Positions 1-33,724 of a stretch of DNA of 33,724 nt are shown in pieces. The stretch covers positions 1 through 33,724 of the forward strand of contig JACQQA010000011.1 of NCBI GenBank assembly GCA_016207245.1, in the 5' to 3' direction. Source of the DNA: Candidatus Magasanikiibacteriota bacterium (GTDB lineage: Bacteria > Patescibacteriota > Patescibacteriia > Magasanikbacterales > UBA922). Within the stretch, counting starts at the first letter, position 1, and every line of letters begins with the position of its first letter. The notes below the pieces were generated by a model, which was not told where the DNA came from, ran no database searches, and was given only the letters and a program-made list of their open reading frames with translations. Position numbers and translations under genes: made by a program.

Positions 1-134
1 GACTTTAAGAAGTATAAACAACGCTGTCGATTCTTACATTTCAGTTTCTAAACAATTTTTATTTAGCAATTAGTAAAAGTTGGTTTCTATTTGTCAGTTT
101 ATCATCTCCGGTCCTAAAAATCAATCGCGACGGA

Positions 135-163
135 TTGTTGATATTCAATTTTTTTGGTATAAT
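135..163 (+). promoter_or_regulatory. Promoter for the SpoIID-type gene
   Basis: A -35 box TTGTTG (135-140) lies 17 bases before a perfect -10 box TATAAT (158-163), preceded by TG and one base (extended -10). The ATG at 173 begins only ten bases after the -10 box, so the predicted transcript would have a leader of about 2 to 3 bases. Seen directly; activity is inferred. Confidence 0.7.
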
Positions 164-172
164 TATCCTGCT

Positions 173-2026
173 ATGAAAAGTAATTCACAAAAATTCTTGT
201 TTTTGGTTGTTATAACCGCGCTTTATTCGTTTTTTTGGCTCAACACAGCTAAAGCCGTCGAACCGGAAGTAAAAATAAAAGATGAAGCATACGCGGCAAA
301 ATTTGTTTCACAATCAATCAATGACCCAATTACAATTACCGCTGGAGAAACCACAGCGATTAAATTAAAATTTAAGAATATCGGCACGGCCGCTTGGAAT
401 TCATCCGGTAGCCGTTTTATTTCTGCTTATACAATGGATCCGCGAGACCGCGTTTCAGTTTTTAAGGGCTCTGATTGGTTGAGCGGCAAACAGACAGCAA
501 AAATTTCCGGCAAAGTCTCGCCGAATGAAATCGGAGAATTAGCGATTACATTAAAAGCGCCGGAAAAAACCGGCGAGTATTTGGAAAAATTTTATTTAGC
601 CGCGGAAAATTATTCTTGGGTGAAAGGCGGATACTTTTTCTTGAAAATTAAAGTGGCTGAAAGGCCAAAACCAGCGGTGTCAGAGTCGGCCACCAACGAT
701 TCCGTTGCCGAAGAAAAGATTAGCAATGATGAATATCAGGCAAAACGAGTCGGATTAGGCAAGAAGCAAGTGGCGGCTGTCGGCGGTGAAAAAATTAAGC
801 AGGTTTTGACTTTAATGAATAAGGGTACGGCGGTTTGGCAAAAGTATAGGGTTAAATTTGTTGAACCGGCGACCGTGGCAAGCTTGGGAGGACCGAATTT
901 TGCTGACGCGGATTGGGAGAACGCGCAAGTGGCTTTGAGCGGAGAAGAAAGCGTGGCGCCGGATGGTTTTTTGCGTTTGACATTTAATTTTCGCACGCCG
1001 GCAAAAAGGGGGAATTATGTCGCGAAGTTTTTGGTTGAAGTTGACGGTAATGAGCTGGAGGAAATTGAAGTGGCAGTGCCAGTAGAAGTGACGGAAGACG
1101 CGCCGGAGAATTATCAAGCGCCGACTTTTTCCGAAGCGGTTGAGGCATTTGTTCCGCGTTTGACCGAGGAGCCGCGATTAAGAGTCGGCATCAATTTGGG
1201 CGATGACGCGCACATGCAATTCATGTCTGCTAATGATGATTATATTGTTTCCGTTGACGGAGAGACAAAAGGGGTGTTGCCAAAGAACAAAATCGCGATT
1301 TTACGCTATAAAGACGGCGAGTATAGTTTTGATGGAGGAGGCTTGGAATTTTCTTCGCCGCAGTATGTCCGATTATCGCCGCAGTCTGATCAGCACGCGG
1401 TATTCACAGTTTTTAATTTGAAGCGTGCCGCCAAATGGGTGACAGCCGGAGATCATAATCATTATCGCGGCGCGGTTGAGTTTCGCCGTGGTGAAGTGGA
1501 CGGCAAATTCTATGTGGTAAATGATTTGCTTCTTGAAGATTATGTCGCTGGCATGGCGGAAACAAGTGACAAGGCTCCAATTGAGTTTATTAAAGCCAAT
1601 ATGGTAGCAGTGCGCAATTACGCCTATTTTAATAAAGGCAAGTATCCGTTTTTTGATGTGATAGCAAACACCTATGATCAGCTTTATCTGGGCTATGATT
1701 CAGAAATGGCGATGAGCAGTGTGGCGCAGGCGGCCAGAGACACCCGCGGTGTTATGGTAACTTATAATAATGAAATTGTTACTACGCCGTATTTTGGCAA
1801 CAGCAACGGCTGGACCAAAAGTTGGAAAAGCGTGTGGGGTGGGGCTGATAAACCATGGTTGCAGCCGGTTAAAGCCGGGTATGATAGCGGCAGATCAAAA
1901 AAAGGCCACGGCGTGGGCATGAGCCAGCGCGACGCGGCGATCCGCGCGGATAAAGAGGGGTTGAGCTTTGAAGAATTGTTGAAGTATTATTATACAGGAG
2001 TGAAGGTAGAGAGAGTGTATTTATAA
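173..2026 (+). CDS. Secreted SpoIID/LytB-domain protein with two N-terminal Ig-like domains
   Basis: A 617-residue exported protein. The start at 173 gives a clear signal peptide (MKSNSQKF, then a hydrophobic stretch, then NTAKA before the likely cleavage site); a longer reading from 80 would bury it and start upstream of the promoter. Residues about 40-150 and 190-310 are two beta-sandwich-like domains resembling the NBR1-type 'Ig-like' domain (GTAAW and GTAVW motifs). The C-terminal part from about residue 430 matches the SpoIID/LytB family: a GAVEF beta motif, VNDLLLEDYVAGMAE, the helix KANMVAVRNYA, and the terminal HGVGMSQRDA. SpoIID proteins are lytic transglycosylases acting on peptidoglycan, or regulators of amidases. 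Sporulation is not implied; a cell-wall remodelling role is inferred. It converges with the methyltransferase at 2056. Confidence 0.85.
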   Translation: MKSNSQKFLFLVVITALYSFFWLNTAKAVEPEVKIKDEAYAAKFVSQSINDPITITAGETTAIKLKFKNIGTAAWNSSGSRFISAYTMDPRDRVSVFKGSDWLSGKQTAKISGKVSPNEIGELAITLKAPEKTGEYLEKFYLAAENYSWVKGGYFFLKIKVAERPKPAVSESATNDSVAEEKISNDEYQAKRVGLGKKQVAAVGGEKIKQVLTLMNKGTAVWQKYRVKFVEPATVASLGGPNFADADWENAQVALSGEESVAPDGFLRLTFNFRTPAKRGNYVAKFLVEVDGNELEEIEVAVPVEVTEDAPENYQAPTFSEAVEAFVPRLTEEPRLRVGINLGDDAHMQFMSANDDYIVSVDGETKGVLPKNKIAILRYKDGEYSFDGGGLEFSSPQYVRLSPQSDQHAVFTVFNLKRAAKWVTAGDHNHYRGAVEFRRGEVDGKFYVVNDLLLEDYVAGMAETSDKAPIEFIKANMVAVRNYAYFNKGKYPFFDVIANTYDQLYLGYDSEMAMSSVAQAARDTRGVMVTYNNEIVTTPYFGNSNGWTKSWKSVWGGADKPWLQPVKAGYDSGRSKKGHGVGMSQRDAAIRADKEGLSFEELLKYYYTGVKVERVYL

Positions 2027-2047
2027 TTAACAATCGCGTTGTTAATT
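2025..2047. terminator. Inverted repeat between convergent genes
   Basis: AATTAACAA, loop TCGCG, TTGTTAATT: a perfect 9-base-pair stem overlapping the stop of the SpoIID gene and just before the end of the convergent methyltransferase. It is AT-rich and has no immediate T tract, so terminator function is only plausible. Confidence 0.4.
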
Positions 2048-2055
2048 GTTCATTG

Positions 2056-3186
2056 CTAATTGTTTATTTTTTTAAACCGCCAAATCGTCCGCGCCAGATG
2101 CTGGTTTGGACGGTGGTAAGTGAGGTGTTCAATGGGTGAGCTGCCAAATATTTCAAATGGAACGGCCGCAAAGCCGATTTTTTTTATCTCATCCACGCAA
2201 TCAATTTCCACCCATTCGTTTTTGCATAAAAATTTTGGAATGATAAACAATACCACGCCATCAGGTTTTAAAATTTTAACGAAAGCCTTAAAAGAGTCTA
2301 TATATAATTTTACCAATTCATCGGCTTGGGAGTCTATTTGTTCTTTGTTCTCTCTGCCAGTCAGCGGCTTGCCGAGGAGGGGTTCGGTGATAATGGCGTC
2401 AATAGAGTGTGGTTGGAGTTTATTTGATAATTTGGCGGCATCGCTTTGGAATAGTTTAGTAGTTGATGATTGTTTAATTGTTAAATTGTTAAATTGTTTG
2501 GCGAGCCAGTTTAAATTTTCTTTAGTATTTTTTATCGCTTTTTCGCTGATATCGGAGCCGATTAGGTTCGCATGGCCCATCGTTGCCGCTTCGGTAAGAA
2601 TAGTGCCGGAACCGCAGAATGGGTCAAGAATGGTCGCGTCTTTCGGCGTTTGCGACAAGTTGATCAAAATACGCGCCAGTTTAGGTGGCAGCATTCCGCT
2701 TTTATCATCACTGCCGGGTCGGCCGTAATCGCGTTGGCTGAATTCTTCAAACGGTTGGATAGCTTCTGTCGCGAAAATTTCGTTATTGATGATTGTCAGG
2801 TCGCCGCCAAGTTCAACCAAATTGTTATGCAAAATCGTGGCGGTATTTTTTGGTTCAATATAGCGGACTGAACGTCCGGCCTGTTTTAGTTGTTTTTTTA
2901 TATTAATTGCAAGTTTTTTGTCTGGCAGGGAAAAAATGATTTTTCCGGTTGGTTGGGTTTGATTAAGATACGTTGGGATGTCTGCTCCAATTTGTCGCGC
3001 GATTTTTATCGTCCCGCCCAAAGTTCTTATCAGATCTTCGCAATTTAATTGTTGACTTGTTTCTAAAATCAAAAAATTTTCTCGGTGATAACACGATAAC
3101 ACGATGGTGCGATGATGCGAAAAAACCGCCGTTATTTCAGCGGCGGAAATTTGCGGTTGATGCCCGAGCTGGAACAAATACTTCAT
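2056..3186 (-). CDS. TRM11-like SAM-dependent RNA/DNA methyltransferase
   Basis: A 376-residue class I methyltransferase. The SAM-binding motif DPFCGSGTILTEA sits at roughly residue 190 and the catalytic-type motif IITEPLLG about 90 residues later; the TEP form instead of NPPY is characteristic of the TRM11/Trm-G10 group, which makes N2-methylguanosine in tRNA. The N-terminal half (MKYLFQLGHQPQIS onward) would correspond to a ferredoxin-like/THUMP RNA-binding region, poorly conserved. I chose the ATG at 3186 because GAGG lies five bases upstream and the stop of the preceding gene is at 3191. It is the last gene of the type IV pilus operon, probably only by co-transcription. A run of TTAAATTG units (about 2470-2500) encodes the low-information loop FNNLTIKQSST. 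A DNA methyltransferase cannot be fully excluded. Confidence 0.8.
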   Translation of the reverse strand: MKYLFQLGHQPQISAAEITAVFSHHRTIVLSCYHRENFLILETSQQLNCEDLIRTLGGTIKIARQIGADIPTYLNQTQPTGKIIFSLPDKKLAINIKKQLKQAGRSVRYIEPKNTATILHNNLVELGGDLTIINNEIFATEAIQPFEEFSQRDYGRPGSDDKSGMLPPKLARILINLSQTPKDATILDPFCGSGTILTEAATMGHANLIGSDISEKAIKNTKENLNWLAKQFNNLTIKQSSTTKLFQSDAAKLSNKLQPHSIDAIITEPLLGKPLTGRENKEQIDSQADELVKLYIDSFKAFVKILKPDGVVLFIIPKFLCKNEWVEIDCVDEIKKIGFAAVPFEIFGSSPIEHLTYHRPNQHLARTIWRFKKINN

Positions 3187-3190
3187 AACC

Positions 3191-3532
3191 TCATTGCTTG
3201 GTGGAAGTCGCGTTTGGTTTGGCGACAAACACAAACGGGTCGCGCGTTGTTGCCGGCGTTTCCGTATTGATTTTTTTCTCCCAGGCCGCCATCACCTTGT
3301 CGTATTCGTTGAAATCAATGGTTTCCACGTTCAGGGCGGGGTCGGTGAGAAGAACTTCGCGGGTTTTGCTGATGGATTGGTAGATGTTGGTGTAGAGGAA
3401 AAACAAGGTAACACCAACGCCGATGGCGATCAATATCGCCGCGGCAATACTGATTAGATGCAAGCGTTCATATTCTTTATATTCCGCCAGCAAAATCACA
3501 CGTTTATTTTTTGATGGATGTCGGGTCAACAT
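3191..3532 (-). CDS. Small membrane protein of the pilus operon (PilP position)
   Basis: 113 residues: a basic N terminus, one strong membrane segment (about residues 27-48, ISIAAAILIAIGVGVTLFFL) and an extracytoplasmic tail of about 65 residues ending in DPFVFVAKPNATSTKQ. It has no lipobox. It lies directly after pilO, where other bacteria have PilP, and the single anchor plus a short periplasm-facing tail with DPF near the end suggests an analogous role in the pilus alignment subcomplex; that is inference. The ATG at 3532 overlaps the end of pilO by 29 bases; a GTG at 3499 would remove the overlap and is a possible alternative start. Confidence 0.65.
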   Translation of the reverse strand: MLTRHPSKNKRVILLAEYKEYERLHLISIAAAILIAIGVGVTLFFLYTNIYQSISKTREVLLTDPALNVETIDFNEYDKVMAAWEKKINTETPATTRDPFVFVAKPNATSTKQ

Positions 3533-4112
3533 AAATAATGCCGCTAAAATTTAAGCTGATGGTGGATTTTCCGGTTTTATCTTCTTTGCTTTTTTCCCAT
3601 TTTATACTGTCAGTAATAAGATAAAAAGGCATTTTTTCTAACGCGGCCAAATAACGGACATGGTCGGCAAATTCACCTTGATTGGAAAAATTCAGCAGAT
3701 AAAAATGCGTGAGACCGGCGCGCGGCGCTCCTTCGCCAGAGGCTTCGGCGGCGCGCGGCGCTTCAGCTTTTATTTCTTTGAAAGCCACTTCCAGATTTTG
3801 CGTTATATGATTTTTTTCCGCGAGGTTTTCCAGTTCAGTGATCATGCTTAGTTCGCCGCCGGCCGCGATCATTGCCTGCGATAGTTGGTTCGTATTTTTC
3901 GTTATCCCATCCATTTCTTTGATCGTGCGTTTGAGTTTTTGCGAGTTTTCATAGCGTTTTTCCAGCTCCGCTTCTACTTGGTTGATTTCTTTTTGCAGAC
4001 GATAGATTTTCCGCGCCACCGGATAAATAATGCCTCCCAAAATGGCCAGCAAAACCGCCACAATGAGGCCGAGTGTCAGTAGAATTTTTTGAGTAAGGGT
4101 CAAGCGCTGCAT
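3504..4112 (-). CDS. pilO: Type IV pilus assembly protein PilO-like
   Basis: 202 residues with the PilO plan: a short cytoplasmic N terminus, a membrane helix at about residues 10-32, a coiled coil at about 35-75 (YRLQKEINQVEAELEKRYENSQKLKRT broken by charged heptads), then a ferredoxin-like periplasmic domain (FYLLNFSNQGEFADHVRYLAALEKMPFYLI). PilO pairs with PilN to link the inner-membrane platform to the outer parts of the pilus machine. It sits directly after pilN in the expected order. A repeated APRA block at about residues 115-130 encoded by two 13-base GC-rich direct repeats looks like an insertion in the loop between coiled coil and domain. Identification rests on context plus topology. 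Confidence 0.75.
   Translation of the reverse strand: MQRLTLTQKILLTLGLIVAVLLAILGGIIYPVARKIYRLQKEINQVEAELEKRYENSQKLKRTIKEMDGITKNTNQLSQAMIAAGGELSMITELENLAEKNHITQNLEVAFKEIKAEAPRAAEASGEGAPRAGLTHFYLLNFSNQGEFADHVRYLAALEKMPFYLITDSIKWEKSKEDKTGKSTISLNFSGIIYVDPTSIKK
3716..3761. repeat. GC-rich direct repeats inside pilO
   Basis: CGGCGCGCGGCGC occurs at 3716-3728 and again at 3749-3761, exactly 33 bases (11 codons) apart, so the reading frame is kept and the peptide APRA is repeated. The composition is far more GC-rich than the surrounding gene. Confidence 0.7.
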
Positions 4113-4117
4113 ACTAT

Positions 4118-4645
4118 CTATTTAATCGCCGCTGAAAAAGAAAAATTGATATTGTCTTTTTTGGTAAGCTGGTCAACCGGGATATCCACGGTTTGAATCC
4201 ACGCGATTTTTTCCAGCCGCGATTGAAGGATTAGCAAGTCGTCGCGGTTGGCGGCGAACCCGGTTAAGCTTAGGTTTTTATTTTTTAAATTTAGGTTTAA
4301 CGCTGTTAAATTCGCGTCGTCAGGCATGGCGGTAGCGATATCCGGCAACAGCGGAGACACCGGCTGGTATAAATTCTGAATAAAATCAATTCGTTTAAGC
4401 TTTTCGTTGAGAGTTTTGACGGTTTTATTGGTTTCGGCGTAGCGATTTTGCAAAGAAGAAATTGTTACATTCAAATCATTAAAATAACCGCCCAAGACCC
4501 ATTCGCCGCCCAGCATCGCGATGCCGATAACGCAAGTGACAATTAAAATAATCTCTAATATATTTTTAATAAATTGAAAGCGGACCATGGTTTGGAGGCG
4601 ATCGCGTTTGATTGGTGAAATTAAGTTTATTCGGCAGGGTATCAT
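4118..4645 (-). CDS. pilN: Type IV pilus assembly protein PilN-like
   Basis: 175 residues. The start MIPCRINLISPIKRD resembles the conserved PilN N terminus, which carries an INLLP-type motif that docks into the groove of PilM; here INLIS. A membrane helix follows (about residues 24-45, IILIVTCVIGIAMLGG), then a coiled coil (SSLQNRYAETNKTVKTLNEK) and a small periplasmic domain with LTGFAANRDDLLILQSRLE, typical of Fimbrial_PN domains. The ATG overlaps the TGA of pilM (ATGA), which fixes the start; a longer reading upstream would run into the pilM coding sequence. PilM-PilN-PilO coupling is known from the family. Confidence 0.85.
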   Translation of the reverse strand: MIPCRINLISPIKRDRLQTMVRFQFIKNILEIILIVTCVIGIAMLGGEWVLGGYFNDLNVTISSLQNRYAETNKTVKTLNEKLKRIDFIQNLYQPVSPLLPDIATAMPDDANLTALNLNLKNKNLSLTGFAANRDDLLILQSRLEKIAWIQTVDIPVDQLTKKDNINFSFSAAIK

Positions 4646-5745
4646 ATCAGATATTTGGTGAAAAATGGATTGTCGGCCGCCCGCAAACCCAAACCAATGG
4701 CCGTTGCGTAGCCGATAGCTTTCTCCGGCGACAATCCGGTGTCTTTTGTGGTGGAGAGGTTTTTCCACGGATTGCCGGGCCGGGCTGTTATTTTCAATTT
4801 AGCCGATATTATGCGATCCAGCCGTTTTAAGTTTGATCCGCCGCCGCACATGACAATGCGGGTGATGCGATTGGCTTCCGGAAAATGGGAATAGTAGAAG
4901 TCAATGGCGTTTTTTATTGAATCGACAAAATCATCCGTTAATTTTACCAGCGCCGTCCAGCTGTTGCGCCGACTTTGCTTAAAATCTAAGCCCTGTTCCA
5001 GTTTTATCGCCTCCGCTTCCTCATTGGTTAAGTGAAGTGCTTGGGCGATGGCGGTGGTTACGATTTCTCCGGAAAAAGGCAGAGAGGTGCTGAATTGAAT
5101 TATATCATGATCGTGCACAATCAGACACGATCGGGAGGCGCCGATGTCCAGAATCACCCGCGCTTCGTCAATATACTCTTTTTTCGCGGTAATCATACTG
5201 CGGGTGATGGCCAATGCTTCTATTTCCAGCGCGATAACTCCCAGCCCCAGACTTTCCAGCAAATAGGTGTAGCTGTCAGCAATCAGTTTTGGCGTGGCGC
5301 CGATTAAAACATTGGTGGTTGACAGTCCGCCGCCATTTGGTATAATTTGCCATTGCAAGTAATAATTATCCTCATCAAACGGTATGTGTTTTTTGGCGGC
5401 AACGAGAATGTCGGCATCAATCAATTCCGCCAAAGGTTTTTTTATTTGGATCATTTTAATAAAACTTTGCGTTTCCGGCAGGGCGGTCACGACCCAAGGA
5501 CTGCGGATTGATTTTTGTTTGACCGCCATCCCGCGCGACATTTTGGCGATTCTCTGCCGCACTTCTTCCGGCTGTTGGAGTTCGCCGTTGACAATCAATC
5601 CCGGGGGCAGGGAAATACTCCTTACGTTCATCAATTCATAATGCGGCTCTCGGTATAACAGCGAACGATTGCGAAGCTGGATCAGTTTGACCGACAGATC
5701 GCCGATATCTAAGCCAAAAGCATTGGGAAACGGGTTGGTGAACAT
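4642..5745 (-). CDS. pilM: Type IV pilus assembly ATPase PilM
   Basis: 367 residues of the FtsA/actin-like PilM family. Visible are the phosphate-1 motif FGLDIGDLSVKLIQL near the N terminus, the phosphate-2 motif VILDIGASRSCLIV at about residue 195, and the adenosine motif RIVMCGGGSNLKRLD at about residue 293. PilM is a cytoplasmic ring protein that binds the N-terminal tail of PilN and transmits signals between the motor ATPase and the membrane complex. Its length matches the usual ~350. It follows pilC with a 3-base gap and overlaps pilN by four bases, so translation is probably coupled. Confidence 0.93.
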   Translation of the reverse strand: MFTNPFPNAFGLDIGDLSVKLIQLRNRSLLYREPHYELMNVRSISLPPGLIVNGELQQPEEVRQRIAKMSRGMAVKQKSIRSPWVVTALPETQSFIKMIQIKKPLAELIDADILVAAKKHIPFDEDNYYLQWQIIPNGGGLSTTNVLIGATPKLIADSYTYLLESLGLGVIALEIEALAITRSMITAKKEYIDEARVILDIGASRSCLIVHDHDIIQFSTSLPFSGEIVTTAIAQALHLTNEEAEAIKLEQGLDFKQSRRNSWTALVKLTDDFVDSIKNAIDFYYSHFPEANRITRIVMCGGGSNLKRLDRIISAKLKITARPGNPWKNLSTTKDTGLSPEKAIGYATAIGLGLRAADNPFFTKYLI

Positions 5746-5748
5746 AGA

Positions 5749-6861
5749 CTAAAAATTTTGCACTAACGAGTACATCGGCATAATCACGGCGATGGCCATG
5801 AAAGCGACGGCGATACCCAAGAGAATGATAATGACCGGCTCAATAATCGCCGTAAAGTTTTTCATAGTTTTGTCAACCTCGCTGCCGTAGAATTCAGCTA
5901 ATTCATCCAGCAATTGCTGGACTTCTCCGGTGCGTTCGCCGACCATGATCATTTCCGTGACCATTGGCGGGAAGAGAGAGTGGTTTTGGCTTAAAATTTC
6001 AGATAACGGCGCGCCGGTTTTGATTTTTTCCGCGGCTTGCTTCAGAATGTCGCGGTAAATTACGTTGCCGCAGGTATCGGCGGTAATTTGCACCGCGTCA
6101 ATTATCGGGATCGTGCTTTTCAACAGCGAAGATAGCGTGAGCGAAAATCTGGCCAGATTTATTTTTTTCATTATTTTTCCAAAGATCGGCAGATGCAGAT
6201 TTAATTTGTGTATAAAACGTTTAAAATCGGGAAATTTACGCAGTGAAGAAATGAACAATGCGACTGCGCCAACGATGATAATGACAATGAGAACCATGTT
6301 GATTGGACTGCTGGCGAAATTCGTTATAATGATAAGGATCTTAGTGGCTAAAGGCAGTTCCGCGTCAAATTCGTTAAACAGAGTTATCAGTTTCGGCAGA
6401 ACCACTGTTACCATCATGACGCCGATGCCGCCCATTGCCGCGATAATCACTGACGGATAAATCATCGCTCCGCGGATGCTGGACATCAGCTCGTGCGTTT
6501 TGCGCATCTGGATCATCACTTGGCGCAGGGATTCTTCAAGTTTTCCCGCCACTTCTCCCGCCGCGATCATCTGCACGTAAATCGGCGGGAAGGCCTTTGG
6601 GTGTTTTGTCAGCGCTTCGCTCAAGGACTGTCCTTTTTCCACGTCCGATTTTATCGCCGCGATTACCAGTTTCAATTTTTGATTTTCAATTTCTTTGCTC
6701 AAAACATCCAATGATTCAACCACCGATAGCCCCGCGTGTATCATGGTATGAAGATGCTCAACAAAAAACATTTTTTGCACAAAAGGAATACTGGTCAGGT
6801 ATTTGGTGACAAAATCATTCAATTTTTGTTCAAAGGGGGATATTTTTTTGTCTTTTTTCAT
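5749..6861 (-). CDS. pilC: Type IV pilus inner-membrane platform protein PilC (GspF family)
   Basis: 370 residues with two GspF/T2SSF repeats. Each has a helical cytoplasmic domain beginning with a hydrophobic FxxxL pattern (FFVEHLHTMIHAGLSVVESLDVL at about 31-53, broken here by normal variation; LARFSLTLSSLLKSTIPIID at about 235) and conserved GE motifs (IAAGEVAGKLEESL and MVGERTGEVQQLL). Membrane helices lie at about 135-160, 185-210 and 340-365. PilC is the platform turned by the PilB motor. The gene is 45 bases after pilB, the gap containing a hairpin, and 3 bases before pilM. Length is slightly below the usual 400. Confidence 0.93.
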   Translation of the reverse strand: MKKDKKISPFEQKLNDFVTKYLTSIPFVQKMFFVEHLHTMIHAGLSVVESLDVLSKEIENQKLKLVIAAIKSDVEKGQSLSEALTKHPKAFPPIYVQMIAAGEVAGKLEESLRQVMIQMRKTHELMSSIRGAMIYPSVIIAAMGGIGVMMVTVVLPKLITLFNEFDAELPLATKILIIITNFASSPINMVLIVIIIVGAVALFISSLRKFPDFKRFIHKLNLHLPIFGKIMKKINLARFSLTLSSLLKSTIPIIDAVQITADTCGNVIYRDILKQAAEKIKTGAPLSEILSQNHSLFPPMVTEMIMVGERTGEVQQLLDELAEFYGSEVDKTMKNFTAIIEPVIIILLGIAVAFMAIAVIMPMYSLVQNF

Positions 6862-6870
6862 AATAAATTC

Positions 6871-6894
6871 ACAGAAAATATTATTATTTTCTGT
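6871..6894. repeat. Perfect hairpin in the pilB-pilC gap
   Basis: ACAGAAAATA, loop TTAT, TATTTTCTGT: a perfect 10-base-pair stem placed between the pilB stop and the pilC start, ten bases upstream of the pilC ATG. It could lower expression of the downstream genes, be an RNA-processing site, or occlude the pilC start; none is proven. There is no T tract long enough to call a standard terminator. Confidence 0.6.
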
Positions 6895-6906
6895 TTAATA
6901 TTTTTT

Positions 6907-8631
6907 CTATTCTCTGGTCGCTCGTAAAACTTCTCCAATCGTGGTTATGCCTTGTTTGGCTTTGACCAGTCCGTCTTCCATCATGGTTAACATGCCTTTT
7001 TTGCGCGCGTATTCTTTGATAACATCCGCGGTGGCGCGCAGATTGATTTTTTGCGCCAGCTCCGAATCAACTTCCAGCACTTCATAAATACCAACCCGGC
7101 CTTTGTGTCCGCTATTGCCGCAGCGCCGGCAGCCTTCGCCCTGGTAAAAAGTCATGCTTTCCAGGGTTTTTTCTTTCGTGTCCAGCTTTATGCCTTGGTC
7201 AGTGAAAAGAGCTGTCAGCTTTTTAACATCAAACAGTTTCCCTAACTCGTTGACTGCCGCCTTTTCAAGCTTGTATTCTTTTTTGCAAAACTCGCAGTTT
7301 TTGCGGATTAGTCGTTGGGCGACAATGATATTGGCGGTAAAGGCGACTAAAAACGGCGGCACGCCCATATCCAAAAGACGCGGCAAGGTGGTTGGGGCAT
7401 CGTTGGTATGGAGAGTGGATAATACAAGATGCCCGGTCATGGCCGCGTGGATGGCGATTTCCGCGGTTTCTTCATCGCGGATTTCGCCGACCATGATAAT
7501 GTTCGGATCCTGGCGCAAAAAGGCGCGCAAGCCGGCGGCAAAAGTGAAGCCAACCTGCGGATTTATCTGGCTTTGGTTCACGCCTTGGACATGATATTCA
7601 ATCGGGTCTTCAATCGTGGAAATATTAACATTCGGCTGGTTTAAAATACCCAGCAAAGAGTAGAGTGTGGTGGTTTTTCCTGAACCGGTCGGTCCGGTGA
7701 CCAAGATTATGCCGTGTGGTTTTTTAATCGCTTCCTCCACCAATTTTCTTGGGCCGGGCAAGAACCCCAGTGCGTCAAGCGGCAAAGGCTTTTGCCCTTC
7801 GTGTAAAATACGCATGACGATTTTTTCGCCATCATAAACCGGGATGATAGAAACACGCATGGCTAATTTTTCGTCTTGAATTTGAATTTTGATGCGGCCG
7901 TCCTGCGGCTTCATGTGCTCGTCAATTTTTAAATTCGCCAAAATTTTAATTCTCGCCACGATGCCGCTCTTGACCGCTTTGGGCAGATTCATCACCGTGT
8001 GCAGGAGGCCGTCCACCCGATAGCGCACCACCATTTCTTTTTCCGTCGGTTCAATATGGATGTCGCTCGCTCCTTCAAATACCGCGTGTTCCAGAATGCT
8101 GTTGACAATATTGATAATCGGCAATTCTTGCGCCGCTTTTTTCAAATCCCCGGTGTCTTGCTCGCCTTCCGTGAGCTGGGTGATGGCGATATCGCTTTCC
8201 AAATCAGCGTGATAGCGCCTTAACGCCTCCCTGATGCTGGAAGGAGTCGTCATATAGACCTTAGGATTGAGCCCTGTCTTGCGGTGCAGGAATTCAATGC
8301 TTTGGATATCATCAGGATCCAGCGTGGCAAGTTTAAGTTCGCTGGAACTCTTGTCAAAGGCGACAATTTCGTGCGTTTGCGCGAACGGCGGCGGCACCAG
8401 ATTGAGCACTTCTTTTTTGATCTCCTTCCCGCCCAATTCAATAAATGGCGCGTCCATGCCTTTGGCAACTTCGGTATAGAGTCCGGTTTCGTCAACAATG
8501 TTCTCGTCCAAGATGTATTGCTCCAGCGTTTTTTTCACTTTTTGCGCTTTGGCGGAATATGACTTCAAGTCAGCGCCGCTGATTTTAAAATGTTCTTTCA
8601 GCAGGACATTTAGTAGCTTCTCTGGCAACAT
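6907..8631 (-). CDS. pilB: Type IV pilus extension ATPase PilB (GspE family)
   Basis: 574 residues. The N-terminal MshEN/T2SSE_N domain covers about residues 1-140. The ATPase core has Walker A GPTGSGKT at 313-320, an Asp box beginning TIEDPIEYHVQGVNQSQ, Walker B region DPNIIMVGEIRDEETA, and a His box TGHLVLSTLHTNDA. Two CxxC pairs (CEFC and CRRC, roughly 460 and 515) form the zinc-binding C4 module typical of PilB, arguing against the retraction ATPase PilT. It powers pilus extension in the cytoplasm beneath PilC. It is the first gene of the operon, with an extended -10 promoter about 30 bases upstream and no Shine-Dalgarno sequence. Confidence 0.95.
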   Translation of the reverse strand: MLPEKLLNVLLKEHFKISGADLKSYSAKAQKVKKTLEQYILDENIVDETGLYTEVAKGMDAPFIELGGKEIKKEVLNLVPPPFAQTHEIVAFDKSSSELKLATLDPDDIQSIEFLHRKTGLNPKVYMTTPSSIREALRRYHADLESDIAITQLTEGEQDTGDLKKAAQELPIINIVNSILEHAVFEGASDIHIEPTEKEMVVRYRVDGLLHTVMNLPKAVKSGIVARIKILANLKIDEHMKPQDGRIKIQIQDEKLAMRVSIIPVYDGEKIVMRILHEGQKPLPLDALGFLPGPRKLVEEAIKKPHGIILVTGPTGSGKTTTLYSLLGILNQPNVNISTIEDPIEYHVQGVNQSQINPQVGFTFAAGLRAFLRQDPNIIMVGEIRDEETAEIAIHAAMTGHLVLSTLHTNDAPTTLPRLLDMGVPPFLVAFTANIIVAQRLIRKNCEFCKKEYKLEKAAVNELGKLFDVKKLTALFTDQGIKLDTKEKTLESMTFYQGEGCRRCGNSGHKGRVGIYEVLEVDSELAQKINLRATADVIKEYARKKGMLTMMEDGLVKAKQGITTIGEVLRATRE

Positions 8632-8657
8632 AGAAAAAGTTTAGATTTAGTGGAGTT

Positions 8658-8686
8658 ATTATATCAAGAATTTAACCGATAGGGAA
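8658..8686 (-). promoter_or_regulatory. Extended -10 promoter of the pilus operon
   Basis: On the minus strand TG, A, TATAAT (8666 down to 8658) forms an extended -10 element; the -35 position 17 bases upstream reads TTCCCT, a poor match. Predicted start near 8651 gives a leader of about 20 bases to the pilB ATG. The context TATAATAACTCC is nearly repeated at the promoter near 22180. Confidence 0.65.
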
Positions 8687-8732
8687 TAGGGCGCTGGGAT
8701 TTTATGGCTTTACCCCGAGAGTAACCGAGGGG

Positions 8733-8766
8733 TTGACAGTGCTCTTGCAATAGCTTAACATATAAT
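8733..8766 (+). promoter_or_regulatory. Promoter region of thrS
   Basis: A consensus -35 TTGACA is at 8733-8738. Seventeen bases later is TAACAT (8756-8761); a perfect TATAAT follows at 8761-8766 but with a 22-base spacing. Either way the leader is only about 25-30 bases, leaving no room for a T-box riboswitch. Confidence 0.65.
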
Positions 8767-8796
8767 AGTTAATTGAGCTTATATGAAATAAATTTT

Positions 8797-10602
8797 ATGG
8801 AAAAAGCAGAAAAACTTTTAGCTTTGCGACATTCTTGCGAGCATGTGCTGACTATGGCTATGTTACGCCTGTGGCCGGGAAAAATTAAAGCGGCTATGGG
8901 GCCGGCCACGGATGACGGTTTTTATTTTGATTTTGATTCGGATATCAAAATATCCGAGGCTGATTTTGTTAAGATTGAGAAAGAGATGGCAAAAATTATT
9001 AAAGAAGATTTGCTGGTTATTAAAGATGAGATGAGCGTAAAAGAAGCGAGGAAGTTTTTTAACAGTGGCACTTACAAAGGCAACGAGTATAAGCACGAAT
9101 GGATTGATGAAATAGAAAAACGCGGCGAGGGTGTCAGTGTTTATTGGCTGGGGAAGAAAGGGGAAGACCTGCCGGAAACTTTTGTTGATATTTGCGCCGG
9201 TCCTCACGTAAAATCCACCGGAGAAATTGGCGCTTTCAAATTATTAAAAATTGCCGGCGCGTATTGGCATGGAGATGAGAAAAATAAGATGCTGACCAGA
9301 ATTTATGGCACGGCGTTTGAGACAAAAGAAGAGCTTGATAAATATTTGCACCTGCTGGAAGAAGCGGAAAAACGCGATCATCGCAAGTTGGGGAAAGAAC
9401 TGGAATTATTCGTGTTTTCCGATCTGGTTGGTTCCGGCATGCCCTTGTTTACTTTTCAAGGGGCAATTGTCCGCCAAGGGATAATTGATTATATCAATGA
9501 ATTACAGAAGGGGATTGGTTATCGAACTGTGCATACTCCGAATATGAACAAGGCGGAGCTGTTTAAGATTTCCGGCCACTATGATAAATACAAGGATGAC
9601 ATGTTTATGGTGAAATCGCACTATTCGGATGAAGAATATTTTCTCAAACCGATGAATTGCCCGCAACACACGCAGATCTACGCGTCCAAGATGCGCAGTT
9701 ACCGCGACCTGCCAATTAGAATTGCAGATTTTGCCAATTTGTATCGTGATGAACGCCCGGGTGAACTAAATGGCCTGTCTCGTTTGCGTTGTTTTTGCCA
9801 AGATGACGCGCATTGTTTTTGCCGCGACGATCAAATTGAGCAGGAATTTTCTCCGGTGCTTGGTATTATTGAAAAGGCCTTGCGTACTTTTAATATGAAG
9901 TATTGGGTGCGTCTTTCTTTGCGCGATCCGAAACAGCCGGAAAAGTATTTGGGCGGTGATGAAGTGTGGAATAAAGCCGAGGCGTTGCTGGAAGGAATTT
10001 TGAAAAAACAAAAAATTGAATATAAAAAAGCCGAAGGTGAGGCGGCTTTTTACGGGCCGAAGATGGATATTATCGTGCAAGACGCGCTCGGTCGCGAATG
10101 GCAAATTTCCACGATTCAACTGGATTTTAATATGCCGGTGCGGTTTGGATTAAAATATATTGATAAGGATGGCGCGGAAAAAACTCCGGTAATGATTCAC
10201 CGCGCGATTATCGGTTCCCCGGAGCGTTTTATGGCTATTTTAATAGAACATTACGCCGGCGTGTTTCCGGTTTGGCTATCCCCGGTTCAAGTTTTGTTCG
10301 TTCCGGTTGCCGCCAAGCATCACGATGGCGCTGGCGAGTTGGCCAAAGAGTTAGCTGACAAGGGGATTAGAGTGGAAGTTGATGACGCGGACGAGACAGT
10401 CGGCAACAAAGTCCGCAAAGCCGCTGGCCGCAAGATTCCGTATATTATTATTGTCGGCGACAAAGAATTGTCCGGCGACCCTTCGGCCGGCTCAGGGCAA
10501 GAGTGGATGATTCGCGTGCGAGGTGAAAAAGATCAGGTGAAGATGAGTAAAGAAGATTTTGTGGAGAAAGTTTTGGGAGAGATAAGAGAGCGAAAGAGTT
10601 GA
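8797..10602 (+). CDS. thrS: Threonyl-tRNA synthetase lacking the TGS domain
   Basis: 601 residues. It charges tRNA-Thr. The N-terminal TGS domain (about 60 residues) of the usual protein is absent and the protein starts directly in the editing domain: H12-x3-H16 in RHSCEH and the C-x3-H of DICAGPH are intact, so serine editing should work. The class II core shows MNCPQH (zinc Cys), motif 2 YRDERPGELNGLSRLRCF, QDDAH (zinc His), and motif 3 VMIHRAIIGSPER; the anticodon-binding domain starts near PVWLSPVQVLFVPV. I chose ATG 8797; an in-frame TTG at 8773 would overlap the promoter. A 23-base palindromic repeat inserts DPSAGSGQ in the anticodon domain. Transcribed alone with its own promoter and terminator. 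Confidence 0.95.
   Translation: MEKAEKLLALRHSCEHVLTMAMLRLWPGKIKAAMGPATDDGFYFDFDSDIKISEADFVKIEKEMAKIIKEDLLVIKDEMSVKEARKFFNSGTYKGNEYKHEWIDEIEKRGEGVSVYWLGKKGEDLPETFVDICAGPHVKSTGEIGAFKLLKIAGAYWHGDEKNKMLTRIYGTAFETKEELDKYLHLLEEAEKRDHRKLGKELELFVFSDLVGSGMPLFTFQGAIVRQGIIDYINELQKGIGYRTVHTPNMNKAELFKISGHYDKYKDDMFMVKSHYSDEEYFLKPMNCPQHTQIYASKMRSYRDLPIRIADFANLYRDERPGELNGLSRLRCFCQDDAHCFCRDDQIEQEFSPVLGIIEKALRTFNMKYWVRLSLRDPKQPEKYLGGDEVWNKAEALLEGILKKQKIEYKKAEGEAAFYGPKMDIIVQDALGREWQISTIQLDFNMPVRFGLKYIDKDGAEKTPVMIHRAIIGSPERFMAILIEHYAGVFPVWLSPVQVLFVPVAAKHHDGAGELAKELADKGIRVEVDDADETVGNKVRKAAGRKIPYIIIVGDKELSGDPSAGSGQEWMIRVRGEKDQVKMSKEDFVEKVLGEIRERKS
10479..10501. repeat. In-frame palindromic repeat in thrS (copy 1)
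   Basis: CCCTTCGGC, C, GGCTCAGGGCAAG. The arms CCCT and AGGG with matching inner bases form an imperfect palindrome. It encodes DPSAGSGQ in a stretch where other ThrRS proteins have no such residues. Same unit as 19475-19498 in thyA. Confidence 0.85.
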
Positions 10603-10626
10603 ACGGGATTAAAAGATTGTTAAATT

Positions 10627-10655
10627 GTCATCCCCGTGGAAACGGGGATCCAGAA
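10627..10655. repeat. REP-like hairpin repeat downstream of thrS
   Basis: A unit beginning GTCATCCCCGT and ending ACGGGGATCCAGAA, with an 8-base-pair stem ATCCCCGT / ACGGGGAT around GGAA. Very similar units are known as dispersed intergenic repeats in many unrelated bacteria (general knowledge). It lies between the thrS stop and its terminator. Confidence 0.7.
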
Positions 10656-10667
10656 ATCGCGCAAAAC

Positions 10668-10695
10668 AAAATCCCCCGCCATGGCGGGGGATTTT
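10668..10695. terminator. Bidirectional intrinsic terminator of thrS and the convergent coiled-coil gene
   Basis: A loop-less perfect palindrome ATCCCCCGCCA / TGGCGGGGGAT (10671-10692) flanked by an A tract on the left and a T tract on the right, so it can act in both directions. Ends of both convergent genes lie within 70 bases. Confidence 0.88.
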
Positions 10696-10702
10696 TAATT
10701 AA

Positions 10703-12040
10703 TTATCGTTTTGTCATTGCGCGCAAGATTTGTTTGGTTGCGAGAGGAGTTGGTTTTTCCTTCCCACCCTCTACTAACTTGCCGGCAAAATCATCCAGCG
10801 CCTCTATTTGCGTTTCCAAAAGTTTTTCTTCCGGTGATTTGAAAAGACGTTTAAACCATCCCTTGTTATGTTTTATGGCAACAAGCTCATCGGATTTTTT
10901 CAGCGATAATTTACCCACCGCTTCCTTTAAAATCGACAAGTCCCCATTCCATTTTTCAATATCAAGAGCCTGGATAAAAGTTTTGTCAGACAGTATTGTT
11001 GTTTTATGTTCTTCTTTGTCAAGATAAATTTCGGAATTAAATAATTTTTGCAGAAGTTTTTCCGGCGTATTTTTTTTCGCCAAATCCTGATCAAGGTCAA
11101 ACAAAGCTTCTTCGTTAGTGCGTTCGGGAATAATTTCCTGTTCGCCTGCCCGCGGGCCGGCGTAGTGCCGCAATACCCCGCTTCCGCGCTCCATGGCGCC
11201 GGCCACGTTTCCAAGACCGATGCCGCCGATTGGCCCTCGGTATGCTTCTCTGTCATATACCACGTGGGGCGGCCTTGATTTTGACAACTCTTTCATTTCT
11301 GTCGGCTTTTCGACGGCTGTAGGTTTTTGTTTGGCTTCCGAATCTTTTATTGCTTTAGTTCGCGCCAAGGCAATCTTTTCAGCCATGGTCGGCTCGCCTT
11401 TTATCAGCGCTTCCAGTGTTTTGATGCGCGTTTTTAGTTGCGATTGCTCTTTCATTAGCGGCAAAGTCGCATCCGGCGCGAGTTCGTGTTTAAGTACTTT
11501 AAAGCTTGTGATTTTTAACTCTTCGGTTATTTCATTATATTCTCTCTGCAGATTTTTTAATTCTTCGTGCGGAAGCGGCGGCGGTACGGCGTCACTTTCC
11601 AAGACATTGCCGCGTTTTTTTTCTTCATTCTCTATATTAACTTCCTCAAAAGTTTCCGGTCCTAGTACCACCGTTTCCGGTTCCGGTTTGTTGTGTCGTT
11701 TTTGTTTATCCACAGCGATTTCTGTCTGCAGTTGCGTTTGAAGTTTTTTCAATTGGTCCTCGCCGGTAAACCCGCCAAGGCGTTTTCTGCCTTCTTCCAG
11801 TAATTCTAAATCTCGATTGTGGCGCTTGGCTTTTTGTAATCTCCTTCTTTCGTCTGTTATGTGCAACAAATGTCCTTTATGCTCTATATCTTTGTTCGTT
11901 TCCTCAATATCTTTTTGTATTTCAGGAATCACCACCGGCTGATCGGCGGTTGGCGCAGGGGTTTCGGCTCTGTATTTTTTTTTGTGTTCATCACGACCAC
12001 TGTGTTCTTCAATTAGCGGTTTGCGTAAGACTTCTCCCAT
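10703..12040 (-). CDS. Charged coiled-coil protein of unknown function
   Basis: 445 residues with no recognised domain. The start at 12040 (MGEVLRKPLIEEH) follows the promoter by about 29 bases; the longer reading would begin upstream of the transcription start. Composition is highly charged with long helical stretches: about residues 45-110 (KDIEETNKDIEHK, RRRLQKAKRHNRDLELLEEGRKR), 150-215, and a C-terminal helical region. In between are proline-rich linkers (PPPLPHEE) and a glycine-rich segment GPIGGIGLGNVAGAMERG near residue 275. There is no signal peptide or membrane segment, so it is probably cytoplasmic and structural or scaffold-like; function unknown. It shares a divergent promoter region with the small orphan gene at 12163. 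Confidence 0.85.
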   Translation of the reverse strand: MGEVLRKPLIEEHSGRDEHKKKYRAETPAPTADQPVVIPEIQKDIEETNKDIEHKGHLLHITDERRRLQKAKRHNRDLELLEEGRKRLGGFTGEDQLKKLQTQLQTEIAVDKQKRHNKPEPETVVLGPETFEEVNIENEEKKRGNVLESDAVPPPLPHEELKNLQREYNEITEELKITSFKVLKHELAPDATLPLMKEQSQLKTRIKTLEALIKGEPTMAEKIALARTKAIKDSEAKQKPTAVEKPTEMKELSKSRPPHVVYDREAYRGPIGGIGLGNVAGAMERGSGVLRHYAGPRAGEQEIIPERTNEEALFDLDQDLAKKNTPEKLLQKLFNSEIYLDKEEHKTTILSDKTFIQALDIEKWNGDLSILKEAVGKLSLKKSDELVAIKHNKGWFKRLFKSPEEKLLETQIEALDDFAGKLVEGGKEKPTPLATKQILRAMTKR

Positions 12041-12075
12041 ATTAAAGAGAGTTAAAATATAATTAAACTGAGGGT

Positions 12076-12104
12076 AGTATAGCACTTTAAGCTGTGGATG
12101 TCAA
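12076..12104 (-). promoter_or_regulatory. Consensus promoter of the coiled-coil gene
   Basis: On the minus strand a perfect -35 TTGACA (12104-12099), a 17-base spacer and -10 TATACT (12081-12076). Predicted start near 12069. Its -35 box is only three bases from the -35 box of the divergent promoter. Confidence 0.85.
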
Positions 12105-12107
12105 TGC

Positions 12108-12135
12108 TTGACTATTTTTTTAGTTATGGTATTAT
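12108..12135 (+). promoter_or_regulatory. Promoter of the orphan gene
   Basis: -35 TTGACT (12108-12113), 16-base spacer, extended -10 TGG-TATTAT (12127-12135). Predicted start near 12142, followed by a strong Shine-Dalgarno sequence AAGGAGG (12151-12157) five bases before ATG 12163. Confidence 0.8.
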
Positions 12136-12162
12136 GCATTGTTCTGCGGAAAGGAGGGAGTT

Positions 12163-12618
12163 ATGAATTATCCGCAAACAAAAAATCGGCGTCCGGCTCT
12201 CTCCGGTCTGCTCGCTCGCCTGGTGGTGCGCCAGGTTGAGTGGAGAGGGGTCGATGAGGAAAAACTTCTCGTGTCTTTGGTTGGGGGACCGCAAACATGG
12301 GAGGCTATTGATTGTTGTAGTGACGAAGAGCTGTCTGCTCTTGCGAAGCGGGTGAGGTGGATTATCCTCGTGGATGGCTTTAATCGCAAGTGGACGTGGA
12401 GGGTCATCACATCGCAAAGCGGTTCTTTTGACCGCAATGACAAGGGGGTGACGTGGGGCGCTCGTTTCGAGTTTCGCGCGGTCATGTGTGATGACCGCAA
12501 CGAGGCGCGAATCTGGCCGAATCCGTCCGGAGTCGGGTTGACTTTGGGCGAAGGAATGGAAATCGTGGTCGGACGTCGGCAGGCCGTTGTGCCGTCGGCG
12601 GAAAGGGAGGGCTGTTAG
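12163..12618 (+). CDS. Small orphan protein, monocistronic, strong Shine-Dalgarno
   Basis: 151 residues, not recognised. The start is set by AAGGAGGG just upstream, the strongest ribosome-binding site in the window, while most neighbours have none. The protein is soluble, with no signal peptide: an Arg-rich N terminus (MNYPQTKNRRPALSGLLARL), a middle section with Trp residues (QTWEAID, VRWIILVDGFNRKWTWRVIT), then WGARFEFRAVMCDDRNEARIWPN and a final GLTLGEGMEIVVGRRQAV that may be a beta hairpin. Codons end in G or C far more often than in adjacent genes. It has its own promoter and terminator, so it is a self-contained unit between two housekeeping blocks; recent acquisition is a reasonable inference. 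No function is proposed. Confidence 0.8.
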   Translation: MNYPQTKNRRPALSGLLARLVVRQVEWRGVDEEKLLVSLVGGPQTWEAIDCCSDEELSALAKRVRWIILVDGFNRKWTWRVITSQSGSFDRNDKGVTWGARFEFRAVMCDDRNEARIWPNPSGVGLTLGEGMEIVVGRRQAVVPSAEREGC

Positions 12619-12657
12619 CGCCGGATCGTCTTCTACGACCGGCGCTCCTTCATTTTT
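12617..12657 (+). terminator. Strong intrinsic terminator of the orphan gene
   Basis: The stem AGCGCCGG / CCGGCGCT starts within the TAG stop codon; after a single bulged A the stem continues TCGT / ACGA around the loop CTTCT, followed by CCTTCATTTTT. A 12-pair GC-rich stem with T tract. Confidence 0.9.
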
Positions 12658-12689
12658 GGACGCAATTATGCTATTGTGAGGTTGGCAGT

Positions 12690-14021
12690 ATGAGTAAATA
12701 TTTTATTACAACATTGGGGTGCCAGATGAATAAAAATGACTCGGAAAGAATCGGTGGTTTGTTGTCTAATGTTGGAATGGACGCGGCTGATAAGGCGGAT
12801 GAGGCCGATGTTTTGTTAATCAATACTTGCAGTGTGAGGCAATCTGCCGAGGACAGGGTGTTTGGTTTTGTTAAGAATTGGCAAGAGTTGTGTGAACATA
12901 AACCGGAATTGATTATTTGCGTTACCGGTTGTATGCCCGGGCGGGATAAAGATGGAAAGTTGCGGAAAAAGTTTCCGGGCGTGGATTTATTTTTTCCGAT
13001 TGATGAATTAAATTTATTGCCAAAAAGATTGTTATCTCTTAACTCGGATTTGTTTTCTAACAATTTTGACGACCCGGGCGATTATTTGCGCGTTAACCCC
13101 TTGCGTTCAAATAATATTTCCGCGTCTATCACGATTCAGACCGGTTGTGATAATTTTTGCACTTATTGCGCCGTGCCATACGCGCGCGGCCGGGAGCGCA
13201 ACCGGCCGGTTCGGGACATTTTGGCGGAAATTAAACTGGCGGTTGCCAGCGGGATTAAAGAAGTTGTTTTGTTGGGACAGGTGGTGAATAATTTCAGATT
13301 TAAGATTTCAGATTTAAGATTGTTGCATAAAAATAATCCTTATAAACGGAAAGATGATTTTGCGGCGTTGCTGTGGGAAGTGAATCAGATTGATGGTTTG
13401 GAACGGATACATTGGACAGCGGCTGATCCGCAGTATTTTGATGATGAGCAGGTTGAGGCGTTGAAACTGCCAAAACAAATTAATTATTTGCATTTGCCGG
13501 TTCAGAGCGGCGACAACGAAGTCTTGCGCAAGATGAATCGCAAGTACACACGCGAGTACTATATTGATTTAATTAAAAAAATTCGCATTGCCAGATCGAA
13601 CATCGCCATTGGCACGGATTTGATCGTGGGATTTTGCGGTGAGACCGATGAGCAGTTTAATAATACTTTGGATTTATATCGCCAGTGCGATTTTGATATC
13701 GCTTATCAGGCCAAATATAGCGAGCGCGTTGGCACGGCCGCGGCCAAGGCGTTCAAAGATGATGTGCCGCGCGCGATAAAAAAACAGCGCTGGCAGGCGG
13801 TGCAAGATTTGATGGAAGAAATAACTTATCGTAAAAATCAAAAGTATTCCGGACAGATCGTTAGCGTGTTGGTTGATAAATGCGAAAAAAATATTTGTTC
13901 CGGCAATTCTTCAGAGATGAAATTGGTGCAGTTTCCCGGCGCCTCGGATTTAATTGGTCAAATTGTGCCAGTCAAAATTGACTGGGCGGATACGTGGGTT
14001 TTACGCGGGAAAGTGGTATAA
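12690..14021 (+). CDS. miaB: tRNA-2-methylthio-N6-isopentenyladenosine(37) synthase MiaB
   Basis: 443 residues, radical-SAM methylthiotransferase acting on i6A37 of tRNAs reading UNN codons. The N-terminal UPF0004 domain has its three cluster cysteines in TLGCQMN, NTCSVR and TGCMPG; the radical-SAM motif is CDNFCTYCAVPYARGRER (CxxxCxxC) near residue 155; the C-terminal TRAM domain ends in VLRGKVV. Extra residues FRFKISDLRLLHK after LLGQVVNN come partly from a 14-base tandem duplication, and the usual LGQNVN reads LGQVVN. The ATG at 12690 has GAGG seven bases upstream. miaA, which makes the substrate isopentenyl modification, follows directly. The homologue MtaB/RimO is less likely given this partner and the motif CAVPYARGRER. 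Confidence 0.95.
   Translation: MSKYFITTLGCQMNKNDSERIGGLLSNVGMDAADKADEADVLLINTCSVRQSAEDRVFGFVKNWQELCEHKPELIICVTGCMPGRDKDGKLRKKFPGVDLFFPIDELNLLPKRLLSLNSDLFSNNFDDPGDYLRVNPLRSNNISASITIQTGCDNFCTYCAVPYARGRERNRPVRDILAEIKLAVASGIKEVVLLGQVVNNFRFKISDLRLLHKNNPYKRKDDFAALLWEVNQIDGLERIHWTAADPQYFDDEQVEALKLPKQINYLHLPVQSGDNEVLRKMNRKYTREYYIDLIKKIRIARSNIAIGTDLIVGFCGETDEQFNNTLDLYRQCDFDIAYQAKYSERVGTAAAKAFKDDVPRAIKKQRWQAVQDLMEEITYRKNQKYSGQIVSVLVDKCEKNICSGNSSEMKLVQFPGASDLIGQIVPVKIDWADTWVLRGKVV
13291..13318. repeat. 14-base tandem repeat inside miaB
   Basis: ATTTCAGATTTAAG occurs twice head to tail (13291-13304, 13305-13318). Together 28 bases, so frame is kept only with the neighbouring bases; the region encodes FRFKISDLRL, absent from well-known MiaB proteins. 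Similar TTTCAGATTTAAG units are common noncoding filler in some CPR genomes (from memory). Confidence 0.75.
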
Positions 14022-14022
14022 T
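14014..14022 (+). promoter_or_regulatory. Extended -10 promoter for miaA, predicted leaderless
   Basis: TG-G-TATAAT (14014-14022) lies inside the last codons of miaB. The miaA ATG begins at 14029, six bases after the -10 box, exactly where transcription would be expected to start. No good -35 match is seen. Confidence 0.6.
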
Positions 14023-14028
14023 AGTAGT

Positions 14029-14973
14029 ATGCCCAACGAACCAAAAAAACTCCCCAAAGTCGTCGTCATTGTCGGCGCCACGGCCAGCGGGAAAACCGGC
14101 TGGAGTTTGCGATTGGCGAAAAAATTCAACGGCGAGATTATTTCCGCGGATTCGCGGCAGATTTATAAAAAAATGGATATTGGCACGGCCAAGGAGTCGG
14201 GCGAGTGGCGGCGCGTCGGATTGCACAAGTTGTATTATGTTCAAGACGTTCCGCACTGCTTGGTTGATTTTCTTGACCCAGGAAAATCTTTCACAGTTTC
14301 GGAATTTAAAGATCGGGCGAATAAATGCGTTAATCTGATTTTTGAGCGCGGTCACCAGCCGTTTGTGACCGGCGGCACCGGTTTGTATGTCCACGCTTTG
14401 GTTGATAATTTGTTGATCCCGCAAATCGCGCCGAATAAAAAACTGCGGCGCAGTCTGGAAGAAAAAGATAATTATGAATTAATGCAATTATTAAAACAGT
14501 TTGATCCGAAAGGCGCGGAAACAGTTGATTTCAATAACAAACGTAGGATTGTCCGCGCGCTGGAAGTTTGCCTTTTGAGCGGAACGCCATTTTCCGAACA
14601 GCAGAAAAAAGGCGAGCCATTGTATGAGTTCTTGCAGATTGGCATTGAAGTGCCGCGCGAAGAACTTTACGCGCGCATTGACAAACGAATTGATGATATG
14701 ATGAAGCTGGGACTTTTGAAAGAAGTGGAGAATTTGCTAAAACAAAAATACAACTGGGATTTGCCGAGCTTGAGCGGCATTGGTTACAGCCAGTTTAAGG
14801 GCTATTTTGAAAAACAATACAGTTTGGATCAAGCGATTGAATTTTTGAAGCGCGACACCCGCCGTTATGCCAAACGGCAGGCAACCTGGTTCAGGCGCGA
14901 TTCGCGGATAAAGTGGTGTAAAGATTATGAAGAGGCGGAGGGGTTGGTTAGTGGGTTTTTAAACGCAAGTTAA
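14029..14973 (+). CDS. miaA: tRNA dimethylallyltransferase MiaA
   Basis: 314 residues. It transfers the dimethylallyl group to N6 of A37 in tRNA, the step before MiaB. The P-loop IVGATASGKTG is at residues 13-23, followed by the DSRQIYKKMDIGTAK motif, the HCLVDFLDP motif, FVTGGTGLYVHAL, and RRIVRALEV; the C terminus has SGIGYSQF and RDTRRYAKRQATWFRRD, both standard in MiaA. The ATG at 14029 gives the usual N terminus; an upstream start at 13954 would add 25 residues overlapping miaB. It lies 7 bases after miaB and probably has an additional internal promoter. Confidence 0.95.
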   Translation: MPNEPKKLPKVVVIVGATASGKTGWSLRLAKKFNGEIISADSRQIYKKMDIGTAKESGEWRRVGLHKLYYVQDVPHCLVDFLDPGKSFTVSEFKDRANKCVNLIFERGHQPFVTGGTGLYVHALVDNLLIPQIAPNKKLRRSLEEKDNYELMQLLKQFDPKGAETVDFNNKRRIVRALEVCLLSGTPFSEQQKKGEPLYEFLQIGIEVPREELYARIDKRIDDMMKLGLLKEVENLLKQKYNWDLPSLSGIGYSQFKGYFEKQYSLDQAIEFLKRDTRRYAKRQATWFRRDSRIKWCKDYEEAEGLVSGFLNAS

Positions 14974-14988
14974 TGTATACTAATTAAA

Positions 14989-15093
14989 GTCATTGCGAGC
15001 CATCGCAGGCGAAGCAATCCACACCGTTATTGAGTTCTCTCGCGATTGCTGGATTGCTTCGTCAGCGCCTCATCGGCGCTTCCTCGCAATGAC
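14989..15093. repeat. 105-base composite inverted repeat (GTCATTGCGAG family)
   Basis: Ends are exact inverted copies, GTCATTGCGAG at 14989-14999 and CTCGCAATGAC at 15083-15093; inner arms GAAGCAATCCA and TGGATTGCTTC also match. The right arm contains an inserted AGCGCC-TCATC-GGCGCT hairpin (15064-15080). Units with these ends are widely dispersed in many bacterial genomes (general knowledge). It ends eight bases before the next start codon. Confidence 0.85.
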
Positions 15094-15101
15094 ATGATCA
15101 T

Positions 15102-15698
15102 ATGTCAATATCAAACACATTAAATAAATTGATGAGGCCGTCGGTTGGCAAGAGCGCGAATTTTCCCGCGTTGAATAAACCAATATCAACGACTTCCATC
15201 AGCCGACTGAATTCTTCTTCAAATGTAAGAACTTCGGTTTTTGATAAGCCGACCGAACCTGTCGGCGCGGGCGGTTTGAATAGTAAAGATGAGCAGGCGG
15301 CGATGGATGATAGAAGATACGGCTATGTCAGGGGACTGATAAAACAGCGGCAGGAAAAAGAAGCGGAAACAGCCGGCGCATCAGGTGCTCCGTCTAGGTT
15401 TAAATTAAAATTTGGCACTGGCGCGGCTTTTCATCATACCAGAAAAAAAGGACTTGATTGGAAATTGAAAGAGATGCGGTATAGAAATTTGAAAGCCTTG
15501 AGACATTTGTCAGATACGGATATCAGGTTTTTTGGCGATATGGTTAAAAGATACGCTTTGAGCAAAAAAACCGGGGTCGGATATAATTGGATTGATAAAA
15601 AACACATGAAAAACGAAGTGGCGCGCGCTTGGCACGCGGGGAAAATCAGCCGCGATGACCGGAAAGATTTTAACACGATGATTGATCAGCTGGAATAG
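15102..15698 (+). CDS. Unknown basic protein
   Basis: 198 residues, not recognised. The first 60 residues are low-complexity and rich in Ser, Asn, Thr and Lys (likely disordered); about 65-90 is a charged helix (DEQAAMDDRRYGYVRGLIKQRQEKEAE); about 95-125 is a Gly/Ala/Lys-rich linker; the last 75 residues (RNLKALRHLSDTDIRFFGDM onward, with VARAWHAGKISRDDRKDFN) are helical and look like a small folded domain, perhaps nucleic-acid or protein binding. There is no signal peptide. The start codon directly follows a 105-base repeat, so its promoter may lie in or before that repeat (TATACT at 14976-14981). It converges on gatB with only five bases between the stops. Confidence 0.7.
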   Translation: MSISNTLNKLMRPSVGKSANFPALNKPISTTSISRLNSSSNVRTSVFDKPTEPVGAGGLNSKDEQAAMDDRRYGYVRGLIKQRQEKEAETAGASGAPSRFKLKFGTGAAFHHTRKKGLDWKLKEMRYRNLKALRHLSDTDIRFFGDMVKRYALSKKTGVGYNWIDKKHMKNEVARAWHAGKISRDDRKDFNTMIDQLE

Positions 15699-15703
15699 CG
15701 GGA

Positions 15704-17242
15704 TTATTTTAATTTTTCCCTCAACAATTGTTCCACCACTTTCGGATCAGCCGAACCCTCGGTGGCTTTCATTGCCATGCCGATTAAAAATTTAATAATC
15801 GGTTCTTTGCCGGCCTTAAAATCAGCGGCTTGTTTGGGATAACTTTTAATTACCTCAGCGACTACTTCGCTGATTTTGTTTTCGTCGTCAACTTGCCCCC
15901 AGCCTTTTTCTTCCATAATATGGGTCGGGTCTTTATCAGTTTTTGATCCAGCCATGATTAAAAGAATTTTTTGCGCGTTGGTGGAGTTTACGCGATTATC
16001 GTAAATTAAAGCGACGAGCTCCGCGAAATTTTCGGCGGAAAATTTTACATCGGTAATAGTCATTTTTTTCTCCGCCAAAATTCCCATCAGTTTGGAAGTG
16101 ATCCATCCGCCGGCCAGCCGCGCAATTTTCTGCGGCACTTTTTCGGCTTTGTTTTTTGATTCAGGTAAAGAATCCAACCACTCAACAACCTCACTCATTA
16201 CTTTTTCCGTAAAATCCGCCCAATCTTTATCCTCGCTTAAAATTTTCGCGTCAGCGTAAGATAGACCGTATTCTCCATGAAAGCGGCTTCGTTTTTTCAA
16301 GGGCAATTCCGGCAAAGAAATTTTTCCCGCGATTTTTTCCGGATGAAACGGCGGAATGTCCGGCTCGGGAAAGTAACGATAGTCAGCCGCGTTTTCTTTA
16401 ACGCGCTGTAACACGGTCTCGCCTTTATTTTCATCCCAGCCGCGGGTTTGTTGCGGCCAAGTCTCGTTTTTTCCCAATAATTCCGTCTGCCGTTTGATTT
16501 CAAACTCCAGCGCTTTTTCCACGGCGCGGAAAGAATTGATATTTTTTACTTCCACTTTATTATTCAGTTTGTAATCGCCCAATGATTTTACTTTGCCATC
16601 AACAATTTCAAATTTGCCGGCCTCTTGAACGGAAATATTCGCTTCACAGCGCAGATGGCCTTTTTCCATGTCAGCGTCGCTCACTCCCAAGTATCTAAAA
16701 ATACTGCGCAATTCTTGGCAATAAACTTTCGCTTCCAGCGCTGTTTTGAAATCAGGGTCGGTTACTATTTCTACAAGTGGAGTTCCCGCCCGATTGAAAT
16801 CAACCAGCGTGTTGCCTTTGGTGTCGTGAGTCAGTTTTGCTGTGTCTTCTTCCAAATGCGCGCGAGTGATATTTATTTTCGCGGTTTCTCGGACGTTATC
16901 ATTGAGAGGGAAATCAAGAGTTATCGCGCCGCGTTCGGCAATCGGTTCATCATATTGCGAAATTTGGTAGCCCTTTGGCAGGTCCGGATAAAAATAGTGC
17001 TTGCGGTCAAATTTTGATAATTTTTTAATTTGGCATCCTAACGCTTTGCCAACTAAAACCGTCCAAGCGATTGCTTGTCTGTTGGGAACCGGAAGAGTGC
17101 CGGGTTGCGCGGTGCAAATCGGGCAGATGTTTGTATTTGGCTCTTTAAAATCCGGATCATTTTTACAACCGCAAAACATCTTGCTTTTTGTTTTAAGCTC
17201 AACATGAACCTCCATGCCGATGATGGCAGTGTATTTTGACAT
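15704..17242 (-). CDS. gatB: Asp-tRNA(Asn)/Glu-tRNA(Gln) amidotransferase subunit B
   Basis: 512 residues. GatB activates the mischarged Glu-tRNA(Gln) or Asp-tRNA(Asn) and amidates it with ammonia from GatA. The N terminus IIGMEVHVELKTKSKMFCGC and the CPICTAQPGTLPVPN segment contain the zinc-binding cysteines; RKHYFYPDLPKGYQISQYD, DFNRAGTPLVEIVTDPD and MEKGHLRCEANIS are signature motifs; the C-terminal YqeY-like tail domain is complete (about 355-512). It is the last gene of the dTMP-supply operon, two bases after the membrane-protein gene. gatA and gatC are not in the window. Confidence 0.96.
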   Translation of the reverse strand: MSKYTAIIGMEVHVELKTKSKMFCGCKNDPDFKEPNTNICPICTAQPGTLPVPNRQAIAWTVLVGKALGCQIKKLSKFDRKHYFYPDLPKGYQISQYDEPIAERGAITLDFPLNDNVRETAKINITRAHLEEDTAKLTHDTKGNTLVDFNRAGTPLVEIVTDPDFKTALEAKVYCQELRSIFRYLGVSDADMEKGHLRCEANISVQEAGKFEIVDGKVKSLGDYKLNNKVEVKNINSFRAVEKALEFEIKRQTELLGKNETWPQQTRGWDENKGETVLQRVKENAADYRYFPEPDIPPFHPEKIAGKISLPELPLKKRSRFHGEYGLSYADAKILSEDKDWADFTEKVMSEVVEWLDSLPESKNKAEKVPQKIARLAGGWITSKLMGILAEKKMTITDVKFSAENFAELVALIYDNRVNSTNAQKILLIMAGSKTDKDPTHIMEEKGWGQVDDENKISEVVAEVIKSYPKQAADFKAGKEPIIKFLIGMAMKATEGSADPKVVEQLLREKLK

Positions 17243-17244
17243 GT

Positions 17245-18072
17245 TTATATTTTTTGTTCAGTTTGCGCCGGACCGAGTTTCTTTAATTCTTCGTAGAGGA
17301 TGATGGCGGTGGCGAAAGCGACTGGCGTTAGGAGGAGGGAGACAGTATGTATAAAAACGTTATAAAGCAAGCCATCCCCAAAAATTTGTGACAATGGCGC
17401 GACGAATAGCGCGTAAACGAGAGAGACAACAAAAGCTGTCAGCAAAAAACGCCACAAAATTGCCCACCAACGGCCCTTTGTGATTGCCATACTGAATTTG
17501 ATAGAATCTTTGATCGAGCGATCGGCTAGCACTGTTTCGTAAACCGCGAAAGACAATTTGATCCCGAAAAATGTCGCATTTATCATACCAAGCATGAACA
17601 CAACAAACATTCCCAGCATTAACATTGACATCGGATTATAAATATTAGAAATAAACAGGGGGGCAAATATAATTGCTACAAAGAAACGAGGGTCTGAAGA
17701 GCCGTTAGTGAAAGAAAGAGGAATAAAAAGTAGTAAGAGTAAAGCAGATGCTAATAGAGCAACCAAGAGAGATGTGCCAATTCCTTTCCAGAGTATTTTG
17801 TAGGCGTCTTTTAGGGCGGTTTTAATATCAGCCACTTTTTCTTTGTTGTAAATAAGGTTAATTGTTCGGAAAATACTGAAAACAATCCAGAAATAAATTA
17901 TTTTTGCGATGATTGATACAGCGAATTTTATGATTGGTATACCTGTGAATTCAACTGCCAAATCTATCGCTGTCAGGATGAGGAGCAACGCAAGAAATTT
18001 TATGATAGTAACAAAGTTGTTTCGGTATAAATTAACACTCTGTTTAAGAAGTTCTACGGCGGAGATAAGCAT
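17245..18072 (-). CDS. Multi-pass membrane protein of unknown function
   Basis: 275 residues with about six hydrophobic segments: near 22-42, 52-70, 96-125, 128-165 (two), 190-215 and 235-260. Between them is a DRSIKDSIKFSMAITKGRWWAILW motif of the kind seen in large families of uncharacterised integral membrane proteins related to the glycerophosphodiesterase membrane domain. The N terminus (LLKQSVNLYRNNFVTIIKFL) matches the typical start of such proteins, where a short amphipathic helix precedes the first membrane span. No catalytic residues are evident. It lies between tmk and gatB in one operon; position gives no clear hint of function. Confidence 0.75.
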   Translation of the reverse strand: MLISAVELLKQSVNLYRNNFVTIIKFLALLLILTAIDLAVEFTGIPIIKFAVSIIAKIIYFWIVFSIFRTINLIYNKEKVADIKTALKDAYKILWKGIGTSLLVALLASALLLLLFIPLSFTNGSSDPRFFVAIIFAPLFISNIYNPMSMLMLGMFVVFMLGMINATFFGIKLSFAVYETVLADRSIKDSIKFSMAITKGRWWAILWRFLLTAFVVSLVYALFVAPLSQIFGDGLLYNVFIHTVSLLLTPVAFATAIILYEELKKLGPAQTEQKI

Positions 18073-18083
18073 ACGTTTGATGG

Positions 18084-18803
18084 TTAAATTGTTAAATCTG
18101 CCTCATCGGCAGACAGGTTGTTAAATTGTTTTTTGAGTGATTGCCAGATTTTTTCGTGAATGATTTTTGGCGGGAGGATTTTGTTATTCCTGACGCATTC
18201 AATAATTTTAAATTCCGGATACCGTTTGTTTATTTCCAAATAAGCTTGTTCCGCGTCGCGGAGATGATTGAGATCGTCCTCGTGGATGTCGCGTTTTTTC
18301 CCTTTGAGATAGTTTCGTTCGCCTTTTTTGTCCACCAGTTGTTGAGAGATTTTCGGTGTAACATGTAAAATCAAATTGATGTCCGGTTTGGGAATGCCGA
18401 GTATATTATACTCTAAATTATACACCCAGTCCAAATATTGCCGGCGTTTTTTGGTATTTTTTATCTTGCCGCCCTGATGCCCCATGTTGGACGCGACATA
18501 GCGATTGGCAATAACAATTTTGCCTTGTTTCAGCCATTTTTTAATCTGATTAGCGGCCGCGAATCTGTCCACAGCATAGAGGATTGAAGCGCGATAAGGC
18601 CCGACTTCTGACGCGCTGCCAAACTCGCCGTTCAGATATTTTTCCACCAAAAAAGCGCTCGGCTTGCCATATTGCGGAAAACTTATATGCTCTACTTTTT
18701 TGTTAAGTTTTTTTAGTCGTTTAATTAAAAGACCGGTCTGCAGGGTTTTGCCCGAGCCGTCAGTGCCTTCGAGAAGAATGAATAGTCCGCGGCGATTGGC
18801 CAT
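18084..18803 (-). CDS. tmk: Thymidylate kinase
   Basis: 239 residues from the start at 18803 (MANRRGLFILLEGTDGSGKT), which puts the P-loop at the usual distance from the N terminus; an upstream ATG at 18839 is possible. It phosphorylates dTMP to dTDP. The P-loop is GTDGSGKT, followed by the PQYGKPSAFLVEKYLNGE segment, YAVDRFAAANQIKKWL (DR(F/Y) motif) and VIANRYVASNMGHQGGK. Spacing is like the eukaryal/archaeal-style kinases and the protein is somewhat longer than bacterial Tmk (about 210). The last 13 residues (NNLSADEADLTI) are encoded by a dispersed palindromic repeat, an apparent C-terminal extension. It completes the dTMP pathway in this operon. Confidence 0.88.
   Translation of the reverse strand: MANRRGLFILLEGTDGSGKTLQTGLLIKRLKKLNKKVEHISFPQYGKPSAFLVEKYLNGEFGSASEVGPYRASILYAVDRFAAANQIKKWLKQGKIVIANRYVASNMGHQGGKIKNTKKRRQYLDWVYNLEYNILGIPKPDINLILHVTPKISQQLVDKKGERNYLKGKKRDIHEDDLNHLRDAEQAYLEINKRYPEFKIIECVRNNKILPPKIIHEKIWQSLKKQFNNLSADEADLTI
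18097..18117. repeat. TCATC-loop palindrome at the tmk 3' end
   Basis: TCTGCC-TCATC-GGCAGA (18097-18113) plus CAGG. All 21 bases match, in inverted orientation, 31563-31583 in gyrB. It encodes LSADEAD at the C terminus of Tmk and is flanked by GTTAAAT and TTGTTAAATTG units. Confidence 0.85.
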
Positions 18804-18842
18804 AAAAGTAGTAAAGTTGACTTTTAAGTAGCTGAACAATAG

Positions 18843-18903
18843 AAGATAAGAGATAAGTGATAGGCGGCTATCAATCTCATAATTATCTCCTATTTCATAT
18901 CTT
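18843..18903. repeat. AT-rich imperfect palindrome between folA and tmk
   Basis: Repeated AGATAAGAGATAAG-type units on the left and their rough complement on the right, centred on TGATAG-GCGG-CTATCA (18858-18873). Low sequence complexity; it occupies nearly the whole gap. No gene or promoter is evident. Confidence 0.45.
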
Positions 18904-19383
18904 TTATCTCCCTTGTCTTACATATTTGACGAACGCAAAGCCATTATGTTTTTTTTCCGCGCAAATTTTCCACACTTTCGGATCAATCACCGGAAAAAAC
19001 GCGTGGCAGTTTTCAATATCTTGATCCACCAAAGTTAAATCCAGAACATCCGCCATGCCGATCATCTCTTCAAAAATTCTTTGTCCGCCAAAGCCGATGA
19101 TTTCTTCATTTTTATGCGCGGCAATGGCTTCGTTTACTGAATCAAAACGTTCCGCGCCGGTTGGCAATGGATAATTTTTATCGCGAGTAATTACGACGTT
19201 TGTTCTCTGCGGCAATGGCCGGCGGTTTTCCGGGATTGATTCCCAAGTTTTGCGGCCCATAATCAAAACTTTGCCTTTGGTAATTTCCCGCATCCGTTTC
19301 ATATCTTCCGGAATATCCCAAGGAATGGCATTATCTTTGCCAATGCAATTGTTTTTAGAAATGGCGGCAACTAGTGTAATCAT
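18904..19383 (-). CDS. folA: Dihydrofolate reductase
   Basis: 159 residues, the typical bacterial length. It regenerates tetrahydrofolate used by ThyA. Visible are MITLVAAISKNNCIG, the substrate-binding loop DNAIPWDIPEDMKRM (catalytic Asp/Glu region; here IPED), the NADPH site VLIMGRKTWESIP and RTNVVITRD, and IIGFGGQRIFEEM. The ATG overlaps the TGA of thyA by four bases, so the two are translationally coupled. Confidence 0.97.
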   Translation of the reverse strand: MITLVAAISKNNCIGKDNAIPWDIPEDMKRMREITKGKVLIMGRKTWESIPENRRPLPQRTNVVITRDKNYPLPTGAERFDSVNEAIAAHKNEEIIGFGGQRIFEEMIGMADVLDLTLVDQDIENCHAFFPVIDPKVWKICAEKKHNGFAFVKYVRQGR

Positions 19384-20273
19384 ACTGCAATCGGTAATGG
19401 TATTCTTGGATAACTTTCATAGCCAACCAATTCCGTATCCGTATACTGCCAGTCAAAAATTGAAAAATTTTCGGCTTGCCCTGAGCCATGCCGAAGGGTT
19501 TGGATATGCGGCAGTGGATATTTATTTGGATCGCGGGTGAGTTGTTCTTTCGCGCCATCAAGGTGATTTAAGTAAATATGCGTGTCAGCCAAAAAGCCAA
19601 CAAGTTTGCCTTCTTTTAATCCGGTTTCTTTGGCTAATAAGTGCAAGAGAAGCGCATAGCTGGATATATTAAACGGCAGGCCGAGCATGGTGTCAACCGA
19701 GCGCTGGTTCCAGAGCAGATTCAATCGGCTGTCAATCACGGTTATTTGAAAAAGATAGTGGCAAGGCGGCAGGGCCATCTGGTCTAACATACACGGATTC
19801 CACGCGGAAACAATCAGACGGCGGCTGGATGGGTCGGCTTTGATCGCGGAAATTAAATTTTTTAATTGGTCAACGCCCTTGCTGGTGTAATTAGTGTCAT
19901 AGTTTTCATAATCCGCGTTAAAATGCCGCCATTGAAAACCGTAGATAGCGCCTAAATCGCGTTCGTTTTTCATTTTTAATTTTGTTTTTTCATCATGGGC
20001 GTACGGCACTTTTTTTGGATTGCACCATTCGTCCCAGATATGGCAGTTGCGGTCCAGAAGCCATTGTTTGTCAGTAATACCTCTGATAAAAAATTCCAGT
20101 TCCGCGGCCATGATTTTAAACGGCATTTTTTTAGTCGTTAACAGCGGATAGCCGTCAGTCATATCATGCTCAAACATCGCGCCGGCGATGGCCAAGACGC
20201 CGGTGCCGGTGCGATCGGCTTTTTTCACGCCTTCGTTAAGGACTTTTTGGATGATGTTGAGATAAGTCTGCAT
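19380..20273 (-). CDS. thyA: Thymidylate synthase ThyA
   Basis: 297 residues. It methylates dUMP to dTMP using methylenetetrahydrofolate. Catalytic Cys171 lies in ALPPCHYLF; other signatures are ADRTGTGVL near the N terminus, LYGFQWRHF-type motif (AIYGFQWRHF), DPSSRRLIVSAWNP, LLWNQRSVDTMLGLPFNI and DTHIYLNHL. The C terminus PIAV matches the conserved closing tail. Residues about 259-269 (TLRHGSGQAEN) are an in-frame insertion encoded by a dispersed palindromic repeat near the C terminus, in a surface loop before SIFDW. It lies between dut and folA. Confidence 0.96.
   Translation of the reverse strand: MQTYLNIIQKVLNEGVKKADRTGTGVLAIAGAMFEHDMTDGYPLLTTKKMPFKIMAAELEFFIRGITDKQWLLDRNCHIWDEWCNPKKVPYAHDEKTKLKMKNERDLGAIYGFQWRHFNADYENYDTNYTSKGVDQLKNLISAIKADPSSRRLIVSAWNPCMLDQMALPPCHYLFQITVIDSRLNLLWNQRSVDTMLGLPFNISSYALLLHLLAKETGLKEGKLVGFLADTHIYLNHLDGAKEQLTRDPNKYPLPHIQTLRHGSGQAENFSIFDWQYTDTELVGYESYPRIPLPIAV
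19475..19498. repeat. In-frame palindromic repeat in thyA (copy 2)
   Basis: Read on the minus strand: CCCTTCGGC, AT, GGCTCAGGGCAAG, identical to the thrS copy (10479-10501) apart from one extra base in the centre. The two copies are read in different frames, giving LRHGSGQ here and DPSAGSGQ in thrS. Confidence 0.88.
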
Positions 20274-20278
20274 AGTTT

Positions 20279-20701
20279 TTATCCCGTCGTCCCAAACCCC
20301 CCTCTATTTTTATCCGCCATTTTATCAACTTCTTCCCACTCCGGCACATCCACGCGGACAAAAGCGGCCTGGCCGAGACGCTCGCCTTTTTCGACTTTTA
20401 CTTCTTGATCAGTTAAATTATATACTTGCAATAAAATTTCATCTTTTTCGCCGCAGTAATCATTATCAATGTAGCCGGTGCTGACAAAGAGTCCTTTGCG
20501 CTTAAGAGTGCTTGAGCGATCTTTAATTTCCAGCATGTAACTTTTCGGAATTTCTATAATAATATTGGTGGGCAAGCGTTCCAATGATTTTGGCGGAACG
20601 ACAGCGTCAACTCTGCTGTACAAATCAAATGCCACCGCGCCGGCAGTGTGGTATTCGGGGAGGGGGAATGATTTATCAATCCGTTTTATTTTTACTCGCA
20701 T
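20279..20701 (-). CDS. dut: dUTP diphosphatase
   Basis: 140 residues, the usual trimeric dUTPase length. It hydrolyses dUTP to dUMP, both preventing uracil in DNA and feeding ThyA. The five motifs are visible: AGAVAFDLYS, DRSSTLKRKG, GYIDNDYCGE with the catalytic Asp, ERLGQAAF, and the C-terminal lid NRGGFGTTG. Motif 2 reads DRSS rather than the more common GRSS/ARSG, as also found in some archaeal and phage enzymes. The start overlaps the end of the preceding P-loop gene by ten bases. Confidence 0.94.
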   Translation of the reverse strand: MRVKIKRIDKSFPLPEYHTAGAVAFDLYSRVDAVVPPKSLERLPTNIIIEIPKSYMLEIKDRSSTLKRKGLFVSTGYIDNDYCGEKDEILLQVYNLTDQEVKVEKGERLGQAAFVRVDVPEWEEVDKMADKNRGGFGTTG

Positions 20702-21270
20702 GTTGTTAAAAATTCTTCAATTTGTTTTTTGTAATCTTCAAGGGTGCTGGTGTTAAGAATCATATAATCTGCCATCGCAATTGGTCCGCCTTTGTCCAGA
20801 TTTTCTATTTCCGCGTAATCGCGCGCCTTTGCCTGTTCTTTAGTTAGCGGACGGTTTTTAACATCTTTGTCGTTTGCTTCAATTTTCCTTTTTTCCAATC
20901 GTTCGTATCTTAATTTCGGCGGAGCGTAAACGCAAACAACAGTTAATCTGTCGTTGTAATAATCTTTTAGAACTTTGTATTCATCCCAGCTGTAAAGTCC
21001 GTCAGCGATAAGATTTTGTTTTTCCAACACAGTATCAAATTTTGGAATGTTCAATTTTGCGTAAGCCGTCATGCCATGTTCTTTGCGTAAGTTTTCCCGC
21101 ACGGATTTTTCATTCGCTTCGTTCACTTCCAACCCGCGTTCTTTGATAATATCAATCGTCAGCTGGCCGAAACGGACATAACCCCACCCGCGTTTAACCA
21201 GCTCGTCAGCCAAGACGCTTTTTCCCGACCCGCACATGCCGACGATGGCAATGATTTTACATTCTGTCAT
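20692..21270 (-). CDS. P-loop nucleotide kinase-like protein
   Basis: 192 residues. A Walker A motif GMCGSGKS lies near the N terminus (residues 11-18), followed by KRGWGYVRFGQLTID, and a lid-like Arg/Lys region KLRYERLEKRKIEANDKDVKNRP, then RDYAEIENLDKGGPIAMADYMILN, resembling dephospho-CoA-kinase/adenylate-kinase-fold proteins. The sequence resembles archaeal-type CoaE-like ATPases and phage dNMP kinases. Because it is embedded in a dTMP-supply operon, a deoxynucleotide kinase role is attractive but unproven. ATG 21270 overlaps the previous gene by 14 bases; an in-frame ATG seven codons upstream is possible. Confidence 0.8.
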   Translation of the reverse strand: MTECKIIAIVGMCGSGKSVLADELVKRGWGYVRFGQLTIDIIKERGLEVNEANEKSVRENLRKEHGMTAYAKLNIPKFDTVLEKQNLIADGLYSWDEYKVLKDYYNDRLTVVCVYAPPKLRYERLEKRKIEANDKDVKNRPLTKEQAKARDYAEIENLDKGGPIAMADYMILNTSTLEDYKKQIEEFLTTCE

Positions 21271-22153
21271 ATTTTTCAACTTCGTCTTCAAAAAATTTTA
21301 ATCCGACGCCGGCAACGCGGAGAGTTTCTTCATCGCCGGCATGATATTTTTTCTCGCACACGACTTGTTTGATTCCAGCGTTAACAATCATTTTGGCGCA
21401 AGTGGAGCATGGTGTCATTTTGCAATAAAGCGTGGCTCCATCTATCGCCACTCCCAATTTTGCCGCTTGAACAATCGCGTTTTGTTCGGCGTGGGCCGTG
21501 CGCACGCAGTGCTGGCTCTGATGGCCGTCCTCGTGCGTTACGGTTTTCATCTGATGTCCGATTTCATCGCAGTGGGGGAGCCCCTTTGGCGAGCCGACAT
21601 AGCCGGTAACTAATATTTGTCTGTTTTTGGCGATTACGCAACCGGAGCGTCCGCGGTCGCAGGTCGCGCGTTTGGCTACCGCTTTGCAGACCTCCATAAA
21701 GTATTCATCCCAGCTCGGACGGATGTATTTTTCTTTTTCTTTCGGCCCCCAATTTAACAAACTGTTTTTAATGCAAAATGGGATAATATGTTCTTTGAGA
21801 GATGGCGGCAGTTTGATTCCCTGTTGTTCATAATCTTTGCCAATGTATTTGCACTCTCTTAATTCCGGATCAGAGATTTTAATTTCTCCGACCAATTCCA
21901 CCAAGTAGGCGGATAATCTAACAGTCATTCCCGGGTCAAATGATGCCAGCGCGCAAAAGTCGCCAAGTTTGCCGGTTATTGTCGCGTCACAATTTAGCTC
22001 CTCTTTGATCTCCCGCAAAAGCGCTTGTTCTTCGGTTTCGTCGCCTTCCGGTTTGCCACCTAAGTTTGTCCAAATGTCCCTTCCCTCTTTCCTTACCAAA
22101 AGAATCTTGTCGTTAAGGATAGGGATGGCCGCGATTTTATGAATTTCCGGCAT
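21257..22153 (-). CDS. Nudix hydrolase - dCMP deaminase fusion
   Basis: 298 residues with two enzymes in one chain. Residues about 1-130 are a Nudix domain; the box runs from G33 (KPEGDE) through REI to EEL at 51-53, fitting GX5EX7REUXEEXGU except that the late Gly is Asn54. Residues about 140-298 are a zinc-dependent dCMP deaminase: RPSWDEYFMEV, then H221-A-E223 and P248-C249-x2-C252, the complete catalytic and zinc set, with TCDRGRSGCVI and SPKGLPHCDEIGH also typical. The natural reading is dCTP (or a damaged nucleotide) to dCMP to dUMP within one protein, feeding ThyA; the Nudix substrate is inferred. It is the first gene of the operon, with its own promoter directly after a terminator. 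Confidence 0.93.
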   Translation of the reverse strand: MPEIHKIAAIPILNDKILLVRKEGRDIWTNLGGKPEGDETEEQALLREIKEELNCDATITGKLGDFCALASFDPGMTVRLSAYLVELVGEIKISDPELRECKYIGKDYEQQGIKLPPSLKEHIIPFCIKNSLLNWGPKEKEKYIRPSWDEYFMEVCKAVAKRATCDRGRSGCVIAKNRQILVTGYVGSPKGLPHCDEIGHQMKTVTHEDGHQSQHCVRTAHAEQNAIVQAAKLGVAIDGATLYCKMTPCSTCAKMIVNAGIKQVVCEKKYHAGDEETLRVAGVGLKFFEDEVEKYDRM

Positions 22154-22178
22154 ATATTTTTAGTTAAAGTTCGGAGTT

Positions 22179-22207
22179 ATTCTAACAAAAAGTCCCTTGA
22201 AGGGCAA
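22179..22207 (-). promoter_or_regulatory. Promoter of the dTMP-supply operon
   Basis: On the minus strand: -35 TTGCCC (22207-22202), 17-base spacer, extended -10 TG-T-TAGAAT (22187-22179). Predicted start near 22172, leader about 19 bases. The promoter overlaps the terminator of the upstream gene. Confidence 0.65.
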
Positions 22208-22214
22208 GAGGGAC
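22187..22214 (-). terminator. Intrinsic terminator after the PEP-swivel gene
   Basis: On the minus strand the stem GTCCCT / AGGGAC encloses an 11-base loop and is followed by TTTTTG (22191 downward). It separates the 24980-22232 cluster from the dTMP operon. Confidence 0.7.
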
Positions 22215-22231
22215 ATACGATAATTTTCAAT

Positions 22232-23338
22232 TTACAATTTACAATTTTCAATGACCCTTATGACACCCGCATTGGCGTCGAGTTCAACTTCTTGGCCGTT
22301 TTTTAATAATTTCATCGCGTTTTTTACTCCGACTAAACAGGGTTTTTTTAATTCGCGGCTGATGATTGCCGCGTGGGACAAGATATTGCCCTGTTCGGTG
22401 ATAATACCGGCGGCTTTCCGCATCAGCGGGAGGTAATCAATAGTGGTCATGAGGCAAACCAGAATTTCGCCATTTTCAAATGCGATTTGAGTTGGGTCAA
22501 TCACGATTTTTATTTTACCATTTGTTTTGCCTGGCGAGGCATTTATCCCCGACAATACATCTTCTTTCGCGACTTGTGTAAGAGGGGGGAATTCACCCAC
22601 CATTTTGTATAATATCCGGTTGTAGTCGATAAAAGAGATTCCTATTTCTGGCCAAACAACAAATTCAAAATATCCTTTGAGATAATCCTGCTTAGTAAAC
22701 TCCGAGCTTAGGCTGTCCTTCAGTGTACCTTGTTTTTCTTTTGCTACCCGTAATAAATTGATCGCTTTTTTAATTATGTTAATTACCGTCGTATTGGTAG
22801 AAGAAAAAAACCAATCTAAAAAATCGTATCTGAAAACAATCGGCGGTTGATTATATAAGCCCTGGGTTAGCTGCCAATGCGCTCCGGGCGCGATTTCTCC
22901 CCATATTCCAGAATCGTTTATAACAAATATTGCCGAGTATGCAGTGTTGTCGCAGTGAGGAATTATCTCGGCTTTATAATCATCTGGATTGATGCCTAGT
23001 CCAGCAAACCATTTTAGGTTTTCAATAAGAGTTTTACCGCGAACGCGCAATTTTGGCAATCCGGCTTTGATCGGCACCAGTCTTAGCGCGCATTTTTCTT
23101 TTCCCTGAGTGCGTAGGACATCTAAAAAATTTTTTGATCTGTCAGCAATATCGCGCGCTGACAATTTTGTCGGGCGGTCATACTGTATGCCGAGCGTTTG
23201 ATATAAAATTTCCAAGCGGTCGCGTTTATTATTATCTTCTTCCCGCAATTCCGCGACGTTTGTAATACCGGCCTGTTCCAACCATTCGGTGATTGATGGT
23301 TGTTTTTGATCAACTATTTCGGTCAGACTAGACACCAT
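22232..23338 (-). CDS. PEP-utilising enzyme with phosphohistidine swivel domain
   Basis: 368 residues. The C-terminal 95 residues are the mobile phosphohistidine domain of PEP synthase / pyruvate phosphate dikinase: AAGIITEQGNILSHAAIISRE with His322 as the likely phosphorylated residue, then KPCLVGVKNAMKLLKNGQEVELD. The N-terminal 260 residues are divergent; the segment YSAIFVINDSGIWGEIAPGA, followed by LTQG, recalls the end of the ATP-binding domain of PEP synthase, and the first 60 residues are charged and helical. The PEP/pyruvate-binding TIM barrel is absent, but the gene immediately upstream (overlap 11 bases) encodes a pyruvate-kinase-like barrel. A two-subunit PEP-handling system is inferred; the phosphoryl acceptor is unknown. 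Confidence 0.75.
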   Translation of the reverse strand: MVSSLTEIVDQKQPSITEWLEQAGITNVAELREEDNNKRDRLEILYQTLGIQYDRPTKLSARDIADRSKNFLDVLRTQGKEKCALRLVPIKAGLPKLRVRGKTLIENLKWFAGLGINPDDYKAEIIPHCDNTAYSAIFVINDSGIWGEIAPGAHWQLTQGLYNQPPIVFRYDFLDWFFSSTNTTVINIIKKAINLLRVAKEKQGTLKDSLSSEFTKQDYLKGYFEFVVWPEIGISFIDYNRILYKMVGEFPPLTQVAKEDVLSGINASPGKTNGKIKIVIDPTQIAFENGEILVCLMTTIDYLPLMRKAAGIITEQGNILSHAAIISRELKKPCLVGVKNAMKLLKNGQEVELDANAGVIRVIENCKL

Positions 23339-24362
23339 AATTTTGTATATATTTTTCTGCTTCGACGATGATTTTTCTTGCCACCGATACTGGATAGGCC
23401 GGACGCGAGCTTACTCCAGTCTCATGACACAGCATTATTCCATCCACTCTGTCTGTTACCATGTTGGTCAGATCAACAATTTCAGAACGTTGAGGAATAA
23501 AATTGTGAATTGTGCTTTCTAAAATTTGAGTGGAAATAATAATCGGCTTTTTGAGCGTGCGGCAAATTTTAATCAGCGTTTTTTGGTAGACTCCGAGTTT
23601 TTCATATGAGCCTTCTAGACCTAGATTACCCCGTTCAAGCAGTATCAAGTCTCCGAAAGGGACAATTTCCTCCAAATGATTGATGGCATTTTCTGTTTCA
23701 ATTTTTAATATTATTTTTGGTTTGGTTTTCCACGCGGTATTTTTAATTGCTTTGTTATATTTTTGCGCGATTTCCGGCGTGTCCACAAACGGACAACCCA
23801 AGTAGTTTGGTTCAAGGTCAATGATTTGCGGCAGAAAATTTTGAATTATACTATTGATGTGGGTTTCAATGTGCTGATTATCAGGATTTTTCCAGTTTAA
23901 TCCCTTATACGGGTATATTGTGCCTGAATTTAAAAATATGCATTCAGCGCTTTGGCGAGAGGAAATATCAATTACCTTGAGACTTATCTCCCCTTCATCA
24001 ATTATTATTGTTTGTTCCGGGTAGAAGACGTCGCCTATATTGTCAAGTTGTACCGGCAGGTTGGTGTCTGGTGTGTTGGAAAAACTGCCCGATGAAAGAG
24101 TAATTTGTTGTCCGGCCCGCACATAAACTTCGTTTATGGAAAATCCGCCTAATCTGATTTTTGGATTAGGCAGATCAATTAGAATTTTAATATGAGCGTT
24201 TAATTCTTGGATTGCTGTTTTGGCAGTATCAATTGCTTCTATTTTTTCCGCGAGTGTACCATAAGATAGATTGAATCGCAATATATCTGTTCCGGCTAGG
24301 AGCATCTTTTTTATCACCGCTGGGTTTGAAGATAGTCGGGATACAGTTGAGATGATAAACAT
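23328..24362 (-). CDS. Divergent, C-terminally short pyruvate-kinase-like protein
   Basis: 344 residues against about 470 for pyruvate kinase. It keeps the TIM barrel and B-domain order: AGTDILRFNLSYG (pyruvate kinase AGMxVxRLNFSHG), ILIDLPNPKIRLGG (LDTKGPEIRTG), the Lys region ILKIETENAINHLEEI, LLERGNLGLEGSYEKLGVYQK (ARGDLGVE), KPIIISTQILES (KPVITATQMLES), and RVDGIMLCHETGVSSRPAYPVSVARKI. Several hallmark residues differ: His to Tyr in the SHG motif, Lys to Asn in TKGP, Asp to Asn in ARGD. The regulatory C-terminal domain is missing. Classical pyruvate kinase activity is doubtful; a PEP or pyruvate barrel working with the swivel-domain partner encoded next is a reasonable hypothesis. Confidence 0.78.
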   Translation of the reverse strand: MFIISTVSRLSSNPAVIKKMLLAGTDILRFNLSYGTLAEKIEAIDTAKTAIQELNAHIKILIDLPNPKIRLGGFSINEVYVRAGQQITLSSGSFSNTPDTNLPVQLDNIGDVFYPEQTIIIDEGEISLKVIDISSRQSAECIFLNSGTIYPYKGLNWKNPDNQHIETHINSIIQNFLPQIIDLEPNYLGCPFVDTPEIAQKYNKAIKNTAWKTKPKIILKIETENAINHLEEIVPFGDLILLERGNLGLEGSYEKLGVYQKTLIKICRTLKKPIIISTQILESTIHNFIPQRSEIVDLTNMVTDRVDGIMLCHETGVSSRPAYPVSVARKIIVEAEKYIQNYGV

Positions 24363-24368
24363 AGGCCA

Positions 24369-24980
24369 TTATGCAGAACGAAAAAAAGATTTCCAGTCGC
24401 GAATAGTCTGTTCCATGTTTTCGTAAAAAGGGTGTTTTTGCCAATCGTATAATGGCTCTTGTTTGATTTGTTTTGCTATCAATCTCCGCATGTATTGGCT
24501 GAGAATTGGTGGGTTGCGCCAGAGGTAAATTTTATCATTTTCCTCCAAAAGCAAGTAGTTGTCTAAGTTTTTTTTGTACAGTTTGTTCAAAGCCGAGTAG
24601 TTTTTAATTTTTTCGGCTTTTCCCAGCTGTTTTTCAATGGCCGGTCTTAATGGTTGGTCGTGTGGCAAGATATGTAGGTGGGTATGTCCAACGCAGCAGC
24701 CAGCCTTGTTGTTGTTGCCGCCGCCGTGTTCAAAGCTGATTATAGATTTGCAGTTCGTGCGGTTTTTAATGAAAGACTGGATTTTTTTCTTTAAAAGTTC
24801 AAATTCAAGATTTATTTTTTTATCAGTCAGAACCGCGTGTAAGGCATTGTGATGTTCTTGCGAAATTATTAATATATAATAAGGAACAAAGGCGCCTAAG
24901 GCAGGCATAACAAAAAAATTTTTGGTTTTTTCAAGAATTTCCTCTCGTAATTTTGGAGCGTTACAAAATGGGCATTCCAT
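24369..24980 (-). CDS. HIT-family protein
   Basis: 203 residues. The catalytic HIT motif GHTHLHILP (H-x-H-x-H) lies near residue 108, after a CPFC pair at residues 4-7 that resembles the zinc-binding cysteines of the GalT branch. HIT proteins are nucleotidyl hydrolases or transferases acting through the middle His. The C-terminal 70 residues (KIYLWRNPPILSQYMRRLIAKQI) are an extension beyond the usual HIT core. It lies six bases before the pyruvate-kinase-like gene, so the three genes are likely one transcript. Substrate unknown. Confidence 0.82.
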   Translation of the reverse strand: MECPFCNAPKLREEILEKTKNFFVMPALGAFVPYYILIISQEHHNALHAVLTDKKINLEFELLKKKIQSFIKNRTNCKSIISFEHGGGNNNKAGCCVGHTHLHILPHDQPLRPAIEKQLGKAEKIKNYSALNKLYKKNLDNYLLLEENDKIYLWRNPPILSQYMRRLIAKQIKQEPLYDWQKHPFYENMEQTIRDWKSFFRSA

Positions 24981-24985
24981 ATGGT

Positions 24986-25022
24986 ATTATTAAACGCCAC
25001 CCAAAAGGTGGCGTTTAATAAT
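24986..25022 (-). terminator. Terminator hairpin of rplA
   Basis: A perfect 16-base-pair stem: the left arm at 24986-25001, loop CAAAA, right arm 25007-25022, overlapping the rplA TAA stop. On the minus strand it ends in GCGTTTAATAAT, a weak T tract. It stands between rplA and the HIT gene. Confidence 0.8.
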
Positions 25023-25702
25023 TAGTTTATAATCTCCACTTTTATTCCCGGCCCCATCGTGCTGGACAGATAAATCGCTTGAATATAAGTTCCTTTGGCC
25101 GAGGATGGTTTCGCTTTTTTCAGCGCTTCCATGAAAGCGATAAAATTTTCTTTCAATTGCGCTTCGGCAAAACTCGCCTTACCGATGGTTTGATGTACAT
25201 TGCCGGTGTCGTCGTTTTTGAAAGTGAATTTGCCTTTTTTTAATTCGCCAATCATTTTCTTCAAATCCGTGCCGACCGTTTCGGTTTTCGGGCTCGGCAT
25301 CAAACCTTTTGGACCCAAGACTTTGGCCGCGCTCGCCAATTTCGGCATCATTTCCGGCGTGGCGACCGCGATTTCAAAATCAAACTTGCCGGTGTCTTTT
25401 ATTTTTTTGATGTCTTCTTCGGTCAGGACTAAATCCGCGCCGGCTTCTTTAGCCGCCTTCTCATCATTCGGTCCGACAAAAGCGGCGAGTTTTTTTGTTT
25501 TGCCTGTGCCATGCGGCAAAGCGACTGTCGCGCGAATTTGCTGTTCGCTTTTTTTCGGGTCAACTCCCAAACGGACGTGCGCTTCAATTGAAGCGTCAAA
25601 TTTCGTGTTGCTGGTTTTTTTTGCCAGCGCAATTGCCTCGTCAACGCCGTAAATTTTATTTTTGTCCACGAGTTCGTTTAACGCTTTCATTCTTTTATTC
25701 AT
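25022..25702 (-). CDS. rplA: Ribosomal protein L1
   Basis: 226 residues, typical for bacterial L1. It forms the mobile L1 stalk at the E site and in many bacteria represses its own operon. Motifs: YGVDEAIALAKKTSNTKFDA, VDPKKSEQQIRATVALPHG, VLGPKGLMPSPKTETVG and the C-terminal TYIQAIYLSSTMGPGI. The ATG at 25702 gives the standard N terminus MNKRMKALNELVD; a longer reading would be encoded by a leader hairpin. In most bacteria it directly follows rplK; here two unrelated genes lie between and it has its own consensus promoter. Confidence 0.96.
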   Translation of the reverse strand: MNKRMKALNELVDKNKIYGVDEAIALAKKTSNTKFDASIEAHVRLGVDPKKSEQQIRATVALPHGTGKTKKLAAFVGPNDEKAAKEAGADLVLTEEDIKKIKDTGKFDFEIAVATPEMMPKLASAAKVLGPKGLMPSPKTETVGTDLKKMIGELKKGKFTFKNDDTGNVHQTIGKASFAEAQLKENFIAFMEALKKAKPSSAKGTYIQAIYLSSTMGPGIKVEIIN

Positions 25703-25717
25703 ACCAATGTTATTTAG

Positions 25718-25752
25718 TGGTTCAAGCCCCGCCTCGTCGGCGGGTCCCACCA
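25718..25752 (-). promoter_or_regulatory. Stem-loop in the rplA leader
   Basis: In the RNA sense: outer stem TGGT / ACCA, asymmetric internal loop (GGGA against GCTTGA), then a perfect inner stem CCCGCC / GGCGGG around GACGA. It belongs to the dispersed TCATC-loop hairpin family (loop variant TCGTC on the plus strand). L1 autoregulation through a leader structure is known in other bacteria; here it is only a possibility. Confidence 0.5.
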
Positions 25753-25770
25753 GTTAATAAACGCACCCTA

Positions 25771-25799
25771 TTTATACTAGATTGGTTGGCGGTTGTCAA
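25771..25799 (-). promoter_or_regulatory. Consensus promoter of rplA
   Basis: On the minus strand: perfect TTGACA (25799-25794), 17-base spacer, TATAAA (25776-25771). The TGA inside the -35 box is also the stop codon of the upstream lipoprotein gene. Leader about 62 bases. Confidence 0.88.
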
Positions 25800-26617
25800 G
25801 GCCTGTTATCCTGCCAGGTTTTAGTACAATAATTGGCGCGATAGGCGCCGGTAAAATAGGCCGGGCAAGTGTTATCAAGGTCATTGCTTGGATAACAGAT
25901 AATATTGCCGTTTTGGTTATATAAAGTCGTGGCGCAGCCATCACAGCCGGGTGAAAAGTAATAAGCGGTGTTTCCGGAATAGGCGCATTTTTCAATAAAC
26001 GCTGGAGGATTTGATTTTGGCGCGGAAAGCGCGAAGTCTTTGATTATTCCGAGCCACCCCGACGGATCAGTGGTGTTTTGGCTATCAACAGTAACTATTT
26101 TTTCAGTTTGGCCGCTTGGGTTATCTTGCGCTATTTGTTTTTGTTCGGCTGGAGCGCAAACGCCTGTATGGGAGATAATTATGCCCTGAACTTGCGCCAA
26201 GCAGGAGTTGGTAAAATTTATGCCGTTCGCGCCGCAGACAGGCTCGTATTCATTGGTACACGCGGTAAAATCATTGTTTTTTTCCGTCACAGTGTAAGTT
26301 TCCGCTCCTTGTCCCGGTGCGCAGGCTTGCTTGAAATATTTTTCCGCTTCGCATTCGGTGGTGTCGGCGAAACGGCAGTAGGCGATAGAGCTGGATGTGG
26401 TTTCGTTGAAGCGAATGATTAGTTCATTGCCGGTTTTTTTGCAATAAGCGTAAGCCGGATTTGCCGAGGTGTCAATTTGCGGTTTCTTTTTTACCACTTC
26501 GGCCGTACTTGTTACTGTGTTGTTTACAGCTGTTTTTGGAGATTTGGTAAAACAGCCTGCACCGAGAAGGACGAGGGCGGAGGTTAAGATGGCAATGGCG
26601 AAAACTGATCGGCGCAT
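25796..26617 (-). CDS. Secreted lipoprotein with DUF333-like and Kazal-like domains
   Basis: 273 residues. The signal peptide MRRSVFAIAILTSALVLL ends in the lipobox LGAGC, so Cys22 is probably lipidated. Residues about 57-95 (NPAYAYCKKTGNELIIRF to YCRFADTTECEAEKYF) match the DUF333 'hemolysin' type; about 115-152 is a Kazal-like serine-protease-inhibitor domain (ACTNEYEPVCGANGINFTNSC, then GVC). The rest is Pro/Thr/Gln-rich, followed by a Cys-rich tail (AYYFSPGCDGCATTLYNQNG and CPAYFTGAYRANYC) unlike any family I recognise. About 15 cysteines imply an oxidised, extracellular protein. It could protect the cell surface from proteases of a host or neighbours; that is inference. It sits, unusually, inside the rplK-rplA cluster. 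Confidence 0.85.
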   Translation of the reverse strand: MRRSVFAIAILTSALVLLGAGCFTKSPKTAVNNTVTSTAEVVKKKPQIDTSANPAYAYCKKTGNELIIRFNETTSSSIAYCRFADTTECEAEKYFKQACAPGQGAETYTVTEKNNDFTACTNEYEPVCGANGINFTNSCLAQVQGIIISHTGVCAPAEQKQIAQDNPSGQTEKIVTVDSQNTTDPSGWLGIIKDFALSAPKSNPPAFIEKCAYSGNTAYYFSPGCDGCATTLYNQNGNIICYPSNDLDNTCPAYFTGAYRANYCTKTWQDNRP

Positions 26618-26693
26618 AATTGATTTGCTGATTTTCTAACGGTTTCCTCTTTATGTAACTTAGCCCCTTTACTCTCGTTGAGACCCCCTCCTG

Positions 26694-26714
26694 CCTCCCC
26701 CTACAAGGGGGAGG
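26694..26714. repeat. CCTCCCCCT hairpin repeat
   Basis: CCTCCCCCT, loop ACA, AGGGGGAGG: a perfect 9-base-pair stem, three bases after the end of ldh. There is no T tract on the ldh strand, so it is more a dispersed GC-rich repeat than a normal terminator. Confidence 0.7.
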
Positions 26715-26717
26715 GAC

Positions 26718-27635
26718 TTAATTCAAAAATTGTTTTAAAATTTTCGCTGAATTTTGCAGCTTCTTTTTTTCTTTTGCATTTAACGGCAGTGGCCAGATTT
26801 TTTCTACACCGTTTCTTCCCAGCACCGCCGGCATGCCGAGACAAACATTGTTTACGCCTTGGCACTCTAACAGCCGGCTGGAAATCGGCATTATTTTGTG
26901 TTGATTATATAAAATCGCTTCAATAATATCAGACAGCACCAGAGCGATGCCGTAGAAAGTCGCGCCTTTGCGGTTGATAATTTCATACGCTTCTTTTTTG
27001 ACTTTCTTTTCAATTTCTATTTTGTCTTTGGCGGTTATTTCTTTTATTTTATCAATCGGAACGCCGCCGACTGTCACTGTGCTCCAGGCGACGAACTCGC
27101 TGTCGCCGTGTTCTCCCAAAATATAACCGTGCACGCTCTGCGGACTGACTTTTAATTTTTTCGCCAATGTTGCTTTAAGTCGCATCGTGTCCAGTGTCGT
27201 GCCGCTACCGAAAACTTGTTGGCGCGGCAGACCGCTAAGTTTTTGCGCCGCAAGAGCCAGAACATCAACCGGGTTGGCAACCATAATAATAATCGCGGTG
27301 GATTTTAGTTTGCCGATTTGTTTGAAAATGGATTTTTGAATTTCCGTGTTTTTTTTCACCAAGTCCAAACGAGTTTCTCCCGGCTTCTGCGGCGCGCCCG
27401 CGGTGATGACAATAATATCCGCGTCGCGCGCGTCCTTGAAATCCGCGCCTTTGACGCATCCGGTTTCCACCAAACACAAACCATCGGCGATATCCATCAC
27501 CTCGCCTTCTTCTTTGGTTTCGTTGACATCAATTAATAATATTTCCGCGGCCAGATTTTTTAAGGTGGCCGTGTAAGCGGTGGTCGCGCCAACCGCTCCC
27601 GCGCCGATGATGGCGATTTTTGATTGTGGAATCAT
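26718..27635 (-). CDS. ldh: L-lactate dehydrogenase
   Basis: 305 residues. It reduces pyruvate to L-lactate with NADH, regenerating NAD in fermentation. The Rossmann motif is IIGAGAVGATTA (about 9-20); the specificity loop AGAPQKPGETR has Gln83 where malate dehydrogenases have Arg, so lactate/pyruvate is favoured; Arg89 and Arg152 (DTMRLKATLA) and catalytic His176 in LGEHGDSE are present, and KGATFYGIA supplies the active-site Thr. It lies between rplK and the lipoprotein gene and has an extended -10 promoter of its own, so it is probably an insertion in the ribosomal cluster. Confidence 0.93.
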   Translation of the reverse strand: MIPQSKIAIIGAGAVGATTAYTATLKNLAAEILLIDVNETKEEGEVMDIADGLCLVETGCVKGADFKDARDADIIVITAGAPQKPGETRLDLVKKNTEIQKSIFKQIGKLKSTAIIIMVANPVDVLALAAQKLSGLPRQQVFGSGTTLDTMRLKATLAKKLKVSPQSVHGYILGEHGDSEFVAWSTVTVGGVPIDKIKEITAKDKIEIEKKVKKEAYEIINRKGATFYGIALVLSDIIEAILYNQHKIMPISSRLLECQGVNNVCLGMPAVLGRNGVEKIWPLPLNAKEKKKLQNSAKILKQFLN

Positions 27636-27669
27636 AAAGCGATGAATTATAGTATGAATTGATGGCTAT

Positions 27670-27697
27670 ATTATACCATCTTTGGCTAATAAAACAA
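27670..27697 (-). promoter_or_regulatory. Promoter of ldh
   Basis: On the minus strand: -35 TTGTTT (27697-27692), 16-base spacer, extended -10 TG-G-TATAAT ending at 27670. A second TATAAT lies at 27651-27646, only ten bases before the ATG. The -35 box overlaps the rplK terminator tail. Confidence 0.7.
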
Positions 27698-27720
27698 CCC
27701 GCTTCGTGGCGGGTTTGTTT
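27691..27720 (-). terminator. Terminator after rplK
   Basis: Stem AACCCGC / GCGGGTT around TTCGTG (27696-27715); on the minus strand it is followed by GTTTTATT. Ends the secE-nusG-rplK transcript. Confidence 0.8.
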
Positions 27721-27746
27721 CGTGTTCTATGTTTAATGTTCCATGT

Positions 27747-28172
27747 TTAATCCTCAACGGTAACGCCCATCTGTCTGGCGGTTCCCGCAAGAGATCGCAC
27801 GGCCGAGTCAAGATCTTCCGTATTCATGTCTTTCATTTTCACTTCCGCGATTTTTTTAAGCTGGGCTTTGGTGATTTTACCGACCTTGTCTTTCAATGGG
27901 TTCGCGGCGCCTTTTTGCAGGCCAATCGCTTTTTTGATCAGTTCGCTGGCCGGCGCTACTTTGGTTATGAAGCTGAAAGATCTGTCTTCATAAACATTAA
28001 TAATCACCGGCACGGTTTCGCCTTTGCGGTCTTGAGTTTTTTCGTTGAATTCTTTGCAAAAGCCCTGGATATTCACGCCATGCTGGCCCAGAGCCGGTCC
28101 GACCGGTGGCGCCGGATTAGCCGCTCCGCCGGTAATTTGCAGTTTGATTTGGGTTACCAATTTCTTTGCCAT
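27747..28172 (-). CDS. rplK: Ribosomal protein L11
   Basis: 141 residues, standard length. It binds the GTPase-associated centre of 23S rRNA. Visible: the N-terminal [21 protein letters not shown] motif broken only by normal spacing, [15 protein letters not shown], and the RNA-binding C-terminal domain with [30 protein letters not shown] and the terminal [13 protein letters not shown]. It follows nusG in most bacteria; here a 321-base element with inverted-repeat ends separates them. Confidence 0.97.
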
Positions 28173-28180
28173 ATTTAGTA

Positions 28181-28501
28181 GACTATGGACGATAGACTAT
28201 TGACTATGGTATGTTGAGAAGCCTCTTTTGAGAGCAACACCCAAGCAACTATCTATTGTCTTTGTAAATAATTTATCAATGAATGGATTTTTTTACTCAA
28301 TAATTCTGATTTTCTATCCGAACCTTCCGTAATATTCAGCATTACAGACAACCCGGCGCGTCTTAACTGATTTGATAATGCAAATAACTCCTCTTTTGGG
28401 AATTGTTTTGTAACTGAGTAGATTAGATTTGCATATTCTCTAGCCAGTTTCCAAATCTCCAAGTTTTCAAATCTATAGACCATAGTCTATCGTCCATAGT
28501 C
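28181..28501. mobile_element. Inverted-repeat-bounded element carrying a four-helix-bundle gene
   Basis: The ends are perfect 20-base inverted copies: GACTATGGACGATAGACTAT at 28181-28200 and its exact complement at 28482-28501. They enclose one gene and sit between nusG and rplK, a junction that is normally compact. The arms carry internal repeats of GACTAT. This architecture recalls the intervening sequences in 23S rRNA genes of Leptospira and others, which are flanked by inverted repeats and encode the same protein family. Mobility is inferred; no target-site duplication could be identified with certainty. Confidence 0.7.
28253..28483 (-). CDS. Four-helix-bundle (S23 / IVS-type) protein, apparently shortened
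   Basis: 76 residues. The sequence FENLEIWKLAREYANLIY, then FPKEELFALSNQLRRAGLSVMLNITEGSDRKS is diagnostic of the 'four helix bundle protein' / S23 intervening-sequence family, which usually has 115-130 residues. After GSDRKSELLSKK the family resemblance stops and the frame ends in INYLQRQ. The break lies at a run of seven A in the sense strand (28294-28288): one extra A opens a frame that runs on for 27 more residues to a stop at 28197, within the left repeat arm. The gene may be a decayed copy, or use slippage. The biochemical role of the family is unknown; it binds nucleic acid or partner reverse transcriptases in some systems. Confidence 0.8.
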   Translation of the reverse strand: MVYRFENLEIWKLAREYANLIYSVTKQFPKEELFALSNQLRRAGLSVMLNITEGSDRKSELLSKKIHSLINYLQRQ

Positions 28502-28504
28502 CAC

Positions 28505-29050
28505 TTATATTTTTTTCACCTGCAACGCATCCAGTTCCACCGGCGTTTCCCGGCCGAACATGTTGACCAGAACTTTGACTTTTCCGCGTTCTTCATCCAC
28601 ATTGGAAATTTTGCCTTCAAAATTTTTGAACGGGCCGTCAGTGATGCGGACAGCTTCGTTGAGCGACACGTCAATTTGGTGTGTTGGTTCGTCCACACCC
28701 ATTCTTTTTTGCAAAACATCTATCTCTTTCTGGTCAATCGGGGTTGGCGTGGTGCCGGAGCCGATGAAGCCTGTAACATTCGGAGTATTTCTGACCACAT
28801 ACCATGAATCATCGGTAACAATCATCTCTACCAAAACATAGCCCGGGAAGATTTTTTCTTCAATCACATTCCGTTTGCCGTTTTTGATTTTAATCTTTTT
28901 TTCTTTCGCCACCAAGACGCCGAAGATTTTGTCGCGCATGTCAAAAGATTCAATTCTTTGTTCCAAATTGCGCTTGACGTTTTCTTCATAGCCGCTGTAG
29001 GTATGCAATACATACCAGCGTCGGCCCAATTGGAGGTTTTGTTTAGCCAT
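28505..29050 (-). CDS. nusG: Transcription termination/antitermination factor NusG
   Basis: 181 residues. The NGN domain begins GRRWYVLHTYSGYEENVKRNLEQRIES and contains the central KIFPGYVLVEM motif and RNTPNVTGFIG; the C-terminal KOW domain starts near VRITDGPFKNFEGKI and ends KVLVNMFGRETPVELDALQVKKI. It links RNA polymerase to the ribosome or Rho. It is four bases downstream of secE; the ATG is preceded by AT-rich sequence with no Shine-Dalgarno. Confidence 0.97.
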   Translation of the reverse strand: MAKQNLQLGRRWYVLHTYSGYEENVKRNLEQRIESFDMRDKIFGVLVAKEKKIKIKNGKRNVIEEKIFPGYVLVEMIVTDDSWYVVRNTPNVTGFIGSGTTPTPIDQKEIDVLQKRMGVDEPTHQIDVSLNEAVRITDGPFKNFEGKISNVDEERGKVKVLVNMFGRETPVELDALQVKKI

Positions 29051-29054
29051 AGTT

Positions 29055-29246
29055 TTATTTGATAATTTTTTCCAGTCCCAAATTAAACGCGTAATCTAGA
29101 ATGCCAAAAAATATCGCAATGCCGAGGCTTAAGCCGATCACAATTAAAGTATAGGTTGTGGTCTGCTTTTTTGTCGGCCAGACGACTTTCTTCATTTCCG
29201 CGACTGATTCTTTGAAATAGTTTTTTAGTTTGTAGATTGGATTCAT
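29055..29246 (-). CDS. secE: Preprotein translocase subunit SecE
   Basis: 63 residues, the single-span bacterial form. The amphipathic helix with the conserved motif FKESVAEMKKVVWPTKKQ precedes one membrane helix (about residues 33-53, YTLIVIGLSLGIAIFFGIL). It clamps SecY in the inner membrane. First gene of the secE-nusG-rplK group; its 120-base leader holds a long palindrome and an attenuator-like hairpin. Confidence 0.95.
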   Translation of the reverse strand: MNPIYKLKNYFKESVAEMKKVVWPTKKQTTTYTLIVIGLSLGIAIFFGILDYAFNLGLEKIIK

Positions 29247-29262
29247 ATTGATTTATTAAGGG

Positions 29263-29302
29263 ATCCTTCGCTTCTCCGCCTCATCGGCGGATCGCTCAGG
29301 AT
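29263..29302. repeat. Nested repeat: CCTTCG...CTCAGG arms around a TCATC-loop hairpin
   Basis: Outer ends ATCCT / AGGAT; CCTTCG (29265-29270) and GCTCAGG (29294-29300) recall the arms of the thrS and thyA repeats. Inside is TCCGCC-TCATC-GGCGGA (29275-29291). It lies in the secE leader. Confidence 0.7.
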
Positions 29303-29331
29303 AGTTGGAATTCTCGAGAATTCCAACTATC
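29300..29331. repeat. 32-base perfect loop-less palindrome in the secE leader
   Basis: The left half is GATAGTTGGAATTCTC and the right half its exact complement GAGAATTCCAACTATC. It is the longest perfect palindrome noticed in the window. No matching second copy was seen here. Confidence 0.9.
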
Positions 29332-29332
29332 T

Positions 29333-29350
29333 AAAAACGGCCTTTGGCCG
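29333..29350 (-). terminator. Attenuator-like hairpin upstream of secE
   Basis: On the minus strand CGGCC-AAA-GGCCG followed by TTTTTA, a small intrinsic-terminator-like element, located between the predicted secE promoter and the secE start. Short stem, so read-through is likely. Confidence 0.5.
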
Positions 29351-29363
29351 CTTGATTGTTAAT

Positions 29364-29392
29364 ATAGTATAATAATGGCGAGGTTTTGTCAA
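29364..29392 (-). promoter_or_regulatory. Promoter of secE-nusG-rplK
   Basis: On the minus strand: perfect -35 TTGACA (29392-29387), 17-base spacer, TACTAT (29369-29364); the overlapping TATACT at 29371-29366 has a 15-base spacer. The leader to secE is about 110 bases and highly structured. Confidence 0.75.
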
Positions 29393-29443
29393 TGGGTTCA
29401 GCTGTGCATAATTTTTTGGCTTATTTTAGTTAATAAACCAAAC

Positions 29444-29481
29444 AAAAAACCGTCTCTGTGCAAAACCGAGACGGTTTTTTT
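29444..29481. terminator. Intrinsic terminator of gyrB, bidirectional form
   Basis: Stem ACCGTCTC / GAGACGGT (29449-29456, 29468-29475) around an 11-base loop, with A tract on the left and seven T on the right. gyrB ends 32 bases upstream on the minus strand. Confidence 0.88.
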
Positions 29482-29512
29482 GTGTTTTGTTAATTGTGTT
29501 TTGTGTTCTGTA

Positions 29513-31708
<2,196 letters not shown>

Positions 31709-31727
31709 TTATATAAAAGACGGTGAT

Positions 31728-31756
31728 ATTATAGCACGAACGCAATTAACGTTCAA
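31728..31756 (-). promoter_or_regulatory. Promoter of gyrB
   Basis: On the minus strand: -35 TTGAAC (31756-31751), 17-base spacer, extended -10 TG-C-TATAAT (31736-31728). An inverted repeat GAACG / CGTTC (31738-31754) lies in the spacer and -35 box and could be an operator. Leader about 20 bases. Confidence 0.82.
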
Positions 31757-31803
31757 GTGGCGATGTGGTAGCGTGGTGTGGTGGTGTGGTTATGGTGTGT
31801 GAT
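31757..31803. repeat. GTGG/GTGT-rich simple sequence
   Basis: An irregular run of GTGG, GTGTG and TGGTG units with almost no C between the divergent gyrB and arfB promoters. Low complexity; no gene. Confidence 0.55.
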
Positions 31804-31808
31804 ATAAT
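31800..31808 (+). promoter_or_regulatory. Extended -10 promoter of arfB
   Basis: TG-A-TATAAT at 31800-31808. Predicted start near 31815, leaving about 17 bases to the ATG. No recognisable -35 in the GTGG-rich sequence. Confidence 0.6.
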
Positions 31809-31831
31809 CAAGCTGATTTAATTACTAAAAT

Positions 31832-32236
31832 ATGCCCATTCACATTCCACCAAACGAAATCAGTTTAACTTTCGCGCGATCGTCCGGCGCGGGCGGGCAG
31901 AATGTTAACAAGACTTCAACCAAAGCGATTTTGCGCTGGCCAGTCGGGCATTCGCTGGTTTTGTCGTATGAAGAAAAAACTCGCGCGCGGATAAAATTAG
32001 CGAATAAAATAAACAATAATGATGAAGTGGTGATAATGTCGGAAGAAGAACGTTCACAGCCGCAAAATCGCGCGCTGGCAATTTCTAATTTGCAAGCATT
32101 GGTAAATCAAGCGTTACGCGCGCCAAAAAAACGCCGGCCAACCATGCCCACGAAGGCGTCTAAATTACGCCGCTTAGAATCTAAGAAAATTCGTTCGCGA
32201 GTGAAGGCGGGGAGGGCGAGGGCGTATGATGTGTGA
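31832..32236 (+). CDS. arfB: Alternative ribosome-rescue factor / peptidyl-tRNA hydrolase ArfB
   Basis: 134 residues of the ArfB/YaeJ/ICT1 family. It releases peptides from ribosomes stalled on broken mRNA. The catalytic GGQ is at residues 21-23 in RSSGAGGQNVNKTSTK, the class I release-factor motif; the protein lacks codon-recognition domains. The C-terminal basic tail (KKRRPTMPTKASKLRRLESKKIRSRVKAGRARA) is the segment that enters the empty mRNA channel in this family. Length matches E. coli ArfB (140). An extended -10 promoter lies just upstream; a helicase gene follows after 33 bases. Confidence 0.94.
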   Translation: MPIHIPPNEISLTFARSSGAGGQNVNKTSTKAILRWPVGHSLVLSYEEKTRARIKLANKINNNDEVVIMSEEERSQPQNRALAISNLQALVNQALRAPKKRRPTMPTKASKLRRLESKKIRSRVKAGRARAYDV

Positions 32237-32269
32237 TGTGGGTGTATGATGATTATTTAAAATAATTTT

Positions 32270-33724
32270 ATGACTCAAGCGCAAGCGCTGGCGATACTTA
32301 AAACCGGCGCGAATGTTTTTTTGACCGGCGAGCCCGGGGCAGGCAAAACGCATACTATCAATGAGTACGCGGCGTATTTGCGCGCGCGTGATATTGAGCC
32401 GGCGGTCACCGCTTCCACCGGCATTGCCGCCACGCATTTGGGGGGAATGACGATTCATTCTTGGAGCGGAATAGGAATTAAATCTGAACTGGACAAGCGC
32501 ACTCTCCATGATATCGCCAATAATAAATATATTATCAAACGCGTCCAACCCGCGAAAGTTTTGATTATTGACGAGGTTTCCATGCTTTCTCCCGGGACAT
32601 TGGCAATGGTTGATGCGGTTTGCCGCATGATTAAACAAAATGCCGAACCGTTTGGCGGCCTGCAGGTGATTTTTGTCGGCGATTTTTTTCAGCTTCCGCC
32701 GATTATTAAAAAAGATTATAAAGATTATAATGAAAGTGAACAGCAAGAGTTTTTTGAAGAGCAGGTTTCACGTTTTGCTTTTGATTCACCAGCATGGGAA
32801 CGAGCCAAGCCGGTGGTTTGTTATCTTACCGAGCAATATCGGCAGGATGACAATGTTTTTTTGAATATATTATCAGCGATTCGGCATAATGTTTTTGACG
32901 ATAATCATTTGCGCCATCTTATCGCGCGAAAAGTGGAACAACAATCTGCGCCGGTTGACGCGCCTAAACTTTTTTCGCATAATGTTAATGTTGATAGTGT
33001 TAATGAGGCGATGTTAGATGAACTCCCAAGCCAGAGACATACTTTTAAATCAACCTCAGACGGTCATCACGCTTTGGTTGCGGTTTTGCAAAGAGGCTGT
33101 CTGTCGCCGGAAACGCTTTGCCTTAAAATCGGCGCGGCGGTGATGTTCACAAAAAATAATCAACGGGAAGGTTTTGTGAATGGCACGCTGGGCGAGGTTT
33201 TGGGGTTTGACAAAGAAAGCGGTTTGCCGATCGTGCGAACGCGTGGCGGCACAAAGATTGAAGTTGAGAAAATGAACTGGATCATAGAAGAAAACGGCGA
33301 AGTCCGTGCGCAAATCACCCAACTGCCTTTGCGTTTGGCCTGGGCGATTACCGTGCACAAAAGTCAGGGGATGAGTTTGGACGAAGCGGTGATGGATCTT
33401 TCGCAAGTTTTTGAATTCGGGCAGGGCTATGTCGCGTTGTCGCGGGTGCGGCGGCTGGCCGGCCTGCATTTGTTGGGCTGGAATGACCGCGCGTTTCAAG
33501 TGCATCCGGAAGTTTTGGCGAAAGACGAATCATTTCGTCTGGCTTCGCAAGAAGCGGAAACGATGTTTGCTAAAATCTCGCCGGCTGAAATGGAACAAAA
33601 ACATAAAGACTTTATTTCTTCCAGCGGCGGAAAAGAAGCCGGCGCGCGGGCGACGTATTTTAAGGCGGTGAAGAAAAAGAAGAAGAAGGTGAAGAAAAGA
33701 AAAACAGCGTGGGGAGGGTGGGGC
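32270..33724 (+). CDS. PIF1-like DNA helicase, 3' end beyond the window
   Basis: 485 codons are visible and remain open to the window edge. Superfamily 1B helicase of the PIF1/RecD2-like group: Walker A GEPGAGKT (about residues 20-27), motif Ia TASTGIAATHLGGMTIHSW, Walker B LIIDEVSML, motif III VGDFFQLPP, TEQYRQDD, motif V AWAITVHKSQGMSLDEAVMDL and motif VI YVALSRVRRLAGLHLLGW. The remainder after the core is helical (KDESFRLASQEAETMFAKI) and ends in a Lys-rich run at the edge. PIF1 helicases unwind 5' to 3' and resolve replication obstacles. Start at 32270 (MTQAQALAIL); upstream sequence is AT-rich with no Shine-Dalgarno. A downstream nucleic-acid-binding domain is common in bacterial homologues but cannot be seen here. 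Confidence 0.9.
   Translation, partial: MTQAQALAILKTGANVFLTGEPGAGKTHTINEYAAYLRARDIEPAVTASTGIAATHLGGMTIHSWSGIGIKSELDKRTLHDIANNKYIIKRVQPAKVLIIDEVSMLSPGTLAMVDAVCRMIKQNAEPFGGLQVIFVGDFFQLPPIIKKDYKDYNESEQQEFFEEQVSRFAFDSPAWERAKPVVCYLTEQYRQDDNVFLNILSAIRHNVFDDNHLRHLIARKVEQQSAPVDAPKLFSHNVNVDSVNEAMLDELPSQRHTFKSTSDGHHALVAVLQRGCLSPETLCLKIGAAVMFTKNNQREGFVNGTLGEVLGFDKESGLPIVRTRGGTKIEVEKMNWIIEENGEVRAQITQLPLRLAWAITVHKSQGMSLDEAVMDLSQVFEFGQGYVALSRVRRLAGLHLLGWNDRAFQVHPEVLAKDESFRLASQEAETMFAKISPAEMEQKHKDFISSSGGKEAGARATYFKAVKKKKKKVKKRKTAWGGWG

Follow-up and report, generated by a model that had tools for sequence, protein, structure and literature searches.

An S23 gene bounded by inverted heptad arms between nusG and rplK: a probable IVS-type element outside rRNA

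The closest described systems are the intervening sequences (IVSs) of 23S rRNA in Leptospira and Coxiella, in which long inverted ends surround a gene of the S23 family within about 420–430 nt (PMC4990558). The ORF of these IVSs is often decayed. In Coxiella, tandem GACAGAT heptamers lie upstream of the S23 start, and RNase III cuts the IVS in vitro; the authors thought that S23p is not made in vivo, and any role for the protein is therefore weakened (PMC4990558). Some rRNA insertions in CPR bacteria also encode 23S_rRNA_IVP (PMC11270868), IVP genes have been recorded in cas loci (PMC3936711), and the Avd and bAvd proteins of diversity-generating retroelements have a homologous four-helix-bundle fold (PMC10053308). 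An accepted origin of rRNA IVSs is lacking, and free-standing S23 genes ("four helix bundle protein") are small, common and unexplained, in CPR as in many other bacteria. The units described here resemble the rRNA IVSs in their long inverted ends, their size, the heptamers beside the S23 start, the presence of an RNase III gene and the decay of the ORF. They differ in that they lie between protein genes, are known from sequence, have arms of 7–9-nt units that vary between loci, and occur in many copies per genome. In a search confined to the open literature, no description of arms around free-standing S23 genes was found, so that priority is uncertain.

The window, the whole stretch of DNA analysed here, comprises 33,724 nt of a Candidatus Magasanikiibacteriota genome (contig JACQQA010000011.1, positions 1–33,724). 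A sequence-only reading had described in it an S23/IVS-type gene between perfect 20-base inverted repeats, inserted in a protein operon, with ends that could fold into a long hairpin in the transcript. The ORF at 28253–28483 on the minus strand encodes a 76-residue protein that matched the 23S-rRNA intervening-sequence-protein profiles PF05635 (67.7 bits, cut-off 33.8, at profile positions 1–55 of 106 only) and TIGR02436 (60.1 bits, cut-off 24), bearing out the family assignment. The neighbours were also as described: nusG (28505–29050, minus strand) lies upstream and rplK, encoding L11 (27747–28172, minus strand), downstream, both identified as ORFs in a neighbourhood conserved in relatives. 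S23 was the only ORF between the arms, and no transposase encoded in the unit was found. Since the unit sits between nusG and rplK and not in an rRNA gene, it was rejected as an rRNA IVS by location; no rRNA was detected in the window, nor in a scan of 40 further S23 loci. The Avd protein of a diversity-generating retroelement was likewise rejected, the scores being 20.9 bits against a cut-off of 40 for bAvd and 17.4 against 80 for DivGenRetAVD. High S23 copy number needs no reverse transcriptase, which is absent from many high-copy genomes and was discarded as a required partner.

The perfect 20-nt inverted repeat, GACTATGGACGATAGACTAT, is located at 28181–28200 (+) and 28482–28501 (−), and extends to 31 nt at 90% identity (28177–28207 and 28475–28505). 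Arm-like matches were never obtained from shuffled window sequence. The transcript strand folded with z = −5.0, 27.6 kcal/mol below the mean of the shuffles, and the arms formed one long stem, in agreement with the proposed hairpin and with the complementary termini of an IVS. By repeat search, pattern scan and period analysis, the 5′ arm in gene sense (28475–28505, minus strand) was resolved into degenerate 7-nt units, GGACTAT GGACGAT AGACTAT GGTCTAT; its first base is at the nusG stop codon, and the S23 start codon lies within it. The 3′ arm, found by repeat search (28177–28207, minus strand), ends just upstream of the rplK start. The best period of the arms was 7, with an identity of 0.71, giving head-to-tail 7-nt units as in the heptanucleotide STRRs. 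A pattern search, the method behind all our genome-wide statements on the source genome, returned no further copy of the 20-mer at ≤3 mismatches in the whole 687 kb.

Compared with two genes at the same site (L009 and L036), the window S23 gene has lost 129 nt (43 codons) internally and in frame, the DNA alignment placing the deletion junction at 28305–28306 on the minus strand. The product, 76 of ~120 residues, falls short of a complete four-helix domain. Because of this loss, which is reflected in the partial profile match, the protein is probably dead. The arms probably still pair. Inside the window arms lies a hairpin with an invariant GCTTCT (28213–28249, minus strand), identified upstream of rplK by alignment of the relatives' junctions and kept also at relatives' sites without S23; that the arms enclose this host hairpin argues against a simple block insertion. 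Members of the family keep the hairpin whether or not S23 is present, and it is possibly an undescribed, putative rplK–rplA (L1) leader. No Rfam family matched either the window unit or the rplK hairpin.

Relatives for comparison of the nusG–rplK junction were found by a NusG search. Armed S23 genes were present there in the window genome, G001, G017, G010 and G023, and likewise at loci L064 and L088; six relatives of the window genome had S23 at this junction, and the genes of the same-site relatives are full length. The junction held arms and a gene fragment in G019, arms only in G020, gene-less arms of a 9-nt type in five other relatives, and mostly a short spacer in the remainder. Empty nusG–rplK junctions, which the sequence-only reading had asked for, were thus found. 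Identical 20-base ends in relatives, for which it had also asked, were not: the arms vary in sequence between relatives yet stay complementary. The perfect 20-base ends are therefore real in the window, but there is no fixed 20-mer, the relatives carrying different 7-nt arrays, and an exact 20-mer was abandoned as a signature of the element, having no other genomic copy and no counterpart in the relatives' arms. An arm's own partner was a better match than the swapped arm of an ortholog in 19/21 pairs at nusG–rplK and 21/28 at sdhA–sdhB; the same comparison failed at panB–rluD (4/15) and at two sites with two loci each. Because all S23 proteins at nusG–rplK form a single clade, the copy there is one old insertion in an ancestor of this CPR family that has been inherited, is decaying and has been lost repeatedly. 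One same-site locus, L036 in G001, has an extra complete hairpin of the same heptads 5′ of the S23 start (1970–2075), making three arms.

This single clade, together with same-site clades in many genomes, would also fit a vertically kept host gene whose flanking hairpins serve as transcription attenuators or mRNA-stability elements. Such an explanation is very unlikely, given that S23 genes are dispersed, with up to 16 copies per related genome, and patchy in their presence, and that closely related operons have empty alleles; it is contradicted by the presence/absence alleles of plasmids.

These alleles were found at three sites in closely related Nostoc plasmids, where the complete arm–S23–arm unit is cleanly inserted at stop/start junctions. 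At site B, where the flanks are ~97–99% identical, four plasmids have an empty spacer of 13 nt, TTAACAAATAA(A/T)T, and two are occupied (427 nt in L262, 441 nt in L259) by arms of CAGAATTCAGGAGTCAG and its complement around S23; L267 retains the arms and a gene stump. Site A measures 3 nt in five plasmids versus 420–602 nt in L255, L271 and L272, and site C 505 nt in L261, where in the other plasmids the stop and start codons overlap or almost do so. The units at these three different sites share 79–83% DNA identity, and the arms of the Nostoc plasmid units are built of the heptads GGGAGTA, CAGGAGT and ACAGGTG. At positions 850–1453 of L272, a gene-less inverted-arm pair of the unit's own arm type interrupts the S23 gene. 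Candidate target duplications (GTAA, TTCTA and ATG) at three Nostoc sites are confounded by stop and start codons and by the repeat units themselves. Taken together, the alleles leave little doubt about the existence of the arm–S23–arm unit or about its nature as a discrete insertion; the earlier claim of an insertion in a protein operon is upheld.

We then scored arms by comparing the 250 nt upstream of each S23 gene with the 300 nt downstream, with a threshold of ≥13 and a strict threshold of ≥17. Among 116 distinct S23 genes of related CPR genomes, which include orthologs and so are not independent loci, 84% had arms at ≥13 and 55% at ≥17, versus 4% and 0%, respectively, of 74 neighbouring genes used as controls. 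In a wider set of 79 S23 genes from Bacteroidota, Clostridia, Planctomycetota, Omnitrophota, Desulfobacterota and other CPR, collected with a single S23 protein query and biased towards that protein's relatives, arms were present in 81% versus 4.8% of mismatched flank pairs, with units such as AGGCAAC, TAGCGGA and AGTTGACG. The unit length in the related-CPR set was 7 nt in 49 loci, 9 nt in 20 and 8 nt in 17, and the pooled lag-7 identity of the arms was 0.49 versus 0.32 after shuffling. The arms directly adjoin the S23 ORF, and the start codon is in or near the 5′ arm. The 16–19% of S23 genes below the threshold include truly armless loci (L145, L147 and L080) and others that are armless by the cut-off only (L008, L064 and L088). 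The unit is thus no rarity; short-period inverted arms are the usual anatomy of S23 genes.

The similarity of arms was correlated with that of the proteins (Mantel r 0.38, permutation maximum 0.08). For S23 proteins of ≥60% identity that occupy different sites, the mean arm cosine was 0.49–0.59, versus 0.12 for unrelated S23 proteins at one site. The arm sequence thus goes with the S23 clade and not with the site, and the ends belong to the gene, as had been supposed.

Arms of the same kind also occur without a gene. In the window genome, arrays of GAACATN, the arm type of another S23 locus of that genome (L003), were found within four genes (lysS, ileS, one for a copper ATPase and one for a membrane protein). 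A further array of this type, detected by the genome pattern scan, follows rplK and starts at its stop codon (27716–27755, minus strand). A reversed-pattern control also matched at 3 mismatches, and arrays were kept only at 0–1 mismatch or when seen in context. These gene-less arrays imply that, even with no gene between them, arms can persist or spread. Two of the arrays are in-frame heptad arrays, in lysS (L233, C8:34955–35029) and ileS (L232, C2:61355–61387), coding for peptides such as VTWNMEHGT. Rickettsia palindromic elements are small palindromic repeats that lie in frame within protein genes, much like these arrays; unlike them, they have a conserved element sequence of their own rather than short tandem units, and no S23 gene. 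Heptameric repeats (GGGAATC and GGGGA(C/T)T) are abundant and intergenic in Xanthomonas and Nostoc, occurring as inverted pairs in Xanthomonas, and were described with no mention of S23 (PMC4692102); Nostoc trnL introns have heptad stems at P6b (PMC4476775). Both the STRRs and the trnL P6b heptads share with S23 arms their degenerate tandem 7-nt units. They differ in having been described without an S23 gene, and the link is drawn here for the plasmid loci only.

Such repeats raise the possibility that the window arms belong to a commonplace heptanucleotide repeat of the interspersed, REP- or STRR-like kind, and that the gene lies between them by chance. The GAACATN arrays in lysS, ileS and the Cu-ATPase gene and after rplK, the gene-less 9-nt-type pairs at nusG–rplK in five relatives, and the abundance of 7-nt repeats in Nostoc and Xanthomonas (PMC4692102) could all be read in this way. 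However, the frequency of arms at S23 genes (84% versus 4% of controls), their association with the gene across sites, and the joint gain of arms and gene in Nostoc plasmids already contradict this reading. The sequence-only reading had named as its own undoing an ordinary genome-wide intergenic repeat, with relatives' genes lacking repeats; what we found was arms that follow the clade and a window arm type that occurs nowhere else in its genome.

S23 was in sense between co-directional neighbours in 126 of 128 cases (76:0 and 50:2), versus 57:9 for the small genes of these loci that served as controls, by a crude classing in which real sense cases are missed because antisense ORFs can outrank the true neighbour; the window locus itself was scored +−, an antisense ORF being longer than rplK. 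The arms start at a median of 1 nt past the upstream stop and end at a median of ~10 nt ahead of the next start. Host junctions, with gene names read off the protein sequences, include nusG–rplK, gatC–gatA, atpG–atpD, groES–groEL, sdhA–sdhB, panB–rluD, ybaB–recR and ruvA–ruvB, and retention has been long and vertical at nusG–rplK, ybaB–recR, sdhA–sdhB and panB–rluD.

Orientation bears on the somewhat unlikely alternative of a mobile element acting at the DNA level, in which S23, helped by an enzyme of the host or one acting in trans, would recognize the arms as transposition ends, and the transcript hairpin would be incidental. The clean presence/absence alleles, the gene-less derivative with the same arms and the possible 3–5-nt target duplications are consistent with this. 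Y1 transposases (PF01797), which act in trans in REP/RAYT systems, were present in 17/21 genomes with ≥5 S23 copies and in 4/25 with fewer, a correlation across 46 genomes of family f1 that may be confounded by phylogeny. However, symmetric ends predict both orientations, at odds with the 126:2 sense ratio, and the arms have no conserved end sequence. Moreover, Y1 transposases are missing from four genomes with 7–10 copies (G041, G012, G053 and G059), reverse transcriptase is missing from many high-copy genomes, and the S23 fold (homologues 2gsc and 2rld) has no known nuclease site. Similarly, a MITE or insertion sequence is like the S23 unit in its inverted ends, discrete insertion and gene-less derivatives, but the S23 unit has no transposase and no conserved ends, and is strictly sense.

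Because of the sense bias, the use of host operons, apparently without promoters of the unit's own, and the paired ends, we favor a mobile element of the IVS type that lies outside rRNA and whose arms base-pair with each other once transcribed; to this we assign a probability of about 0.6. An intact unit of ~420–500 nt has one S23 gene between a 5′ array of degenerate 7–9-nt tandem repeats and a 3′ array complementary to it. It occupies the spacer of co-directional genes, in sense and from the upstream stop, so that S23 would be read from the host operon mRNA. The arms would then close into a long hairpin whose loop holds S23, the stem would be cut by RNase III or an enzyme of that kind, as in rRNA IVSs, and the insert would leave the mRNA without ligation, the flanking cistrons remaining functional; we give even odds to this sequence of events. 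At nusG–rplK such excision, put forward in the sequence-only reading, would separate the two mRNAs. Stem cutting without ligation would explain why the family is tolerated at the tips of rRNA helices as well as between cistrons. An RNase III gene was found in 43/46 genomes of the family, including the window genome. Mismatches within the arms were G·U in 169 cases and A·C in 130 (p = 0.028, neither data set being significant alone), and this weak G·U excess and the near-complete sense orientation are the only signs of action at the RNA level.

More weakly, we infer that an S23 pentamer recognizes its own repeat units and takes part in the spread of the unit, because the arm type goes with the protein clade. 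The solved S23 relatives 2gsc and 2rld are uncharacterized proteins deposited as five chains, and solved homologues were reported as a pentamer (Lin 2006, as given in a citing paper). The same structural data could also point to autoregulation, in which a ring-shaped, RNA-binding S23 binds its own 7-nt units, one per subunit, and thereby controls both how it is translated and how stable the host mRNA is; some copies would have been domesticated. The arm type that follows the clade across sites, the start codon in or near the 5′ arm and the old vertical retention at nusG–rplK, ybaB–recR, sdhA–sdhB and panB–rluD would all suit this explanation, which we nevertheless consider distinctly improbable, since arms are still present at loci whose protein has decayed or disappeared (the window, L019 and L020) and common descent alone accounts for the association with the clade.

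The common anatomy of one gene, a pair of short-period inverted arms and sense insertion in an operon ties free-standing S23 genes to the rRNA IVSs, and the long-standing proposal of a role for the S23 ORF in mobility becomes directly testable in Nostoc or Flavobacterium. A broader proposal, possible but doubtful, is that a widespread class of transposase-less elements depends on S23/IVP proteins for mobility or maintenance. Each clade would recognize its own 7–9-nt unit, and the elements would enter in sense only at stop/start junctions, be trimmed from the transcript as hairpins and shed gene-less arrays. A single element family would then include, as members or as debris, the rRNA IVSs and the heptanucleotide repeats, long without an explanation, of Nostoc, Xanthomonas and CPR genomes. 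The anatomy of the unit also offers a possible origin for the cyanobacterial and xanthomonad heptanucleotide repeats, for which the evidence here consists of the Nostoc plasmid loci. It explains the presence of S23 in cas, groES–groEL, atp, sdh and ribosomal operons by insertion and not by functional partnership, and the reported associations of S23 with CRISPR may be insertions.

At two loci of cyanobacterial plasmids (L253 and L254), S23 lies between cas6 and cas4; the array of L253 is made of 8-nt AAAAGCTA units and that of L254 of ACAGGTG heptads.
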